From positions 886,418 to 950,417 of the forward strand of contig NC_014926.1 in NCBI RefSeq assembly GCF_000185805.1: DNA of 64,000 bases, given 5' to 3'. Source of the DNA: Thermovibrio ammonificans HB-1. GTDB lineage: Bacteria; Aquificota; Aquificia; Desulfurobacteriales; Desulfurobacteriaceae. A program made the position numbers and the translations under genes. The notes under the pieces were generated by a model. That model searched no databases. It saw nothing but the letters and a program-made list of their open reading frames with translations, and was not told the origin of the DNA. Positions 1-64,000 of the stretch are shown here, piece after piece. Position 1 is the first letter of the stretch. Each line of letters begins with the position of its first letter.

Positions 1-1377
1 TTTGCTCTTTTTTATAAGAGTAGAGTCTAATTTAAGAAGCTTTCTTTTCCGCTCTAAGTAGTCTAAAACGTCTTTTACTATTGCTGTTAAGTCGGCTCTG
101 GGATTTCTTATTACCGTTGAACGGGCCTCTTCTTGTAAGGAATTTAAAAATTTAAGGGTTTCTTTGAGTTCCTGAATTGGCTCAAATTCTTCAGGAGAGA
201 CTTTAACCTTTTCAAGGTTTTTGTTTGCAACTTCAACCAATTCTTTCTTAAGTTTTTGAATTCTGCGCTCAAGGAGTTCTTCTTTTTGCAAACTAAGCTC
301 TTTGAAAGTCTCTAAAAGTTTTTTATGAGCTTCAAAGAGTTTTTTATCTCTTTCTCCTACTGTTTGATATTCAAATATTTCTGTTCCCTCATCGGTTTCT
401 AACTTTATCTCTACCTTTTGTGACCTGGAAGAGGTTCTCTTTTTCTTGAAAAGTGGTTTTTTCTTATCAGTTTCAATGGATATTGATACTGTTTTCTTTT
501 TTAAAAGTGCATCGATTATTTTACTCTCTATTTCCCTTTGGGCTCTCTCGATGGTTTGAAGGTCTCTCACTGCTTTGGCAGAGTAAACTATTACTTTGTT
601 AAATAGCCCGTTGTTGTTTTCTTTCCAGAAGCTGAGGACGGTATTGATATTTTCTTCTGAAGCTATGTCGGCTTTGTTTAAGACTAAAATCCAAGGGATA
701 TCTGCTTTCTCTTTTTTCAACGTTTCTATTCTTTTTTTGGTTGTTTCTTCAAGAGACGGCTTTGAAATGTCCTGGACAAATAAAACTGCGTCTGCTTTCT
801 CTTTAAATACTGTTTTAGTTACTATTTCGTCGGTTTTATTTTCGGGGTTCTCAAAACCGGGAGTATCATAAAGAATAATATTTTCAAGCAGGGGAGACGG
901 ATACTGATACTCAAAAAAGGCAACCTCTGTCTTTTCCATGTTAGAGATTTTATGTTGAGAGCTTTCAAGATATTTCTCTTTGCTTATCTCCTTTTTCGTT
1001 CCGTCCGATAGAATTTGAAATATTCTCTCTTCTTCCCCATAGATAAAACGCGTTATTGAAGATGTTGTAGGGTTTACCTTTACTGCGCATACATCATCAC
1101 CTAAAAGAGCGTTTATTATCGAAGATTTTCCGCTTGAAAAGTTTCCTATGATTGTTAAGTTGATTTTCCCTCTATTTTCCTGGTGCAGTAGCTGTTGTTT
1201 AAAAACTTCTAAGGCTTTCTTCTCTATCTCTTCAAATTCTTTTCTAAACTGTTGCCTTCTGAAATCGTTGTTAATATCTCTACACATTGAAATAACATCT
1301 AAAAGCTTTTCCAGTTCCCTGGTTAACCTTTGTTCCTCTTTAGGTAGCATGTTGTTCGTTTGGGCTTGCTTGCTCAC
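1..1377 (-). CDS. Dynamin-like GTPase, partial (C-terminus beyond window)
   Basis: I translated this frame by hand in sections and found it open from 1377 to the window edge (459 codons). It has a complete G domain: P-loop GNFSSGKSS near residue 77, the switch motif DTPG within YDTPGFENPENKTDE, and the base-specificity motif NKAD in VLNKADIA. Such proteins hydrolyse GTP and remodel or bridge membranes. I chose the GTG at 1377 because it lies one base after the stop of the upstream dynamin-like gene and has an AAGGGG site about 8 bases before it; an in-frame ATG at 1350 is the alternative. The part after the G domain is rich in Lys, Glu and Leu, consistent with a helical stalk. The base composition is AT-rich compared with genes after 3100. 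The family is clear; the cellular role is not known. Confidence 0.85.
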   Translation of the reverse strand, partial: MSKQAQTNNMLPKEEQRLTRELEKLLDVISMCRDINNDFRRQQFRKEFEEIEKKALEVFKQQLLHQENRGKINLTIIGNFSSGKSSIINALLGDDVCAVKVNPTTSSITRFIYGEEERIFQILSDGTKKEISKEKYLESSQHKISNMEKTEVAFFEYQYPSPLLENIILYDTPGFENPENKTDEIVTKTVFKEKADAVLFVQDISKPSLEETTKKRIETLKKEKADIPWILVLNKADIASEENINTVLSFWKENNNGLFNKVIVYSAKAVRDLQTIERAQREIESKIIDALLKKKTVSISIETDKKKPLFKKKRTSSRSQKVEIKLETDEGTEIFEYQTVGERDKKLFEAHKKLLETFKELSLQKEELLERRIQKLKKELVEVANKNLEKVKVSPEEFEPIQELKETLKFLNSLQEEARSTVIRNPRADLTAIVKDVLDYLERKRKLLKLDSTLIKKSK

Positions 1378-1378
1378 T

Positions 1379-3046
1379 TTAGACACCCCTTGCAAGTTTT
1401 TCTACTTTTTCAATATCCTGAAGGAGTTCTTGTTTGTATTTGTTTAGCTCCTTTATTGAGTTGAGTTTCTGCTCTTTCAGTTGAAGTAAAATTTCCTTTT
1501 TGATTTCTTCCTTCTCTTGAAGCTCACTGAAGGTATCCTCTAAGATTTTTTCTAATTCTTCCTCAATGCTGTTGCTTATCAGGGAAGAGATTTGAGGAAC
1601 GATTTCATCGTACTTAGAGGCAAGGTATTTTCTGGCTACTGGATTCCCTATGATTTCTACGGGGTTAATACTTTTAATCACTTTGGCCAAAATCTTACCT
1701 GCTTTCTCCAGCCCTACTGCTTTACCTATCTTTCCAAGTTTTGAAATAAATGCACCGGCTATACCTTCGGCTGCGTTTGCTGCTCCCGCTCCGGGGATAA
1801 CTATGGCTGTTAAAACTCCTGTGAGAATTACTTTTATGATTTCAATTTTTTTAAGTTCGCTTGCTATCTGCTCTTTTATGCTATTAACAGCTTCTTTAAT
1901 GGTTATCGATGAGAACTCTTCAGATAGTTTCAGCTTTCTTTCAATGAGCTTGTTTATTCTATCTGTGAATTCTTCTTCAATTTGGGAGAGGATTTGTTTG
2001 AGCTCGTCCTCATCTTCTGCTGAAACTATATTCATTTTGTGAGCTCTTAGAAGTTTTTCTGCTATGTAGAAAACCTGCTCAGCTATTTCTGTAACAGCTT
2101 CTTGAAGTTTTTTCTTTTCTTTTTCTATCTGGTAAAGCTCATTTTCTACGGTATTTATCTCCCTGTCTATTTGGGAGTTATCAAGTTCTGTTTTGCTAAG
2201 CAGGTCTCTAAGGCTCTTAGCAAGTTCGTTGGCAATTTTTGCTGCCTCTTTAAGGCGCCTCTCTTTTTCTAATATCTCTTTTTTCTTAAATACTTCCTCC
2301 TGTAAGCCTTTTAGGAAACTTTCAATTGATGCGCTATCCCCTTCAAAGGCTCTTTTGGCCGAGGTGACAAAGATTTTGTTTTCGACTCTCTCTTGGATTT
2401 GTAATTCTTTAAAGAGAGTTTGGATTACTTTTGTGGCGTGTTTTTTTACCTTTTCTATGTCTTTCTGAGGAATTCTATCGGCTTTTGTGAGCACGAAGAG
2501 CGTTTTACTTAGTAGGGGTTTAACATCGGGTCTTTTAAGAAATTTTAGGACCGATTCCGGGATTGTTCCAAAAGTTATATCTTGGCATACAATGGCAGCA
2601 TCGAGTTCCGGAAGGTAGCCAAAGGTTATTTCTGTGTCGGTCTTCTCGAGTGACGCTATTCCTGGGGTGTCGACCACTTCGATTCCTTCCGGAAGGTGTT
2701 CTAAGGCAGGTATTTTTACTAATGCTTCTCCTTCTTTTCTTCCCAGTGCTATTTCCTGGAATTCCAGAGGTTCTATTTTGATGATTTCTCCGTTTTCTTC
2801 TTTAAAGAACTCCGGAACTTCAACGGATTTGTCCGGAATTAGATGGATTATGTTCTTGGTTGTAGGTTTTTCCATAGTCGGCAGTATTCTTGTTCCGAGA
2901 ATTGCGTTTATTAAGGACGATTTTCCCGAATTGAACTCTCCCAAAAAGCCTATTTTGATTTGTATGGGCGCCTCGAGCTTTTCCAGCTTTTGAAGTATTG
3001 TCTCTAAACCGTATTTTGCGGCTGTTTCCTTCAACTCTTGAATCAT
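1379..3046 (-). CDS. Dynamin-like GTPase with membrane hairpin
   Basis: A 555-residue dynamin-family GTPase. The sequence shows P-loop GEFNSGKSS at residues 36-44, a PTT switch-I near 61, DTPG at 126-129 and TKAD at 187-190. Long Glu/Lys-rich helices follow. A hydrophobic Gly/Ala-rich stretch at about 405-440 resembles the paddle or membrane-insertion hairpin of bacterial dynamin-like proteins, and a final coiled-coil region closes the protein. The ATG at 3046 follows AAGGAGGG. It is the first gene of a two-gene unit with the adjoining dynamin-like gene, whose GTG is one base past this stop. Paired bacterial dynamins often work as heteromers in membrane tethering or repair; that role is inferred here. 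The AT-rich codon use differs from most of the window. Confidence 0.88.
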   Translation of the reverse strand: MIQELKETAAKYGLETILQKLEKLEAPIQIKIGFLGEFNSGKSSLINAILGTRILPTMEKPTTKNIIHLIPDKSVEVPEFFKEENGEIIKIEPLEFQEIALGRKEGEALVKIPALEHLPEGIEVVDTPGIASLEKTDTEITFGYLPELDAAIVCQDITFGTIPESVLKFLKRPDVKPLLSKTLFVLTKADRIPQKDIEKVKKHATKVIQTLFKELQIQERVENKIFVTSAKRAFEGDSASIESFLKGLQEEVFKKKEILEKERRLKEAAKIANELAKSLRDLLSKTELDNSQIDREINTVENELYQIEKEKKKLQEAVTEIAEQVFYIAEKLLRAHKMNIVSAEDEDELKQILSQIEEEFTDRINKLIERKLKLSEEFSSITIKEAVNSIKEQIASELKKIEIIKVILTGVLTAIVIPGAGAANAAEGIAGAFISKLGKIGKAVGLEKAGKILAKVIKSINPVEIIGNPVARKYLASKYDEIVPQISSLISNSIEEELEKILEDTFSELQEKEEIKKEILLQLKEQKLNSIKELNKYKQELLQDIEKVEKLARGV

Positions 3047-3080
3047 TTTTCCCTCCTTGTTTGGAAAAAACTTTAAGTTT

Positions 3081-3107
3081 CTTATGACCCAAATTTTGGG
3101 TTATAAG
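3081..3107. promoter_or_regulatory. 27-bp near-perfect palindrome between divergent genes
   Basis: The arms CTTATGACCCAAA and TTTGGGTTATAAG flank a single central T and match at 12 of 13 positions. The site lies between the divergent dynamin-like gene (start 3046) and the response-regulator gene (start 3168), where it cannot serve as an end-of-gene terminator for either. An operator for a dimeric regulator is the simplest reading. The regulator is unknown. Confidence 0.45.
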
Positions 3108-3167
3108 CCGGGGTTTCGGAGCACGTGGTGTTTGAGGTAATATTCCTTTAGTTTCCGGAGGGTTGCC

Positions 3168-4487
3168 TTGCAGGAGTGCAGAGTTCTTGTGGTTGAAGAC
3201 GACCCGACTCAGAGGGAGCTTCTTGTAGAGCTCCTTCGTGAGGAGGGTTTTAACGTTTCTTCCGCTCCGAGTGCCGAGAGGGCCTTAAGGCTTTTTCAGA
3301 AGGAGCGTTTTGACGTTGTTGTTACAGACGTTCGCCTTGAGGGTATGAGCGGGCTGGAGCTTTTAGAGCGTTTGAAGGAGCTTGACTCCGCGGTAGAGGT
3401 GATAGTTATAACGGCCTTTAGCAGCGTGGAAGATGCTATTAAGGCTATTAAGGCGGGAGCTTTCCACTACGTTACCAAGCCTTTTGAGCCGGAAGTCCTT
3501 TTAAATCTTGTGGCTAAGGCGTGTCAGCTCGCTTCTCTTCGGAGGCCCTCTAAGGAGTGTTGCGGTATCGTTTACGCCTCTAAGCAGATGGAGGAGGTTG
3601 TCCGTCAGGCTTCTCTCTTTGCAAAGAGTGATGCCCCGGTTTTGATTACAGGGGAGAGCGGAACAGGCAAGGAGCTTCTGGCCCGTTTCATCCACAAGGA
3701 AAGCGGCCGCAAGGGCCCCTTTATAGCCGTTAACTGTGCGGCAATTCCCAAAGACCTCTTTGAAGCAGAGCTTTTCGGCTACGAGAGGGGAGCTTTTACC
3801 GGCGCAACTTCCTCTAAGGCCGGCCTTGTGGAGGAGGCCGAAGGGGGAACTCTCTTCTTAGACGAAGTGGGTGAGCTTCCCCTTGAACTCCAGCCGAAGC
3901 TCCTCCGTTTCCTTCAGGAGGGGGAGTTCCGTCGCGTTGGCGATACCAAGCTGCGCCGCTCCAACGTTAGGATAGTTGCCGCAACAAACAGAGACCTTGA
4001 AGGGCTTGTTTCCGAAGGCCTTTTCAGGGAAGATCTCTTTTACAGGCTCAGCGTGTTGAACCTTCGGGTTCCGCCCCTGCGGGAAAGGCCGGAAGATGTT
4101 CCGGTTCTCATAGGCCATTTCCTCGAGAAATACTCGGATAAATACAAAAAGGAGGTGAAGCTCTCTCCGGAAGCTTTAAGCCTTTTGCTCTCCTATCCCT
4201 ATCCCGGCAACGTCAGGGAGCTTGAGAATTTAATCCACAGGATAGTTGTCCTCTCCCAAGGGGAGGTAACTCCTCAACTCGTAGAGGCCCTTTTGGGCTC
4301 AAAGAGCAGCCACTCCTCTTTTGAAGTTGACTTCTCCCGTCCCCTTCCGGAGCAGGTGGCACAGTTTGAGAAAAGAATGATTGAAGAGGCCCTGAAAAGG
4401 ACCAATTACGTCCAGACCAAAGCTGCTAAACTTCTCGGTATAGATGAAAAGTCCTTAAGATATAAGAGGAAAAAGTACGGAATATGA
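3168..4487 (+). CDS. NtrC-family sigma-54-dependent response regulator
   Basis: A 439-residue activator with three domains. The receiver has an acidic pocket at D11-D12, the phospho-acceptor D54 in VVTDV and K104. The AAA+ domain has Walker A GESGTGKE at 162-169, the sigma-54 contact loop GAFTGA at 208-213 and Walker B LFLDE near 229-233. A Fis-type helix-turn-helix lies at about 395-439. The start is a TTG six bases after CCGGAGGG; I see no better start. The gene overlaps the histidine kinase gene by four bases (ATGA), so the two form a two-component pair. The sigma-54 promoter and paired palindromes immediately after the kinase gene (5618-5720) are the likely target. The inducing signal is not evident. 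Confidence 0.95.
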   Translation: MQECRVLVVEDDPTQRELLVELLREEGFNVSSAPSAERALRLFQKERFDVVVTDVRLEGMSGLELLERLKELDSAVEVIVITAFSSVEDAIKAIKAGAFHYVTKPFEPEVLLNLVAKACQLASLRRPSKECCGIVYASKQMEEVVRQASLFAKSDAPVLITGESGTGKELLARFIHKESGRKGPFIAVNCAAIPKDLFEAELFGYERGAFTGATSSKAGLVEEAEGGTLFLDEVGELPLELQPKLLRFLQEGEFRRVGDTKLRRSNVRIVAATNRDLEGLVSEGLFREDLFYRLSVLNLRVPPLRERPEDVPVLIGHFLEKYSDKYKKEVKLSPEALSLLLSYPYPGNVRELENLIHRIVVLSQGEVTPQLVEALLGSKSSHSSFEVDFSRPLPEQVAQFEKRMIEEALKRTNYVQTKAAKLLGIDEKSLRYKRKKYGI

Positions 4488-5605
4488 GGAAGGAACGTTT
4501 TGTAGTTCCCGTTGTAGCCCTTTTTCTGCTTCTCGGGGCGGCCCTTGCCAACCTCTACTACCTCCACAGCGAGCTGGGGAAGTTCTACCGCCTTGTCATA
4601 GATGAGGAGGTTGCGCGGATTCGCTCCGTTGTGGAGGGGACGATAGCCGCAGGCGGAGACCCGGTTGAAGCCTTAAGCGTTTACCTTGAGAAATCTAAGC
4701 TCTTAAAGGGGGTTACATTCTCTTTGGAGGGTAGGGAAGTTATAGTCCCCGGTTCTCAAATCTCGAAGGACTACTACAAAGTGACCCTTTCGGTGAAACC
4801 TTTTACCTTTAACCTCTACATAGATGCCTCTTACCTTAAGGAGCTCAACAAACACATACTTCTGGCCTCTCTTTTCCTCATCTTCTTCTCTCTGCTGTCG
4901 GTCTCCCTGTTGCTCTGGTATATGCGGGAGTTCTACAAGGAGAAAATCGCCCTCGAGCTTGAGAAGAAGGAAAAGGAGCGCCTCTCCACTATTAACCTTG
5001 TGATTCACTCACTACTTCACGAGGTAAAGAACAGGCTCAACGCTTTCAGGCTCTTGCTGTACCGTTTGGAGAAAACGGGCGATGCCTCCTACATTGAAAA
5101 GCTCAAAGGCGAAGTTGCCCTTCTCTCCCGTTACATAGAGGAGACGGCCGACCTCCGAAGGCCTTTAAAGTTGAACCGGGCCCCCGTTAGAATAGACTCA
5201 CTCCTTCGGGAAGTTGCAGAGAAGTTTAAGGACCTTGCCGAGGCCAACGGCGTTAAGATAGAGATTTCTGTTGAGCCTGCCGAGCTTCTCGCAGACAGAG
5301 ACAGGCTCTACTCCCTCTTCTCCGACCTTTTAAAGAACGCCATAGAGGCTCTCTCTTCCTACCGGGGCGAGCGCATCGTGAAAATAACCGGTAGGAGCTT
5401 CCGAGATGTGTATAGGGTTGAAGTTGCCGACAGCGCCGGTTCACTCCCTAAAGACGCCTTTAAACTCTTCTCCTCCTCTAAAAAGGGAGGATTCGGCCTC
5501 GGGCTCTTTAACGCCCGCCGAATAGCCCTTGCCCACAACGGAAGCCTTTCTGCCAGGGTAGAGAAGGGCTGGACGGTTTTCCGGGTGGAGCTCCCCCTCA
5601 GGTAG
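4484..5605 (+). CDS. Membrane sensor histidine kinase
   Basis: A 373-residue kinase, cognate partner of the overlapping response regulator. Membrane segments lie at about 7-25 and 123-146. They bracket a periplasmic sensor region of roughly 95 residues with no Cys and no domain that I recognise. A charged linker leads to the dimerisation helix with H179 in the HEVKN motif. The ATPase domain has an N box (LLKNAIEAL, about 281-289) and a glycine-rich lid (GGFGLGLF, near 331). The arrangement is typical of kinases that pair with NtrC-type regulators. Its position directly before the sigma-54 promoter suggests that it senses an envelope signal and controls the next operon. The ligand cannot be inferred. 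Confidence 0.93.
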   Translation: MRKERFVVPVVALFLLLGAALANLYYLHSELGKFYRLVIDEEVARIRSVVEGTIAAGGDPVEALSVYLEKSKLLKGVTFSLEGREVIVPGSQISKDYYKVTLSVKPFTFNLYIDASYLKELNKHILLASLFLIFFSLLSVSLLLWYMREFYKEKIALELEKKEKERLSTINLVIHSLLHEVKNRLNAFRLLLYRLEKTGDASYIEKLKGEVALLSRYIEETADLRRPLKLNRAPVRIDSLLREVAEKFKDLAEANGVKIEISVEPAELLADRDRLYSLFSDLLKNAIEALSSYRGERIVKITGRSFRDVYRVEVADSAGSLPKDAFKLFSSSKKGGFGLGLFNARRIALAHNGSLSARVEKGWTVFRVELPLR

Positions 5606-5617
5606 CTTCCGCCTGCT

Positions 5618-5664
5618 TCGGAAAATTTTCCGACCCACTCCCGCCGATTCGGAAATTTTTCCGA
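5618..5664 (+). promoter_or_regulatory. Paired enhancer-type palindromes (candidate UAS)
   Basis: Two 16-bp sites are seen. TCGGAAAATTTTCCGA at 5618-5633 is a perfect palindrome. TCGGAAATTTTTCCGA at 5649-5664 is the same site with one central change. Both are followed by CCC. Their centres are 31 bp apart, about three helical turns, as expected for cooperative binding of an NtrC-type activator. They lie about 75 and 106 bases upstream of the predicted transcription start of the adjoining sigma-54 promoter. Binding by the response regulator at 3168 is inferred. Confidence 0.8.
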
Positions 5665-5704
5665 CCCCCCTCCTCTTTGGCCAGCCTTTTTCAGTCGGTT
5701 TAAC

Positions 5705-5720
5705 TTGGCACGGATGTTGC
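5705..5720 (+). promoter_or_regulatory. Sigma-54 (-24/-12) promoter
   Basis: The sequence TTGGCACGGATGTTGC matches the RpoN consensus TGGCAC-N5-TTGC exactly, with GG at 5707-5708 and GC at 5719-5720. A start of transcription near 5732 is expected. This excludes a GTG at 5733 as the start of the next gene and supports the ATG at 5757. Confidence 0.9.
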
Positions 5721-5756
5721 TTATTAAAACCGGTGAACTGCTTAAGAGGTAGAGAC

Positions 5757-6710
5757 ATGAGAAAGCTTCTAAATCTGACGTTAGCCGCTTTAGCGGCCTT
5801 AACCGTTCCGGCGTTTGCCGCCCCTTACGGAGGATGCCCCGTTTTTAACCAGGGGGCTCAGTATTACCGTTCTGCCCTTTCACCTCAAGAGGTTAAAGAC
5901 CTCCTCCACATGAGGGAGGAGGAAAAGCTCGCCCGTGACGTTTACCTTACCCTCTCTTCCGTATACCCCATTCCCGTTTTCAGGAACATCGCCCGTGCGG
6001 AGCAGCGCCATATGGACGCCGTTGGAACGCTTTTGAAACGCTACGGCATTAAAGACCCTGTTGCCGAAACCGGAGACCGGGTGGGCGTTTTTAAAGACCT
6101 AGAGCTTCAGAAGCTCTACACCGAGCTTGTTAACCGCGGGAAGCGCTCTCTTATAGACGCCCTTAAGGTGGGAGCAACCGTAGAAGACCTGGACATAAAA
6201 GACCTTGAAGAGGCCCTCTCCAGGACGAACCGCCCCGACATAAAGTTTGTCTACTCCAACCTTATGAAGGGCTCGAGAAACCATATGAGGGCCTTTGTGA
6301 GAACTCTCCGTCGTTTCGGTTCGGACTACTCCCCCCACTATATATCAAGAGCGGAGTTCAACCGGATACTCTCTACTCCCCACGAAGTAGGCCCTGCGAG
6401 AACGGGGCTCAGGAGGGTTGAACTCCGTGGCGAGGTCCTGGCAGTCTACAAGCGTTCCGGACTGGGCAGGACCTCTGTAAAGTGGTGGGTGGTGGAGCTT
6501 CAAACCCCCCAAGGAAGGTTTTCTGTATTCGTCTCCCCCTCTTGGCTCCACCCCCGCCTCTCCCTTTCTCCCGGAGATACCGTAGAGCTTGAAGCCTTTT
6601 CTCCTCCCTATTTTGGAAGCTCCCGGTTTGTCGCCTGTAAACTTAAAAACCTGACAAGCGGAGCTGTTTACGACTTCTCTTCCTGGAGGAAGGTCTGCGG
6701 GAGGCTGTAA
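5757..6710 (+). CDS. Exported DUF2202 (ferritin-like) protein with C-terminal extension
   Basis: A protein of 317 residues. It starts with a signal peptide (MRKLLNLTLAALAALTVPAFA, cut predicted near residue 21). A helical DUF2202-type domain follows, with the characteristic MREEEKLARDVY and AEQRHMDAV motifs, whose Glu/His pattern recalls ferritin-like metal sites. The last 90 or so residues are beta-rich and resemble an OB fold; they share a VEGVV/LRGEV-type start with the next protein. DUF2202 has no settled function. I chose the ATG at 5757, after AAGAGGT, because the predicted transcription start excludes the upstream GTG. It is the first gene of the sigma-54 operon and its stop overlaps the next start (TAATG). 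Confidence 0.85.
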   Translation: MRKLLNLTLAALAALTVPAFAAPYGGCPVFNQGAQYYRSALSPQEVKDLLHMREEEKLARDVYLTLSSVYPIPVFRNIARAEQRHMDAVGTLLKRYGIKDPVAETGDRVGVFKDLELQKLYTELVNRGKRSLIDALKVGATVEDLDIKDLEEALSRTNRPDIKFVYSNLMKGSRNHMRAFVRTLRRFGSDYSPHYISRAEFNRILSTPHEVGPARTGLRRVELRGEVLAVYKRSGLGRTSVKWWVVELQTPQGRFSVFVSPSWLHPRLSLSPGDTVELEAFSPPYFGSSRFVACKLKNLTSGAVYDFSSWRKVCGRL

Positions 6711-7081
6711 TGTTTAGGCTTTTACCGATAATATCTGCTGTGGCCCTCTTTGCCGGAGCTCAAGGAGCAACCCCGACTGCCGAGAGCCTTGCCCTGGGCT
6801 ACCAGGTGGAAGGTGTTGTCGAGAAGGTAGCGGCCTCTGAGCTTTTGCTCTCCACCGATTACGGGCCGGTGGTTTTAGACCTTAAAAAAGTAGCCCTTAG
6901 GCCGAAGAAGGGGGAGAGGGTTTCCGTTTACGGCTACCACCCGGCCGGTAAACCCTTGAACTACCTGGTTCCCTGCCGGCTCTCTGTAGGCGGCAAAACG
7001 GTAACCGCGGCATGGCCCCGTTGCCTGCTCCTTGAAGAGTTTCACAAACACGAAGGGGCCGCAGGCGAGAAAACCCAATAG
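6710..7081 (+). CDS. Small exported protein, OB-fold-like
   Basis: A 123-residue protein with an N-terminal signal peptide (hydrophobic to about residue 19, cut after GAQGA). A single beta-rich domain follows, with two Cys (CRLS near 89 and WPRC near 104) that could form a disulfide. The sequence YQVEGVVEKV-x-ASELLLS resembles the start of the C-terminal extension of the preceding DUF2202 protein, so the two may have related folds. The ATG overlaps the preceding stop by one base, so translation is coupled. No function can be assigned. Confidence 0.75.
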   Translation: MFRLLPIISAVALFAGAQGATPTAESLALGYQVEGVVEKVAASELLLSTDYGPVVLDLKKVALRPKKGERVSVYGYHPAGKPLNYLVPCRLSVGGKTVTAAWPRCLLLEEFHKHEGAAGEKTQ

Positions 7082-7086
7082 AGGAG

Positions 7087-7416
7087 GTGGCTATAGCTAC
7101 CGTTACAGGAGTTACATCAACAGACTACGCCCTTCAAGCCATGCAGCAGCACCGCTACCGCAGGGGTGGAGGCGGCAACGGCTTGGGGCAACTTATGAGG
7201 CAGCTCTCTCAGGACCAAAGGCAGCAGGTTGCCCAGCTTCTGCAGTCTTTGCCTCAGGACCTCAGACCGGTTGCAAAGCAGCAGATTCTTCAGATTGACT
7301 ACGCTTCGCTCTCTGCCGACCAGCTCTACCAGCAGATGGTTTCGGTTATCAACGCCGTAGCCTCTCAGGTTACCGGAAGCTCTCAGGAGGGAAGCTCTAT
7401 CAGCGTTTACGCTTAA
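7087..7416 (+). CDS. Small Gln-rich helical protein, start uncertain
   Basis: A 109-codon frame rich in Gln and Ser, with a Gly-rich patch (RRGGGGNG) near residue 25 and amphipathic helices such as QLLQSLPQDLRPVAKQQI. There is no signal peptide. The start is unclear. The GTG at 7087 overlaps its own GAGGAGG site, which is too close for normal initiation. An ATA at 7093 has correct spacing but is a rare start. The ATG at 7141 has no nearby ribosome-binding site. It sits between exported proteins and the DUF4405 gene in the sigma-54 operon. I do not recognise a family. Confidence 0.6.
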   Translation: MAIATVTGVTSTDYALQAMQQHRYRRGGGGNGLGQLMRQLSQDQRQQVAQLLQSLPQDLRPVAKQQILQIDYASLSADQLYQQMVSVINAVASQVTGSSQEGSSISVYA

Positions 7417-7466
7417 CCTCTTGCCTGCGGTCCCCTTTTAAGAACATCTGACTAAAAGGAGGTGAG

Positions 7467-8279
7467 ATGCTCAGGAAGTTTGTAAGCTCTGTACTCTTCT
7501 TCTCCCTTATTGCGATGCTCATTACCGGAACGGTGCTCTTCATAATGCCCCACGGCAGGGTTGCCTACTGGACGGGCTGGCACTTCTTGGGACTCGATAA
7601 AGACCAGTGGGATAACCTCCACATAATCTTCGGCTTCATCATGGTTTTCTTCGGTATCTGGCACGCAGCCCTTAACTGGCGCAGCCTCGTTAACTACTTT
7701 AAGGAGAAAGACTTTCTCTTTGCAGGCTTTTTCTCCCTTGTGGTTGCCGTGGGTGCCGTTTTAAACGTTCCCCCCTTTAAGAACTTCATAGAGTTTGGGG
7801 AGTCTATAAAGCAGAGCTGGCCCAAGCCGAAAACGATGCCTCCGGCCCCCCACGCAGAGCTCTTTCCCCTGACGAAAATCGCAAAGATGGTTGGCTTAAC
7901 GCCTCAGGAGGCGCTTTCGATTCTTAAGCAGAGCGGTCTGAAGGTCTCCTCACCCAATCTGACCTTGAAGGAGATTGCCCGCCTCAATAACACCACCCCT
8001 GCCCACGTTTACGAGCTTCTGTTAAAGCACGGCAAGAAGACCCCTTCTCCTGCGGCAGCCGGAGGTTTCGGTATGGGGCGCATGACCTTGAAGAAGGTCT
8101 GCTCCGAGCTGGGCATTCCCGTTAGCTCCTGCATCGAGCGGCTGAAAAAGGCCGGTATAGAGGCCTCTCCTGAGCAGAGGCTCAGGGATATAGCTTTTAA
8201 ACACGGGTACTATCCGTACCAGATTCTTCAGATTCTTAAAGGAGGTAGCAATGGGCAAGTTAAACAGGCTGGCCATTAA
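7467..8279 (+). CDS. DUF4405 membrane protein with two helical C-terminal repeats
   Basis: A protein of 270 residues. The first 100 residues hold three membrane helices (about 7-27, 50-71, 83-101) with conserved His at 29, 39, 52 and 66 in the pattern seen in DUF4405/cytochrome-b-like haem proteins. The soluble C-terminal part carries two similar blocks of about 50 residues (roughly 133-190 and 205-262). Each begins with L/M-T-x-x-K and contains helix-turn-helix-like segments such as IAKMVGLTPQEALSIL. The ATG follows AAGGAGGTGAG. A role in transmembrane electron transfer for the operon is inferred. The gene overlaps the PqqD-like gene by 29 bases. Confidence 0.82.
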   Translation: MLRKFVSSVLFFSLIAMLITGTVLFIMPHGRVAYWTGWHFLGLDKDQWDNLHIIFGFIMVFFGIWHAALNWRSLVNYFKEKDFLFAGFFSLVVAVGAVLNVPPFKNFIEFGESIKQSWPKPKTMPPAPHAELFPLTKIAKMVGLTPQEALSILKQSGLKVSSPNLTLKEIARLNNTTPAHVYELLLKHGKKTPSPAAAGGFGMGRMTLKKVCSELGIPVSSCIERLKKAGIEASPEQRLRDIAFKHGYYPYQILQILKGGSNGQVKQAGH

Positions 8280-8502
8280 CGATGAAGGCTTCATTTTCGA
8301 CCCCGAAACGGGAAACAGCTTTACTGTGAACCAAACGGGTCTCTTTATCATCAAGCTCCTGAAAGAGGGCAAGAGCGAGGAGGAGATAGTGCAGGCCCTT
8401 ACCGAGGAGTTTGACGTTTCCCCCGAGGAGGCCCGCAGAGACCTTGTGGACTTTATAGAGCAGCTCAGGCTCAACGGCCTTCTGGAGGTGAAGAATGTAT
8501 AG
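8251..8502 (+). CDS. PqqD-like peptide-binding protein (RRE type)
   Basis: An 83-residue protein matching the PqqD pattern. It has an N-terminal beta strand pair (the L-x-x-x-N-x-T-G-x-x-I motif, here FTVNQTGLFIIKLL), then a three-helix winged-helix core with EEIVQALTEEFDVSPEEARRD and FIEQLRLNGLLE. PqqD-type domains bind leader peptides and deliver them to modifying enzymes. The start is an ATG after AAAGGAGGT, inside the end of the DUF4405 gene. The ATP-grasp gene starts inside its last codons. Its presence next to an ATP-grasp enzyme and tiny or leader-bearing proteins suggests ribosomal-peptide modification; the substrate is unproven. Confidence 0.85.
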   Translation: MGKLNRLAINDEGFIFDPETGNSFTVNQTGLFIIKLLKEGKSEEEIVQALTEEFDVSPEEARRDLVDFIEQLRLNGLLEVKNV

Positions 8503-9523
8503 AGTTGCGGTTTCCGGCATCAACGCCGTTGATAACCCGGGGCCGGGAGTCGGCATAGCCAAGAGCTTGAAGCAGAGTGACCTTGAGGTTACCGTTTACG
8601 GCCTTGCCTACGACGCTATGGAGCCCGGCATCTATATGGACTGGCTCATAGATAAGAGCTTCATAATGCCCTACCCTTCCGAGGGGGAAGAGCTCTTCCT
8701 CCAGCGGCTCTTCTACATAAAGGAGCGCTACGGGCTCGACGCCGTTATTCCTGCCCTCGATGCCGAGCTTCCCCTCTTCATTAAGGGTGCCCAGTTCCTT
8801 GCCTCTTCCGGGATTAAGACCTTCCTTCCCACCGAGGAGCAGTTCAAGCTCCGGGGCAAGGATAAGCTCCCCATGGTTGCCGACCGCATAGGGGTTAAGG
8901 TTCCCAGAACCGTAACCGTAACCTCTTACGAAGACCTGGTAAAGGCCGTTGAGGAGATTGGCTTTCCGGTAATGATTAAGGGAATCTTCTACAAGGCCTA
9001 CAAGGCCTACAACGTATCCCAGGCTACCGGCTACTTTAACTCCATAGTTTCCGAGTGGGGTTACCCGGTAATCGTTCAGGAGGTTGTCTCCGGCGAAGAG
9101 ATGAACGTTGTGGGGTTGGGAGACGGCGAAGGCGGCCACTTCGGCCTTGTGGGGATAAAGAAGCTCTGGATAACGAGCTTAGGCAAGATTTGGACCGGCG
9201 TTACGGTTCGCAACGAGGCCCTGCTTGAGGCGGCCGCCAACTTCGTCTCTTCCTTTAAGTGGCGTGGGGCTTTTGAGTTTGAGTGTATAGTGAACGGCTC
9301 CACCATCTACCTGATAGAGGTGAACCCCCGCTTCCCGGCTTGGGTTTACTTTGCAACGGGGGTAGGTGTGAACCTTCCGGCAAGGCTCCTTAAGGCGGCT
9401 CTCGGCCTTGAGCCGGAGTGCTCCTGGGATTACGAGGCCGGGAAGCTCTACGTTCGCTACACCGACGATTTGGTCACCGATATGTCCCGGTTCCAGAAAG
9501 TTGTGACTTCGGGAGAGACTTAA
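8495..9523 (+). CDS. ATP-grasp carboxylate-amine ligase-like enzyme
   Basis: A 342-residue ATP-grasp protein of the carbamoyl-phosphate-synthase-like type. It has an N-terminal Rossmann-like domain (1-115), a central ATP-grasp fold with the lysine motif GFPVMIKG near 160-167 and the metal-binding motif LIEVNPRFP near 272-280. ATP-grasp enzymes activate a carboxylate as acyl phosphate and join it to an amine or thiol. It overlaps the PqqD-like gene by eight bases, strongly implying joint function. The substrate is unknown. A peptide carboxylate or side chain presented by PqqD, coupled to an amine from the downstream decarboxylase, is one hypothesis. Confidence 0.88.
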   Translation: MYRVAVSGINAVDNPGPGVGIAKSLKQSDLEVTVYGLAYDAMEPGIYMDWLIDKSFIMPYPSEGEELFLQRLFYIKERYGLDAVIPALDAELPLFIKGAQFLASSGIKTFLPTEEQFKLRGKDKLPMVADRIGVKVPRTVTVTSYEDLVKAVEEIGFPVMIKGIFYKAYKAYNVSQATGYFNSIVSEWGYPVIVQEVVSGEEMNVVGLGDGEGGHFGLVGIKKLWITSLGKIWTGVTVRNEALLEAAANFVSSFKWRGAFEFECIVNGSTIYLIEVNPRFPAWVYFATGVGVNLPARLLKAALGLEPECSWDYEAGKLYVRYTDDLVTDMSRFQKVVTSGET

Positions 9524-9536
9524 CGGGGAGGCAGAG

Positions 9537-9671
9537 ATGGCTATTAAAAGGCTTCTCTCTCTTTTGCTTCTCGTTTCTACGGCGGCCTTCCTCGGAAGCT
9601 GCTGCCCGTGCACCAAGAGGTGCTTTAACCCGTGTAAACCGTGCAAACCGTGTAAGTGCTTAAGGAGGTAA
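9537..9671 (+). CDS. 44-residue Cys-rich lipoprotein
   Basis: I read this small gene directly: ATG at 9537 after GGGGAGGCAG, stop TAA at 9669-9671. An N-terminal Lys/Arg and hydrophobic stretch ends in the lipobox LGSC, with Cys22 as the lipidated residue. The mature part is only 23 residues and contains eight Cys (22, 23, 25, 29, 33, 36, 39, 41) in CPC, NPCKPC and KPCKC spacings, plus several Lys and Pro. It lies between the ATP-grasp and decarboxylase genes, and the latter's ribosome-binding site is its last codons. It may be a metal-binding lipopeptide, or the substrate of the PqqD/ATP-grasp pair. No family was recognised. Confidence 0.8.
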   Translation: MAIKRLLSLLLLVSTAAFLGSCCPCTKRCFNPCKPCKPCKCLRR

Positions 9672-9676
9672 CAACC

Positions 9677-11029
9677 ATGAAGAAACCTTACGAGAAACCG
9701 GTTATCTTCAAACTCAAAACCGGTTTCATGAACAAGTTCGGCGGAGGCTCTTACTTCCTGAAAAAGGTCAGAACGAAGATAGACGGCGTTCCCGTAGATG
9801 AGCTGGTTGAGCGGTTCGGTTCTCCCCTGTTCGTCTTCTCTGAAAAGAGGCTTCGCAACAAGTTCAGGGAGCTTAAAAACGCCTTTACCCTCCGCTACCC
9901 TAACGTTGAGTTCAGCTGGTCTTACAAGACCAACTACCTCGACGCTATCTGTGCAATTCTCCACTCTGAAGGGGAAACTGCCGAAGTCGTTTCGGAGTTT
10001 GAGTACGAGAAGGCCCGCCGCCTGGGCGTTCCGGGCAACCAGATAATCTACAACGGCCCCTACAAGCCCTTAGACTCCTTGAGGAGGGCCGCTCGGGAGG
10101 GAGCCAGGATAAACATCGACCACTTTGAGGAGATTGCCGACCTTGAGCAGGTGGCCGACGAGCTGGGAACCAAGATAAAGGTGGGTATAAGGCTCAACAT
10201 GGATACCGGTATAAAGCCCCAGTGGAGCCGCTTCGGCTTCAACCTTGAGAACGGCCAGGCCCTTGATGCCGTTAAGAGGATTGCCGCCGGCGGCAAGCTC
10301 GAGCTTGTGGGCCTTCACTGCCACATAGGGACCTTTATCCTTGAGCCCCGTGCCTACGAAAACGAAGTGAGGAAGATGGTTCAGTTTGCCTACCAGGTTG
10401 AGGAGCAGTTCGGCTTTAAGATTGAGTACTTGGATATCGGAGGCGGTTTCCCCTCTAAAAACAGGCTTAAGGGGGTTTACCTTCCCCCAGACGTTGCCGT
10501 TCCTTCGATAGACGAGTTTGCCGAGAGGGTGTGCAACGCCCTCCTCGAGAGCTTGAAGCCCGGAGACTACCCCAAGCTCATCCTTGAGAGCGGAAGGGCG
10601 ATAGTTGACGAGGCGGGCTTCCTCATAACAACCGTTCACGCCTCTAAGAGGATGCCCGACGGCCGCCGTGCCTACGTTCTTGATGCAGGGGTGAACATTC
10701 TGTTTACCGCCTTTTGGTACCACTTCAACGTGGAGCTCGATAGGGAGGTTCAGGGGCCTTCCGAGCCGTGTATCCTTTACGGCCCCTTGTGTATGAACAT
10801 AGACGTTGTAGACGACGCTGTTCAGCTTCCGCCCCTACCCCGGGGAACGAGGCTCATACTCTCCCCTGTGGGGGCTTACAACGTGACCCAGTGGATGCAG
10901 TTTATCCGCTACAGGCCGGCGGTTGTTCTCATCGGCGAGAACGGGGAGGTTGACCTTATCCGCGAGGCCGAGGACCTTTCCGATATTGTTCGTCGCGAGA
11001 AGCTCCCGGAGAGGTTGAAGCTGCAATGA
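9677..11029 (+). CDS. LysA-like PLP-dependent decarboxylase with leader-like N-terminus
   Basis: A 450-residue fold-type III PLP enzyme of the diaminopimelate/ornithine decarboxylase family. The PLP lysine is K84 in SWSYKTNY, with HCHIGT at 214-219, the phosphate loop DIGGGFP at 253-259 and the second-subunit cysteine C372 in GPLCMNID. The first 25 or so residues are extra compared with usual LysA proteins: MKKPYEKPVI, then a Lys/Phe segment and MNKFGGG. The YxxP-hydrophobic pattern recalls leader peptides bound by PqqD-like domains. The ATG at 9677 follows AGGAGGTAAC. The likely product is an amine from Lys, diaminopimelate or a similar substrate. Whether it acts on a free amino acid or a peptide is unknown. 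Confidence 0.85.
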   Translation: MKKPYEKPVIFKLKTGFMNKFGGGSYFLKKVRTKIDGVPVDELVERFGSPLFVFSEKRLRNKFRELKNAFTLRYPNVEFSWSYKTNYLDAICAILHSEGETAEVVSEFEYEKARRLGVPGNQIIYNGPYKPLDSLRRAAREGARINIDHFEEIADLEQVADELGTKIKVGIRLNMDTGIKPQWSRFGFNLENGQALDAVKRIAAGGKLELVGLHCHIGTFILEPRAYENEVRKMVQFAYQVEEQFGFKIEYLDIGGGFPSKNRLKGVYLPPDVAVPSIDEFAERVCNALLESLKPGDYPKLILESGRAIVDEAGFLITTVHASKRMPDGRRAYVLDAGVNILFTAFWYHFNVELDREVQGPSEPCILYGPLCMNIDVVDDAVQLPPLPRGTRLILSPVGAYNVTQWMQFIRYRPAVVLIGENGEVDLIREAEDLSDIVRREKLPERLKLQ

Positions 11030-13095
11030 GCTTCTTAACCCGCTACGCCGTTTCCATACTGAAGAGCTACTCGGCGGTTCTCTTTAACTCCAGCGTTTGG
11101 GGAGGAGCTGCTCTCCTCCTCCTCACCTTCCTGAACCCGAACGTAGGGTTCGGCGGCTTTGTCTCTTTGATTTCCGCCTACCTGTTTGCACGGCTTGTGG
11201 GCTTTAAGGAGGAGTTCCTCAGGCTCGACTACTACGTTTACAACCCGCTCCTTGTGGGGCTTTCGCTGGGCTACCTTTTTAAGCTGAACTTCTTGAGCTT
11301 ACTCTTCTTTACAATTGCCGGGATTCTGTCGTTCCTGCTCACCTACTTTATCTCATCGTTCCTCTACTACTACCTGAAACTGCCGGTTCTCAGCGTGCCC
11401 TTTGTGGTGGGAAGCTCCCTCCTCTACCTTGCAAGCTCCAAGTTCTCTAACCTTTTTGTCGGGAGCCTCTACCCCCAGTTCCACTTCTTTGTAAAGCCCC
11501 TCCCTCTCCCACTGCCGGTTGAAGGTTACCTGAAGTCGCTGGGGGCCGTTTTCTTTACCCCCACTGTTTTAGGCGGTGCTGTAATATTCGCGGTTCTACT
11601 TGCCGTCTCGCGGATACTGGTTCTCCTCTCTTTAATCGGCTACTTCTCCGGAACCCTCTTCCAGGCACTACTGACCGGCTCTGCCTACCACGCCTTTACA
11701 GACACGGCCGCCTTTAACTACATTCTGGCCTCTATGGCGGTTGGAGGCGTTTTTCTCGTTCCCTCCCTCAGAAGCTACAAGTTTGCCCTGCTGGCCTCTC
11801 TGCTTGCCGTTCCCTTCAACGCTGGTGCCAAGGTGTTCTGGGAGAGTTACGGCCTTCCGGTTTTCGCCCTTCCCTTTAACGTTACCACCCACCTGCTCCT
11901 TTACGTTCTTATGTCGGTTAACTACTGGGCGGTTGTGAAGCTCTACAAGGGAACCCCCGAGAGGACCTTGGACTACTACCTGACTTTTGTAAAGCGTTTC
12001 CCCTCTACCGATAGGGAGGTGAGCCTGCCCTTTTCCGGCAGGTGGACCGTTTGGCAGTCGTTCAACGGCGAGTGGACCCACAAGGGCCCCTGGCGTTATG
12101 CCGTTGACTTTGTCATAACCGACCAGGAGGGGAATACTTACTCGGGGGACGGCTACTACCTTACCGACTACTACGCCTTCGGTAAGCCCGTTCTCTCGCC
12201 GGCCGAAGGTCAGGTGGTTTCGGTAGTTTCTACCCTACCGGATAACCCTCCGGGCAAGGCCGACAGGGAGAACAACTGGGGTAACTACGTGTTAATTAGG
12301 GACAAGCGGGGTTTTTACGTTCTTGTCGCCCACTTTAAGCAAAACAGCATCAGGGTGAAGCCCGGCGACTACGTTGTTCGGGGCACTCTTTTGGGCCAGT
12401 GCGGCAACTCCGGCTACTCCCCTCAGCCCCATATCCACATCCACGTTCAGCTCCTTCCCGAGCTGGGAGCTCCTACTGTTCCCTTTGTTTTCTCTTCCTA
12501 CCTTGTTGGCAACCTCTTTAAGGATGCCGGCGTTCCTTCTGTCGGTGAGGTGGTTGAGCCGGTTTACCCCGATAAGTCTCTGTTATCGCGGCTCAACTTG
12601 TTAATAGACCAGGAGCTCTCCTACTCGGTTTTCGAGGGTGAAAAGGAGGTTTCAGAGCTTCACCTCAAGGTTAAAATGGCCCCGGACTCCACCTTCTACC
12701 TGACAGACGGCAGGGCGAAGCTCTACTTCGGAATCAGGAACTCCACCTTCTACTTCTACCACTTTGAGGGGGATACTTCTTCTCCCCTTAAATACCTCTT
12801 CTTCTCGGCCCCGAAGATTCCTCTCTTTGAAAAACAGGGAGTTTACTGGCGCGACTACCTTCCCCTTATAGCCGTTACTTCACGACTGAAGAGGGAGCTC
12901 TACCTGCTCCTCTCCTCGTTTAAAGAGAACCTGTTTCAGGTTTCGGTTAAAAGCTCTTGGAAAGGAAGGGATTCCTTGCACTCTGATATACTTTTACCCT
13001 CCGGTAAAAGGGTTGAAGCTTTTACACTTTTATCCCCGGACTACGGCTTCGAGGAGATTCGTTACGGCTCTATAACTTTAAAGAGAAGGAGGTAA
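11026..13095 (+). CDS. Urea-transporter-like / M23 peptidase fusion protein
   Basis: A 689-residue protein. Residues 1 to about 310 hold many membrane helices of the urea-transporter (UT) type. The segment from about 350 to 490 is a LytM/M23 zinc peptidase domain, with the metal-ligand region YAVDF near 357, the AHFKQNS element and the closing motif PHIHIHVQ near 466-473. A beta-rich tail of about 200 residues follows. M23 domains cleave peptidoglycan cross-links or Gly-rich peptides on the outer side of the membrane. A channel fused to such a domain suggests export or capture of a small amine or amide together with wall or peptide processing. The gene overlaps the decarboxylase gene by ATGA and so belongs to the same system. 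Confidence 0.85.
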   Translation: MSFLTRYAVSILKSYSAVLFNSSVWGGAALLLLTFLNPNVGFGGFVSLISAYLFARLVGFKEEFLRLDYYVYNPLLVGLSLGYLFKLNFLSLLFFTIAGILSFLLTYFISSFLYYYLKLPVLSVPFVVGSSLLYLASSKFSNLFVGSLYPQFHFFVKPLPLPLPVEGYLKSLGAVFFTPTVLGGAVIFAVLLAVSRILVLLSLIGYFSGTLFQALLTGSAYHAFTDTAAFNYILASMAVGGVFLVPSLRSYKFALLASLLAVPFNAGAKVFWESYGLPVFALPFNVTTHLLLYVLMSVNYWAVVKLYKGTPERTLDYYLTFVKRFPSTDREVSLPFSGRWTVWQSFNGEWTHKGPWRYAVDFVITDQEGNTYSGDGYYLTDYYAFGKPVLSPAEGQVVSVVSTLPDNPPGKADRENNWGNYVLIRDKRGFYVLVAHFKQNSIRVKPGDYVVRGTLLGQCGNSGYSPQPHIHIHVQLLPELGAPTVPFVFSSYLVGNLFKDAGVPSVGEVVEPVYPDKSLLSRLNLLIDQELSYSVFEGEKEVSELHLKVKMAPDSTFYLTDGRAKLYFGIRNSTFYFYHFEGDTSSPLKYLFFSAPKIPLFEKQGVYWRDYLPLIAVTSRLKRELYLLLSSFKENLFQVSVKSSWKGRDSLHSDILLPSGKRVEAFTLLSPDYGFEEIRYGSITLKRRR

Positions 13096-13097
13096 GG

Positions 13098-13994
13098 ATG
13101 AGGAAGCTCTTGGCTGTGGCAACTCTGTGTTCTGCCATATGGGTTTCTGCTGCATCTGCGGCTGAGCTCGATGCTCCCGTTCACGGCTACGAGGCGCTCT
13201 ACGGCACCTACATCAACTACAGCGGCTCCGGCCTTAAAGATTACGGTTACGTGGGAACCGGTTACCTCTCCTTCGGAGAGAAAGGCAACGCCGTTCAGCT
13301 GGGCTACAGCTATACCTACATCAACTACAAAACCGGCAGCAACCTCACGCAACACGACTTTACCGCCGCCTACTCAAACACCAACGGCATACTGAGAAAC
13401 CATACTTTTACCCTTGGCGGTCACTACATCAGCAGCGACGACGACCTTACAGACGGCGGTTACACCCTATTCTTCGACGGAACTTACAACAGCTACCAGA
13501 AGCGTTACCCTTACGCCTTCCAGTGGAACGGGGGGCTCGGCTTTTACTACACCCGTTACCCCAACACTGTAGATTTCTACGTTTTCCAGTTTACCCCCCA
13601 TACTACGGTGAAGCTCTTCTCTAACTACCGTCAGGGAGCCCTCTACCTCGACTTTACCGGTTACGCAATTCACGTAAATAAGGCCTCTCAGGTCGGTCTG
13701 GATAAATCCAACTACTACTCTGCCGAGGCGGCCCTCCGCTACTACTACGGCAGTTACGACGTTAAGGTGGGTGGCTGGCTCGGTAAACAGGTTTTCGCCG
13801 TTAAGAACATGGGATTCGTTGTTTACAACCTGTCGGAGAAGTACAAAGGCGGTGCCGAACTGGAGCTTGGCTATACCTTCAGAAACGGTTTAAGGCTCTC
13901 TTTAAACTACACTTACAACCGTTACAAGGAGCTTGAGACCGACGACTCTGTTAACCAGTCGGTTGTAACGGTTTCTCTCGGCTACCGATTCTAA
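13098..13994 (+). CDS. Outer-membrane beta-barrel protein
   Basis: A 298-residue protein with a clear signal peptide (cut after SAASAA, near residue 22). The rest is almost entirely alternating aromatic and polar beta strands rich in Tyr, Gly, Asn and Thr, ending in YRF, the aromatic C-terminal signature of Bam-assembled barrels. I count about 14 candidate strands, but the number is approximate. The ATG follows GAAGGAGGTAAG, three bases past the transporter/peptidase stop. It is probably an outer-membrane channel for the operon's product or substrate. No specific family was recognised. Confidence 0.8.
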   Translation: MRKLLAVATLCSAIWVSAASAAELDAPVHGYEALYGTYINYSGSGLKDYGYVGTGYLSFGEKGNAVQLGYSYTYINYKTGSNLTQHDFTAAYSNTNGILRNHTFTLGGHYISSDDDLTDGGYTLFFDGTYNSYQKRYPYAFQWNGGLGFYYTRYPNTVDFYVFQFTPHTTVKLFSNYRQGALYLDFTGYAIHVNKASQVGLDKSNYYSAEAALRYYYGSYDVKVGGWLGKQVFAVKNMGFVVYNLSEKYKGGAELELGYTFRNGLRLSLNYTYNRYKELETDDSVNQSVVTVSLGYRF

Positions 13995-14007
13995 GACGGA
14001 GGGTAAA

Positions 14008-14679
14008 TTGAGGAAAATCGCCTCTTTGATTCTTGCCTTTCTGTGGGCCGTTTCGGCCCACGCAACTTCCCTCTCTTACCAGGAGATTAAACAGGCCTAC
14101 TACCGCTCTTACCTTTACGAAAAGAGCGGAGATTACAAAGACGCGATAAACGCCCTGATGCCGGTTTATCAGGCCTATCCCAACGGTTACACGGTTAACC
14201 TGAGGTTGGGGTGGCTCTACTACCTGTGGAAGAAGTACTCAAACTCCGAATACCACTACGGTAAGGCTTTAAAGGCTATACCCTCTTCCGTTGAAGCTAT
14301 GCTCGGCCTGACCCTTCCCTACATGGCCCAGGGCCGCTGGACAGACGTAGAGTCTATCTGCTACCGTATACTCAAAATAGACTACTACAACTACTACGGG
14401 AACCTGCGCCTCTCTGCTGCTTACAGAAACCAGGGGAAATTCAAGTACGCCGAAGCCGTAGACCGTAAGATGCTCGCAATCTACCCTACAGACGGCCAGT
14501 TCCTCCTTGAGCTTGCACGCTCCCTCTACGGGGAGGGAAAGCTCGCCTACGCCGAATCTATACTGAAAGACCTTTTAATACTCGAACCGGAAAACTACAA
14601 GGCCAAAGAGCTTCTCTCCCGAATAGAATCGGAGCTGAAGACCAAAAAGAGCACCTCCAATTCAACTTCCCGAAACTGA
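14008..14679 (+). CDS. Exported TPR-repeat protein
   Basis: A 223-residue protein starting at TTG 14008, six bases after GGAGGG. A signal peptide (MRKIASLILAFLWAVSAHA) is followed by about four to five tetratricopeptide repeats with typical A/G-x-x-Y patterns (GDYKDAINALMPVYQAYP, WTDVESICYRILKIDYYN, FKYAEAVDRKMLAIYP, LAYAESILKDLLILEP). TPR proteins scaffold complexes. As the last gene of the sigma-54 operon, it probably organises the periplasmic or outer-membrane parts, including the preceding barrel. Confidence 0.82.
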   Translation: MRKIASLILAFLWAVSAHATSLSYQEIKQAYYRSYLYEKSGDYKDAINALMPVYQAYPNGYTVNLRLGWLYYLWKKYSNSEYHYGKALKAIPSSVEAMLGLTLPYMAQGRWTDVESICYRILKIDYYNYYGNLRLSAAYRNQGKFKYAEAVDRKMLAIYPTDGQFLLELARSLYGEGKLAYAESILKDLLILEPENYKAKELLSRIESELKTKKSTSNSTSRN

Positions 14680-14780
14680 CCGGGGGCGGCCTTTACTTCT
14701 GCCTTCCGTTTACTTTAAACCAGCTACCGAAAGAGCTCAACTCCCCCTTTCCCACTCAATTCTCGGTAGCCCCAAATTAA

Positions 14781-14803
14781 AAAGGGGCCATTGCGGCCCC
14801 TTA
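14781..14803. terminator. Rho-independent terminator between convergent operons
   Basis: An 8-bp stem, AAGGGGCC/GGCCCCTT at 14782-14789 and 14795-14802, encloses ATTGC. On the minus strand it is followed by TTTTTAATTT, a good terminator for the purD operon. On the plus strand the T-tract is weaker (TTAACTTCT), but it may also stop the sigma-54 operon. The rest of 14680-14876 holds only a second, longer-looped repeat (GCTACCGA at 14723 and TCGGTAGC at 14763). Confidence 0.75.
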
Positions 14804-14876
14804 ACTTCTCTAACCCTTACTTGGCGGTAGTTAGCGTTTATTCCTCTGAATCCGGAGTATCCACTTGCACTTAAAC

Positions 14877-16157
14877 CTACTCTCTGCCGAGCCTTTTAAC
14901 GGCCTTAAGCCCTATATCTCTCCTGTAGTGCATACCTTCAAAGTGAATCTTCTCTATCGCCCTGTAAACCCTTTCCCTTGCCTCTACTATGTCTTTGCCC
15001 AGGGCGGTAACGTTTAAAACCCTTCCGCCGTTTGTCACAAGTTTTCCGTTTTCCAGCTTGGTTCCGGCGTGGAACACCACAACCGACGGCTCTTTTTCGG
15101 CCTCCTCTACGCCGGTTATCACCTTACCCTTCTCGTACTTTCCGGGGTATCCCTTAGAGGCGAGAACCACACATATGGAGGTTTCGGGGCTCCAGCGGAG
15201 CTCTTCAACGAGCCTTCCCTCCGCCGCACTCAGACACACCTGGGCCAGGTCGCTCTCCAGCCTCCTCATGAGGGTTTGGGCTTCGGGGTCTCCGAACCTT
15301 ACGTTGAACTCGAGAACCTGCGGGCCGCTCTCTGTTATCATGAGTCCGGCGTAGAGAACGCCCCTGAACGGCGTTCCCCTCTCCCTCATCCCTTTCAGTA
15401 TCGGCTCTATTACCCTCTTCTGAACTTCCGCCTCAAGCTCTTTAGACATAACCGGAGCCGGCGAGTAGGCCCCCATGCCTCCGGTGTTTGGCCCTCTGTC
15501 GCCGTCGAAAACCGCCTTGTGGTCTTGGGCCGGCTCAAGGGGGATGTAGCGCTCTCCGTCGGTAACAACAAGGTAGGAAACCTCTTCCCCTTTAAGGCAC
15601 TCTTCAACAACGATTCTGTTTCCGGCCTCGCCGAACACCTTTTGAACCATTATCCTCTCTACCGCCTCCAGGGCCTCTTCAACCGTTTGGGCAACAACAA
15701 CTCCCTTGCCGGCGGCAAGGCCGTCGGCTTTCACAACTATCGGAGCCCCCTTCTCCTTTATAAACTCCTTGGCTTTGTTCGGGTCTTCAAACACCCAGAA
15801 GGGGGCGGTAGGGACTCCCAGCTCCCTCATAATCTCTTTTGCAAACACCTTGCTCCCCTCGAGCCGGGCCGCCTCTTTACTGGGGCCGAACACCTTGAGT
15901 CCCTTTTTCTGGAACTCGTCGGTTATACCCGCAACAAGCGGAGCTTCCGGCCCCACAACGGTTAGCTCTATCCCTTCCCTTTGGGCAAACTCGGCCAAGG
16001 CCTTAACGTCTGTTGGGCTGATGGGAACACACTCCCCTACTTTGGCAATCCCCGGGTTCCCCGGGGCTCCGTAAACCTTCTCAACTTCGGGACTCTGTGC
16101 CAGCTTCCAGGCAAGGGCGTGTTCCCTGCCTCCGCCGCCTACAACGAGAACTTTCAT
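14877..16157 (-). CDS. purD: Phosphoribosylamine--glycine ligase
   Basis: A 426-residue protein matching PurD along its full length: N-terminal GGGGREHALAWKL, the VVGPEAPLVAG segment, ATP-grasp motifs (VVKADGLAAGKGVVVA) and the RFGDPEAQ metal site. It joins glycine to 5-phosphoribosylamine in step two of purine synthesis in the cytoplasm. The ATG at 16157 follows GGGGAGCGG. It is the last gene of a minus-strand operon, after the lytic transglycosylase gene with a 13-base gap, and a terminator hairpin lies about 75 bases downstream. Confidence 0.97.
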   Translation of the reverse strand: MKVLVVGGGGREHALAWKLAQSPEVEKVYGAPGNPGIAKVGECVPISPTDVKALAEFAQREGIELTVVGPEAPLVAGITDEFQKKGLKVFGPSKEAARLEGSKVFAKEIMRELGVPTAPFWVFEDPNKAKEFIKEKGAPIVVKADGLAAGKGVVVAQTVEEALEAVERIMVQKVFGEAGNRIVVEECLKGEEVSYLVVTDGERYIPLEPAQDHKAVFDGDRGPNTGGMGAYSPAPVMSKELEAEVQKRVIEPILKGMRERGTPFRGVLYAGLMITESGPQVLEFNVRFGDPEAQTLMRRLESDLAQVCLSAAEGRLVEELRWSPETSICVVLASKGYPGKYEKGKVITGVEEAEKEPSVVVFHAGTKLENGKLVTNGGRVLNVTALGKDIVEARERVYRAIEKIHFEGMHYRRDIGLKAVKRLGRE

Positions 16158-16170
16158 CTTCCGCTCCCCG

Positions 16171-16791
16171 TTACCTTATAAATTCCTGCGCAATTATAAC
16201 AGTATCGCCCCTTTGGAGCGTAACGATTCTATACCTTACCCGCCTCTTTCTTACCCGAACTTTTCTCCCCTTCACCCGTGAGAGTATCCTCTTAACGTAG
16301 TTCTCCGTTTCCCGGTAGGGGGGAACGCCTCCGTACCGCTCTACCGCCCCCTCCCCTGCGTTGTAAGCGGCAAGGGCGAGCTTCCAGTTCCTGTACTTCA
16401 GGTAGAGCTTTCTCAGTAGCTTTGCCCCGGCGTTCAGGTTCTCGTCGGGGTCAAACGGGTTTTTCACTCCGAGCTCCCTTGCGGTTTGCGGCATAAGCTG
16501 ACACAGCCCCATTGCTCCCTTCGGGGAGACCGCCCTGGGGTTAAAGTTTGACTCTGCCTTTACGAGCTCCACAAACAGCCTCTCGGGCAGTCCGTACTTC
16601 CTGGCGTAGAGCTTGGCTTTTTCCACTAAGGAACCGGCGTTTTTGGGCCTCTTGAACCGTTTCTGCCCTACGCCAACTATGTGGATAACGCCGTCCTTTT
16701 CGTAAACCTTTATCCACCCCTTTGCGCTGCTCGGCACCACCAAGAGGGCACTAATTAAGGATATACATAGCCCTAACCTGCTCGGTTTCAC
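16171..16791 (-). CDS. Lytic transglycosylase (SLT domain)
   Basis: A 206-residue exported protein: a signal peptide of about 23 residues, then an SLT/goose-lysozyme-type domain with the catalytic glutamate E80 in KAESNFNP, followed by GAMGLCQLMPQTA and AAYNAGEGAV. It cleaves peptidoglycan glycan strands, forming 1,6-anhydromuramic ends. The C-terminal 40 residues are very basic. The start is GTG at 16791, inside the end of sppA (41-base overlap) after a GAGCG site. A more internal start is possible but would remove the signal peptide. Confidence 0.88.
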   Translation of the reverse strand: MKPSRLGLCISLISALLVVPSSAKGWIKVYEKDGVIHIVGVGQKRFKRPKNAGSLVEKAKLYARKYGLPERLFVELVKAESNFNPRAVSPKGAMGLCQLMPQTARELGVKNPFDPDENLNAGAKLLRKLYLKYRNWKLALAAYNAGEGAVERYGGVPPYRETENYVKRILSRVKGRKVRVRKRRVRYRIVTLQRGDTVIIAQEFIR

Positions 16792-17629
16792 CGCTCAGAA
16801 CCTTCCCAACGGTTTTAAGCACGCTCTCCCCTGCGGGTCCGAATATCCGCTCCCAGAAGCCCCTCTTTGGTTTAACCTCTACAACTTTTGCCCCGGGGCA
16901 GCGGCCGAGCTTCTTTGCCACTTCAACTGCCTTTTCTATACCGCCCAGGTAGTCTACCAGCCCCAGCTCCTTTGCCCGGCGCCCCGTAAATATTCTACCG
17001 TCTGCAAACGACCTTACCTTCTCAACCGGCAAGTGTCTGCCTTTGGCCACCGCCTCTACAAACTGGTTGTAGGAGTCGTCTATCAGGTTTTGGACCACCT
17101 TTAAACACTCCGGGTCGGGCTTTTTAAAGGGGTTCAGCAGGTCTTTACAGCGGCCGCTCTTTACCGTTACCGCCTCTATACCGAGCTTCTGGGCCAGCTG
17201 GCTTACGTTTAAAACTTGGATTATCACGCCGATGCTTCCCGTAATCGTTCCCGGGTTGGCAACTATCTTCGTGGCCGGCACCGACACGTAGAGCCCTCCC
17301 GACGCGGCCACCGAGTCCATCGAGACCACCACCGGTTTTCTCCGGGCAACCTCTGCCACTTTGTCGTGAATCTCCTGACAAGCTCCTACTACCCCTCCTG
17401 GTGAATCTACCCTCAGGACAACCGCCTTAACGCTTGAGTTCCTCTCGACCCGGTCCAGCAGCTTCAGGTATGGCTCAGAGCGCGAAATCACCCCCTCTAT
17501 TCTCACAATCGCCACCTTCGGGCCGTAGGCTGCCTCTATAGAGCCCATCTCCTTCGGGAACAGGGCCATAACGAGAACGACAAAGGCCATAACCCCTAAG
17601 AGCAGGAAAATCCCCTTTAGCCTTTTCAC
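16751..17629 (-). CDS. sppA: Signal peptide peptidase SppA, short form
   Basis: A 292-residue S49-family protease with an N-terminal membrane anchor (about 5-25). The catalytic serine is S110 in DSVAASGG and the Lys is K162 in the KSGRCKD motif. The substrate-channel motif DSPGG is at 75-79 and GSIGVI near 131. It degrades cleaved signal peptides in the membrane. The length fits the single-domain bacterial/archaeal form. The start overlaps the rnhC stop by four bases, and the 3' end overlaps the transglycosylase gene. Confidence 0.95.
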   Translation of the reverse strand: MKRLKGIFLLLGVMAFVVLVMALFPKEMGSIEAAYGPKVAIVRIEGVISRSEPYLKLLDRVERNSSVKAVVLRVDSPGGVVGACQEIHDKVAEVARRKPVVVSMDSVAASGGLYVSVPATKIVANPGTITGSIGVIIQVLNVSQLAQKLGIEAVTVKSGRCKDLLNPFKKPDPECLKVVQNLIDDSYNQFVEAVAKGRHLPVEKVRSFADGRIFTGRRAKELGLVDYLGGIEKAVEVAKKLGRCPGAKVVEVKPKRGFWERIFGPAGESVLKTVGKVLSGETEQVRAMYILN

Positions 17630-18438
17630 TTCTTACCTCCTACGCTGAAGTGGAGCTTGAACAGCTTTTCGTGGAGCTCTTTCGGCGTTTTCTTTAGAAG
17701 CTCTGCCAGCCCGGTATTCCCCTCCGGCAGCTTCACTTTGAACCTCTTTTCCAGCTCCTTCATCGTTTTTAGCCGCACCGCCTTTGCCACGATTGAGGCA
17801 GCCGCAACCGCCAAATCGTCTTCGGCTTTCGGCCTCACCTCGAGCCTGGCACCTTTAACCACGTCTTTTAACACCTCTTCCGCCCTGTTGCTGAACTTGT
17901 CTACAACAACCACTTTCGGCGAGAACTTCTCGCACAGGTCAGAGACTATCTCCCGGTAAACGGCCTCCAGCAGCCTGTTGATGTTCTTAAACTTTGAGTA
18001 AGCCCTGTTGTACTTCTCCGGAATCAGCAGCTTTACTTTTCCGTGGCAGGTCTCTGTTATCTCCGATGCAAGCTCTTCCACCTTCTCGTTGCTCAGTTTT
18101 TTGGAGTCTTTAACCCCCAACTCTATCAGCCTTTTCAGGCACTTTTCGTCGGCCACTATACACGCAACAACCAGCGGCCCTACAAACTCCCCCTTTCCGG
18201 CCTCGTCACACCCTATCCGGGGAAGCTCTGTGTCGCTTAAAACCGTTTCGGCAACAAGCTCTTTGAGCTTTTCTCTTCCTTTCCCTCCGTAAACTACGGA
18301 GCCGCTCTTGTAAACGGTTAAGATTGCGTCGTTCAGCCTCAGCCTGTACTGGGCGTGCTCCGGCGGCTTTTCCTCTTTTGCCCCTAAGGCTTTCAGCTTC
18401 TTTAGGAGCTTCTCCTTTTCGCTGCTGCTCAGTTTCAC
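17626..18438 (-). CDS. rnhC: Ribonuclease HIII
   Basis: A 270-residue protein with an N-terminal TBP-like substrate-binding domain (about 1-70, ending in YKSGSVVYGGKG) and a type 2 RNase H domain. The active-site acidic residues are in GCDEAGKGEFVGP (D78, E79) and KDSKKL (D111). The GKGE sequence, rather than the GRGP of RnhB, and the N-terminal domain identify it as RnhC. It removes RNA from RNA-DNA hybrids. It lies between tamB-like and sppA with four-base overlaps on both sides. Confidence 0.93.
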   Translation of the reverse strand: MKLSSSEKEKLLKKLKALGAKEEKPPEHAQYRLRLNDAILTVYKSGSVVYGGKGREKLKELVAETVLSDTELPRIGCDEAGKGEFVGPLVVACIVADEKCLKRLIELGVKDSKKLSNEKVEELASEITETCHGKVKLLIPEKYNRAYSKFKNINRLLEAVYREIVSDLCEKFSPKVVVVDKFSNRAEEVLKDVVKGARLEVRPKAEDDLAVAAASIVAKAVRLKTMKELEKRFKVKLPEGNTGLAELLKKTPKELHEKLFKLHFSVGGKK

Positions 18439-21400
18439 TTCAACCTCACTCTAAATCCGATTCCGGCCTCGGGGCCGTAGTAGCTGTTATACCTGATTTC
18501 AAGGTAGTACTTCCTGCTGAAGTAGAACTGAATGCTGCCTCCGTACTCGGGGTTCTGGCCGGTTGTTTCGTAGCCCACCAGTCTGATTCTCTTAGTCAGC
18601 TTCTTTGAAACGGTAATTTTCGCAACCGTTTCTCCGTACCTTGTTATGTAGGGCTCAACGGAGAAGCTCTCCAGCTTCAGGATTTTCTGGAACTGCTCCT
18701 CAACGGGCTTAAAGAAGGTGGCCGTTGCATAGTAGGCAACTTGAACCGCCGGGAATATCTCCGAGCTCGCCTCAACCTGCTCGGGAGACGCCCCGGTCAT
18801 TATGAGGTTCAGAATCTGCTCCCTCGTAAGCGGAGGGTCCGACGTAAGGTAGAGCTGGGGCGACTGCAGGCTCCCCTCTATCTTCATGTAAACGTAGTAG
18901 CCGTTTATGTAGGAGCTTGCTATCAGGCTTATCCTGCCCCGCTTCCTCAGCAGGTCAGTTATAACGCCGGAGCCGTAAAGGACCTTGAACTTCTTGCCCA
19001 TGTAGTCTATCTGGCCTCCGGTTATGTAGAAGCTGCCGCTGGCCTTGAGCTGCTGGTTGGCGGTTTTCAAGTTGAAGGAGGGCACAAGCTCTACCCAGAA
19101 GAGCTCCGACTGAATCTTTACCGGCTCTAAGAAGAGCACCTTAATGTTGAGTTTTACCGGGAGTTTTACCGTTTGGGGCGGGGCGGAAGCTCCGCTTTCC
19201 TCGCCTTTGCCTTTGTGGAACAGCACCTTGGTTCTGCTCAGGTTGACCGTTCCGGAGATTCCTCTCTCCTTTAGGTTCAGGTGGAGCTCTCCGGAGGCGA
19301 AGCTCTTCCAAACTCCCACTTCGCCTATCGGTATGTCGGATAGGGTTACAACCCCCTTGCCGTTTTTTGTGGTTATGACGGCGCTTCCGTCTCCGGCCAT
19401 AACCTCTCCCGAGAGCCTCTCTACCGCTCCGTCCTCTACGGCGGCCTCGAGTTTCGGAATGTATATCTTTTCAAGGACGTACTTAACCTTCATAGATGCG
19501 TTTTTAACTCCCGCCCGGAGTCTGTAGTGAAGCTCTTTGTTGTAGCCCCAGCTGCCCTCGGCTATAACGGCGCCCTTTACAAAGGGGATAAACTTGTACG
19601 CTTTGGCAAGGTAAACCAGCCCCTTTATGCCGAACTTTCCTTTGAACTTGCCGTGGGGGTACGGGTAGAGTGAGAGCTCCTTCGACTCTATCCAGCCGTC
19701 TACGTACGACAGGCTGAAGTCACTCACCTGAACTTTACCCTTTTTGAGCTTCAGGTAGATACCCGATACCGAGTAGAGCCTGTAGAAACCCTGCGGTTTA
19801 ACCGTAAATGCTGGAACCGCCACCCTCCCCGTAAGGTCGCTTAAGTCCAGCTGAACGAAGGCCATGTTGATTAAACCCTTCGCTTTGGGCAGCTTCAGTT
19901 TTAACTCCCTTACAACTCCCACAACCGAGGGCCTGTTCTCCGAGAAGACCACCTTCAGGTCTACTCCTTCACCCTTTAGGCTTATCGTGCCCAACCCCTC
20001 CGGCTCCAGTAGGCTTCCCGAGGCTCTTACCTCTTTTCCTCTCTCGAGGTAGGGCGAGTTTACATTAAACTTACCAGAAAATTTTACGGTTACTTTAGGT
20101 AGAACACCTCCAAACAGAATACTTCCCCCGCCTCCAACCTCAACAAACTTGTTTCTATACTCTCCTTTTACCTTAACTTCACCCTGAACTCTGCCGTTAA
20201 ACCCGTACTCAACTCTTCCCCGTAAACTGCTCTCTGCAAGCAGGGGAACCTTAAAGCCGCTAAACTCGGCCTTTACCCCGTTACCAACAAACAGAGCCCT
20301 GATTTCTCCCTCTCCGAACTCTTTACCTTTTACATTCAGCTCACCTACTTCTCCCCTTGCCTCCCCAAAGAGCTCTCCTCCTTTAAACTCAAAATTCCCG
20401 GTAAATACCCCTTCAACCTCTACCCCTTTGGCCGTAATCCTTCCGCTGTACCTGAACCCTTTGGTCTTCAGAGAGAGCTCTTCTGCTTTAAAGGGAGCTC
20501 TCCCGCTAAAGGAGAGCTCACCGCTGACCTTACCATCCGCTTCAACTCCCTTAACCCACCTCCCTGCAACCTCTGAGAGGGGAGCCACATCTACGTTGGA
20601 GAGGAGCAGGCTTCCCCAGAATTCTTTACCATTAATATTTACGGTTAAATTACGCAAAACAATCCCCTCAGTAGAATAACCGCTAACAACTAAAACTCCC
20701 TCCCCACTGCTGAACCGACCGCTTCCCGCAACGTCCCCTAAGGAGACTCCGTCGATTTTGGGACTTCCACTGAACGAAAACTCCGAGAAGAGCTCTCTTC
20801 CCCTTCCCTCGAGCTGTCCGTTTAGATTAAAGCTGCCCGAAAGGGTTAAAGATTTGCTCTTTACAACTTTCGATAAGTTTCCAACTATAGAGTAATCTAC
20901 GTTCAACTCTTTCGTAGGAGTTCTGTAGAAACCGCTTGCCTTTAGCTCTAAATCGCCCCTTAGGGCTGCCGAGAACCTGACTAACTTCTCCCCTCCCCTG
21001 AACCCTATTTCCCCCTCTTCGGCAAAGTTTGCAATCTTTCCCTTTTCCAGCTTCAGCCTGCCCCGGTAGTTCAGGTGCTCTCTCGAGTAGGAAAACTCAA
21101 TCGGCCCGCTTAAAAGTCCCTCTATTCTCTTTCCCTGCAGGGCCTTTAACCTATTCAGGGAAAACTTTTTCAAGTTGAGGCTACCGTAGAGCCTTTTTTC
21201 TTCGAGGCTGTACTCCGCCCTTCCCGAAACGTCGTTCCCCCTTAAATCAACAGAGAGGGCAGGCCACCTGAGCTTTCCCTTCACAAAGAGGTTGCTCTCT
21301 GTAAGCTGAGGGGTTTGAAGCTCTTTAACTCTTGCCCAGAAATCTACCTCGGGCCGGCCGACCTTGCCGCTGCCGTAACATCTGAACTCTATCCTCTTTA

Positions 21401-22358
21401 GAACCGTCGCTCTTTTAGGGACTACCTCGCTTCCCTTTCCTTCAACGGCAAACTTTACTTCTCCGCTCTTAAGCCGGTATTCCCCGCTTCCCTTAAACCT
21501 CAAACCGTCGAACTTACCCTTAAAACTCGTAACCTGAACTCTGTTCTCTTCCAGCTTTCCCTTCGCGGTCAGCTGAGTATCTACGTCTTCTACCGTTCCC
21601 CGCGATTTTACGCTAAATGATTTACCATAATAATTTACTGTAATTTGCTGAAAAAACCCAGAACCACCAACCCCAAAACTCAACCAGCCACTACGAACCC
21701 CCCTAAAGGCCAAACTACCTCTAAAGGAATACCCCCCGTAGTTACCGCAGATGCGGGGAACCCTAAGCTCTCCGTTTACAAAGTAACCTTTGGTCGGCTC
21801 AACCTGGAGCTCCCTACTGCCTACTAACCCTTCTAATCCGCCGATGAAAAACTGCCTACCGGACTCAAAGAGAATTCCGTTTACAAGGAGGCTGCCACCG
21901 GGCCAGGTGTAAACCGCTCTGTCTATCTCCACTTTTTGAGCGTAAAACGGCAAAACGGGCTTAAACTCTCCTCCGCCTTTGGAGCTTGAACCAGTGGACT
22001 CAACCTCTGCCTCTACAACCGAAATTTCGCTGAAGAAGAGCTTCCGCTCCGTCAAACTCTTCAGCAGGTTGAGCTCCACCCTCCCCTTATAGAGCTCAAC
22101 CTCAAGCCCGGGCTTCCTCAACTCCAGTGAGTTAAACGAAACTCCGGCAGTGAAGTTTTTTGGATTGAAGCTCCAGCGTAACCCGGAAACGTTAAAGGCA
22201 ATCTCCGCCCTTTTCTTCAGAACGTAGCCGATTAAGTCTCTACCGACAAGGAAGGAGAAGAAGAGGAAGAACAGGAAGAAAACAAAGCGCAGGAACCGGT
22301 TTATCGGGCCACGCCTGATAGAGTGAAGGAGCTCCCTCAGAAACTCCTTAGTTTTCAC
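18435..22358 (-). CDS. tamB: TamB-like (DUF490) inter-membrane protein
   Basis: A 1307-residue protein with one N-terminal membrane helix (about 19-45) and then a very long beta-rich region of repeated amphipathic strands, as in TamB/AsmA-like lipid-transport bridges. The C-terminal DUF490 domain is recognisable from GSGVITDLLRKRGRI, the LTSDPPLTREQILNLIMTG segment and the final barrel-like strands ending in FRVRLK. Family members span the periplasm and help to place phospholipids or outer-membrane proteins. No TamA partner is in the window. The gene overlaps lapB by 11 bases upstream and rnhC by four downstream. Confidence 0.88.
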   Translation of the reverse strand: MKTKEFLRELLHSIRRGPINRFLRFVFFLFFLFFSFLVGRDLIGYVLKKRAEIAFNVSGLRWSFNPKNFTAGVSFNSLELRKPGLEVELYKGRVELNLLKSLTERKLFFSEISVVEAEVESTGSSSKGGGEFKPVLPFYAQKVEIDRAVYTWPGGSLLVNGILFESGRQFFIGGLEGLVGSRELQVEPTKGYFVNGELRVPRICGNYGGYSFRGSLAFRGVRSGWLSFGVGGSGFFQQITVNYYGKSFSVKSRGTVEDVDTQLTAKGKLEENRVQVTSFKGKFDGLRFKGSGEYRLKSGEVKFAVEGKGSEVVPKRATVLKRIEFRCYGSGKVGRPEVDFWARVKELQTPQLTESNLFVKGKLRWPALSVDLRGNDVSGRAEYSLEEKRLYGSLNLKKFSLNRLKALQGKRIEGLLSGPIEFSYSREHLNYRGRLKLEKGKIANFAEEGEIGFRGGEKLVRFSAALRGDLELKASGFYRTPTKELNVDYSIVGNLSKVVKSKSLTLSGSFNLNGQLEGRGRELFSEFSFSGSPKIDGVSLGDVAGSGRFSSGEGVLVVSGYSTEGIVLRNLTVNINGKEFWGSLLLSNVDVAPLSEVAGRWVKGVEADGKVSGELSFSGRAPFKAEELSLKTKGFRYSGRITAKGVEVEGVFTGNFEFKGGELFGEARGEVGELNVKGKEFGEGEIRALFVGNGVKAEFSGFKVPLLAESSLRGRVEYGFNGRVQGEVKVKGEYRNKFVEVGGGGSILFGGVLPKVTVKFSGKFNVNSPYLERGKEVRASGSLLEPEGLGTISLKGEGVDLKVVFSENRPSVVGVVRELKLKLPKAKGLINMAFVQLDLSDLTGRVAVPAFTVKPQGFYRLYSVSGIYLKLKKGKVQVSDFSLSYVDGWIESKELSLYPYPHGKFKGKFGIKGLVYLAKAYKFIPFVKGAVIAEGSWGYNKELHYRLRAGVKNASMKVKYVLEKIYIPKLEAAVEDGAVERLSGEVMAGDGSAVITTKNGKGVVTLSDIPIGEVGVWKSFASGELHLNLKERGISGTVNLSRTKVLFHKGKGEESGASAPPQTVKLPVKLNIKVLFLEPVKIQSELFWVELVPSFNLKTANQQLKASGSFYITGGQIDYMGKKFKVLYGSGVITDLLRKRGRISLIASSYINGYYVYMKIEGSLQSPQLYLTSDPPLTREQILNLIMTGASPEQVEASSEIFPAVQVAYYATATFFKPVEEQFQKILKLESFSVEPYITRYGETVAKITVSKKLTKRIRLVGYETTGQNPEYGGSIQFYFSRKYYLEIRYNSYYGPEAGIGFRVRLK

Positions 22359-23403
22359 TGTTTAGCTCCAAACTCTCCCAACTACGACACCTGGGGCACA
22401 TCCAGTCGAAGGTGTCTGTTTTAAAGCCGCAGTTCTGACAGCGGAAAACCTTCTGACGGTTTTTAAGGTGGCTCAGCAGTCCCTCCAGCCTGTCGACCAC
22501 CTTTTTCCTCTGACCGCTCTCCCACAGCAGCCTCAGGTAGAGCTCGTAGAGATCCGCCCAAAACTCTCCGCCGTCAACAAACTCCTCGAGAAGTTTAAGG
22601 GCACTCTCTTTGTCGTTTGACTCAAGATATAGCTTCACAAGCCGCAAGACAACCGGGTAGGAGAGCCCAGCCTCTTTAGATATCTGGAGGAGCTTCTCAA
22701 CCGAGAGCCCGTCTCCCTCCTCTATAACCTGGAGGAACGGGGCGGTGTGCTTCGGGGAGAGCTTCATCCCCTTCAAGGCCATCTGATAGCCCTTCTCCGG
22801 CTCCCCGACTGCGTAGTAGAGCTTAGAGAGAACGTAATAAAAAAGAGGCAGGGGCACCTTGGGGTTAACCTTCCTCAGGAGGCGAAAGGCCTTATCGGTT
22901 CTCCCTTTGTCTATGTACTGGCTGGCCAGGTAGAGCTTGGTGTGTAGAAGCTCGTCGGAGAACTCCTCCTTAAGGCTTGCGGCCTTCTCGAGGAGCTCAA
23001 CAGACTCCTCCAGCCTGCCAACATCCCTTTTAAGGAGAGCGAGCTCGTAGTAGAAGAAGCTCTCCCCGGGAAACTGCTCTATCCCCTCCTTTAGGGCCTC
23101 CTCGGCCCTGTCGATAAAGCCGGCAGCCCTGTAAACAAGTGCAAGGTTTAAAACAACCAGCTTCCTCTCCTCGGGAGAGAGCTCTTCGCCCTTCAGCCTT
23201 TCCAGTATCTTCAGGCTCTTGTAAAACTCACCCTTCTCCTTCAGAAGGAGAGCCAAGGTAACATAGGCATTAAAGGGAGTATCTACCGATACAGGCTCTA
23301 TCTCCTTGATAAGGTCCTGCCTGCTGACCGAGAGCTTCTTCAGGTAGTTCTCTACGCCGGACGCCCCTCCCCTCTTAAAAAGCTCCTTTAACCTGGAGAA
23401 CAT
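22348..23403 (-). CDS. lapB: LapB-like TPR protein with rubredoxin-type zinc end
   Basis: A 351-residue protein with about eight tetratricopeptide repeats. It ends in a rubredoxin-like metal site with C322, C325, C336 and C339 in FRCQNCGF and WMCPRCRSW. This arrangement is typical of LapB/YciM, which tunes lipopolysaccharide synthesis with FtsH. The classical N-terminal membrane anchor is not evident here: the protein begins MFSRLKELFKRGG, so it may be cytoplasmic or membrane-associated through basic residues. It lies directly after the HIT gene and before tamB-like, a sensible envelope grouping. Confidence 0.82.
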   Translation of the reverse strand: MFSRLKELFKRGGASGVENYLKKLSVSRQDLIKEIEPVSVDTPFNAYVTLALLLKEKGEFYKSLKILERLKGEELSPEERKLVVLNLALVYRAAGFIDRAEEALKEGIEQFPGESFFYYELALLKRDVGRLEESVELLEKAASLKEEFSDELLHTKLYLASQYIDKGRTDKAFRLLRKVNPKVPLPLFYYVLSKLYYAVGEPEKGYQMALKGMKLSPKHTAPFLQVIEEGDGLSVEKLLQISKEAGLSYPVVLRLVKLYLESNDKESALKLLEEFVDGGEFWADLYELYLRLLWESGQRKKVVDRLEGLLSHLKNRQKVFRCQNCGFKTDTFDWMCPRCRSWESLELNSEN

Positions 23404-23895
23404 CTACTCCCAGCACTCCTTAAGCCTTCTGTAGGTTTCATCGAGGGCCTGGGGTATCACCTTTACCCCTGCCGTAACCGGCATAAAGTTGGTATCTCCG
23501 TTCCACCTGGGAACAACGTGGAAGTGTATATGGGTATCGACGCTACCGCCTGCGGCCCTGCCCAGGTTAAGCCCTACGTTGAAACCGTCGGGGTTGTAGG
23601 CCCTCTTTAGCACCTCTATAGACTTTTGAATCAGCCGGTTAACCTCTAAAAGCTCTTCCGGAAGCAAAGAGGTGAAATCGCCGGTGTGTCTAACCGGACA
23701 CACCATAAGGTGCCCGGTGTTGTAGGGGAACCGATTGAGTATAACGAGGGCCTTCTCTCCCTTGTAGAGGAGCAGGTTCTCCTCGTCTCTGTCGGGGTGC
23801 TCGGCAGCAGCCCTACAGATGAAGCAGCCCCTCGGCTCCTCCTTTCCCACCTTAGATACGTAAGAGAGCCTCCACGGTGCCCAGAGAAGCTCCAT
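23404..23895 (-). CDS. HIT-family nucleotide hydrolase/phosphorylase
   Basis: A 163-residue HIT protein with the histidine triad THIHFHVVPRW (H122, H124, H126) and a GLNLGRAAGGS loop. An N-terminal zinc-type pair C24 and C27 with later His recalls Ap4A phosphorylase-like bacterial HIT proteins (the N-terminal LLWAPWRLSYV is typical). It acts on dinucleoside polyphosphates or AMP conjugates; the exact substrate is undetermined. The ATG follows CGGGAGG. The stop is adjacent to the lapB start. Confidence 0.88.
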   Translation of the reverse strand: MELLWAPWRLSYVSKVGKEEPRGCFICRAAAEHPDRDEENLLLYKGEKALVILNRFPYNTGHLMVCPVRHTGDFTSLLPEELLEVNRLIQKSIEVLKRAYNPDGFNVGLNLGRAAGGSVDTHIHFHVVPRWNGDTNFMPVTAGVKVIPQALDETYRRLKECWE

Positions 23896-23910
23896 AACCC
23901 AACCTCCCGG

Positions 23911-24588
23911 TTAGTAAAGAAGCCCGTTTCGCTTCAATACTCCAAGTATAGCCCTTAACCTTGGGGTTCGCCAGGTGGAGGGGTCGGAGTAGAGGCGCTT
24001 CTCCTCCTTCTTCAGAAAGCCGAAGAGAACCCCTTCAACCTGAGAAGGGTAGTAGTAGAGGACCGAGCTGCACCTCTCATCTTTTAAAAACGAGTCCATC
24101 AGGGGGCTGTACTTCAGCAGGTTACACTCCTGGAGGGCCTCCCTCATGAACCTCTTTGCGTTCTCGGCGGCGAACCTGTAAACCCGGCGGCCGCACACTC
24201 CTTTCAGGTTTGCCGTTATCTCGCCGAAGAGCAAAATTTCATCGGGGTCTTTCAGGTCGTTCTCAACGCACTCTTTCAAAACGGCAAACGCCCCTTCAAC
24301 CCCCTTTTTAACCGCAAGGTTGTAAGCCCTTTCAAGGTCTTTAACGGACAGGTAGTAGCTACCCGCAAGTTGGGTGAGGAGCTCCAACTGGCCGGCAACC
24401 GGCTGGTTTACAGAAACAGGTTCAGATTTAAAATCCCGGGCGGCAACATCTATGAAGTCTTCCAGGGCTTGCCGGTAGAAGCTCTCCGGCTCCGATAGCA
24501 CCGTTTCAAGGGGGTCGCCGCCGGCGGCGGAAGCTCCTTGCCCGAAAAGAGAAACGATTACCGCTGCCGATATAAAGAACCTCTTCAT
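23911..24588 (-). CDS. Exported helical protein of unknown function
   Basis: A 225-residue protein with a signal peptide (MKRFFISAAVIVSLFGQGASA). A mostly helical, charged domain with five scattered Cys (for example in KECVEND, KGVCGRR, QECNLL, DERCSS) follows. I do not recognise a family. It is the first gene of the operon HIT-lapB-tamB-rnhC-sppA-transglycosylase-purD, 15 bases before the HIT gene. A promoter-like sequence lies just upstream. Confidence 0.7.
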   Translation of the reverse strand: MKRFFISAAVIVSLFGQGASAAGGDPLETVLSEPESFYRQALEDFIDVAARDFKSEPVSVNQPVAGQLELLTQLAGSYYLSVKDLERAYNLAVKKGVEGAFAVLKECVENDLKDPDEILLFGEITANLKGVCGRRVYRFAAENAKRFMREALQECNLLKYSPLMDSFLKDERCSSVLYYYPSQVEGVLFGFLKKEEKRLYSDPSTWRTPRLRAILGVLKRNGLLY

Positions 24589-24618
24589 ACCCTAACTCCC
24601 ATTTCGATTCATCGGTAG

Positions 24619-24647
24619 ATTATCCTAAAAGGGCCCGAGCCGAGCAA
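24619..24647 (-). promoter_or_regulatory. Candidate sigma-70 promoter
   Basis: On the minus strand, TTGCTC and GATAAT are separated by 17 bases, about 30 bases before the ATG at 24588. It would drive the long minus-strand envelope/purD operon. Confidence 0.4.
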
Positions 24648-24656
24648 GGAAGGGGT

Positions 24657-25472
24657 TTAACCGAAAACCGAGTCTACAACTTTGAACATCAGCTCGTCCC
24701 GAACCTTTGCGTACCTTGCCGATGTGTTCGGAGAGGCGTGACCGAGAAAGGCCTGTATGACCCTTATATCTACCCCCCTGTCTACCAGTACCGTTGCAAA
24801 GGTGTGGCGGAGTTTGTGGGGGTGTATGGGAACGCCCGTCTCATCTCTGACCCTGTTGAATATGTACTTAGCCCCTTGGTAGCTCAGCGGAAAGAGCTTC
24901 TCCCCTTCAACCCTTTCTGCGTAGCTGATGAGTTCCCGGGCGAAGCTCCTACTCAGCGGAATGAACCGCTCTTTACCTCCCTTACCGATAACTTTGAGGA
25001 CCGGCCTCCCTTTAAACTCCACTATACTCTCTTTGGTAAGGGACAGCAGCTCCGATATCCTGAGACCGCAGTAGAGAATGGTCTTAAACATCAGGTAATC
25101 CCGCTCTCCCCTTTTCCTTGCCGCCTCAAGGACCTTTTCAACCTCTTCGGGAGTGAGCGCCTCGGGGACTCTCTGTTTGACCTTCTTTATCCTTAGAGAA
25201 GGTTTAACGGGGTTTTTATCAATTATCTCCATATCTACCAGGAAGTTGAAGAAGGTGTTCAGGGCAGATATCCTCCTGTTTATGAGGGAAGGGCTACAGC
25301 CCATCCTCCCCCTGAAGAGCATAAGGTCGGCGGTTTTTACTGCCGATACATCTTTGTCCCCAACCGTTTTTATGAACAGGTTCAAGTCGTTTCTATACTC
25401 CTTTACCGTTCGTGGAGAGAGCTCTTTCTCCTTAAAGTTCAGAAACAGTTCAACCGCCTCAGATAGCTTCAC
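24657..25472 (-). CDS. Tyrosine recombinase (Xer-like)
   Basis: A 271-residue integrase-family recombinase. The N-terminal SAM-like DNA-binding domain covers 1-95. The catalytic set is complete: R138 (CGLRISE), K164, H219 and R222 (HKLRHT), H245 (LGHAS) and nucleophile Y254 (ARYAKV). The size fits Xer proteins that resolve chromosome dimers. A mobile-element integrase is the alternative, given the AT-rich repeats and frameshifted gene upstream. The start is GTG after GGGAGGAGGC. No second Xer gene is in the window, as in single-Xer systems. Confidence 0.88.
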   Translation of the reverse strand: MKLSEAVELFLNFKEKELSPRTVKEYRNDLNLFIKTVGDKDVSAVKTADLMLFRGRMGCSPSLINRRISALNTFFNFLVDMEIIDKNPVKPSLRIKKVKQRVPEALTPEEVEKVLEAARKRGERDYLMFKTILYCGLRISELLSLTKESIVEFKGRPVLKVIGKGGKERFIPLSRSFARELISYAERVEGEKLFPLSYQGAKYIFNRVRDETGVPIHPHKLRHTFATVLVDRGVDIRVIQAFLGHASPNTSARYAKVRDELMFKVVDSVFG

Positions 25473-25758
25473 GCCTCCTCCCGTTTACCATCGATATATT
25501 CGCTCTATTTCGGTTCGGCAGGTATAACAACACTCCAGTTTCATCACAGACGAAATATATAAACGCGCCTTTCATCACCTCCGCCGGGCGGCTCAGCTCG
25601 GAACCGGCTACCTTTACTATAACAAATGTCAATTTGTTATAGTAGCAAACAGGGCTTCCCCTCACATTAAGCTCTGATTCTTTAATTAGAATTAAAGCTA
25701 TTTAACAATACCGACTATATATTCACTAAAAATGCAATAAACAACTAAAGGAGGCATT
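25473..25758. other. AT-rich divergent region with two perfect inverted repeats
   Basis: The first repeat has 13-bp arms, TACTATAACAAAT (25615-25627) and ATTTGTTATAGTA (25632-25644), around GTCA. The second has 8-bp arms, CTTTAATT and AATTAAAG (25680-25697), around AG. Neither is followed by a T-tract, so terminators are unlikely. Operators or recombinase-related sites between the divergent recombinase gene and the gene at 25759 are more plausible. I see no convincing gene here. Confidence 0.6.
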
Positions 25759-26288
25759 TTGGAAGAGAGGGAGCTTAAAAACGGAAGCTGCAGAGTACGG
25801 ATAGGAGAAATTGAAATCGAAGGGGATGCCGATTTTGTAAAGTCCATATTCAAAAAGGTAATAGAGGCAGCTAGGGAAATCCTCTCTCCCGAAAACAGCA
25901 ACACCGCCCCGGACACGGACCCGAAAAAAAACTCCCAAGCCCTCAACAAAGCAACCGACCCCACAGAGCCCGGAACACTGTCGGAAGGGGAAGTGAGGAA
26001 GCTCATCAGGGAGTTTCTGGAGAGGTACGATATTAAAAAGAGGAACGAAGCAGCCGTTATCATAGCTTACCACCTGAACAAATACCTAAACAAAAAGGAG
26101 ATTTCCCCGGAAGACCTCAAAAAGTTCTGGGACAACAAGGTGAAACCGCCTAAACCGCCTAAAGGTTTTTAAGGGATACCTCTTAAAAACAGTGGTTCGA
26201 AAAGGCAGGTAGGAACACCTACCAGATTTCTCCCCTGGGAATTCACTTCGTTGAAGAAGAACTAGAGAGAAAATTAGCCGGTAAATGA
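25759..26288 (+). pseudogene. Frameshifted hypothetical gene (two homopolymer shifts)
   Basis: The frame starts at TTG 25759 after AAGGAGG and reads 137 codons to a TAA at 26170. After that point a different frame continues with coding-like sequence (KQWFEKAGRN, then TYQISPLGIHFVEEEL) to a TGA at 26286, which overlaps the next gene's ATG in ATGA fashion. Removing one T from the T5 run at 26166-26170 and one A from the A5 run at 26185-26189 joins both parts into a single 175-residue frame. The C-terminal region then looks like a small winged-helix domain. Either the gene is decayed or the sequence has homopolymer errors. The middle of the protein is low-complexity (Asn/Thr/Pro). Function unknown. 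Confidence 0.6.
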
Positions 26289-27013
26289 AGGTGGACTCCA
26301 CTTTAGTAAACAAGCTAATAGACAGAGTCAAACGTGTAAAAGCTGCTCTCATCACGGGCAACTCTCAAGAAGTACTCTTAGAGGCAGGGAAAGCTGTAGA
26401 GGTAGGAACAAGAGTGCTTCAGTCACTAATCAAAGGCCGGTATACTCCCCTAAACACAAGCTTAAAAATTTCAAAGGAGCTCAACAGACTCGAGAACCAC
26501 CCCAACCTCCTCCAAAAACTTAAAGCAGATATAAACTGTTTTAAGTTTATATCTCTGTTGAGGAACTTTAAGGCAGCCCATGCAACAGAAGAGTCCGAAG
26601 TTCAAGAGCTCGATGTAAAAGCTGTGAGTGCCGCCCTTGAGTGGGCGGTAACCCGGCTACTCGAAGAGGCGGCTCCCGGGAAGCTCAAAGAACTGAGAAA
26701 CATAGAGCTTCCCCACCCGAGCATACCGGCAGCAAACGCAACCGTTCAGGAAAAAATACTCCTCTACCTGCTCTCGATATATCCCGAAGGAAGCAAAGCT
26801 CCAGAAATAGCAGAGAAAGCCGAGGTAAGCAGGAGCCACACCTACAAAACGCTAAAAAGCCTAAAAAGAAGGAAGCTCGTTAAACCCACAAAGGAGAAAC
26901 TATTTGCCCTAACAGAGTCCGGCTACCTTCGGGCTCAGGAGATAAAATGCAAGCTCCTTGAGGCCTCTACAAGCCCTGCACAACCAAACAGCATGGCGTC
27001 CCCTAAAGGGTAA
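26285..27013 (+). CDS. Hypothetical protein with C-terminal winged helix
   Basis: A 242-residue protein. The helical N-terminal part (1-135) resembles HEPN/DUF4145-like helical bundles in composition (for example LRNFKAAHATEES). The C-terminal part is a winged helix of MarR/ArsR type, with KILLYLLSIYPEGSKAPEIAEKAE split around the recognition helix SRSHTYKTLKSLKRRKLV. It is probably DNA-binding. The ATG overlaps the stop of the frameshifted gene upstream by ATGA. The last 26 codons overlap, on the opposite strand, the end of the DUF1786 gene. AAA/ATA-rich codon use hints at a recent arrival. Confidence 0.65.
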   Translation: MKVDSTLVNKLIDRVKRVKAALITGNSQEVLLEAGKAVEVGTRVLQSLIKGRYTPLNTSLKISKELNRLENHPNLLQKLKADINCFKFISLLRNFKAAHATEESEVQELDVKAVSAALEWAVTRLLEEAAPGKLKELRNIELPHPSIPAANATVQEKILLYLLSIYPEGSKAPEIAEKAEVSRSHTYKTLKSLKRRKLVKPTKEKLFALTESGYLRAQEIKCKLLEASTSPAQPNSMASPKG

Positions 27014-27948
27014 GCGTATTCTCCCAGCTCTTTAAACTTCTTCCTGTTGGGGCCCACAAGGTAAACCTTTTCCGGCTCAACAGGCTCAAAACAGACCGCT
27101 CCGTGCCCGCCGTCGTTAAAAACCTCCTCGAAGGAGAGCTCCCCCTTCAATAGCTTAACCATAAAGTTTTTCAGTTTATCAGCACCGAGCATCCTCGTAT
27201 GGTGCTCAAACAGAGCACAGATAACCCCATCTTTCACAGCCGCCGCAAGGGTGTGACCGTTTCCGCAGTCGAGACACAAGAAACTCTTTACCCCCTGTTC
27301 CCTGGCAACCTGAAGAACGCCGGCAACTGCAGCGAGTTTACTGTCCATAACAAACCCTTCAACTCCCCTCTCTTTAAGCTGCTCCAGGATAGAGTCGAAC
27401 CTGGAGAACTTACCGGTTGGCCCCCTGTAAACGAGCTTCTCGGGCCGCCTCTCCTCCTCAAGGAGCTCCCTTAGGTAGTTGAACCGGGTAACCCTGTCGC
27501 TCTGCCCCTCTTCAAAGCCGTGGTCCTGACAGGCCACTCCAAGAATAAACCCATCGCCTTCCACCCCGGCCATTTCAAAGAGAGCTCTGTAAAGGTCAAA
27601 CTCAAGGTCTGTCAGGGTAAAGTCGGCCTCGGGAAGGCTTTCAACAACCTCTATGCCCCACTCTTTAAGCTCGTTAGGGTCGTCGCTGAAGCTCTTTGCG
27701 GCAGGCAAAGTCGCAACAACTCGCCCCCCTCTACTTATGAACCTCAGAACGGCTTTTTTCAGGGGGCCTCCTCCCATTGTGTATCCGTTAAACCTTATTA
27801 CGCTGCCTTTCCACCCATCTACCGCCTTTGCAAGTTTCGCCGTAGGTGAAGGGAGAACTGCTTTTACCCAGTTCTCGTAACTCTTACCCTCAATGGGCAG
27901 GAGTAAATCCTGAGTTCCCGCCCCTACGTCAACGAGTAAAATTTTCAC
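26935..27948 (-). CDS. DUF1786 actin-fold ATPase-like protein
   Basis: A protein of 337 residues if started at the GTG at 27948, which follows GAGGTGGAGT and gives VKILLVDVGAGTQDLLL. An upstream ATG at 27996 would add 16 unlikely residues. The phosphate-1-like motif DVGAGTQD at the start and CLDCGNGHTLAAAV near 235 fit the ASKHA-like DUF1786 family, often annotated as pyruvate-formate-lyase-activating-like. The biochemical role is not established. It is divergent from ftsZ with a shared 64-base upstream region, and it is convergent with and overlapping the winged-helix gene by 79 bases. Confidence 0.78.
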   Translation of the reverse strand: MKILLVDVGAGTQDLLLPIEGKSYENWVKAVLPSPTAKLAKAVDGWKGSVIRFNGYTMGGGPLKKAVLRFISRGGRVVATLPAAKSFSDDPNELKEWGIEVVESLPEADFTLTDLEFDLYRALFEMAGVEGDGFILGVACQDHGFEEGQSDRVTRFNYLRELLEEERRPEKLVYRGPTGKFSRFDSILEQLKERGVEGFVMDSKLAAVAGVLQVAREQGVKSFLCLDCGNGHTLAAAVKDGVICALFEHHTRMLGADKLKNFMVKLLKGELSFEEVFNDGGHGAVCFEPVEPEKVYLVGPNRKKFKELGEYAYPLGDAMLFGCAGLVEASRSLHFIS

Positions 27949-28012
27949 ACTCCACCTCTCGGAGATTAAGTTTTTAAAAGAAGTATAACTGTTCACTTAA
28001 GGAGGTTAATAA

Positions 28013-29101
28013 ATGTTTGAACCGGAAACCGACACCTTCCAAGGACCCACAATTAAAGTAGTAGGCGTAGGAGGAGGCGGCGGAAACGCCGTAGCCCGAA
28101 TGTTCGAAATGGGAATCGAAGGTGTGGAGTTCGTTGCCATAAACACCGACGCTCAAGTTCTGACAAGCCTGAACGTTCCGGTAAAGGTTCAGATAGGCGA
28201 AAAGCTTACCAAGGGGCTCGGAGCCGGCGGCAACCCCCAAATCGGCGAGCAGGCCGCCTTAGAAGACGAGGCAAAAATACGTGAAGTTATAGAAGGTTCG
28301 GATATGGTCTTCATAACCGCCGGCATGGGCGGTGGCACGGGAACCGGCGCAGCTCCCATTGTTGCAAAAATAGCCAAGGATATGGGAATTCTAACCGTTG
28401 GAGTTGTAACCAAACCCTTCGATTTTGAGGGCAAGAAGCGCCGCATCTACGCAGAGGAGGGGATAAAGAAGCTCCGGGAGTACATAGACACCCTGATGGT
28501 GATTCCCAACCAGAAACTGATAACCGTTTCCCCGAAGAAGCTCAGCATAGTTGAAAGCTTCAAAATGGCCGATATGGTCCTTTACCACGCCGTAAAGGGC
28601 ATAGTGGAAGTTATCACCAGGCCGGGCCTCATAAACCTGGACTTTGCAGACGTTAAAACCGTAATCCAGAGCGGCGGCTACGCCCTTATAGGCCTCGGTG
28701 AGGCAAGCGGAGAGGAGAGGGCCCTTACGGCAGCCCGCAAGGCCATAGACAACCCCCTCCTTGAGAACGCCCAGATAGAGGGGGCAAGCAGGATTCTGGT
28801 AAACATCACCGGCGGCCCCAGCCTGACCTTAGACGAGGCCTACGCTGCAGCCGGCCTTATAAGGGAGAGAACTAAAAGAGACGACACAAACTTCTTCTTC
28901 GGGGTTACCTTAGACGATTCTATGGACGAAAACCTTCAGGTGACCGTAATAGCAACCGGGTTCGACGAGAAAGGCCGCAGTAGGCTCTTTTCTGAGATGA
29001 AGGAGGAGATGAGCTCACCTTTCGACGAGAAAACCCAAGAGACCGCAGACGACTTCCCCTTCGACATTAAGTCGCTGCTGGATTCTCTGAAGGACGAATA
29101 A
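28013..29101 (+). CDS. ftsZ: Cell division GTPase FtsZ
   Basis: A 362-residue tubulin homologue with N-terminal VVGVGGGGGNAV, the tubulin signature GGGTGTGAAP at 106-115, the T7 loop around NLDFADVK and a C-terminal linker ending in DFPFDIKSLLDSL, a hydrophobic tail that would bind FtsA or similar. It forms the division ring. The ATG follows AAGGAGGTTAATAA. It is separated from the murD-ftsW-murG cluster, which lies on the other strand 1.5 kb away, and ends in a hairpin shared with pncA. Confidence 0.98.
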   Translation: MFEPETDTFQGPTIKVVGVGGGGGNAVARMFEMGIEGVEFVAINTDAQVLTSLNVPVKVQIGEKLTKGLGAGGNPQIGEQAALEDEAKIREVIEGSDMVFITAGMGGGTGTGAAPIVAKIAKDMGILTVGVVTKPFDFEGKKRRIYAEEGIKKLREYIDTLMVIPNQKLITVSPKKLSIVESFKMADMVLYHAVKGIVEVITRPGLINLDFADVKTVIQSGGYALIGLGEASGEERALTAARKAIDNPLLENAQIEGASRILVNITGGPSLTLDEAYAAAGLIRERTKRDDTNFFFGVTLDDSMDENLQVTVIATGFDEKGRSRLFSEMKEEMSSPFDEKTQETADDFPFDIKSLLDSLKDE

Positions 29102-29103
29102 GG

Positions 29104-29129
29104 GACCTTGCCCCTTAAGGGGCAAGGTC
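29104..29129. terminator. Bidirectional hairpin terminator between ftsZ and pncA
   Basis: A perfect 11-bp stem, GACCTTGCCCC and GGGGCAAGGTC, encloses TTAA three bases after the ftsZ stop. It includes the last codons and stop of the convergent pncA gene. A short TCTTCCATTGTTT tract follows on the plus side. Confidence 0.65.
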
Positions 29130-29690
29130 TTCCATTGTTTGAGCTACCGCTCCGGCCTCGAGCATCCGGTTAACGGCTTCCCGGGTAGTTTCCGGGGCAA
29201 CCCCCTTAACCGCGTCTGCAAGCAGAACGCAGGAGTAGCCCAAGTTCAAAGCGCCTAAAACGGTGTTCTTAACGCAGTAGTCGGTTGCAACCCCGCAGAC
29301 GAAAACTCTTCTCACGCCCCTTTCCCGAAGGAGCTGCTCCAGCAGGGTCCCCTGAAATCCCGAGTAGGCCTCAAGCTCGGGCCTGTCTCCCTTGTTAATT
29401 ATGAAAGTCTCCGGAGGGAGCTCAAGCCCCTTTGCAAAGGCCGCCCCCTCGCTCCACTGGACGCAGTGGCGGGGCCAGATTCCCCCGTTTTCCTTAAAGG
29501 AGACGTGGTTTTCGGGGTGCCAGTCCCTCGTTGCGAAAATCGGCAGACCCGCTTCGGAAAAGAGCTTCAAGTACCTGTTAACAACCGGAATTATGGAGTC
29601 TGCCCCATTAACAGGCAGAGCGCCCCAAGGCATAAAGTCGTTCTGAATGTCTACAACTATCAGGGCGTCTCTGCTGCCGAGCCTAAACAC
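29115..29690 (-). CDS. pncA: Nicotinamidase
   Basis: A 191-residue isochorismatase-fold amidase with the catalytic triad D14 (VDIQNDF), K100 (NKGDRPE) and C139 (ATDYCVK). Metal ligands are D56 and H58 in TRDWHPE and H62. It converts nicotinamide to nicotinate in NAD salvage. The start is GTG at 29690, overlapping the stop of the kinase-like gene by one base (TAGTG). Its 3' end lies within the terminator hairpin shared with ftsZ. Confidence 0.93.
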   Translation of the reverse strand: MFRLGSRDALIVVDIQNDFMPWGALPVNGADSIIPVVNRYLKLFSEAGLPIFATRDWHPENHVSFKENGGIWPRHCVQWSEGAAFAKGLELPPETFIINKGDRPELEAYSGFQGTLLEQLLRERGVRRVFVCGVATDYCVKNTVLGALNLGYSCVLLADAVKGVAPETTREAVNRMLEAGAVAQTMEDLAP

Positions 29691-30544
29691 TACTCCTCCA
29701 CTACCAGCTTAAAGGCGTTAACCGCAAGCTCGGTTGCGTTGTCAACCGACAGCTTAGAGGTGTTCAGCTTCAGGTGGAAGAGGTCTATCTGCTCTATATC
29801 TTTGCCGCAGACATCCCTGTAGAACTGCCTCTCCTTCTCGTCAATCTTCCTGAGCTGAGCTTCGGCCCTGTCGAGGGTTGTTCCCGTCTTCTCGGCAAAA
29901 ACTTTAACCCTGTCGGCAAAGGGAGCCTCAACCTTCAGGTGAAGGGTGTTGGGGTACTCCTGGAGTATGCAGGCAGCGCCGTGCCCAACTATAACAACGT
30001 TGTTGGAAACGGCAAAGGCGGTAACCGTTTTGGTAAGGGCCTCTCTGAAGTCCTCAAAGGTTATCTCCTTCTTCTTCTCGCCGAATATGGCCCCGAAGTC
30101 TATGAAGTCCTTGTCCAGCTGAAAGAGGTCGAAGAAGGAGAGCTTCGACGGCACGTACTTGAACTCGTTGAACTCCTCTATCTTCCACTCGGGAACCCCG
30201 AGCCTCTTTGCCACCTCCTGCAGGATTTCGGAGTAGACCAACCTGTAGCCGAGCTTCTCGGCAACTGCACGGGCAACCTCGAGCCCGAGGGACCCCAGCT
30301 GATAGGTCACCGTAACAACTCCCATCTTTCCCTCCAGCATTCTCTCTCTGTATTCTTCGTCTGAAAGTAAATTTAACCTTATTCTCTGGGCCAGTTCAAC
30401 AAAGTAGTCGGAATCTACAAAGTCCGGGAGGGTTTTATCGAGCCTTACGAAGAGCTCCTCAAGCTTGGGAAGCAGCTTGTCGCAGCACAGGGCAAGCTCT
30501 TCATCTTCGTAGAGAAGCTCCACAGCCTCTTCGGCCCTATCCAC
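29690..30544 (-). CDS. Cytidylate-kinase-like protein
   Basis: A 284-residue protein. Residues from about 72 match the cytidylate-kinase-like family: a modified P-loop region (TYQLGSLGLEVARAVAEKL), the VVIVGHGAACIL strand and AQLRKIDEKERQF near 215. An acidic helical region occupies the first 70 residues. The P-loop lacks the usual GKS/GKG ending, so nucleotide kinase activity is uncertain. GTG start; it overlaps scpB by eight bases and pncA by one. Confidence 0.75.
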   Translation of the reverse strand: MDRAEEAVELLYEDEELALCCDKLLPKLEELFVRLDKTLPDFVDSDYFVELAQRIRLNLLSDEEYRERMLEGKMGVVTVTYQLGSLGLEVARAVAEKLGYRLVYSEILQEVAKRLGVPEWKIEEFNEFKYVPSKLSFFDLFQLDKDFIDFGAIFGEKKKEITFEDFREALTKTVTAFAVSNNVVIVGHGAACILQEYPNTLHLKVEAPFADRVKVFAEKTGTTLDRAEAQLRKIDEKERQFYRDVCGKDIEQIDLFHLKLNTSKLSVDNATELAVNAFKLVVEE

Positions 30545-31052
30545 CTTTCACCTCTTGTTCAAGCTCTATTTCGGGCAGGTCTGCAAGGGAGGCGAGCCTA
30601 AAGTGGTAGAGGAACTCCTTGGTTGTTCTGTAGAGCTTCGGCCTCCCGGGCCCCTTCGCCCTGCCGGCCACCTCTATGAGCCCCTTCTCAAGGAGGGAGC
30701 GAATCGCCCCGTCGGGGTTCTGCCCCCTTATCTGGGCAATCTCCTTCCTGGTTATCGGCTGGTTGTAGGCTATTATGGCCAAAACCTCAAGCAGGTGTCT
30801 CGAGAGCTTCACGGGCCGCTCTTTAACGAACTCCTTAACGGCCGGGGCAAGGTCGGGGGCGGTGAAGAACCTGTACCCTCCGGCAACCTCCCTCAGCACA
30901 ATCCCCCTGCCCTCGTACTCGGAAAGGAGCTCCCTCAGGGCCCTCTCAACCTCCAAGAGGGGCAGGTTAAGCTTCTCCGAAAGCTCCCCGGCAGAAACGG
31001 GCTCCTGAGCCAGAAAGAGGGCGGCCTCTATGAGTCTTTTAGTTCTCTCCAT
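30537..31052 (-). CDS. scpB: Segregation and condensation protein B
   Basis: A 171-residue protein with two winged-helix domains typical of ScpB: the first in 1-80 (IEAALFLAQEPVSAGEL), the second with the family hallmark LEVLAIIAYNQPITRKEIAQIRG and GRPKLYRTT near the end. It works with Smc and ScpA in chromosome condensation; neither partner is in the window. It overlaps murG by 14 bases and the kinase-like gene by eight. Confidence 0.93.
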   Translation of the reverse strand: MERTKRLIEAALFLAQEPVSAGELSEKLNLPLLEVERALRELLSEYEGRGIVLREVAGGYRFFTAPDLAPAVKEFVKERPVKLSRHLLEVLAIIAYNQPITRKEIAQIRGQNPDGAIRSLLEKGLIEVAGRAKGPGRPKLYRTTKEFLYHFRLASLADLPEIELEQEVKGG

Positions 31053-32133
31053 TTAACTCAAGCTCTCCGACTATCAGCTCGGTAGCCTCAGGCCTTGAAA
31101 GGGAAAGGAAGTTCTTCCTTAGCCTTTCCCTCTCTATTCTATCAAATAGGAGCCTGGCTACAATTCGGGCAAACTCTTCGGGGGGAAGCTCTTCCTGCCT
31201 CCTCAAGATGGCCGCTCCCCGCTCGGCGTAAAAGGCACCGTTTTTAAACTGGTGGTCGTCTGTTGCAAAGGGGAAGGGAACCAAAAGGGTGGGAATCCCG
31301 AAGAGGGAAAGCTCCGCAAGCGCAAGGGCACCGGCCCTCGAAACGGCAGCGTCGGCAGCGGCGTAGAGCTCCCATACCTTGCCGTAGAACTCGGTAACGA
31401 AAGCGGGTATTCCCCTCTCCCTGTAGAGCTTCTCGGCCCTATCTCTACCCTTTCCCGGCCCCGTAACGTGGATAACCTGGAACTTCCCCCTAATAAGGGG
31501 CAAAGCCTTCAGGGCCGTTTCGTTCAGCCACAGGGCCCCCTGACTCCCTCCCACAATGAGGAGGGTGGGAAGCTCGGGGCTCAACCCGACCCTTTTTAAA
31601 AAACGGGTCCCCACCTTCCCTTTGCTTTCGGCCGCCTCTACAACCTCCTCTCTTACGGGGTTCCCGGAGAAAACGCAGCTGCACCGTAGGCTCTTTCGGG
31701 CATCGGGGAAGCCGAGAAAGGCCTTACCCGCAAAGCGGGAGAGTAGCCTTAAACTCCTTCCGGGAACGCTGTTCTGCTCCTGAAGGAAAAGGGGAGTGCC
31801 GCTTAAGACGGCCGCCAGGCCGGCAGGCATCGACGCGTACCCCCCGAAAACAACGACCCTATCGGGCCGCCACCTCTTAAAGAGCTTCAGCAGCTTTAAA
31901 GCGGCGGCAGAAACCGTGAAAGGAGCAACGAGCCCCTTCAACCCCTTACCCGAAAAGGCGGCAACCGGCAGGTAAACCCGTTCCTCGGCGGGGAAGTCGT
32001 TTAGCCGCTCCTCTATTCTCCCCTTAGAGCCTACGAAGAAGACCCTGTGCCCACGCCTCTGGAGTTCCCTGCCGACGGCAAGCGCCGGGAAGTAGTGGCC
32101 TCCCGTTCCCCCTCCGGAGAGAACAACCCTCAC
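31039..32133 (-). CDS. murG: UDP-GlcNAc:lipid I transferase MurG
   Basis: A 364-residue GT28 enzyme: an N-terminal glycine loop (LSGGGTGGHYFPA), VVFGGYASMPAG and QEQNSVPGR segments, and a C-terminal UDP-GlcNAc site with SRAGALALAELSLFGIPTLLVPFP and the following DDHQ. It forms lipid II at the inner face of the membrane. GTG start at 32133, four-base overlap with ftsW. It is part of the murD-ftsW-murG core of a division/cell-wall cluster. Confidence 0.96.
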   Translation of the reverse strand: MRVVLSGGGTGGHYFPALAVGRELQRRGHRVFFVGSKGRIEERLNDFPAEERVYLPVAAFSGKGLKGLVAPFTVSAAALKLLKLFKRWRPDRVVVFGGYASMPAGLAAVLSGTPLFLQEQNSVPGRSLRLLSRFAGKAFLGFPDARKSLRCSCVFSGNPVREEVVEAAESKGKVGTRFLKRVGLSPELPTLLIVGGSQGALWLNETALKALPLIRGKFQVIHVTGPGKGRDRAEKLYRERGIPAFVTEFYGKVWELYAAADAAVSRAGALALAELSLFGIPTLLVPFPFATDDHQFKNGAFYAERGAAILRRQEELPPEEFARIVARLLFDRIERERLRKNFLSLSRPEATELIVGELELNGEN

Positions 32134-33287
32134 GCGTACCTTCCCCTTTCAACCATCTCAATTTTCACCTTAGACTCGGCCGGCAGAAGCTTCGCAATGT
32201 TCATCAAAAAACCGACCGCCAGAAAACTTGCAATCAGCGACGTTCCCCCCATACTCATAAAGGGCAGGGTTATACCGGTTGTGGGAACAACTCCCAAGTT
32301 CACCCCTATGTGAACGGCCGCCTCGAGGAAGAGGTAGAGGGTAAGGCCTATGGCCATAGAGCGCCCCACCCTTTCGTCGCTCCTGTCGGCTATGGAGAGC
32401 CCCAGGTAGAGAATCAACAGGTACGCAAGCATAACAAGGCCCGCTCCCACTGCGCCAGTTTCTTCGGCTATGTGGGCAAACATAAAGTCGCTAAAGGAGA
32501 AGGTAAGGAACATCAGCTTAGACTGGGTTCCCTGGCCTATACCCATTCCGGTGAGCCCGCCCTTTGCAAAGGCCACGAAGGCTTGAACCAGCTGGTAGCT
32601 GTCGTACTTACCGGGAACCCTGTAGTAGTCCTTAGGGTGGAGGAGAATCTTTATCCTGGCAAGCCTGTAGGGGGCGGTAACAACGGCAACAACGAAGGTT
32701 AAGAACCCCAGAAGCAGCGGGGCCGCTATGTACCTCATACTGAGCCCGGTTACGAACAGGATGGCGAATATGACTATCGAGAGAATCATCGCAGAGCCCA
32801 GGTCTTTCTCGGCCAGTATCAGGAAAACCGGGAAGAAGGCAAGGAACATGAAGCCTACAAACACCCTCCAGTTGTTCTGAATGTCGCTCCACTTGTACTG
32901 AAGGTAGCCGGCAACAAACAGTATCACAAGCACCTTGGCAAGCTCGGCCGGCTGAAACGAGATTCCGCCGACCACTATCCAGCTCTTTGAGTTGTTTATC
33001 TCCCTGCCGAAGAGCAAAACCGCCACCAGCAGGAGGTTTGCGGCCCCGTAAAGGAGCCACAGGTACTTCTTGGTGGCCATCTTCCTGTAGTCGGCGAACT
33101 TGTATACGCCGAGAGCAGCTACTACCCCAAGAAGAAGGGCAAATCCCTGTTTAAGGGCGTACCTGTAGGGGGCCATTCCGTGTTTTAAACACCAGAAGTA
33201 GCTGCCGGTGTAAACGAATATAACGCCTGCTACCGAAAGCAGCAGGGCAATGATAAACAGAGCCCAGGCGGCAAGTCTCCTGTTCAC
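32130..33287 (-). CDS. ftsW: Peptidoglycan polymerase FtsW (SEDS family)
   Basis: A 385-residue protein with about ten membrane helices and SEDS hallmarks: the SFQPAELAKVLVILF helix, the AEKDLGSAMI motif and SDFMFAHIAEETGAVGAG, then a PFMSMGGTSL loop near the end. It polymerises lipid II at the septum. The RodA paralogue is very similar; the position between murD and murG favours FtsW. GTG start overlapping the murD stop by four bases. Confidence 0.92.
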   Translation of the reverse strand: MNRRLAAWALFIIALLLSVAGVIFVYTGSYFWCLKHGMAPYRYALKQGFALLLGVVAALGVYKFADYRKMATKKYLWLLYGAANLLLVAVLLFGREINNSKSWIVVGGISFQPAELAKVLVILFVAGYLQYKWSDIQNNWRVFVGFMFLAFFPVFLILAEKDLGSAMILSIVIFAILFVTGLSMRYIAAPLLLGFLTFVVAVVTAPYRLARIKILLHPKDYYRVPGKYDSYQLVQAFVAFAKGGLTGMGIGQGTQSKLMFLTFSFSDFMFAHIAEETGAVGAGLVMLAYLLILYLGLSIADRSDERVGRSMAIGLTLYLFLEAAVHIGVNLGVVPTTGITLPFMSMGGTSLIASFLAVGFLMNIAKLLPAESKVKIEMVERGRYA

Positions 33288-34525
33288 GTTTCCTCCGTAA
33301 GTCTTTTAACGGCCTCCCTGAACCTCTCTCCCCTCTCCTGGAAGTTCTTGAACATATCGAAGCTCGCACAGCCGGGAGAAAGGAGTACTACTCCCTCGTC
33401 GCCGGCAAGGGCGTAGGCCCTCTCAACGGCCTCTTCCATAGAGGAGGCCGTTAGAACGTAGGTCTCCTCTTTGAAAGTCTCAACAAGCTTCCCCGCCGTC
33501 TCTCCGATTGCAACAAGGGCCTTTACCCTGCTCTTTACAAGGGGTTTTAGCTCTTTAAAGTCGAGGCCCTTGTCGCTACCGCCGGCTATGAGAACAACGG
33601 AGCGGAAGCTCTCGAGGGCCTTTTTCATTGCGTCCGGGTTGGTGGCCTTTGAGTCGTTAACGAAAACCACCCCGCCCTTCCTGCCGACCACCTCACACCT
33701 GTGGGGAAGCCCCTTAAAGGCTTTGAAGCCTTCGTAAATCTCCTCTTCACTCAGCCCCACAACGGCAAGGGCAACAAGGGCTGCAAGGTAGTTCTCTAAG
33801 TTGTGAATTCCTTTGAGGGGAAGCTCCCTGTAGGGAATTCTGTAGCCACTGAAAACGAGAAGCTCTCCCTCGACCCTTGCATCTGCGCCCGAGTCTGTAG
33901 ATACCGAGAAGGTGTAGATACCGAGCTTTCCTTTTAAGTGCTTGAAGGAGGGGTCGTCTCCGTTCACAACTGCACAGTCGCTGAAATCTAAAAGGCGCAG
34001 TTTTGCCTCCCTGTACTCCTCGAAAGAGGAGTAGCGGTTGAGGTGGTCGGGAGTAACGTTCAAGAAGACCGAAACACGGCTTCTGAAGGAGGTAAGGTCC
34101 TCTATCTGGAAAGAGGAGAGCTCCAGGGCGGTGAAGCTCTCCTCGGTTGTATCGAGGGCAAAGGTGCTTAGGGGGATTCCGTAGTTTCCCCCTATGAAGC
34201 TCTCCCTGCCGCTCAGCTTAAGGGCGTGGTATATAACCGCCGTTGTTGTGCTCTTGCCGTTTGTGCCCGTTACGGAGATGAAGCTCCCGGAAGAGAACCG
34301 ATACCCCAGCTCAACCTCACCGTAGACGGGAATCCCAGCCCTTTTCGCCTTCTCGAGTAACGGGTTGCGGGGCGGAACGCCGGGAGACTTCACAACCGCG
34401 GCAATCCCGGAGAGCTCGGGTTCGGGCTCTCCATCGCTGTAAAGGAGCGGCTCTATTCCGAGCCTTTCAAGGAGCTTCGCCGCCCCCAAACCGCTCTTTC
34501 CCCTTCCGAAAACCAGAACTCTCAC
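33284..34525 (-). CDS. murD: UDP-MurNAc-L-alanine--D-glutamate ligase MurD
   Basis: A 413-residue Mur ligase: N-terminal Rossmann domain (GRGKSGLGAAKLL), central ATP site SVTGTNGKSTTTAV near 88-101, NVTPDHLNRY, and C-terminal VNDSKATNPDA. It adds D-Glu to UDP-MurNAc-L-Ala. It starts at GTG 34525, first gene of murD-ftsW-murG-scpB-kinase-like-pncA, with a promoter-like sequence about 30 bases upstream. The encoded protein is somewhat shorter than the usual 440-450 residues but no key motif is missing. Confidence 0.95.
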   Translation of the reverse strand: MRVLVFGRGKSGLGAAKLLERLGIEPLLYSDGEPEPELSGIAAVVKSPGVPPRNPLLEKAKRAGIPVYGEVELGYRFSSGSFISVTGTNGKSTTTAVIYHALKLSGRESFIGGNYGIPLSTFALDTTEESFTALELSSFQIEDLTSFRSRVSVFLNVTPDHLNRYSSFEEYREAKLRLLDFSDCAVVNGDDPSFKHLKGKLGIYTFSVSTDSGADARVEGELLVFSGYRIPYRELPLKGIHNLENYLAALVALAVVGLSEEEIYEGFKAFKGLPHRCEVVGRKGGVVFVNDSKATNPDAMKKALESFRSVVLIAGGSDKGLDFKELKPLVKSRVKALVAIGETAGKLVETFKEETYVLTASSMEEAVERAYALAGDEGVVLLSPGCASFDMFKNFQERGERFREAVKRLTEET

Positions 34526-34555
34526 ACCGCTCTCCCAACCGTTAACAGCTTAGTT

Positions 34556-34584
34556 ATTATCGGGCCAGCAGAGCGGAAAATCAA
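34556..34584 (-). promoter_or_regulatory. Candidate sigma-70 promoter for murD operon
   Basis: On the minus strand, TTGATT and GATAAT are separated by exactly 17 bases, about 30 bases before the murD GTG. The remaining divergent spacer (34585-34686) contains two TTTAGTC repeats (34613 and 34635) and nothing else that I recognise. Confidence 0.5.
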
Positions 34585-34686
34585 GGGAGAAGTGTGATTT
34601 GTGATTCAACCATTTAGTCCGATAAGACCTAAAATTTAGTCAAAGAAACAACAACAAGCCGGGGAAACCCTTTAGGGGGAAAGAGA

Positions 34687-35442
34687 GTGATAAAGGAAGG
34701 ACTAAAAGCCATTGCAGTAGCAGTACTTCTCTCCTCTACAGCCCTTGGCTACCCCCTTGAGCTGAAAAACACGGCAAGAACGGGGTACACGCTGGCCCGC
34801 TTTACAGTCTCTCCCGGAGCCGACGGCATCAACCGGTGCAAACAGCTGTGCTACCAGAACAACGGCTGCCTCGCCTGGAGCGTAAGCGAAAACGTGTGCT
34901 CCCTACAGTTCGACGTTCCCGAGCCGCTTCCCCGAAAAGGTAGCACGTCGGGGATAAAACCCGCCTATCTGTACCCGTTTATGGACACCCGGATACCCGA
35001 AAGCTGGGGAAAAACCTTTAAAGTTGTCCTCTGTAATCCCCACAAAATCCCCAACAGCAACCAGCACTTCGGCTGGAAGGAGAAGGCCGAAGCCATAGGA
35101 GACGCAGTTCCCCCCGAAGGCGCCCAAGGGGTTCTCTACCTCTACCCGGTTACGAAGGTCGACCCAGCCGTTGTTGAGGGAACCTTTAAAGTCCCCGAAA
35201 ATGGGGCAACGCTTGAAATCAGAACGGCGGGAAACGTAAATTCGAGTTACCTTTTAAAGGTTGCCGTTAACGGCAAGGTAGTGCTGTCGAAGACCGTAAG
35301 CGGGAGCAGGTGGCGGGTGGTGAAAGTTCCCCTCGATAGCTACGCCGGCCAAACGGTAACGGTAGACCTCCTGGGCTGTAGGAAGGGATGGTTCTACCAG
35401 TACATCTTTATAGACTGGATTAAACTGGTCCCTAACGACTGA
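34687..35442 (+). CDS. Secreted protein with PAN-like Cys domain
   Basis: A 251-residue protein with a signal peptide (cut after STALG, near residue 21). A small N-terminal Cys domain (NRCKQLCYQNNGCLAWSVS with a further Cys in ENVCSLQ) resembles PAN/apple domains that bind glycans or proteins. The C-terminal half is beta-sandwich-like, and contains two more Cys (VVLCNP, LLGCRKG). The GTG at 34687 follows TAGGGGGAA. It is a single-gene unit with its own terminator. Surface adhesion or binding is inferred only. Confidence 0.75.
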   Translation: MIKEGLKAIAVAVLLSSTALGYPLELKNTARTGYTLARFTVSPGADGINRCKQLCYQNNGCLAWSVSENVCSLQFDVPEPLPRKGSTSGIKPAYLYPFMDTRIPESWGKTFKVVLCNPHKIPNSNQHFGWKEKAEAIGDAVPPEGAQGVLYLYPVTKVDPAVVEGTFKVPENGATLEIRTAGNVNSSYLLKVAVNGKVVLSKTVSGSRWRVVKVPLDSYAGQTVTVDLLGCRKGWFYQYIFIDWIKLVPND

Positions 35443-35474
35443 GGAATCCCCCCACCTTGGGCACCTCTGCCCGA

Positions 35475-35504
35475 GGGCCGTCCGTTTTCTGGCGGCCCTT
35501 TTTT
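35475..35504 (+). terminator. Rho-independent terminator
   Basis: The stem GGGCCG (35475-35480) pairs with CGGCCC (35493-35498), extended by an inner CC/GG pair with a bulge. A run of six T (35499-35504) follows. It closes the secreted-protein gene at 34687-35442. Confidence 0.85.
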
Positions 35505-35546
35505 CCACTTATGTTAAATTTCCCAAATCAACCCCCGGAGAGAGCA

Positions 35547-36758
35547 ATGGAGCTGTTTACGCTGGAAAACGGCCTGAAGGTCTGCCTTAAGGAGAGAGAA
35601 GACCTCTTCTCAACCACCGTTGTTCTGTGGGTTAAAGCCGGGGCGGCCTACGAAACAGATAGGGAGCGGGGGGCGGCCCACTTCCTCGAGCACGTAATCT
35701 TTACAGAGAGCGAAAACCTTGCCCCCGGCCAGATAGACGCCGAAGTTGAGAGGCTGGGAGGCGAGCTCAACGCCGCAACCTCTTACGACTACACTTACTA
35801 CTATATAAACCTCCCCGGCAGGTACACCCTGCGGGCCCTGGAGCTGATTTCAGAGCTTGTCCTGCGGCCGGTTATCTCCGAAAGGGCCGTTGAGAAGGAG
35901 CGCCCGATAGTCCTCGAGGAGATAGCAAGAAGCCGGGATAACCCCCACGAGCTCTTCTCGGAGCGCTTCCTGATGGAGCTTTACAGGAAGGCCCCCTACA
36001 GGCACCCCATTTTGGGATACCCCGACACCGTTTCGTCATTCACCCCCGAGCTCCTTCAGAGCTTTTACAACAGACTCTATACGCCCGAACGGATGGGCCT
36101 GGTTGTTGTGGGTAACTTCCGCCCGGAGGAGGTAAAGAGCAGGCTCAGCGGGCTCTTCTGTGCAGAGAAAAAGGGAGAGCCGGTAACCGAGCCCGAGCCC
36201 GAACCTGCCGACACCGCCGCCGCGAGGTTTGCCCTTAGCCACCCAACTGTTTCGTTCCCCTACGTGGCTCTGGGGTGGAAGCTCCCCCCGTGCGGCCGAC
36301 ACGACATCTACTTCGAGATTCTCGACTCTATGCTCTCATCGGGGCGCTCGGCACTCCTCTACAGGGAGCTTCGGGAAAGGGGAGTGGTCTTCTCCGCCTC
36401 CTCAAACTACCAGAACCTCCTGTTCGGCTCAAACTTTACCGTTTCGATGGCAACCGAAAACCCCGAAAGAGCCGTAGAGGAGCTGAAAAAACTCCTCAAA
36501 AACCTTGTAGAGCGGGTTTCGGAATCCGAGTTTCGACTTGCGAAGGAGAAGCTGAAGAAGGGAGAGCTCTTCGGCAGGGAGTCGGGTGAGGCCGAGGCCG
36601 ACGCCATCGGCTACGCCGTAACCGTTCTGGGCGACCCCGGCTACTTTACAGACTTCTTCAAAGACCTTGAAGCAGCAGATATCAACACCTTCAGGGAGAA
36701 AATCTCCTTCCTGACGGAAGAGCCCTTAATCGGACTTCTCACTCCCCAAGCAGACTAA
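35547..36758 (+). CDS. M16-family (insulinase-type) zinc peptidase
   Basis: A 403-residue peptidase from the ATG at 35547 (after GGAGAGAG). An in-frame start 90 bases upstream would lie inside the preceding terminator, so it was rejected. The inverted zinc motif HFLEH is at 45-49, with the third ligand in the downstream EEIARSRDNP region, the family's YYINLPGRY segment and a second inactive half. It may process proteins or peptides; location is cytoplasmic, as no signal peptide is seen. Its 3' end overlaps the convergent chaperone gene by 33 bases. Confidence 0.9.
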   Translation: MELFTLENGLKVCLKEREDLFSTTVVLWVKAGAAYETDRERGAAHFLEHVIFTESENLAPGQIDAEVERLGGELNAATSYDYTYYYINLPGRYTLRALELISELVLRPVISERAVEKERPIVLEEIARSRDNPHELFSERFLMELYRKAPYRHPILGYPDTVSSFTPELLQSFYNRLYTPERMGLVVVGNFRPEEVKSRLSGLFCAEKKGEPVTEPEPEPADTAAARFALSHPTVSFPYVALGWKLPPCGRHDIYFEILDSMLSSGRSALLYRELRERGVVFSASSNYQNLLFGSNFTVSMATENPERAVEELKKLLKNLVERVSESEFRLAKEKLKKGELFGRESGEAEADAIGYAVTVLGDPGYFTDFFKDLEAADINTFREKISFLTEEPLIGLLTPQAD

Positions 36759-37970
36759 AGCACCCCTCAGGGCCTTTACGCCGAACTCTTTTTTAAGCTC
36801 TTCCAGCTTCCTCTTTACCAGCCTGCGCTCCTTCTCCACCTTCAGCCTGTTCTTTATGGTTGTGTAAACGTCTCCGTAGCCCAAAACCCTCGAGGGAACG
36901 AACCTGTCGAGGACAACGAGTAGGGTTTTACCGCTCGGCACGTTGAGGAGGTAGAGCTTCTTCCCCTTCTCCGTGAAAACGAGCTGGGCAACGGGGTTGT
37001 TCTGCCCCTCCTCCACCTCAACAACCCTTCCCCGGGAGAAAACCTCTTTGGGAATCGCCTTTGCCGGCGGAATCCCCTTCTTCAGCTTCTGCAATGCCTC
37101 TTTGGCGGCCTCCTCGCTCTCAAAGGGGTAAACGGTAACCTTTGCCCTCTCGGGTGTTCTGAACTCCTGCTTGTGCTCCCTGTAGTAGCGCTTAACCTCG
37201 TCGTCGGAGACCTTTACTTGGGAGGCTATTTCAGACTCAAAAGCCTTAACGGCAAAGGACTCCTTGTAGTAGAGGAGTTCGTTTTTGAACTTCTCGGTTC
37301 TGTCAAGCCCCTGGGCCTTTGCCTTCAGGTAGAGCATGTAGTCCCTAACGGCCCTCTTTAGCGCCTCGGCAGAGCTCGAACCGTTGAGGAGGGGTTGAAG
37401 CTCCCCGTAAGTTACCTTCCCTCCCGGGTAAACGGCCACAACGTCGCCCTCTTTTTCAGGGTGGAGGTTAACGATTTTCACCCCCCTCATCGCCCCGGAG
37501 TAGAGCTTCCTCTCCGCATCCTCAAACTTGTGGGCCTTTATGTTTATCTCCACAAACTTCCTGAGCCTCGCCCTCTCCTTGGGCGGGTACTTCTCAAGGG
37601 CTTTCTCAACCTCTTCCGGGGATACTTTTACCTCAGAGAGCCTTTTATTGACGAGCATGGAGATAAGCTCGTCGATTTTAAACTTCTCGAGCCTTCTCTT
37701 AACAACAGGGTCGTTAAAGTAGCCCCTCTTCTCGTAGTAGGTGAGTATCAGCTGCCTCTGACCTATCTTCTCCAGGAGCTTCTCCCTCCCCGAAAGCCCG
37801 CTGTAAAACCGCCTAAGGGCCCACTTGGGGAGCCTCGACTCCACAAACTCAAAGTAGGAGTAGTTAACGGTTCTGCCGTCGACCTTCAGCAGCGGTTCAT
37901 CCGGCGGGCAGGTGCCGGAAAACGCAGCCGGGGCAAAGAACAAAACGGCTGCCACAAGTAGCTTCCTCAC
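36726..37970 (-). CDS. SurA/PpiD-like periplasmic chaperone (parvulin type)
   Basis: A 414-residue protein with a signal peptide (cut after AAFSG). A long helical N-terminal chaperone region with VDGRTVNYSYFEFVE resembles SurA-like proteins. A central helical part follows (KVSDDEVKRYYREHKQEFRTPE is typical of the parvulin prelude), then a rather diverged PPIase-like domain (PERAKVTVYPFE to LLVVLDRFVPSR). It probably assists outer-membrane protein folding. GTG start after GGAGGTTAGC. Prolyl isomerase activity is uncertain because the PPIase part is degenerate. Confidence 0.82.
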   Translation of the reverse strand: MRKLLVAAVLFFAPAAFSGTCPPDEPLLKVDGRTVNYSYFEFVESRLPKWALRRFYSGLSGREKLLEKIGQRQLILTYYEKRGYFNDPVVKRRLEKFKIDELISMLVNKRLSEVKVSPEEVEKALEKYPPKERARLRKFVEINIKAHKFEDAERKLYSGAMRGVKIVNLHPEKEGDVVAVYPGGKVTYGELQPLLNGSSSAEALKRAVRDYMLYLKAKAQGLDRTEKFKNELLYYKESFAVKAFESEIASQVKVSDDEVKRYYREHKQEFRTPERAKVTVYPFESEEAAKEALQKLKKGIPPAKAIPKEVFSRGRVVEVEEGQNNPVAQLVFTEKGKKLYLLNVPSGKTLLVVLDRFVPSRVLGYGDVYTTIKNRLKVEKERRLVKRKLEELKKEFGVKALRGALVCLGSEKSD

Positions 37971-37971
37971 G

Positions 37972-38955
37972 CTAACCTCCGTAAGACGTTATCCTCTCTA
38001 AGAACTTCTCGGTGAGAAGCTCTATCTCCTTCCTTCCCTCCAGCTCCTTAACCCAGCTCTCGGGAATCGAGCCAAACCCCAAGTACCCCCCTAAAATCCC
38101 TCCGGTCACAAAGGCTACGGCGTCTGTATCGCCGCCGAACTCTCCGTAACTGTTAACGGCCGAGAGAACGCCCATCCTGAAAGAGCGGTAGTTGGAAAGG
38201 GCAAAGTAAAGGCCGCTTGCAAAGGCCTCCGGAGCGAAAGAGCCGTTACCAAGAACAACTGCAACCTCGTCCGGCTTTAAGCTTCCCTTCCTGAGCACCT
38301 GCAGCAGCAGGTCAAGGTACGCCTTTACCGTTTCGGTTTGGGCAAACTCCCTTAAAACGTCTATGAACCCCAAACGGTCTTCCTCCGTCTCAAAAGAGAC
38401 CCTACCCCCTACAACCTCCGAGGCCGCAACGGCGAGAACTCCGGCCGTGTCGGTCAGAATCGGGTCTCCGTGGGTTATAGAGGCCACGTAGGCCCCCTCC
38501 TGGTAGGCGTCGTCGCTGCTGTCCCACCTGAAGAGGCCGGCCGCAAGGGCCGGAACTGCGCCGTCTATGTCCGTTGCCTTAACCTGGGCTTCCACGCTTT
38601 CAAGCCCTGCACCGTAGGAGAGGGCGGCGTTAACGTGGGCCCCCGACGGATACCTGTGCTCCCTCTCCCTCTTTACCCAGTCGACAAGGAGCTCCACGTA
38701 GTAAGACTCGTCGAAGTAACCCCGTTCGGCGTAAACCTTTAAGGCCATAAGGAAAATTTGAGACTCGTGGGAGTAACACCCCTTCCCCAGGTGCGGACAC
38801 ACCGCAAGGGGTGAAGGCTCCCTGAAGCCGAGTATCGGCCCTCCGTAGGCCCTCTTCACCGTCTCCCCGTCCATCTCCTCAACGAGCGTTCCCAGCGCAT
38901 CCCCGATTACCGCACCGAAAACCGCTCCCTTTACCTTCTCTTTGAGAAGCTCCAT
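37972..38955 (-). CDS. ADP-ribosylglycohydrolase-family protein
   Basis: A 327-residue protein from the ATG at 38955, which follows GGAGGTTGT; an ATG 15 bases upstream overlaps that site and is less likely. The N-terminal FGAVIGDALG and C-terminal GGDTDAVAFVTGGILGGYLG are the two metal-site regions of the ARH/DraG family. Members remove ADP-ribose from proteins or are involved in related nucleotide chemistry. The first-block SDDT-like motif seen in many members is not obvious (YSHESQIFL here), so activity is uncertain. The stop lies one base before the chaperone start. Confidence 0.82.
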   Translation of the reverse strand: MELLKEKVKGAVFGAVIGDALGTLVEEMDGETVKRAYGGPILGFREPSPLAVCPHLGKGCYSHESQIFLMALKVYAERGYFDESYYVELLVDWVKREREHRYPSGAHVNAALSYGAGLESVEAQVKATDIDGAVPALAAGLFRWDSSDDAYQEGAYVASITHGDPILTDTAGVLAVAASEVVGGRVSFETEEDRLGFIDVLREFAQTETVKAYLDLLLQVLRKGSLKPDEVAVVLGNGSFAPEAFASGLYFALSNYRSFRMGVLSAVNSYGEFGGDTDAVAFVTGGILGGYLGFGSIPESWVKELEGRKEIELLTEKFLERITSYGG

Positions 38956-39057
38956 ACAACCTCCGAACATACTAACAGAGTTGAGACAGACTAATACTTA
39001 ATGCCCTTAAAGGAGACGGACAAGGAGGGGGAAAGGGGGGGAGGCCCCCAGCAGAGC

Positions 39058-42000
39058 TTAGGACCTCCTCTTCCTCCTTCCGACAAACAGACCGAGAAGA
39101 CCTGCAAACATGGAGAGGAAAGAGGCGATACCGGACGGTGCAGGCGTAGAGGCCGCAAGAGAACAGCCTCCGCCCCCTCCGGCAGAAGAGGTGGTTGCAG
39201 AGGTAGAGGTGGCAGCGGTTCCGACTATTGCAAAGTAGCTGAGGTTCTGACGGGCAAACGTAACGAAGGGGTTGTTGGGGTCTACGCCGAAGTCGGCCAC
39301 CTTAGTCCAGTTCTTGCCGTCTTCGCTGGCAAGAACAACCACCCTGTCTTTAACCTTCTCGGGGTCGTACTTAATCGTGAACGTAACGGGGGCGTTAAAG
39401 CGGTTCGTCTTGGTGTGGATGTCGAGAACTTCGGTGGCCAGAACGGGAGTTGATACCCCCATGGATTTAGCCGCCTCAAGGGCCGACTCCTCAATGGAGG
39501 CGTTCTCTACTTTCTCTACCTTAACGGAAGTTGGGGTATCAACGGCTCCCACAGGTGCCGATATCTGGACGTCTTCGGAAACCGGACCCGTAACCTTGCC
39601 GTCGGGAGTAACCAGGTAGAAGGCGGCGTACTCCTTGCTCTCTACCGGAACGGAAGTGACGTTAAGGAGAGCTCCCTGAGTCACAACGATTTTTCCGTCT
39701 TTAACCTCGGCTCCTGCCGGAAGCTTCCACATACCGGCCGCCTTAGACTCGGAGATGGCCTCCGGAGAGAAGCCAAAGGGAATAAGGGTTACCTCTCTTC
39801 CGGCGGTCGGGTCGCCGCTCATAACTGCCGGGCTCAGCCTGTTCTGGCTCTCGTCGGCGCTGTGGCAGGCGTCACAGGAGAGCGGACCGGAGCTCTTAGA
39901 GCCGAGGGCGTAACTTGCCGGCAGAACGCCGTGGTCAACCCCGAAGGGAGCCATGAAGAACATGATAACCGGGTTGTGGGGATGGTCCGGGTCTTCCTTA
40001 TCGAGCACCTGTTTAAGGGCCGCCTTAACCGCCTCGTACTCGGCGTCGTTGCTGATTTCCGGCCTGCCGTCGCCGTCATCGTCGTCTATGTAGTTGAGGT
40101 AGCCTCCGGGATTGCCCTCTACCCAGTGGAGCTTAATCGCAATCTTGCCGGTGTTGGGGTCTATCGTAAGGCCGGGAACGCTCTTGTCGGGAGCTTCCGG
40201 GTCTATCGTAGACCTTCCCAGCGGGTTGCCGTTTGCGTCGTAGGCAACGCCGTCGAAGGCCATGTTCATCTCCCTGATGAAGAGAGCCCTTCCGGTTGCG
40301 GCGTCTACCCAGGTTGCAACCTGAATCGGGTTGATGAGCCCCGCCTTGAGAACCGGGTTACCGCTGTCGTCTACCGTCCAGCGCTTGATAATCACGGGAG
40401 CCCAGCGCCACGGGAAGTTACCCGGCTTAATCTCCCAGTTGCCGAACATCGTATTGCCGACCCTCATAAGGGCCCTGAAGGGGTCCATATCTATCTGGCC
40501 TATGGGGAGAACTTTGTCGTTACCCGCATCGTCGGTTTGGGCTATCACGTAGGAGTAGTTGATACCGTAGGTTGGAGTGGGAGCAAACGCCGGTATTGCC
40601 CACTCGGGCGGGAACTGCTGAACCTGGAAAGTTGTAGAGTTTGCGCTCATGAAACGGTTATCGAAGTTGTTGGAGTAGCCCAGGGTGTCGTCGAAGAAGC
40701 GGAAGCTCCAGTAAGTTTTGTAGGGAATGTGGCACACCTGACACATGATTTTCGAGATGTGGGCTCCGGCAGCGGGCCCGAACTTAGACTTGTGGGCATC
40801 TGCGGCTGCAGCTTCAGAACCCCAGTGGCACTTCACACAGGTCTGAACGGGCGGGTTGTAGTCCAGCGCCGGCATAACCTCACCGGCCGGGTCGTTACCC
40901 TTGAGGAAGTTGTGGGGGTTGTGGTGCTCCCTGACCTCTTCGGGGAGGTTATCCTGACCGTGACACGACAGGCACGTTAAATTGCCGCCGTCTTTGGCAA
41001 AGTGAACGTCGTAGCCGGCGGGAAGTCCCTGGGTGTTCGTCGGGTCGGTGTTGATTTCACCCGAGGAGTCCATGGCTATGGGAGCCACGGAGTTATCGTT
41101 CTGGCTCTCGTCCGGAGCGTAAACGGCGCCACGCTTAACAACGTCGGCCCCCAAACCTATGATACCCCTCCTCACGTACCAAGAGGGGTGGGATTGTCCG
41201 CTGGGGTCGGACCACCTGTTTTCTGTATCGGGGATGGCAAAGTGGCACTGGGCACACATGAGGCCCAGGTCTTTATCCTTGTCGCCGGCGTGGGTAACCT
41301 TAACGCCGTCTGCAGAGGCGGCGTCGGGTCCGGCCAGCGTGTAGTGGTTATCCGTTTCCAGCACCGGCAACTGAACGTTGTCCAGGTCTACATCAGAAGC
41401 GTAGTAGGCTACGGCCTTAAAGGTTCCGTCGGGCTGCTTTATAAGCCTTACAAAGGCAAGGGGCTTGGTCGGGTCGTTGGGGTCTGCAACCCCCATAAGA
41501 GTTCCCGTTGCGGCCCAGCCGAAGAAGTGTCCGGCCCTTGCCAGAGTTACAAAGGGAACGTTTGGGTCGCCCGGCGAGTAGGTGTAGTTGTCGCTGAGGG
41601 AGGTTGCCCTCATCATAAAGCCGGCACCAACGTAGGGTTGCCCCTCCTTGTCTGCCGTAGACTCAAAGAAGGCGTTACGCAGGTAGTCCCTTGCAGAGAA
41701 GTTGGGAGCTCCGGGGTCCAGGTAGAACTGGCTGAAGAATCCCGAAAGCCCGTTGCCGTTGTAGGTGTAATCGGTACCGCCGAGCTTCGAGTAGGGAACC
41801 GTAAACCCGCTGGTTTGTCCGTGTCTGAGGGCGCCGGCAATAACCGCAATCGTGAGGCTCTGGGCCTTCATTACAAGCTGCTGGTCTGAGAGGTCGAGGC
41901 CGGAATTCAGCAGGCAGTCCTGAATAACGTTCTGGTAGTAAATAGCCACCAGCCTCTCAAGCGGGTCCGAGTAGAAGGCCGCCGAGTCTATCGTGTAGCC

Positions 42001-42996
42001 GGCCTGGGCCTCCTGAGAGCTGAGCTGGGGAGGGAAGCCCATGGAAATCTCTACTACGTGGCCGTTGGGGTCCTTCTTAACGAAGACGAAAACCCTCGGG
42101 TTTGCCGGAGTCGGGTTGAGGGCTTTCCACTCAACAGTTCCGTTGTCGGACAAGTGGATGGCACTTTCAACCACGAGGTTGTCGTTCTCGGCAGCGCTCC
42201 TGTCGGCGTGGCAGAGGAAGCAGTCGGTATCGAGAACCCCCGACTTCTTCCAGTTGAACTTGTGGGGCATTCCTATGTAGCCCCTCGAGTACTCGTCGGC
42301 CGTGTAGGAGAAGAGGTCTCCGTCTACCTGGTCGTCGGTGTAGGAGGCCTTAGAGAAAAAGCCTGTGCCGTCGGTAGCGTCGTCCCAGGTTTCGGCCTCG
42401 TCGTGGCGTTTGCCGCTGTCCCTGTCGAAGGCGTGAATTCCGCCCGAGTGGCAGGATGCACAGGTGAACACCTTGTCGGGTGTTCCCATATCCATTGCGT
42501 ATTTTACGTTTCCGCGGAAATCTATGCCGTTGTTAATGTCGGGGGCGAGTCCGGGGTCGTCTGCAGGGTGCTTTGCCGCCAACTGGCGGTATGAAGGGGG
42601 TCACCACGCGCCGTCGTCGCCGAAGGACCTCAGGAACTTACGCCAGTCTTTACCTTCGCGAACCCTGTTGGCGCCGAAGTCATCGGCCATCTCGTCCCAG
42701 CCCCGGCCTACGTGGTAGGTTGCGTGAATCGGGCCGGGAGAGTGGAGCCCCCCTTTAACGTCTCCCGTTACATCGGAGTGGCAGGAGCCGCAGGTTACCT
42801 CCCAGCTTACCGGGTTACCTGCGTAGTAGGTTGTCCCCCCGATTGTTATGGAATCTGTGGCGTTTAGGGTTTGGGAGATGGGGTTTCCGTTGATGTCCTT
42901 GAGTGTAACCGGTCCGTGGGCCTGCGCCTGGAGGGTTAGTCCCATTAGGAAGGCCGAAGAAATTGAGAGAGTTGTCTTCCAGCGCCGTTTAACCAT
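39058..42996 (-). CDS. Large octaheme-type c cytochrome with in-frame UGA (possible selenoprotein)
   Basis: One reading frame of 1312 codons is interrupted only by a TGA at 42603-42601 (codon 132). The first part has a signal peptide (cut near AQA-HG, residue 27) and CGSCH at 69-73. The part after the TGA continues in the same frame with seven more CxxCH haem motifs (CASCH, CFLCH, CAQCH, CLSCH, CVKCH, CQVCH, CDACH). Beta-rich domains and a C-terminal GGGGGCSLA, membrane helix and RRKRRS follow. The downstream part has no credible start: only a TTG with no ribosome-binding site. A hairpin after the TGA fits a SECIS. The ATG at 42996 follows GGGGAGGTGAAGT. It is probably an exported, surface-anchored electron carrier or terminal reductase. 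Alternatives are a nonsense mutation or a sequencing error. Confidence 0.75.
42576..42603 (-). promoter_or_regulatory. Candidate bacterial SECIS hairpin at the in-frame UGA
   Basis: Starting 12 bases after the TGA, CCGCC pairs with GGCGG around the loop AGTT, so the apical loop is 17-20 bases downstream with G as its second base. Known bacterial SECIS elements have an apical loop roughly 16-37 bases after the UGA with an early G. A CUU/AAG pairing could extend the stem below an internal loop. Whether the organism has selA, selB and tRNA-Sec cannot be seen here. Confidence 0.5.
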
Positions 42997-43029
42997 ACTT
43001 CACCTCCCCTAATTTACAATTCCTAATTT

Positions 43030-43057
43030 AGTATATCTCTTATTTTCTAAATGTCAA
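43030..43057 (-). promoter_or_regulatory. Sigma-70 promoter of the cytochrome gene
   Basis: TTGACA and TATACT on the minus strand, 16 bases apart, lie about 35 bases upstream of the cytochrome ATG. This is the clearest -35/-10 pair in the window. The rest of the AT-rich divergent spacer to 43177 holds a possible TATAAT at 43149 for the plus-strand gene, without a good -35. Confidence 0.7.
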
Positions 43058-43177
43058 AGCAGATTATGAAATAATAAAATTTCTATTATCAACTGTTGAT
43101 TCCGGGGTTTTTATATTAGAAGTGAGCCGTCCATCTAAAGAGGAAAGCTATAATTTGCCAAGACGGGAGCAATAAAG

Positions 43178-44626
43178 ATGGTTAAAGTGTTCGATGCCGA
43201 CAGGAAGTTGGCCCGGGTTCTCTGGAAGAGGAGGGTAAAGAGGGCGAGGGCCTTTAGGCTGTCGCTCCTCTTTCCGGGCCTGGGCCAAGTGTACCAGGGA
43301 AGGCTCTCTGCCGGAGTTGCCTTCTCGGTTATAGGGCTGTTTCCCCTCTACTACCTCTACCTTGTGGGGAAAGGGCTCAACTACGGGACGGTTACGCTAC
43401 TTGCCGCCCAGGGGCTTCTCTACGGCCTTCAGGCCCTCGATGCCAAAAGGGGAGCTTCCCGCGAAACCTCCCCCTGTGAGGACCGCTGCCCCGCCTCCGT
43501 TGCCGTCCCCGCCTTTTTGAGCTTCGCCCAGGAGGGGAAAATCCACGAAAGCTATGCCGCCTTCTGCGTCAAATCTCCCTTCCCCTATATTCTGGGGCGG
43601 CTCTGCCCTGCACCTTGTGAGTCGGTCTGCGGGGTCCTGCCCGGCAGGCCCCTTAAGATAAAGGAGCTCCACCGCCGGGTAGGCGAGAGGCTCCTTTCAG
43701 AAGTTGAAGTCGTTAAAAGGTCACCCTTTTTCCCTCCCGCAGGCCGTAAAGTCGCGGTGATAGGCGGAGGGCTTGCCGGAATTACCGCCGCCTACTACCT
43801 GGCCTCCATAGGCGTTGAGGTTGAGATTTTTGAGAAGGAAGAGCAGCTGGGCGGCCTTCTAAACTACATCCCCGACTTTAAGCTCGACTTTGAGCTTGCC
43901 CGCAAGGAGCTGAAGCTCTTTACCTCTTTTGAGAACATTAAAGTTCACCTCGGGGTGGAGGTCCGCTCGCTTCCTGAGAATTTCGATGCCTACGTGGTTG
44001 CCGTGGGGGCCCAGGTTGAAAAGAGCTTCAACCCCGCCGGCTACACCGGCTCCTTTCTGACTCCCCTGAAGTTCCTCAGGGAGCCTCCAAAGCTAAAGGG
44101 TAAGAGAGTTGCCGTTGTAGGGGCGGGCGACACTGCCTTCGACGTTGCAAGGCTTGCAAGGCGGCTCGGAGCAGAGGTCGACGTTCTCTACAGGGGGAGG
44201 AGGGAGAGCGTAAAGGCTCAAGAGGCGGAAGTTCGGGCCGCCATCTCCGAGGGGGTTAACCTCTACACCGGCTGCGAGTTTAAGGGGGCAGAGGGCAAAC
44301 GGCTGATTTTCAGCTGCGGTAGTTCAGACTACGACTACCTCGTTCCCGCCGTAGGCTTTGAAGTAGATAGAGAGCTCATCGGCGGGCTCTCCTCCGAGAA
44401 CAGCTTCATCACCGGAGACGCCGCCACGGGTATGACCACTTTCATCGAGGCCGTTTCAAGGGCAAGGCAGACCGCCGTCGCTGTGGCCCGGAAGCTCGGC
44501 CTGGGCCTAAGGTGCTGGTTCGACGAGGATTTCTATAGGGAGAAGCCGAAGGGCGCTAAGAGTTGCGGGTTCATCTGCTCCGAGGCCTCCCTCTGCGAGC
44601 ACTGCGGCCAGAGCGTAAGGAGTTAG
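43178..44626 (+). CDS. Membrane-anchored GltD-like NAD(P)/FAD oxidoreductase
   Basis: A 482-residue protein. Residues about 25-88 form two or three membrane helices beginning with LSLLFPGLGQVYQGRLSAG, a motif typical of small TM2/DUF5683-like proteins. A GltD-type module follows: an N-terminal Fe-S cysteine region (CEDRCPASVAVPAF and RLCPAPCESVC), an FAD-binding VAVIGGGLAGITAAYYL, an NAD(P)-binding VAVVGAGDTAFDVA and a GDAATG motif. The C-terminal tail adds CGFICSEASLCEHCG, a further possible metal site. It is not next to a gltB gene, so a glutamate synthase role is unlikely. Its position divergent from the cytochrome gene suggests electron transfer at the membrane. That link is inferred. Confidence 0.8.
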   Translation: MVKVFDADRKLARVLWKRRVKRARAFRLSLLFPGLGQVYQGRLSAGVAFSVIGLFPLYYLYLVGKGLNYGTVTLLAAQGLLYGLQALDAKRGASRETSPCEDRCPASVAVPAFLSFAQEGKIHESYAAFCVKSPFPYILGRLCPAPCESVCGVLPGRPLKIKELHRRVGERLLSEVEVVKRSPFFPPAGRKVAVIGGGLAGITAAYYLASIGVEVEIFEKEEQLGGLLNYIPDFKLDFELARKELKLFTSFENIKVHLGVEVRSLPENFDAYVVAVGAQVEKSFNPAGYTGSFLTPLKFLREPPKLKGKRVAVVGAGDTAFDVARLARRLGAEVDVLYRGRRESVKAQEAEVRAAISEGVNLYTGCEFKGAEGKRLIFSCGSSDYDYLVPAVGFEVDRELIGGLSSENSFITGDAATGMTTFIEAVSRARQTAVAVARKLGLGLRCWFDEDFYREKPKGAKSCGFICSEASLCEHCGQSVRS

Positions 44627-44630
44627 TGAA

Positions 44631-44658
44631 ACTTAACAATATGAGGAATATATTAAGT
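44631..44658 (+). promoter_or_regulatory. AT-rich inverted repeat before DtxR-type gene
   Basis: ACTTAA at 44631-44636 and TTAAGT at 44653-44658 form an imperfect palindrome with partly matching AT-rich inner arms, ending ten bases before the regulator's first start codon. An autoregulatory operator is possible. Evidence is weak. Confidence 0.3.
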
Positions 44659-44667
44659 CTCAAATAG

Positions 44668-45123
44668 ATGGAGGCACCTTCAGGGATGGAAAAGGAGGAG
44701 AAGCTCGCCCCGAGACTCGAAGACTACCTGGAAACCATATACCTGCTCGAGTCCCAAAAGCGTGTTGCCCGGGTTAAAGAGATAGCCCAGGCCCGCGGCG
44801 TTAAGATGCCCACCGTGAGCGAGGTTCTGAAGCGGCTCTCCAAGAAGGGTTACGTTCTCTATGAGAGTTACGGCTACGTTAGGACCACCAAGAAGGGCAG
44901 GGAGTACGCCCAGAAGCTCTACAGGAAACACAGGGCGCTTATAACCTTCCTGAAAGACGTTCTGAAACTCCCGAAGGAAGTTGCAGAGAGGGAAGGGTGC
45001 CTCATGGAGCACCACCTCTCATCCGAAACCGTTGAGCGGATTGAAAAGCTTACAGAGTACCTGAAAGAACGCGGAATAGACCCTTTCGGAGACGGTAATG
45101 GTTCAGACACAGTCGATTCTTAA
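44668..45123 (+). CDS. DtxR/MntR-family metal-dependent repressor
   Basis: A 151-residue protein from ATG 44668, or 145 residues from ATG 44686, which has a GGAGG 11 bases upstream and gives the more family-like start MEKEEKLAPRLEDYLETIY. The winged helix has the recognition segment KMPTVSEVLKRLSKKGYV. The dimerisation part carries the metal ligands C, E and H in GCLMEHHLS, the Cys-x-x-Glu-His pattern of iron-type DtxR/IdeR rather than MntR. The SH3-like domain is absent. It likely represses metal-uptake or iron-linked genes. It overlaps the next gene by 26 bases. Confidence 0.9.
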   Translation: MEAPSGMEKEEKLAPRLEDYLETIYLLESQKRVARVKEIAQARGVKMPTVSEVLKRLSKKGYVLYESYGYVRTTKKGREYAQKLYRKHRALITFLKDVLKLPKEVAEREGCLMEHHLSSETVERIEKLTEYLKERGIDPFGDGNGSDTVDS

Positions 45124-46210
45124 CCCTGAGCTCGTTGAAGATAGAGAGCTCCTACCCGTCGCAGAGAAAGTTGAGGCCGGTCAGAGGCTCTCCTTTGAAG
45201 ACGGTGTGAAGCTCTTTAAAACCCACGACCTCCTGTCCCTCGGGAGGCTTGCCGACTTTGCCAATAGGAGAGTTAACGGTAGCGTTGTCTACTTTACCGT
45301 TAACCGGCACGTTAACCTTACCAATATCTGCGTTGGAACCTGTAAATTCTGTGCCTTCAGGAAGAGGAAGGGGGAAAAGGGCGCTTACCAACTCACCGTA
45401 GAGGAGCTTGAGAGGAAGCTCCTTGAAACTCCGGAAGTTTCCGAAATCCACGTTGTAAGCGGGCTCCACCCCGACTGGGGGCTAAAGGAGATAAAGGAAT
45501 TCTTAAAAACAATCAAAAGACTAAAACCGAGGGCCAAAATACAGGCCCTTACTGCTGAAGAAGTTGACTACCTCTGCAGGAAGGAGGGGCTGGAGCCCGA
45601 GGAGGTCCTGAAGGAGCTGATAGAGTGCGGGCTCGACGCCCTTCCGGGCGGAGGCGCGGAAGTCTTCAGCGGGAGGGTGAGGGAGAAGCTCTGCCCGGAG
45701 AAGCTCTCGGCCGAGAGGTACCTTGAAATCCACGAAACGGCCCACAAGCTCGGTATAAGGAGCAACGCCTCCATCCTTTACGGCCATATAGAAACGGTAG
45801 AGGAGCGTGTAGAGCACCTTCTAAGGCTCAGGGAGCTTCAAGACAGAACCGGCGGCTTCATGGCCTTCATCTCCTTTGCCTACCAGCCAAAAAACACCCA
45901 GCTGGGAGGGAACTTCACCACCGGGTTCGACGACCTCAAAATGCTTGCCGTTGCAAGGCTGTTGCTCGATAACTTCCGCCACGTAAGGGCCTTCTGGATA
46001 ACCCTCGGCGAGAAGCTTGCCCAGGTCTCCCTTCACTTCGGCGTAAACGACCTCGACGGAACCGTCGTTGAGGAGACCATAACCCGCTCTGCCGGAGCTT
46101 CCGGCGGCTCCTACATGCCCAAAGAGAGGCTCATAAAACTCATAAAGGAGGCGGGAAAACTACCCGTTGAGAGAGATACCCTTTACAACGTTATCAGAGT
46201 TTACCAGTAG
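45098..46210 (+). CDS. Radical SAM enzyme, MqnE-like paralogue
   Basis: A 370-residue radical SAM protein with the cluster motif CVGTCKFCAF (Cx3Cx2C) near residue 77 and the MqnE/MqnC-type C-terminal blocks YGHIETVEERVEHLLRLRELQD and GVNDLDGTVVEE. It is very similar to the following gene, including stretches identical in DNA, so the pair is a tandem duplication. The following copy keeps the more canonical MqnE sequence. This one differs around SFAYQPKNTQLGG and SAGASGGSY and may have another substrate. ATG at 45098 after GGAGACGG, inside the end of the DtxR gene. Confidence 0.8.
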   Translation: MVQTQSILNPELVEDRELLPVAEKVEAGQRLSFEDGVKLFKTHDLLSLGRLADFANRRVNGSVVYFTVNRHVNLTNICVGTCKFCAFRKRKGEKGAYQLTVEELERKLLETPEVSEIHVVSGLHPDWGLKEIKEFLKTIKRLKPRAKIQALTAEEVDYLCRKEGLEPEEVLKELIECGLDALPGGGAEVFSGRVREKLCPEKLSAERYLEIHETAHKLGIRSNASILYGHIETVEERVEHLLRLRELQDRTGGFMAFISFAYQPKNTQLGGNFTTGFDDLKMLAVARLLLDNFRHVRAFWITLGEKLAQVSLHFGVNDLDGTVVEETITRSAGASGGSYMPKERLIKLIKEAGKLPVERDTLYNVIRVYQ

Positions 46211-46218
46211 AGGTGACT

Positions 46219-47334
46219 ATGGAGCTTCAAATCAGAGATAGAGAGCTTTGGCCCATAGCAGAAAAGGTGCTGAGCGGTAGGCGACTCTCCTTTGAAGACG
46301 GTGTGAAGCTCTTCAAAACCCACGACATTCACACCCTTGGCTACCTTGCCAACTACGTTGCAGAGAAGAAAAACGGCCCCTTTGCCTACTTTAATGTTAA
46401 CCTCCACGTTACTCCCACTAATATCTGCGTTGGAACCTGTAAATTCTGTGCCTTCAGGAAGAGAAAAGGGGAAAACGGCGCCTACGAGCTAACAATAGAC
46501 CAGATTCTGAAGAAAATAGAGGAGTACAAAAGGCAGAACCCCGGCCTTACCGAGGTTCACATAGTTGGAGGCCTCCACCCCGACTGGAACTACAGCTACT
46601 ACATAGATATCGTAAGGGCCGTAAAGGAAGCCTTCCCCGATATCCACATAAAAGCCTACACCGCCGAGGAGATAAAGTACATATCCGAGCTCGGGGGCAA
46701 AAGCGTAGAGGAGACCCTTATAGAACTGATTGAAGCGGGCCTTGGCTCAATACCGGGAGGTGGAGGCGAGATATTTGCCGAGTCTGTGAGGTCAAAAATC
46801 TGCCCGGATAAAATCTCGGCCAGAGAGTACCTTGAAATCCACAAAACCGCCCACAGGCTCGGCATAAGGAGCAACGCCACTATGCTCTTTGGTCATATAG
46901 AGAGCGTTGAAGACAGGGTAGACCACCTCCTGCGCCTCAGGGAAGCGCAAGACGAAACCGGCGGCTTTATGACCTTTATTCCCCTTGCCTTCCACCCTAA
47001 GAACACCGAAATTCCGGGAGCCAACTACACCACCGGCTTCGATGAACTTAGAACCATAGCAGTTTCAAGGCTTCTCCTCGATAACTTCCCCCACGTGAAG
47101 GCTTACTGGATTATGCTCGGAGAGAAGGTTGCCCAGATTGCTCTGCAGTTCGGTGCCGACGATATAGATGGTACCGTTACCGAAGAGGATATTACACAGG
47201 CTGCCGGTGCAAGGGCCGGTCAGTTCATTCCGAAAGAGAGGCTTGTAAGGCTGATAAAAGAGGCGGGAAAAGTTCCCGTTGAGAGGGATACCCTTTACAA
47301 CATCATACAGGTTTACGAGGAGGTAGCACTATGA
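46219..47334 (+). CDS. mqnE: Aminofutalosine synthase
   Basis: A 371-residue radical SAM enzyme starting at ATG 46219 after GAGGTG; a GTG two codons upstream lies inside that site. It shows the cluster motif CVGTCKFCAFRKRKG and MqnE blocks: GSIPGGGGEIFAESVRSKICPDK, split by length here, then SNATMLFGHIESVEDRVDHL and FGADDIDGTVTEEDITQAAGA. It joins the adenosyl radical to 3-[(1-carboxyvinyl)oxy]benzoate to form aminofutalosine in the futalosine route to menaquinone. Other mqn genes are not in the window. It follows its paralogue with an eight-base gap and overlaps the microprotein gene by four bases. Confidence 0.9.
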   Translation: MELQIRDRELWPIAEKVLSGRRLSFEDGVKLFKTHDIHTLGYLANYVAEKKNGPFAYFNVNLHVTPTNICVGTCKFCAFRKRKGENGAYELTIDQILKKIEEYKRQNPGLTEVHIVGGLHPDWNYSYYIDIVRAVKEAFPDIHIKAYTAEEIKYISELGGKSVEETLIELIEAGLGSIPGGGGEIFAESVRSKICPDKISAREYLEIHKTAHRLGIRSNATMLFGHIESVEDRVDHLLRLREAQDETGGFMTFIPLAFHPKNTEIPGANYTTGFDELRTIAVSRLLLDNFPHVKAYWIMLGEKVAQIALQFGADDIDGTVTEEDITQAAGARAGQFIPKERLVRLIKEAGKVPVERDTLYNIIQVYEEVAL

Positions 47335-47468
47335 GCGAGAACACTATACTGGGAATTATTTGTACCGTCATCGCCATTTTGTTACCCCTCTCTTTTGCGG
47401 TTCTTGCCTGGAAGCACACTCTGAAAGAGAAAAAAGCCCAGGAAGAGAAAAACCTGAAAGAGCGTTAG
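47331..47468 (+). CDS. 45-residue single-span membrane microprotein
   Basis: Read directly: ATG at 47331 overlapping the mqnE stop as ATGA, after GAGGAGGTAGC, stop TAG at 47466-47468. One membrane helix (about residues 6-26, GIICTVIAILLPLSFAVLAW) is followed by a highly charged Lys/Glu tail. The strong ribosome-binding site and coupling support translation. The size and shape recall small respiratory-complex subunits of the CcoQ type, but no family match can be claimed. Confidence 0.7.
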   Translation: MSENTILGIICTVIAILLPLSFAVLAWKHTLKEKKAQEEKNLKER

Positions 47469-47880
47469 TTGGGGTTTGGCGTTGGAGGGAGGGGGAGCGC
47501 CGGTTCTTGGGTTGTTCACCCTAATATCGTAAAATTTTATGGTTAACATAAAACGGGAACAGAAAGCCACAGAAGAAGCAACCAAAATAACAGTCCAAAC
47601 CAAGGAAAGAACGGTAAAGCCTCCAACCGAAAGGAACAAATAAAGAAGTAAACGCCGAGGCCGAACCCTTCAACTTCTTCGTCTGGGGAAACCAAGAGCC
47701 TTTCCACTCTGACAAACGGGGAGAAGCACCGGGAAAGGGGCAGAAGGCGGAAGTCCGGGAAGGCATCACTTACTAACCGTAAAATTTTGTGGTTAGCAAA
47801 CTAACCAATAGGTTACATTGAAAAATCCAATAATCCTGTATTAAGATTATTGATAGAACCGGTTAATTCTGGAGGGAGAC
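47469..47880 (+). other. 412-base spacer with repeats and a possible decayed ORF
   Basis: A 22-base direct repeat beginning CGTAAAATTTT occurs at 47528-47549 and 47778-47799 with three mismatches. Between the copies, an ATG at 47539 opens 34 codons to a TAA. A +1 frame then carries coding-like sequence (EVNAEAEPFNFFVWGNQEPF) to a TAA at 47776. Removing one base would make a single 78-residue frame, but it has no ribosome-binding site. The final 110 bases hold the ppsA regulatory repeats described separately. Confidence 0.45.
47773..47864 (+). promoter_or_regulatory. Repeated GGTTA/TAACC motifs and palindrome before ppsA
   Basis: Alternating CTAACC (47773), GGTTAG (47791), CTAACC (47801), GGTTA (47811) and AACCGGTT (47857) form nested inverted repeats. 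Between them CAATAATC (47828-47835) and GATTATTG (47845-47852) form an 8-bp inverted repeat across the probable -10 region. This looks like an operator array controlling the gluconeogenesis/glycogen operon. The binding protein is unknown. Confidence 0.45.
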
Positions 47881-47881
47881 G

Positions 47882-50314
47882 ATGGAGAAGGGAAAACTGG
47901 TAGTGTGGCTTGAAGAAGTAGGAATAGAAGACGTTCCGCTTGTAGGGGGGAAGAACGCCTCACTTGGCGAGATGATGAAGGCCCTCAAACCGAAAGGGGT
48001 AAACATACCGGACGGATTCGTTATAACGGCGGAAAGCTACAGGTACTTCATAAAGTACAACAACCTTGAAGAGAAGATAAGAGAAGTCCTAAAAGGGCTA
48101 AACGTTAACGACGTTGACGACCTGCACAGAAGGGGAGAAAAGGTAAGGGAGCTGATAAAGAGCGGCAAGTTTCCCCAAGACTTAAAAGAGCTGATAAAGA
48201 GATACTACAGGGAGCTCTCTGAGAGGTTCGGAACAGAGAACGTAGACGTTGCAGTCCGCTCCTCGGCCACAGCAGAAGACCTCCCCAACGCCTCCTTTGC
48301 CGGCCAGCAGGAAACCTACCTGAACGTTCGCGGCATAGAGAACCTGCTCAACTCTGTTAAAAAGTGCTTCGCCTCTCTATTTACCGACAGGGCAATCTCC
48401 TACAGGGAGACATTCGGCTTCGACCACTTCAAAGTTGCCCTCTCCGTAGGTGTTCAGAAGATGGTCCGCTCAGACCTTGCCTCCTCCGGCGTAGGCTTCT
48501 CGCTGGATACCGAAAGCGGTTTTAAAGACGTTGTACTGGTAACGGGCTCTTACGGCTTGGGAGAGATGATTGTTAAGGGAGCGGTAACGCCGGACGAGTG
48601 GCTCGTTTTTAAGCCTACGCTGAAAAAGGGATTCAAGGCAATAATCGAGAAGAAACTGGGTGACAAAAAGCAGAAAATGGTTTACGGAGACAGCGAAAAG
48701 GAACCGGTAAAAGTCGTCCCCGTTCCCCTCGCAGACAGGGAGAAGTTCTGCCTTACAGACGACGAAGTTCTCACCCTTGCCAAGTGGATAACCGAAATAG
48801 AGGAGTACTACTCCAAGAAGCACGGCAGGTGGACGCCCATGGACGTTGAGTGGGCAAAAGACGGAGAGAGGAACGAGCTCTACATAGTTCAGGCAAGGCC
48901 CGAAACGGTCCACTCCCACAAAGACTACTCAAAAATAACCGTTTACAAGGTTACAGAACCACCGGAAGAGAGAGAGAAAAAAGTACTCGTTAAGGGAATT
49001 GCCGTAGGCAGGAAGATAGCCACGGGAACGGTAAAAGTCCTGATGTCGGTAGAGGAGGCCGACAGGTTCAACGAGGGAGACGTTCTCGTAACCGATATGA
49101 CCGACCCGGACTGGGAGCCCATAATGAAGAAGGCCTCTGCAATAGTCACAAACAGGGGAGGAAGGACGTGCCACGCCGCCATTGTCGCCAGAGAGCTGGG
49201 AGTTCCGGCGGTTGTGGGCACAGGCAACGCAACCGAAGTTCTAAAGGAAGGGCAGGAGGTAACGGTCTCCTGCGCGGAAGGGACCGTAGGCTACGTTTAC
49301 GAGGGGAAAATAGCCTACGAGGTTGAAGAGGTTGACCTAAATACCCTTCCCAAGCCAAAAACCCCCATTATGTTCAACATAGCAACTCCGGAAGGGGCCT
49401 TCGACCTGTCGTTCCTACCCAACGCAGGAGTGGGCCTTGCAAGGGAGGAGTTCATAATCAACAACTACATAGGCATCCACCCCAACGCCCTCATCAAGTT
49501 TGACGAAATTAAAGAAAAAGACCCGCAGCTTGCGGAGGAGATAGAGAGAAGAACCAAAGGCTACAGCGACAAACGTAAGTTCTACGTAGACAAACTCGCC
49601 TTCGGTATAGCAAGGATAGCGGCCGCGTTCTACCCGAAGCCGGTAATAGTAAGGTTTTCCGACTTCAAGTCCAACGAGTACGCAAACCTGCTAGGCGGAA
49701 AGTACTTTGAGCCGAAGGAAGAGAACCCGATGCTCGGCTGGAGGGGAGCTTCCCGCTACTACTCGGAGAACTTTGCCGAGGCCTTCGGCCTTGAGTGCCT
49801 TGCGATAAAGAAGGTAAGGGAAGAAATGGGCCTTGAAAACGTGATAGTTATGGTGCCCTTCTGCAGAACCCCCAAGGAGGGTAAAAAAGTTCAAGAAGTT
49901 ATGGAGCGGTTCGGCCTGAAGAGGGGAGAGAAAGGCCTGAAGGTCTACGTAATGTGCGAAATTCCCTCAAACGTAATCCTGTTTAAGGAGTTTGCTGAGG
50001 AGTTCGACGGCTTCTCCATAGGCTCTAACGACCTGACTCAGCTCACCTTAGGGGTAGACAGGGATTCATCGCTGGTTGCCCACATCTACGACGAGAGGAA
50101 CGAGGCGGTGAAGTGGATGGTCGGCAGGGCCATCGAAGAGGGTAAGAAGTACAACAGAAAGGTGGGAATATGCGGTCAGGCCCCATCCGACCACCCCGAC
50201 TTTGCCCAGTTCCTCGTTGAGAAGGGAATAGACACAATATCCATCAACCCCGACTCAATACTGGAGGTTATAAGGGCGGTTTACGAAATAGAGAAACGGC
50301 TGGGACTCCACTAA
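47882..50314 (+). CDS. ppsA: Phosphoenolpyruvate synthase
   Basis: An 810-residue enzyme with an N-terminal ATP-grasp domain (GGKNASLGEM, VAVRSSATAEDLPNASFAGQ), a central phosphohistidine domain with the catalytic His near residue 431 in GGRTCHAAIVARELG, and a C-terminal PEP/pyruvate barrel with GSNDLTQLTLGVDRD. It converts pyruvate, ATP and water to PEP, AMP and phosphate, the entry to gluconeogenesis after autotrophic carbon fixation. The ATG follows GGAGGGAGACG. It is the first gene of a long operon for sugar-phosphate and glycogen synthesis. Confidence 0.97.
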   Translation: MEKGKLVVWLEEVGIEDVPLVGGKNASLGEMMKALKPKGVNIPDGFVITAESYRYFIKYNNLEEKIREVLKGLNVNDVDDLHRRGEKVRELIKSGKFPQDLKELIKRYYRELSERFGTENVDVAVRSSATAEDLPNASFAGQQETYLNVRGIENLLNSVKKCFASLFTDRAISYRETFGFDHFKVALSVGVQKMVRSDLASSGVGFSLDTESGFKDVVLVTGSYGLGEMIVKGAVTPDEWLVFKPTLKKGFKAIIEKKLGDKKQKMVYGDSEKEPVKVVPVPLADREKFCLTDDEVLTLAKWITEIEEYYSKKHGRWTPMDVEWAKDGERNELYIVQARPETVHSHKDYSKITVYKVTEPPEEREKKVLVKGIAVGRKIATGTVKVLMSVEEADRFNEGDVLVTDMTDPDWEPIMKKASAIVTNRGGRTCHAAIVARELGVPAVVGTGNATEVLKEGQEVTVSCAEGTVGYVYEGKIAYEVEEVDLNTLPKPKTPIMFNIATPEGAFDLSFLPNAGVGLAREEFIINNYIGIHPNALIKFDEIKEKDPQLAEEIERRTKGYSDKRKFYVDKLAFGIARIAAAFYPKPVIVRFSDFKSNEYANLLGGKYFEPKEENPMLGWRGASRYYSENFAEAFGLECLAIKKVREEMGLENVIVMVPFCRTPKEGKKVQEVMERFGLKRGEKGLKVYVMCEIPSNVILFKEFAEEFDGFSIGSNDLTQLTLGVDRDSSLVAHIYDERNEAVKWMVGRAIEEGKKYNRKVGICGQAPSDHPDFAQFLVEKGIDTISINPDSILEVIRAVYEIEKRLGLH

Positions 50315-50332
50315 AAGAGAGAGGAGGGAGAG

Positions 50333-51355
50333 ATGAAGGTCGCCTTCTTTGAGCTTGAAGGTTGGGAAGAGCCTGTAATAAGGGAGACTTTAGAGCCCAA
50401 AGGGTTTGAAATTGTAACCCTCAGCCGAGAGCCCCTGAAAGAGAGCGATATAGAGAGGATAAAAGATGTAGAGGCCCTTTCGGTATTCATCTACTCTAAG
50501 GTAGATAGAAAGGTTATAGAGACCCTCCCCAACCTCAAGATAGTTACCACCCGCTCTACGGGGTTCGACCACATAGACGTGGAGGCGGCAAGGGAGAGGG
50601 GTATTGCGGTCTGTAACGTTCCCGATTACGGAATGGAAACCGTTGCAGAGTACGCACTGCTTATGATACTGGCCCTGCTGAGAAAGCTAAAACCCACTAT
50701 AGAGAGGACCTGCAGGGGAATCTTCAGCAGAGAAGGCCTGAGGGGTCACGACCTTGCAGGGAAAACGGTAGGCGTAATCGGAACGGGAAGGATAGGGGCA
50801 AGGCTTGTAAAGCTGCTCTCGGGGTTCGACGTTAAGGTTTTAGCCTACGACGTAAAGCCCAAAGAGGAGCTGGTAGAGCGATTCGGGGTGGAGTATGTAA
50901 GCCTTGAGGAGCTTCTCTCCCGCTCCGACATCGTCTCACTCCACGTTCCCTACCTTCCATCAACCCACCACCTCATAAACAGGGAAAACATCAAGCTGAT
51001 GAAAAAGGGGAGCTACCTTGTTAACACTTCACGGGGAGCGGTTGTAGAGACCGATGCCATAGTAGAGGCCTTGAAAGAGGGGAGGCTCGCCGGAGTAGCC
51101 CTCGATACTTTCGAAGGAGAAGAGGTGTGGACGGAAGAGGAGCTGATAATCTTCAGGGGCGAGAAGGACGTATCTCCGGAAGTTTTAAAGAAAGCAATAG
51201 AGACCTTCGCCCTTGCCCAGTTCGATAACGTTATACTCTCTCCTCACAACGCCTACAACACCCACGAGGCCATTATGAGAATCCTCACCAAAACGCTGAA
51301 AAACCTGGTAGAGTTTAAAGAAAAGGGACGGTGCACCTACCCGGTTTACAAATAA
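50333..51355 (+). CDS. D-2-hydroxyacid dehydrogenase (LdhA-like)
   Basis: A 340-residue NAD-dependent dehydrogenase. It has the N-terminal substrate-domain sequence TTRSTGFDHIDVEAARERGI, the NAD motif GVIGTGRIGARLV near 146-158, the active-site Arg in VNTSRGAVVE, Glu in the region of ALDTFEGEE, and His in LSPHNAYNTHEA. The closest resemblance is to D-lactate dehydrogenases. Its place between ppsA and pgi suggests pyruvate/lactate balance, but the substrate is inferred. It starts 18 bases after ppsA behind AGGAGGGAG. Confidence 0.88.
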   Translation: MKVAFFELEGWEEPVIRETLEPKGFEIVTLSREPLKESDIERIKDVEALSVFIYSKVDRKVIETLPNLKIVTTRSTGFDHIDVEAARERGIAVCNVPDYGMETVAEYALLMILALLRKLKPTIERTCRGIFSREGLRGHDLAGKTVGVIGTGRIGARLVKLLSGFDVKVLAYDVKPKEELVERFGVEYVSLEELLSRSDIVSLHVPYLPSTHHLINRENIKLMKKGSYLVNTSRGAVVETDAIVEALKEGRLAGVALDTFEGEEVWTEEELIIFRGEKDVSPEVLKKAIETFALAQFDNVILSPHNAYNTHEAIMRILTKTLKNLVEFKEKGRCTYPVYK

Positions 51356-51370
51356 CAACAAGGAGGGAGG

Positions 51371-52582
51371 ATGAAGGTAAAGTTTGAACTCTCGCACTTT
51401 CCGGAGAAGAGCTACGAAGAGGTGCTCGAGGAGGTAGAGGCGAGAAAACTAGTCAACCCGGAGAAAATGCCCTTTTCCAAGCTTCCGTGTGAGGAGGAGC
51501 TCTTAAAAATCAAACGGGAAGTCGAGAAGCTAAAGGAAAAGAGCGACACCCTCGTGGTTGTGGGAATGGGAGGCTCCTCGAGAGGAGCAAAGGCCCTCCA
51601 CGAGGCGGTTGGAAAAAAGGATGAAAAGCTCAAATTCCTCGATAACGTTGACCCGAACCTGATTTCGAAAACCTTTAACGAGCTCAACTGGGAGAGGAGC
51701 TCCTTTGCGTTCATCAGTAAATCGGGAAGGACCCTTGAGACCGTAACGGTTATGAACCTGGTTTTAGACCAGCTGAAAAAGCGCGGGCTCAGCCCCCAAG
51801 GGAGAACCGTTTTCATAGGAGACCCGGGCAACAGTTTCCAGCAGCTTGCCCGAGAGCTCGGCTCGGCCTTTATCCCCATCCCCAAAGAGGTGGGGGGAAG
51901 GTTCTCGGTGTTCACGGCGGTAGGCCTGGTGCCGGCGATGTTTGCCGGCTACTCGGTGGAGAAGCTCCTTGAGGGGGCGTTCGACCTGCTGGAGACTCCA
52001 CTTCCGGCCCTCTACCTTGCGGCGGCCAAGTACCTGCACTACCAGGCGGGAAGGAAGATATCGGTGGTTATGCCCTACTCCTCTTACATGGCCGAGTTTA
52101 CAGAGTGGTACGTTCAGCTCTGGGCCGAGTCGCTGGGAAAGGAGGGCAAAGGGCAGACGCCGCTGAAGGCGGTGGGGACCGCGTCGCAACACGCGATTCT
52201 GCAGCTATTCATGGACGGCCCCGACGATAAGTTCTTCCAGCTCTTCTTCGTTAAACACTACGCCGAGGACCCGAAGCTCCCTCAAGAGTGCTACATACTA
52301 CCGTTCCTTGCAGGGAAAAAGGTGTCGGAGGTTATGGAGGCCGAGTTCAAGGGAACCGTTCACGCCCTAAAGAGCAGGAACAGGCCCATGGTGATTTTTG
52401 AGATGGAGGAGCTTTCGGAGTACCAGATGGGCTACCTGTTTATGGGTTACATGGTTGCGGTAGTGGTTATGGGGAAGCTCTTAGGGGTGAACCCTTACGG
52501 CCAGCCGGCCGTTGAAATAGGCAAAAAGGTTGCAATAGAAGAGCTCAGGAGGGAGAGCAATGACGAAGGAGGTATGCAGTGA
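51371..52582 (+). CDS. pgi: Glucose-6-phosphate isomerase, short form
   Basis: A 403-residue sugar isomerase of the PGI superfamily, with SIS-type segments VVVGMGGSSRGAKAL, FISKSGRTLETVTVMN (phosphate-binding), VGGRFSVFTAVGLVPA and the late VNPYGQPAVEIGKK. It interconverts fructose- and glucose-6-phosphate. It is shorter than the 550-residue enterobacterial enzyme, as in many thermophiles. The ATG follows AAGGAGGG, and the 3' end overlaps cfa by 23 bases. Confidence 0.92.
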   Translation: MKVKFELSHFPEKSYEEVLEEVEARKLVNPEKMPFSKLPCEEELLKIKREVEKLKEKSDTLVVVGMGGSSRGAKALHEAVGKKDEKLKFLDNVDPNLISKTFNELNWERSSFAFISKSGRTLETVTVMNLVLDQLKKRGLSPQGRTVFIGDPGNSFQQLARELGSAFIPIPKEVGGRFSVFTAVGLVPAMFAGYSVEKLLEGAFDLLETPLPALYLAAAKYLHYQAGRKISVVMPYSSYMAEFTEWYVQLWAESLGKEGKGQTPLKAVGTASQHAILQLFMDGPDDKFFQLFFVKHYAEDPKLPQECYILPFLAGKKVSEVMEAEFKGTVHALKSRNRPMVIFEMEELSEYQMGYLFMGYMVAVVVMGKLLGVNPYGQPAVEIGKKVAIEELRRESNDEGGMQ

Positions 52583-53849
52583 GAGAGAGGTTGAAGAACT
52601 AAACCGGGAGATAGTAAACAGGCTCCTTAAAGGGGCCCCCGGTGAAGAGGAGACCTCGGTAATCCTCTGGAACAACAAGAGGGTATGGGGGAGGGGGGAT
52701 AAACTGAAAATAAGAATAAAAACGCCCTGGTCCCTAAAGGAGGCCCTAAAGCAGTTCAACGACCTCTCACTTGCAGAGAGCTACATATACGGCCTCATAG
52801 ACCTTGAAGGGGACATCTTCCTACTGTTCCCGCTGGTGGACTGGATACTCCAGAGGCGGTGGCCGCTGAGCGAGAAGGTGAAGCTCTGGAGGCTCATAAG
52901 GCGACTGCCGGGAGAGGCCCAGATAAAACGGTGCTGGGCCGAAGTAGACGGTGAGCTTCACTCCATAGAGAGAGATAAACAGGCGATACAGTACCACTAC
53001 GACGTGTCAAACGACTTCTACCGCCTGTTCCTCGATAGAAACATGGTTTACTCCTGCGGCTACTTCAGAACACCCCACGACTCCTTAGACAGGGCCCAGG
53101 AGCAGAAAATCGACTACATCTGCAGGAAGTTGATGCTAAAGCCCGGCGAGCGGTTCCTCGATATAGGCTGCGGCTGGGGTGCCCTAATCATACACGCCGC
53201 AAAGAAGTACGGCGTTTACGCGCTGGGGATAACCCTAAGTGAAAACCAGTACCGCTACGTGAAGGAGAGAATAAAGGAGGAAGGGCTTGAAGGTCGGTGT
53301 GAAGTTCTACTCGCCGACTACAGGGAGCTCAACGAGCCCGAGAGCTTCGACAAAATAGCAAGCGTAGGAATGTTTGAACACGTAGGCCAGAAGAGGGCCC
53401 TCACCTACTTTAAACAGGCCTACAACCTGCTGAAAGAGAAGGGAATCTTCCTAAACCACGCGATAAGCTGTAACTACCATGAGTTCGGAAAGCCCGCCTC
53501 CCAGTTCATAAGGAAGTACGTATTCCCCGACGGAGAGCTCCTGCCCATCTACCTAACCGTTGAGAAGGCAGAGGAGGCCGGCTTTGAAGTAAGGGACGTA
53601 GAGTGCCTGCGGGAGCACTACACACTCACCCTTATGCACTGGGTCAGAAACCTGGAGAGGAACTACAAAAAGGCCGTTGAGATTGCCGGAGAGGAGCGCT
53701 ACAGAATCTGGAGGCTCTACATGGCCTCCAGCGCCTACCAGTTCCTCACAAACCGAATAGGGCTCTACCAAACGCTCCTCGTAAAAACGGCAAAGGACGG
53801 CTCATCGGGCTTTCCGCTAACACGGGAACACTTATACCGGGAGGGGTAA
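52560..53849 (+). CDS. cfa: Cyclopropane-fatty-acyl-phospholipid synthase
   Basis: A 429-residue SAM-dependent enzyme: N-terminal lipid-binding region ([30 protein letters not shown]), then [18 protein letters not shown], the SAM site [16 protein letters not shown] near 200 and [16 protein letters not shown]. It adds a methylene group across double bonds of membrane phospholipid chains. Its presence inside a sugar operon is odd but may simply reflect co-expression; it overlaps pgi by 23 bases and the next gene by one base (TAATG). Confidence 0.93.
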
Positions 53850-56341
53850 TGAAGGCGGTTGTCATGGCCGGGGGCTTTGGAACCAGAATCCAGCCCCTTA
53901 CAAATTCTCTGCCCAAGCCTATGCTCCCGGTCGTGAACCTCCCCATGATGGAACACACGATGAAGAAGCTCGTTGCCCTCGGGGTAGAGGAGTTCGTGAT
54001 ACTCCTCTACTACAAACCCGAGGTGATAAAGGAGTACTTCGGGGACGGCTCAAGACTGGGGGTAAAGGTAAACTACGTTCTGCCGGAGGCAGACTACGGC
54101 ACCGCAGGCGCCGTAAAAAAGGCCCAACAGTTTCTAAACGAAACCTTCATAGTAGTAAGCGGCGACGTCATAACCGACTTTGACTTCAGGGAGATAGCGG
54201 GGTTTCACGAGTTCAAAAAATCCCCGGTTACCATAACGCTTACTTCGGTATCGAACCCCCTACAGTTCGGAATAGTGATAACCGACAAAGAGGGGAAAAT
54301 ACTAAAGTTCCTTGAAAAGCCCGGATGGGGAGAGGTCTTCAGCGACACAATCAACACGGGCATTTACATAATGGAGCCCGAAGTTCTCGACTTCATACCC
54401 GAGAACGTCCCCTTCGACTTCAGCAAAGACCTCTTCCCGCTCCTGATGGAGAAAGGGATTGAGCTGTTCGGCTTTAAAGCCCAAGGCTACTGGAAAGACG
54501 TAGGGAACCCCGACGCCTATAGGGAGGTCCACCGGGACATCCTTCAAGGGAAGGTGAAGCTTCAAATTCCGGGAAAACTCGTAAAGCACAGGGAGGGCGT
54601 TCTCTTCCTGCAGGGAGATGCGGAGATTCCCAAGAGCGTCAAAATCAGGGGGACCGTTGTTGTAGGCAAGGGCGTAGAGGTCGGAGAGGGCACCCTCCTT
54701 GAGAACACGGTGATAGGCCCCGAAACCGAGGTGGGTAAACGGTGCCAGCTGAGGGAGTGTATCCTGTGGGACAGGGTAAAAGTGGGAGACGACTCCAAAC
54801 TCAGAAATACCGTTATCTGCTCCTTTACAGAGCTGGGAAGCGGGGTAACGGCCCTGAAGGGGGCCATCATAGCCGAGAAGGTGAAAATAGAGGACAACGT
54901 CCAGATTGCCAAAGACGTTGTTATATGGCCGGAGAAGTTCGTTGAGAGCGGCTCAATAGTCTCCTCAAACCTGGTTTGGGGAGAGAGGTGGAAGCGCTCC
55001 CTCTTTGAGGGGGGCAGAATATCGGGAAGGATAAACGTTGAGCTCTCTCCGGAGCTTGCGGCAAAGCTGGGAGCCGCCTTCGGAAGTACCCTGCCCGAGG
55101 GGAGCTGGGTATACACCAGCAGGGACTACCACAGGGCCTCCAGAATGATTAAAAGAGCCTTCGTTTCCGGCCTCCTCTCTACAGGGGTGAACGTTTTAGA
55201 CCTGAGGCAGTTCCCCCATCCGGCCATGAGGTTCCTCCTCGAGAACACGAAGAAAGTGGCCGGAGTCCACTTTGAGGCCTCTGTAGGCTCCCCCGGACAC
55301 ACCGACATTCTCTTCTTCGACGAAAACGGTCTGCCAATAGACACAAACCGGGAAAAGGCCATAGAGAGGATTTTCTTCAGAGAGCGCTTCAGAAGGGTCG
55401 GACCCTCTGAAGTGGGGCTGATAAAGGAGAGCTCCTACGCCGCAGACAGGTACCAGCGGGCAATAGAGGAGTCTATAGACCACAAGATAAAGCAGCCTTC
55501 GTACCGGGTTGTGGCCGACCTTATGAACGGCGTTTACTCGGCCCTATACCCCGAGCTCCTGGCCCACTTTAAGGTGGAGAGCGTGGTTTTAAACTCCTAC
55601 TTCTCCGAGGAGAAGATAACCCACCTACCCATTCTGAAGGAGAAGGCCCTGTGGAGCGTTCCCCGAATAGTGAAGGCAACAGAGGCAGACATCGGGTTCA
55701 TCATCTACCCCAACGGAGAGCGGTTAAAGGTCATATCGGATACGGGGGAGTTCGTTCCCAACTACAAGCTACTGCTGCTGTTCCTGTTGGCCCTCGACAG
55801 GGCGGTAGAGCAGCAGGTAAAGGTGCTGGTGCCCGTTAGCTGCCCCTCCGTTTTAGACGGCAAGCTGAAAAACGTTATAGTTGAGAGGGGGAAGCTCAGG
55901 GGAATAAAGGCAAACTTACTGAGGCAGTTTGCCCTTGTAGGGGACCTAAACGGCAGGTTCATATTCCCCGAGTTTTCCCTATCGCCCGACGCCGTTTACG
56001 CAAGTATAAAGCTCCTTGAGCTCATGAGCTTCAGCAACGCATCGGTCTCGGAGCTTCTCTCGGCCATTCCCCCGTTCTTCTTTAAACACGTGATAGTGAG
56101 CTGCCCCTCCTCTAAAAAGGCGAAACTGATGAGGAAGATATCGGAAGAGGCAATGGAGAAACGGGCCTCTTTCATAGACGGCGTGAAAATCTTCTTCAAC
56201 GGCGACTGGATACTCCTGATTCCCGACCAGTTCACAGACAACCTCCACATCTTCGTCCAGACCGAAAAAGAGGAGAGGGGCAGAGAGCTTCTAAACCAGT
56301 TCAACAGGAAGATTGAAAAATGGATAGAGGAGAAAGAGTAA
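53849..56341 (+). CDS. Sugar nucleotidyltransferase / phosphomannomutase-like fusion
   Basis: An 830-residue fusion. Residues 1-235 are a nucleotidyltransferase ([20 protein letters not shown]). Residues 250-370 are left-handed beta-helix hexapeptide repeats. Residues about 390-830 are phosphohexomutase-like. The mutase catalytic serine motif (TASHNP in active enzymes) is replaced by SVGSPGHTD, so the mutase half is probably non-catalytic or altered, as is known for such GMPP/PMM-like fusions. It probably makes GDP-mannose or ADP/UDP-glucose; the position before glycogen genes favours an ADP-glucose-type role, which is inference. ATG overlaps the cfa stop. Confidence 0.85.
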
Positions 56342-58377
56342 AACTGGTTCTCCTGTGGCACATGCACCAGCCCCTCTACAGGAACGGGATAACCGGCGAG
56401 TACGAGATGCCCTGGGTGTTCCTCCACGGGATAAAGGACTACTACGACATGGCCTGGCACGCATCCAAGTTCGAGGGGCTGAAAGTTACGTTCAACCTTA
56501 CGCCGGTTCTGATAAAACAGCTTAAAGAGTACGGAGAGGGGAAGGCCAACTGCAAATTCCTCGAGCTGATGAAGAGACCCGTTAAAGAGCTCCAAAACCA
56601 CGAGAAGCGGTGGCTGCTGCAGTTCCTCTTCCACGGAAACGTTGAAACCATGGTGAAGCCGTTCAAACACTACTACGAGCTCTTCCTCCGGTTCGAGAGA
56701 GAGAGCCAAGAGGGGAGCTTCCTGAAAAACCTAACAAGCCAAGACTTCTTAAACCTTGAAGTGCTGTTCTTGCTTTCGTGGTGCGGCAGGTACCTGAGGG
56801 AGAACTCAAGGGTCGTAAAGAGACTCGTAGAGAAAGAGAGCGTTTTCTCCGAAGAGGAGAAGCTGGAGCTCATAGGAGAGCTGCTCAGGTTCACCGGCAA
56901 GGTAATTCCCCTCTACAGCCGGCTCAGCAGGGAGGGGAAGGTAGAGGTATCGACAACCCCCTACTACCACCCGATACTCCCCCTGCTCTTAAACATAGAG
57001 GCGGCAAAGGAGAGCACTCCCGACGTAAGGCTCCCTGCGCTCCACGTGAACTTCAAAGACGACGCCGAGCTCCAGACCGAAAAGGCCATTAAAGAGGTAA
57101 AGGAGCTCTTCGACTTTAAAGGGGGAGTGTGGCCGGCAGAGGGGGGCGTAAGCGAGGAAGCCCTGAAGCTCCTGAAGGAGAAAGGGGCAAACTGGTGTGC
57201 AACCGACGAGGAGGTTCTGTTTAAGTCTTTAAGCAGGCGCTTTGGAACCAGGGAGCCCCTGTACAGAGTCTACAGCTACGAGGGACTGAAACTGCTGTTC
57301 AGAGACAGGGAGCTCAGCGACCTGATAGGGTTCGTCTATAAGAGCTGGAGGGAGGACGACGCTGTAGAGGACTTCACCGGAAGGTTAAAGAGAATAGGTG
57401 AGCAGTTCAAAGAACCTGTTGTAAGCGTGATACTGGACGGGGAGAACTGTTGGGAGTTCTACAGGGAAAACGGCTACCCCTTCAGGGAGAAGCTCTACAG
57501 GACGCTCTCCCAGCTTGAGTGGGTGGAGAGCGTTTTCCCCAGCGAGCTTGAAGCCACCGAGAAGCTCGAAAGGGTGGTTGCAGGAAGCTGGATAGGGGGA
57601 AACTTCCTCACCTGGGTGGGAGACCGAGAGAAGAACAGGGCCTGGGAGCTTTTGGGGATAACCAAGCTCAACCTGGAAGAGGAGAGGGAAAACGATAACT
57701 ACCGGAAGGCAAAGGAGAAGCTCCTTGCAGCCGAAGGGAGCGACTGGTTCTGGTGGTTCGGTAAGGGACACTACACCCCCTTCTCCCAAACCTTCGACAG
57801 GCTCTTCAGGAGTAACCTCATAGCGGTGTATAAGCTCCTGAACAAAACCATACCCCAGGAGCTCTTCACCCCCATAAGTAGGTTCAAGAGCTCGGCCTCT
57901 GAGCCTCCGAGGAACTTCGTAAAGGCCCAGGTAGACGGCCAGGTAACAAGCTACTACGAGTGGCTCGAGGCGGGCAAGGTAGACCTCTTAGAGTTCTCAA
58001 CGATGGCAACCCAAGGCTTTGTAATGAGGGAGCTCTACTACGGCTACGACCGCAACGGAAACCTTTACCTAAGGGTAGACGGCGACTGGAAACGGCTGAA
58101 AGGGCGCCGCTTCCAGGTGGTTTTTGAGATATCCGGTAAGGAGAAAAAGAGCTTCACCGTGGAGCCCAACGGAACCGTTACAGGGTGCAAAGGTGCCAAG
58201 GGGGCCCTGAACAGAATCCTCGAGGTGGAGATACCTGCAGAGTGCCTGAGTGAAAGGGGCAGGCTCTACCTTACCGTAAAGCTCGTTGTAGACGGCAAAG
58301 TTGTGGAGGAGGCCCCGTTCCTCAGCTACGCCCTCCTGGACCTGAGCAGGGACTTTTCAAGCGAATGGATGGTGTGA
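56320..58377 (+). CDS. GH57 family glycoside hydrolase (alpha-glucan enzyme)
   Basis: A 685-residue GH57 protein: N-terminal [13 protein letters not shown], the nucleophile region [12 protein letters not shown] (Glu near 274) and the acid/base region [11 protein letters not shown] (Asp near 372), then a beta-rich C-terminal domain. GH57 enzymes hydrolyse or transfer alpha-1,4/1,6-glucans with retention. The sequence resembles the amylopullulanase-like group; the exact activity is unresolved. No signal peptide, so it is cytoplasmic glycogen metabolism. The ATG lies 22 bases inside the preceding gene with only a weak ribosome-binding site. Confidence 0.88.
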
Positions 58378-60332
58378 AAATGGGAAAGCTTCTCTTCGGG
58401 GTTCACAACCACCAGCCGGTTGACAACTTCAGGGAGGTTGTAGACTCCGCCGTAGAGAGGGCCTACAGGCCCTTCATAGAGGCGGCTGCCAAGGTTGAGC
58501 GGTTCAAGTTCGCCCTCCACTTCAGCGGCTGGCTCTTCGAGCAGGTAAAGCTACGACACCGGGAGCTTTTTGAGCTCATTCGGAAGCTGGTTGAGAGGGG
58601 CCAGGTTGAGCTCGTAACGGGAGGTTTCTACGAGCCGGTGCTGGCCTCAATCCCCGGCGACTACAGGAAGGCCCAGGTTGAGAAGATGAACGCCTTCTTG
58701 AAGGAGAACTTCGGGGTAGAGCCGAAAGGGCTCTGGCTGACAGAGAGGGTGTGGGACGACTCAATAGTTAAAGACCTTACAGAGCTCGGGGTGGAGTGGA
58801 CGGCGGTAGACGACTACCACTTTATAGCCGCAGGCTTTGAGAGGGAGGAGCTTCACGGCTACTACCTAACGGAGAGCGAAGGGAGGGTTTTGAAGCTCTT
58901 TCCGATAGATAAAAGGCTCCGCTACCTGGTTCCCTTTAAACCGGTTGACGAGGTTTCGGGATACCTAAAAGGGGCAAAAGGCTTAAGAACCCTCTTCGAC
59001 GACGGGGAGAAGTTCGGTGTTTGGCCGGGAACCTACAGCTGGGTTTACGAAAAGGGGTGGCTCCGGAGCTTCTTAGAGCTTGTAGAGGCGGGGGAGGTTG
59101 AAACCCTGCACTTCAGCCAGGCGGCAGAGGAGAAGGCCAGCGGAATAGCCTACCTGCCGTCGGTCTCCTACTACGAAATGGGGGAGTGGAGCCTTCCGGC
59201 CGAAAGGTTCAAGGAGCTCCAGGAGGCAAAGGAACTCCTCGAGAGGGAGATGGGCCCCGGAACCCCCGAGAAGCTCCTGAGGGGAGGCATCTGGAAGAGC
59301 TTCTTCGTTAAGTACCCCGAGAGCAACTACATGCACAAGAGGATGCTGAAGCTCTGCTCTCTGGGGGTAAAGAGCGGCAGGTTCACCGAGAACCTGCTCA
59401 AATCCCAGTGTAACGACGTGTTCTGGCACGGAGTGTTCGGCGGCATATACCTGCCGGTCCTGAGGGACAACTTCTGGCGCTACACGGTTGAGGCCACCAA
59501 GGAGGCCGCTGAGGCGGGCCGCCTGAAGCTCCCCCTAATTGAGGACTTTAACCTCGACGGCCTCGAAGAGGCCCTGATTAGGGGGGAGGAGCTCCTCGTG
59601 GGAGTAGGCTCCCTGGCGGGGGCGGTAGTTGAGCTATCTCTTCTCAACCCGCCCTTTAACGTACAGGCCGTTGTAAGCCGCCACACGGAAGGCTACCACA
59701 TCTACAGCAGGCAGCGGAAAAAAGAAAACGAGGGGATATCGACAATCCACGAACTGGAGGCGACCTTCAAGGCGGAAGACGTTCCGAGGGACTGGCACAG
59801 GAAGGACTCCTTCATCTGCCACTTCTGCCCGAACCCGGTTACGGAAGAGGAGCTCCTCTTTGAGCGCTTCCGTGAGGTGGGAGATTTCGCAAACCAGCCC
59901 TTTGAGCTGAAGCTACTGGGCAGCTCTGTTACAGCCGAGAGGAGGGGAGCCCTATACCTTGAGGAAGGGGTGTTCAAAACCGTAGTGAGGAAGAGCTTCA
60001 CCCCCACCGGCAGGGGCCTCCTCTACCGGCAGGAGATTGAGAGCGACTTTAAGGGGAAGCTCTACCACCTTCTGGAGCTCAACCTCCACTTTACGGAAAT
60101 CCCGCGCCTCGGGCGCAAAGGAGGAACGGTAACCCTGGAAGATAAAAACCTGGGCAAGAGGATAAAGCTCTCGCTCTCTGTGCCCTTCGAGCTTCTGCTC
60201 ACTCCCCTTGAAACCTTCCACCAGAGCGAGAGGGGACTTGAGAGAACCCTGCAGGGCGTAACTTTGGGCTTCCTAATACCCTTTCGGGGAAGCCTTAAAA
60301 CAACAGTTAACCTCGAGGTAGAAAATGTCTGA
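58365..60332 (+). CDS. GH57 4-alpha-glucanotransferase
   Basis: A 655-residue protein closely following the Thermococcus litoralis-type enzyme: [12 protein letters not shown], nucleophile Glu near 125 in [11 protein letters not shown], acid/base Asp near 212 in [12 protein letters not shown], the [17 protein letters not shown] segment and a beta-sandwich C-terminal domain. It transfers alpha-1,4-glucan chains between acceptors. Two starts are possible: ATG 58365 or ATG 58380, the latter giving [13 protein letters not shown], which looks more native. It overlaps or abuts the preceding GH57 gene. Confidence 0.93.
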
Positions 60333-61359
60333 GTTCCGCTACAACTACCTGTGGGATACCTGGGTAATCATAGCCCCGGAGAGGGAGCGAAGGCCCCACG
60401 ACTACCCTCCCCACACCTACGGGCCCCAGAGCCCGCCGGAGAAGTGCCCGTTTGAGCCGGGAAAGGAGAACCTTGCACCCCACGAGATATTTGCAGTAAG
60501 GGAACCCGGCACAGCACCCGACACGCCGGGGTGGAAGATAAGGGTGGTGCCGAACAAGTACCCGGCCCTGAGAATAGAGAACCCTCCGCTACCCGAGGGC
60601 AGGTGCCTCTACGACACGGTGGGGGGCTTCGGGGCCCACGAGATAGTGGTGGACACCCCCGACCACTACAAGCACCCCCACAACTTCTCGGTAGAGGAGA
60701 TGAAGCTCCTCCTCTACGTTTACAGGGAGAGAATGAAGAGCCTCTACGGGGATTACAGAATCAGGTACGTCCTGGTGTTCAAAAACTACGGGCGGGAGGC
60801 GGGAGCCTCCCTGAGCCACTCCCACTCCCAGATAATAGCAACGCCCCAGGTACCCAAGCTGATTGACACCGTAGTCAGCCAGAGCAGGAAGTACTTCACA
60901 GAGAAGGGCAGGTGTTACCTGTGCGACGAAGTGAAGTTCGAGCTCAACGAGATGAAGAGGGTCGTTTACGAAAACGAGGAGTTCCTGGTTTACTGCCCCT
61001 TCTACTCCATCTTCCCGTTTCAGATGAGGATAACGCCGAAAAAACACGGGCACGACTTCGCCAAGCTCTCCGACCAGGAACTCTACCTGCTCGCAGACGC
61101 CTTAAGGCTCGCCCTGCGGAAGCTCCACAAAACCCTCGTTAACCCTCCCTACAACTTCTTCATCCACACCGCCCCTCCCCCCAGGGAGGAGCCCAGAAGG
61201 CCCCACTACTACACCGGGATAGAGCGGTTCTTCCACTGGTACCTCGAGATTCTGCCCCGGGTTTCGGTACCCGCAGGCTTCGAGTGGGGAAGCGGCTACT
61301 ACATAAACCCAACAACCCCCGAAAGCGCCGCTAAGTTTCTGAGAGAGGTTGTGCTATGA
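60325..61359 (+). CDS. galT: Hexose-1-phosphate uridylyl/adenylyltransferase (GalT family)
   Basis: A 344-residue GalT-family protein. It has [17 protein letters not shown] at the start, a zinc-type CPFEPG site and the active-site motif HSHSQ near 165 in [18 protein letters not shown]. There is a later HGHDF and a C-terminal [16 protein letters not shown]. It transfers a nucleotidyl group to a hexose 1-phosphate. In this glycogen operon it could act as an ADP-glucose or UDP-glucose phosphorylase rather than in galactose use, since no other gal genes are present. It overlaps glgA by four bases. Confidence 0.88.
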
Positions 61360-62780
61360 GAGTCCTCTTTGTATCCAGCGAAATATACCCGTTTGCGAAA
61401 ACGGGCGGTCTGGCCGACGTTTCCTACTCACTGCCGAAAGCCCTGAGCCAGGTAGGGGTTCAGGTCTCAACGGTGATGCCCCTCTACAAGTGTGTAAACA
61501 CCGAAAAACACCGCATAAAGCCCACCGGAGAGAGCGTAGAGGTGGAAATAGGAGCCGGGAAGTTCACCTTCGAGCTCTACAGGTGCGGTAACCAGGTAAC
61601 CCACTACTTCCTAAAGAACGACCGGCTGTTCGGCAGGGAGTTCCTCTACGGCACTCCCTACGGAGACTACCCCGACAACGACGTCAGGTTCGGGAGCTTC
61701 TGCTGGGCCGTTGCACAGCTCGTGAAAAGGGGGAGCTTACGGTGCGACGTTATCCACACAAACGACTGGCAGGCGGCCCTGATTCCGGTCCTGGCCAAGG
61801 AGAAGCTGAAGCTGCCGGTTAAAACCCTGCAGACCATACACAACATAGCCTACCAGGGAATATTCCCCAAGGAGGCGATAGAGCGGCTGAGCTTAGGCTG
61901 GGAGCTCTTCCACATGGAGGCTTTGGAGTTCTGGGGCAAGGTAAACTTCCTCAAGGGGGGAATCGTCTTCGGCGACGCAGTAAACACCGTCAGCCCCACC
62001 TACGCAAAGGAGATAACAACCCCGGAGTTTGGCTACGGCCTCGACGGCGTCCTCAGAAAGTACAGCTACAAGCTGTTCGGGATACTCAACGGGATAGACT
62101 ACGACGTGTGGAACCCCGAAACGGACCCCCACCTGTACGTAAACTACACCGAGGCCTCGGTTAAGAGAAAAGAGGAGAACAAAGAGCTCTTCCTCGAAGA
62201 AACGGGGCTTAAGGGAAAGGAGAAGCCGCTCTTTGTATTCATCGGGAGGTTCGCAAAACAGAAAGGGGTAGACCTGATACTCCGGGCATCGGCCCGGCTG
62301 GCACAGATGCCTGCAAACTTTGCAATTCTCGGCTTCGGAGACGAAGCCTACAACGAAGCCTTCCAAAAGCTAAACGAGCTTGAAAACTTCTTCGTTAAAG
62401 TTGCATTCGACGAGCCCCTGAGCAGGAAGATGTACGGCTCTGCCGACTTCCTACTGATGCCCTCCCTATACGAGCCGTGCGGGCTCAACCAGATGATAGC
62501 CATGCGCTACGGCACCTTGGTAGTTGCCAGAAAAACCGGAGGGCTCGCAGACACGGTTGTGGACATCTCAGAGCCGGGAGGTTACGGGATTCTGTTTGAG
62601 CCTTTCACCCCCGAAGCCTTTACCGAGGCCGTTGAGAGGGGGGTGAAGCTCTACTGGAACAGCCGGGAACGGTTCTACAGCCTAAGGAGGGCAGTTATGG
62701 AGCTTGACTTCTCCTGGAATGCCTCGGCTCTAAAGTACACCCGCCTTTACGAGAACCTCCTGGAGGGGAAACTCAATTAG
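61356..62780 (+). CDS. glgA: Glycogen synthase
   Basis: A 474-residue GT5 enzyme: the nucleotide-sugar binding loop [16 protein letters not shown] at 15-30, [12 protein letters not shown], an [15 protein letters not shown] segment and a C-terminal acceptor/Glu region [21 protein letters not shown]. It extends alpha-1,4-glucan using ADP-glucose. The ATG overlaps the galT-like stop by four bases. With the three GH57 genes, it supplies a complete glycogen-building set except for an unequivocal GlgC. Confidence 0.96.
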
Positions 62781-62789
62781 AGGTTTGAA

Positions 62790-63389
62790 ATGAAAATAGC
62801 CCTAACAGAAGAGGAGCTTAAAAAACTCACAAAGAGGGAGCTTTACGAGATTGCAAAAAAACTCAAGATACGGGGCAGGGGTAGGATGCGGAAGGCCCAG
62901 CTCCTTGAAGCGGTTAAAAGGGAGCTCCTTATCGCCAAGGAGATGGTGGCACCTCCGCCCCCCGCAAGCAGAATCGAGGAGGCCGAACCGCCCCCACTCC
63001 AAGAGGAAAGAGAGGAACTGCCCCTGCCCGAAAGCTACCCGGTCTCCTTCCTGGGGCTGATACCGGTTAACCCGAAGCTCCTTTTTATCTACTGGAACGC
63101 CGGGGGAAGAAGGGGAACCCTGAAGCTGATTGTAGAGGGAAGGGACTTTAAAGAGCTTCAAGTGGAACCCGGCCAAAGGGAGCTCTTCTTAGAGCTGGAA
63201 GAGGAGCTTCCCTTCAAAAGGGTAAAGGCCGTTCTGATAACAGAAGAAGAAGCCCTCACCTCAAACGAAGTTGTAATGCCGGCCAGGGAGGTGGTTATAG
63301 GAGAAGAGGCGGCAGCGGAGCTCACAGAGCTCATCACAAAACAGAAGCCAGAACTCCAAAGGGGCGGCCCCTACGGAGAGGGAAGATGA
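62790..63389 (+). CDS. DUF4912 protein with N-terminal HeH/Rho-like domain
   Basis: A 199-residue protein. Residues 1-50 form a basic helix-extended-loop-helix (ELYEIAKKLKIRGRGRMRKAQLLEAV) like Rho-N/SAP domains. A Pro/Glu-rich linker follows. The C-terminal DUF4912 part contains FLGLIPVNPKLLFIYWNAG. Its function is unknown; DUF4912 genes commonly neighbour GH57 and glycogen genes, and a carbohydrate- or nucleic-acid-binding role is speculative. It ends with a four-base overlap to the last GH57 gene. Confidence 0.8.
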   Translation: MKIALTEEELKKLTKRELYEIAKKLKIRGRGRMRKAQLLEAVKRELLIAKEMVAPPPPASRIEEAEPPPLQEEREELPLPESYPVSFLGLIPVNPKLLFIYWNAGGRRGTLKLIVEGRDFKELQVEPGQRELFLELEEELPFKRVKAVLITEEEALTSNEVVMPAREVVIGEEAAAELTELITKQKPELQRGGPYGEGR

Positions 63390-64000
63390 AAGGCTACTTC
63401 CTGCTTTTCCTCCACCACCACCTCCCCTTTGTAAAACACCCCGAGTTCAGCTACTTCCAGGAGGAGCACTGGCTCTTTGAGGCGATAGCAGAAGTTTACG
63501 TTCCCCTGATAAAAACCGTAAGGAAGCTAAAAGAAGAGGAAACCGAGGTAAAACTGGGCTTATCCCTAACACCTCCCCTGTGTGAGATGCTCGCCGATCC
63601 TACACTGCAGGGGAAGCTCCGGCAGTTCCTCGATAGGTCCCTCGAGCTTGCAGAGAAAGAGATAAAGAGAACGGAAAAAGAGCCCGAGTTCAACAGACTG
63701 GCAAAGATGTACAGAGAGCACTTCCTATCGGTAAAGGAGGAGCTCGAAAGGCTAAACTGGAACGTTCTAAACGGCTACAGGGAACTCGTAGAAAAAGGAG
63801 CTGTTGAAATAGCCACCTGCGGAGCAACCCACGGCCTGCTGCCGGCCCTACAGCCCGTACCCGAAAGCGTACGGACCCAGATAAAAGTAGCGGTCAAAAA
63901 CTACCTAAAACACTTCCGACGCCGACCCGAAGGCATATGGCTTCCCGAGTGCGGCTACTATCCGGGGCTCGAGGAGGAGCTGCTTAAACACGGGATTCGC
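63386..64000 (+). CDS. GH57 glucan branching-enzyme-like protein, partial
   Basis: 205 codons from ATG 63386 to the window edge, open throughout; the ATG overlaps the DUF4912 stop (ATGA). It starts with FLHHHLPFVKHPE, the DUF1957/GH57 branching-enzyme signature, and reaches the nucleophile region GIWLPECGYYPG with Glu near 190. The full enzyme would make alpha-1,6 branches in glycogen. The C-terminal half, including the catalytic Asp, lies outside the window. Confidence 0.88.
   Translation, partial: MKGYFLLFLHHHLPFVKHPEFSYFQEEHWLFEAIAEVYVPLIKTVRKLKEEETEVKLGLSLTPPLCEMLADPTLQGKLRQFLDRSLELAEKEIKRTEKEPEFNRLAKMYREHFLSVKEELERLNWNVLNGYRELVEKGAVEIATCGATHGLLPALQPVPESVRTQIKVAVKNYLKHFRRRPEGIWLPECGYYPGLEEELLKHGIR

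Follow-up and report, generated by a model that had tools for sequence, protein, structure and literature searches.

PqqD-type recognition elements are generally beacons for ribosomal peptide natural products. The TbiB1, TfuB1 and PbaB1 leaders carry the motif [Y/W]xxPx[L/V/I/F/A] (PMC13381572), and recognition elements (RREs) resemble helix-turn-helix domains (PMC7470986). Among decarboxylases, FigC/FslC (N-citrylornithine decarboxylase), SbnH and AcsE act on side-chain-conjugated amino acids. BtrK of the butirosin pathway decarboxylates an amino-acid unit on the carrier BtrI, which has been loaded by a ligase, and MccE of microcin C acts on a peptide-nucleotide; BtrJ is an ATP-grasp enzyme.

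The window, the whole 64-kb stretch of DNA that was analysed, contains eleven open reading frames (ORFs) at 5757-14679, all on the + strand and overlapping or spaced by at most 50 bases (Table 1). This agrees with the eleven tightly packed genes described in the sequence-only reading, whose assignments of PqqD, ATP-grasp, LysA-like, UT/M23 fusion, DUF2202 and TPR proteins were borne out by Pfam matches. The eleven genes are two things joined, a conserved six-gene core and a set of lineage extras. No RNA element in the operon reached its gathering score, and PADLOC gave no defence-system match for the core proteins. A marginal PADLOC match to mad1 was seen for the DUF4405 protein.

Table 1. Features of the operon and its upstream region in window coordinates; Pfam values for the eleven ORFs are from the operon scan.
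Feature	Position	Strand	Evidence
NtrC-type sigma-54-dependent response regulator (regulatory, lineage-specific)	3168..4487	+	Sigma54_activat 7.0e-71
Sensor histidine kinase partnering the NtrC-type regulator	4484..5605	+	translation; homologues beside cassette at L038, L040, L042, L043, L080
Palindromic activator site CGGAAAATTTTCCG	5619..5632	.	kept in relatives
Second palindromic activator site CGGAAATTTTTCCG	5650..5663	.	kept in relatives
Sigma-54 promoter TGGCACGGATGTTGCT	5706..5721	+	sole exact match in window; recurs in relatives
DUF2202 secreted protein (accessory)	5757..6710	+	Pfam 3.5e-57
Small secreted protein without family (accessory)	6710..7081	+	translation, Pfam
Small protein, weak Metal_resist likeness (accessory)	7087..7416	+	2.5e-4, 21.7 bits, cut-off 29.2
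DUF4405 membrane protein, helical repeats at C-terminus (accessory)	7467..8279	+	Pfam 3e-17
PqqD, discrete peptide-recognition element (core)	8251..8502	+	Pfam 1.5e-20; nearest solved structures TbiB1, TfuB1, PbaB1
ATP-grasp ligase, CPSase-like (core)	8495..9523	+	Pfam CPSase_L_D2 2e-7 and ATPgrasp_Ter 4.5e-8; fold and sequence matches
44-aa Cys-rich lipoprotein-like ORF (lineage-specific, not core)	9537..9671	+	lipobox-like LGSC, by eye
Leader-like N-terminal tail of LysA-like protein, MKKPYEKPVIFKLKTGFMNKFG	9677..9742	+	motif conservation, leader profile
LysA-like PLP decarboxylase bearing the leader (core)	9677..11029	+	Pfam Orn_DAP_Arg_deC N domain 1e-36, C domain 7e-12; sequence and fold matches
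Urea-transporter-fold (UT) membrane domain, M23 peptidase and C-terminal region, fused (core)	11026..13095	+	Pfam UT 1.4e-58 and M23 9e-13 in a single ORF; alignment
Predicted outer-membrane barrel (core, divergent)	13098..13994	+	sub-threshold Pfam match only; loci comparison
Secreted TPR protein (core)	14008..14679	+	Pfam TPRs; loci comparison

The core comprises PqqD, the ATP-grasp ligase, the LysA-like decarboxylase, the UT/M23 fusion, the barrel and the TPR protein. Gene order is mostly kept, and the cassette loci carry labels of 17 phyla. Among the 61 loci with enough flank to be tested, PqqD, ATP-grasp and UT/M23 genes lie beside the LysA-like gene in 59, while the TPR gene is found in 56 and the barrel gene in 43. 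Across all 136 Aquificota genomes, the leader described below occurs in 43, the ATP-grasp gene in 43 and both in 42; in the two discordant genomes the match is truncated or the leader lies some 50 bases into its contig. PqqD and ATP-grasp are sited apart from the LysA-like gene in some Aquificota, so gene proximity does not in itself demand a tether. DUF2202, DUF4405, the small proteins, the Cys-rich lipoprotein and sigma-54 control are lineage extras outside the conserved system. Beyond the core, all-against-all clustering recovered only DUF2202, present in 8 loci out of the first 80, regulator/kinase genes, present in 22 loci, and frames that overlap or run antisense. L019 alone among the other loci holds a homologue of the 44-aa Cys-rich ORF, and a weak one. 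In several phyla the genes around the cassette are varied and share no theme (FBPase, ABC transporter, methylase, transposase, cytochrome c, two-component pairs), and a search for plasmid spread among 72,556 plasmids returned no match. Co-occurrence in other genomes, proposed in the sequence-only reading as a check, held for the six core genes. The view that no characterised pathway contains this set also stands, as a literature search found no paper describing the combination. The six-gene cassette is undescribed and common to many bacteria of about 17 phyla.

The N-terminus of the LysA-like enzyme consists of a leader motif, [YW]xxPx[ILMF]...NKFG, represented in the window by the peptide MKKPYEKPVIFKLKTGFMNKFGG with Tyr5, Pro8, Ile10 and Lys20, the last within MNKFG. 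[YW]xxPx[ILMF] is present in all 64 LysA-like homologues of less than 85% identity, and a lysine at Y+14 to Y+17 is kept in 63 of the 64 despite changing neighbours (NKFG, SKAG, SKYG, REKK). The mean frequency of the commonest residue is 0.64 in the leader, 0.28 in the linker and 0.70 in the catalytic domain. AlphaFold2 predicts this N-terminus to be disordered, with residues 10-27 below pLDDT 50. The separate true LysA of the cell has no leader. A leader profile matched 66 of 67 cassette genomes and every match under E 0.001 opens a LysA-like frame; a weak, diverged second leader may lie among the extra matches above this threshold. In the 67th genome (G645) the LysA-like protein has a leader of the W type, which the profile missed.

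Motif, leader-profile and upstream-ORF searches argue against a separate precursor peptide. Outside the LysA-like ORF, no significant site was found by motif in the cassette loci and the genome itself, or by profile in the 66 genomes with a match. A conserved small ORF upstream of PqqD was absent across phyla, and the small ORFs of the source operon, which do not carry the motif, are confined to the lineage. The separate leader-bearing peptide postulated from the sequence alone was not supported; the leader is fused to the decarboxylase. With regard to RiPP clusters, a PqqD-type recognition element with a matching leader motif is present, as judged by sequence and association, and no short precursor gene with leader and core was found. 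An ATP-grasp gene is present as a candidate for the enzyme that would modify the leader-bearing chain. The decarboxylase seems to bear the leader at its own front, so that the peptide-recognition protein apparently serves to bring in an enzyme, not a peptide.

The solved structures nearest to PqqD are TbiB1 (3.5e-10), TfuB1 (5e-10) and PbaB1 (1e-4), and the cassette leader fits the motif that recognition elements of lasso-peptide systems bind. PqqD residues equivalent to N33, D70 and F74 of LppB are conserved. In the D70 column, which corresponds to Asp64 of the cassette PqqD, Asp was found in 82 of 83 sequences with leader Tyr and in 1 of 4 with leader Trp. This column ranks first among PqqD columns for leader Y versus W (p 1.5e-4), an association drawn from four W sequences, all of Myxococcota. 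The leader and PqqD match the known binding mode at the sequence level. Physical binding is probable, and action of PqqD on a leader, as originally proposed, is supported by the motif match, the pocket residues and the Y/W association. The PqqD column most tied to the change from Y to W is also the one known to contact the leader's Tyr and keep it in place.

N-citrylornithine decarboxylase is the best solved match of the LysA-like protein both by sequence (1e-58) and by fold (5e-37). CMNID or CMAID is present in 88 of 88 LysA-like sequences, and the Met beside the catalytic Cys is invariant. N-citrylornithine decarboxylase has Met at the same position, replacing an acidic residue that binds the free side-chain amine, so that the LysA-like protein combines the FigC-type residue with the closest fold match. 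Because of this shared Met, the active site argues for a side-chain-conjugated substrate, judged from one residue position together with overall similarity. A tree built with only three outgroups, all of them distant, gave the protein no clear place relative to the FigC/SbnH/AcsE/MccE/BtrK group. A role as the cell's diaminopimelate (DAP) decarboxylase was rejected: on TIGR01048 the protein scored 235 bits, below the equivalog cut-off of 297.9, and a separate true LysA elsewhere in the genome scored 526 bits. The separate LysA and the invariant Met likewise speak against the simple amine-making decarboxylase of the sequence-only reading.

The best fold and sequence match of the ATP-grasp protein is 2pn1, of the biotin carboxylase and GAR synthetase type, which to our knowledge is itself uncharacterised; RimK matched at a Pfam value of 0.012 only. 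Its catalytic residues are invariant, its conservation equals that of the rest of the core, and it pairs with PqqD even where the LysA-like gene sits elsewhere. The UT/M23 protein belongs to the UT fold family by its Pfam match, LPxx(S/A)xPF is repeated in it, and TIGR03441 remained below cut-off. The Thr of the urea-transporter signature LPxxTxPF is replaced by Ser in one repeat and by Ala in the other. The M23 zinc-ligand pattern (H/D, HxH, second His) is present, with H352, D361, H436, H469 and H471 conserved. The first M23 His precedes the Asp by a longer stretch than in the classical HxxxD. The envelope half (UT/M23, barrel, TPR) belongs to the conserved core as suspected, and its co-conservation with the cytoplasmic half suggests a link between the two.

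In the source lineage the operon is preceded by the elements of a sigma-54/NtrC system: a -24/-12 promoter, activator dyads lying upstream of it and an AAA+ regulator to match. The promoter sequence has one exact match in 64 kb against 0.03 expected, palindromes of the form CGGAAANTTTTCCG occur in two copies, and the NtrC-type regulator/kinase pair is encoded just upstream. Desulfurobacteriaceae relatives and Thermosulfurimonas have both the promoter and the palindromes, and a homologous regulator/kinase pair is found at loci L038, L040, L042, L043 and L080. The sigma-54 control suggested earlier is supported for the source lineage; it is limited to this lineage and L080 and is not general to the cassette.

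We lean towards a pathway of two enzymes that is guided by a recognition element and coupled to an envelope module, and in which the leader-tagged decarboxylase is held by PqqD. In the source lineage the NtrC-type pair would turn on expression at the sigma-54 promoter. PqqD, as a discrete recognition element, would bind the leader built into the disordered start of the LysA-like protein and thereby hold the decarboxylase against the neighbour-encoded ATP-grasp ligase. The ligase may couple an amino acid via its side-chain end to a partner, which could be a small carboxylate, an amine or the conserved tail lysine. The decarboxylase would next strip the alpha-carboxylate from the conjugate, as FigC/FslC, MccE and BtrK do with theirs. 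We infer that the product, a decarboxylated amino-acid conjugate, is handed to, or acts with, the UT-channel/M23 protein, the barrel and the TPR protein in the envelope.

A tentative alternative is that the substrate is the LysA-like protein's own leader. PqqD would offer it to the ATP-grasp ligase, which would load an amino acid on Lys20, and the catalytic domain would decarboxylate on the arm, much as BtrK does on BtrI after loading. The persistence of the lysine in changing surroundings is consistent with such a carrier arm, and in the related LppB-LppA complex the leader past YxxP does not touch the recognition element and may instead reach the enzyme that modifies it. Moreover, BtrK and MccE, both decarboxylases of conjugated substrates, share a decarboxylase clade with FigC, and BtrK is among the fold and sequence matches of the LysA-like protein. 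However, the diverse homologue L081 (MNPLG) has no lysine, Lys20 may merely bind the ligase or PqqD, and the model gives no account of how a loaded product would leave. A self-contained swinging-arm pathway without precursor peptide, in which an enzyme with its own RiPP-type leader has the tail lysine charged and then decarboxylates the amino acid, with a dedicated envelope conduit coupled to it, is slightly less likely.

It is improbable that PqqD binds a small separate leader peptide, to which ATP-grasp would add an amine from the decarboxylase before export or placement in the envelope. Modified peptides are often served by PqqD together with a ligase and the operon has small secreted ORFs, but these ORFs lack the motif and the precursor searches described above yielded no significant candidate. 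An ordinary diaminopimelate, lysine or ornithine decarboxylase, with a tail unrelated to PqqD, is less probable again: the DAPDC-type fold and catalytic residues are clear, whereas the TIGR01048 scores, the Met in place of the expected acidic residue, and a tail that fits the recognition motif of PqqD's nearest structural relatives and co-occurs with the cassette all speak against it. The least probable reading is an envelope-maintenance operon in which PqqD only regulates or chaperones the decarboxylase and no ligase step occurs. Half of the core are envelope proteins and RREs are helix-turn-helix-like, but this reading is at odds with the invariant catalytic residues of the ATP-grasp protein, with the conservation of its gene and with its persistent pairing with PqqD.

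In the preferred reading, a recognition element appears to be at work in a widely shared pathway without a peptide, the enzyme being leader-tagged. If true, PqqD or RRE genes that lack a precursor will have to be interpreted anew, and leader fusion would be a natural means to assemble enzyme complexes. A metabolite or protein modification reaching from deep-sea vent Aquificota to Myxococcota would then be open to direct test with two or three purified proteins.

Among known systems, the lasso-peptide and LPP recognition elements (TfuB1/FusB1, TbiB1, PbaB1, LppB) resemble the cassette PqqD in structure and leader motif, and LppB has the three pocket residues in common with it, including that of the Y/W-linked column. 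In contrast to these systems, the cassette leader is carried by a 450-aa enzyme, with no free precursor, lasso cyclase gene or identified leader peptidase. An asparagine-synthetase-like cyclase and a B2 leader peptidase were absent from the Pfam and NCBIfam matches of the operon, and no other family was conserved in the neighbourhood. FigC/FslC, together with SbnH and AcsE, is closest to the LysA-like protein by sequence and fold, and the Met in place of the acidic residue beside the catalytic Cys is shared. FigC is about 30% identical, its aligned part starts after the tail, and it serves citrate siderophore synthesis; no cassette protein scanned matched a siderophore-synthetase family. The butirosin route differs in its carrier protein, which the cassette core lacks and for which the decarboxylase's own tail is a possible counterpart. 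In graspetides and other ATP-grasp-modified peptides a ligase stands beside a recognition component, as in the cassette. The cassette ligase, however, is CPSase/2pn1-like instead of a RimK-like macrocyclase, and no precursor peptide accompanies it. Finally, bacterial urea channels (dvUT, UT-A/UT-B) share the UT fold with the cassette protein, which repeats the signature as LPxx(S/A)xPF, with Ser or Ala for Thr. Its UT domain is further set apart by being fused to an M23 peptidase, with an additional region at the C-terminus.

In the homology scans, which covered the best 80 of the 283 relatives found with the LysA-like protein as query and 20 loci from other genomes, PqqD, ATP-grasp, LysA-like, UT/M23, barrel and TPR genes formed a single six-gene unit, mostly in this order. 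PqqD, ATP-grasp and UT/M23 were present in 59 of the 61 loci with enough flank, TPR in 56/61 and the barrel, fused to TPRs in some Myxococcota loci, in 43/61. Clustering of all neighbouring ORFs revealed no further conserved family except regulators and DUF2202 (8 loci). Cassette loci were labelled with 17 phyla, several being uncultured bins; isolates include Thermodesulfobacterium hydrogeniphilum, Thermodesulfatator autotrophicus and Thermosulfurimonas dismutans, among others. Inside phyla the ATP-grasp gene is patchy (high-scoring in 43/136 Aquificota genomes; 16/249 Campylobacterota, 13/195 Myxococcota, 14/297 in the phylum of cassette locus L065, 3/200 Gemmatimonadota). This distribution and an identity of 60–70% across phyla suggest that the cassette may have spread horizontally; a plasmid search found none on plasmids. 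Single loci deviate in architecture (see table), and the split ORFs of L136 reflect either an assembly error or decay. Ignavibacteria cassettes L066, L068 and L079 share a conserved 114-aa ORF without Pfam family just 5′ of PqqD. In some Aquificota (L052, L055, L058 versus L026–L033) the LysA-like gene lies apart from the PqqD-ATP-grasp pair, with the leader kept.

The eleven genes described in the sequence-only reading were present in the 1.76 Mb, two-contig genome, tightly packed as claimed, and the first gene 3′ of the operon is on the opposite strand. The exactly matching sigma-54 element occurs once in 64 kb compared to 0.03 expected copies. Promoter and palindromes were also found at cassette loci L038, L040 and L043, each with a kinase/regulator pair, and likewise in another phylum at Thermosulfurimonas L080. 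Since no such promoter was found with up to one mismatch in 78 of 86 scanned loci, the sigma-54 control proposed earlier is a trait of the lineage group of the window and not of the cassette system. In Campylobacterota, a sensor kinase plus OmpR-type regulator (L135) or a sensor kinase (L089) is located directly 5′ of PqqD, suggesting that the cassette is signal-regulated by different regulatory pairs in different lineages.

Positions of the operon, its control elements and individual features of cassette loci
Feature	Location	Remark
Eleven-gene operon	5757–14679	
Sigma-54 −24/−12 element TGGCACGGATGTTGCT	36 bases 5′ of first start codon	exact match
Two palindromes CGGAAANTTTTCCG	43–87 bases upstream of −24/−12 element	
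Small ORF	7087–7416	GTG start overlaps own ribosome-binding site GAGGAGG; true start may therefore differ
L143 (G812:C301)	1759–3920	two tandem ATP-grasp genes, about equally diverged, between PqqD and LysA-like gene
L041; also G116:C65	1–3500 (L041)	duplicate PqqD and truncated second ATP-grasp copy directly 5′ of cassette
L136 (G405)	10553–13434	frame changes split LysA-like and UT/M23 ORFs; neighbours intact
L066 114-aa ORF	8279–8620	
L135 kinase and regulator	10857–12571	
L089 kinase	upstream of 8738	
L141 leader-profile match	G000:C2:969603–969635	E about 0.09, positions 2–12

The LysA-like protein of the window starts with MKKPYEKPVIFKLKTGFMNKFG. Alignment of 64 LysA-like homologues (<85% identity) displayed [YW]xxPx[ILMF] in every sequence (Y in 60, W in 4, Pro in 64/64), and 63 carry a lysine 14–17 residues past the leader Tyr/Trp. 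The catalytic domain starts about 28 residues past this position. AlphaFold2 gives the tail practically no structure (pLDDT <50 for residues 10–27), yet the mean frequency of the commonest residue is 0.64 in the tail, 0.28 in the following linker and 0.70 in the catalytic domain. Searched through 67 cassette genomes with E up to 5, the tail profile matched 66, and all matches with E <0.001 open a LysA-like frame. The W-type leader of the LysA-like protein in the 67th genome, WEAPRITPMEFHQLNKFG, was read directly. Among the 136 Aquificota genomes the leader occurred in 43, in 42 of them together with the ATP-grasp gene; of the two discordant genomes, one has an ATP-grasp match cut at residue 227, and in the other the contig start is only about 50 bases away from the leader. 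Weak matches of the L141 type recur in a conserved frame of ~390–540 aa in about ten Desulfurobacteriaceae genomes.

By profile, the window PqqD has its closest solved structures in TbiB1, TfuB1 and PbaB1, which are lasso recognition elements; LppB matches more weakly. These elements bind [Y/W]xxPx[L/V/I/F/A] leaders (PMC13381572; PMC6784204). In LppB, D70 contacts the leader Tyr, N33 the bend at Pro, and F74 lines both pockets; the equivalents in the window PqqD are Asp64, Asn27 and Phe68. Asn and Phe each occupy their column in 85 of 88 sequences. The Asp64 column ranked top in a column-by-column association test with Y versus W leaders, Asp accompanying 82/83 Y and 1/4 W leaders (Fisher p 1.5e-4), which is supporting but not decisive because the W cases stem from few related lineages.

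The LysA-like domain retains the PLP lysine, His pair and catalytic Cys and appears to be FigC-like: among solved structures, both sequence (1e-58) and fold (5e-37) place it nearest to FigC, an N-citrylornithine decarboxylase. The catalytic Cys is followed by Met in 88/88 LysA-like sequences (MNID or MAID), and FigC has Met355 at this position in place of an acidic residue binding the free side-chain amine (PMC7857480). FigC falls into one group with SbnH, AcsE, BtrK and MccE, and polyamine enzymes lie outside it; substrates in this group are citryl-amino acids, carrier-bound glutamate or peptide-nucleotide (PMC7857480). A separate true LysA (526 bits) in the same genome has no leader tail. 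The predicted structure of the ATP-grasp protein has high confidence (pLDDT 92) and comes closest to 2pn1 and to the biotin carboxylase/GAR synthetase group; 50 columns are invariant in 22 aligned sequences. In the UT/M23 protein, the UT fold with both LPxxxxPF motifs is retained and the M23 zinc ligands H352, D361, H436, H469 and H471 are conserved. Barrel and TPR proteins have likely signal sequences as judged by eye.

The best-supported reading, which we regard as somewhat probable, is that PqqD would recruit the leader-tagged decarboxylase to the ATP-grasp ligase, and that both enzymes would generate a decarboxylated amino-acid conjugate. Physical binding, ligation, the product and a role in the envelope are what we infer from these data. 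In a stronger version of the recruitment model, the nearly invariant tail lysine would serve as amino-acid carrier; we consider this unlikely, though conceivable. The sequence-only reading had instead proposed, as a working model, a separate leader-bearing peptide, bound by PqqD and modified by the ATP-grasp ligase. Weaker extra matches to the tail profile (E about 0.009 to 4) do occur in many of the 67 genomes, and one of them, in the genome of the window, was inspected; no second YEKPxI site was found in the genome of the window and no conserved small ORF 5′ of PqqD across loci. Such a precursor is disfavoured and seems very improbable.

No paper describing the six-gene set was found with the queries tried. 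The cassette is neither a lasso nor a graspetide cluster, and graspetide ligases are not the nearest relatives of its ATP-grasp protein. It differs from a RiPP cluster in the defining feature, as no precursor peptide was found. With PqqD guiding the tagged decarboxylase to the ligase, the cassette would nonetheless work in the manner of recognition-element-guided pathways.
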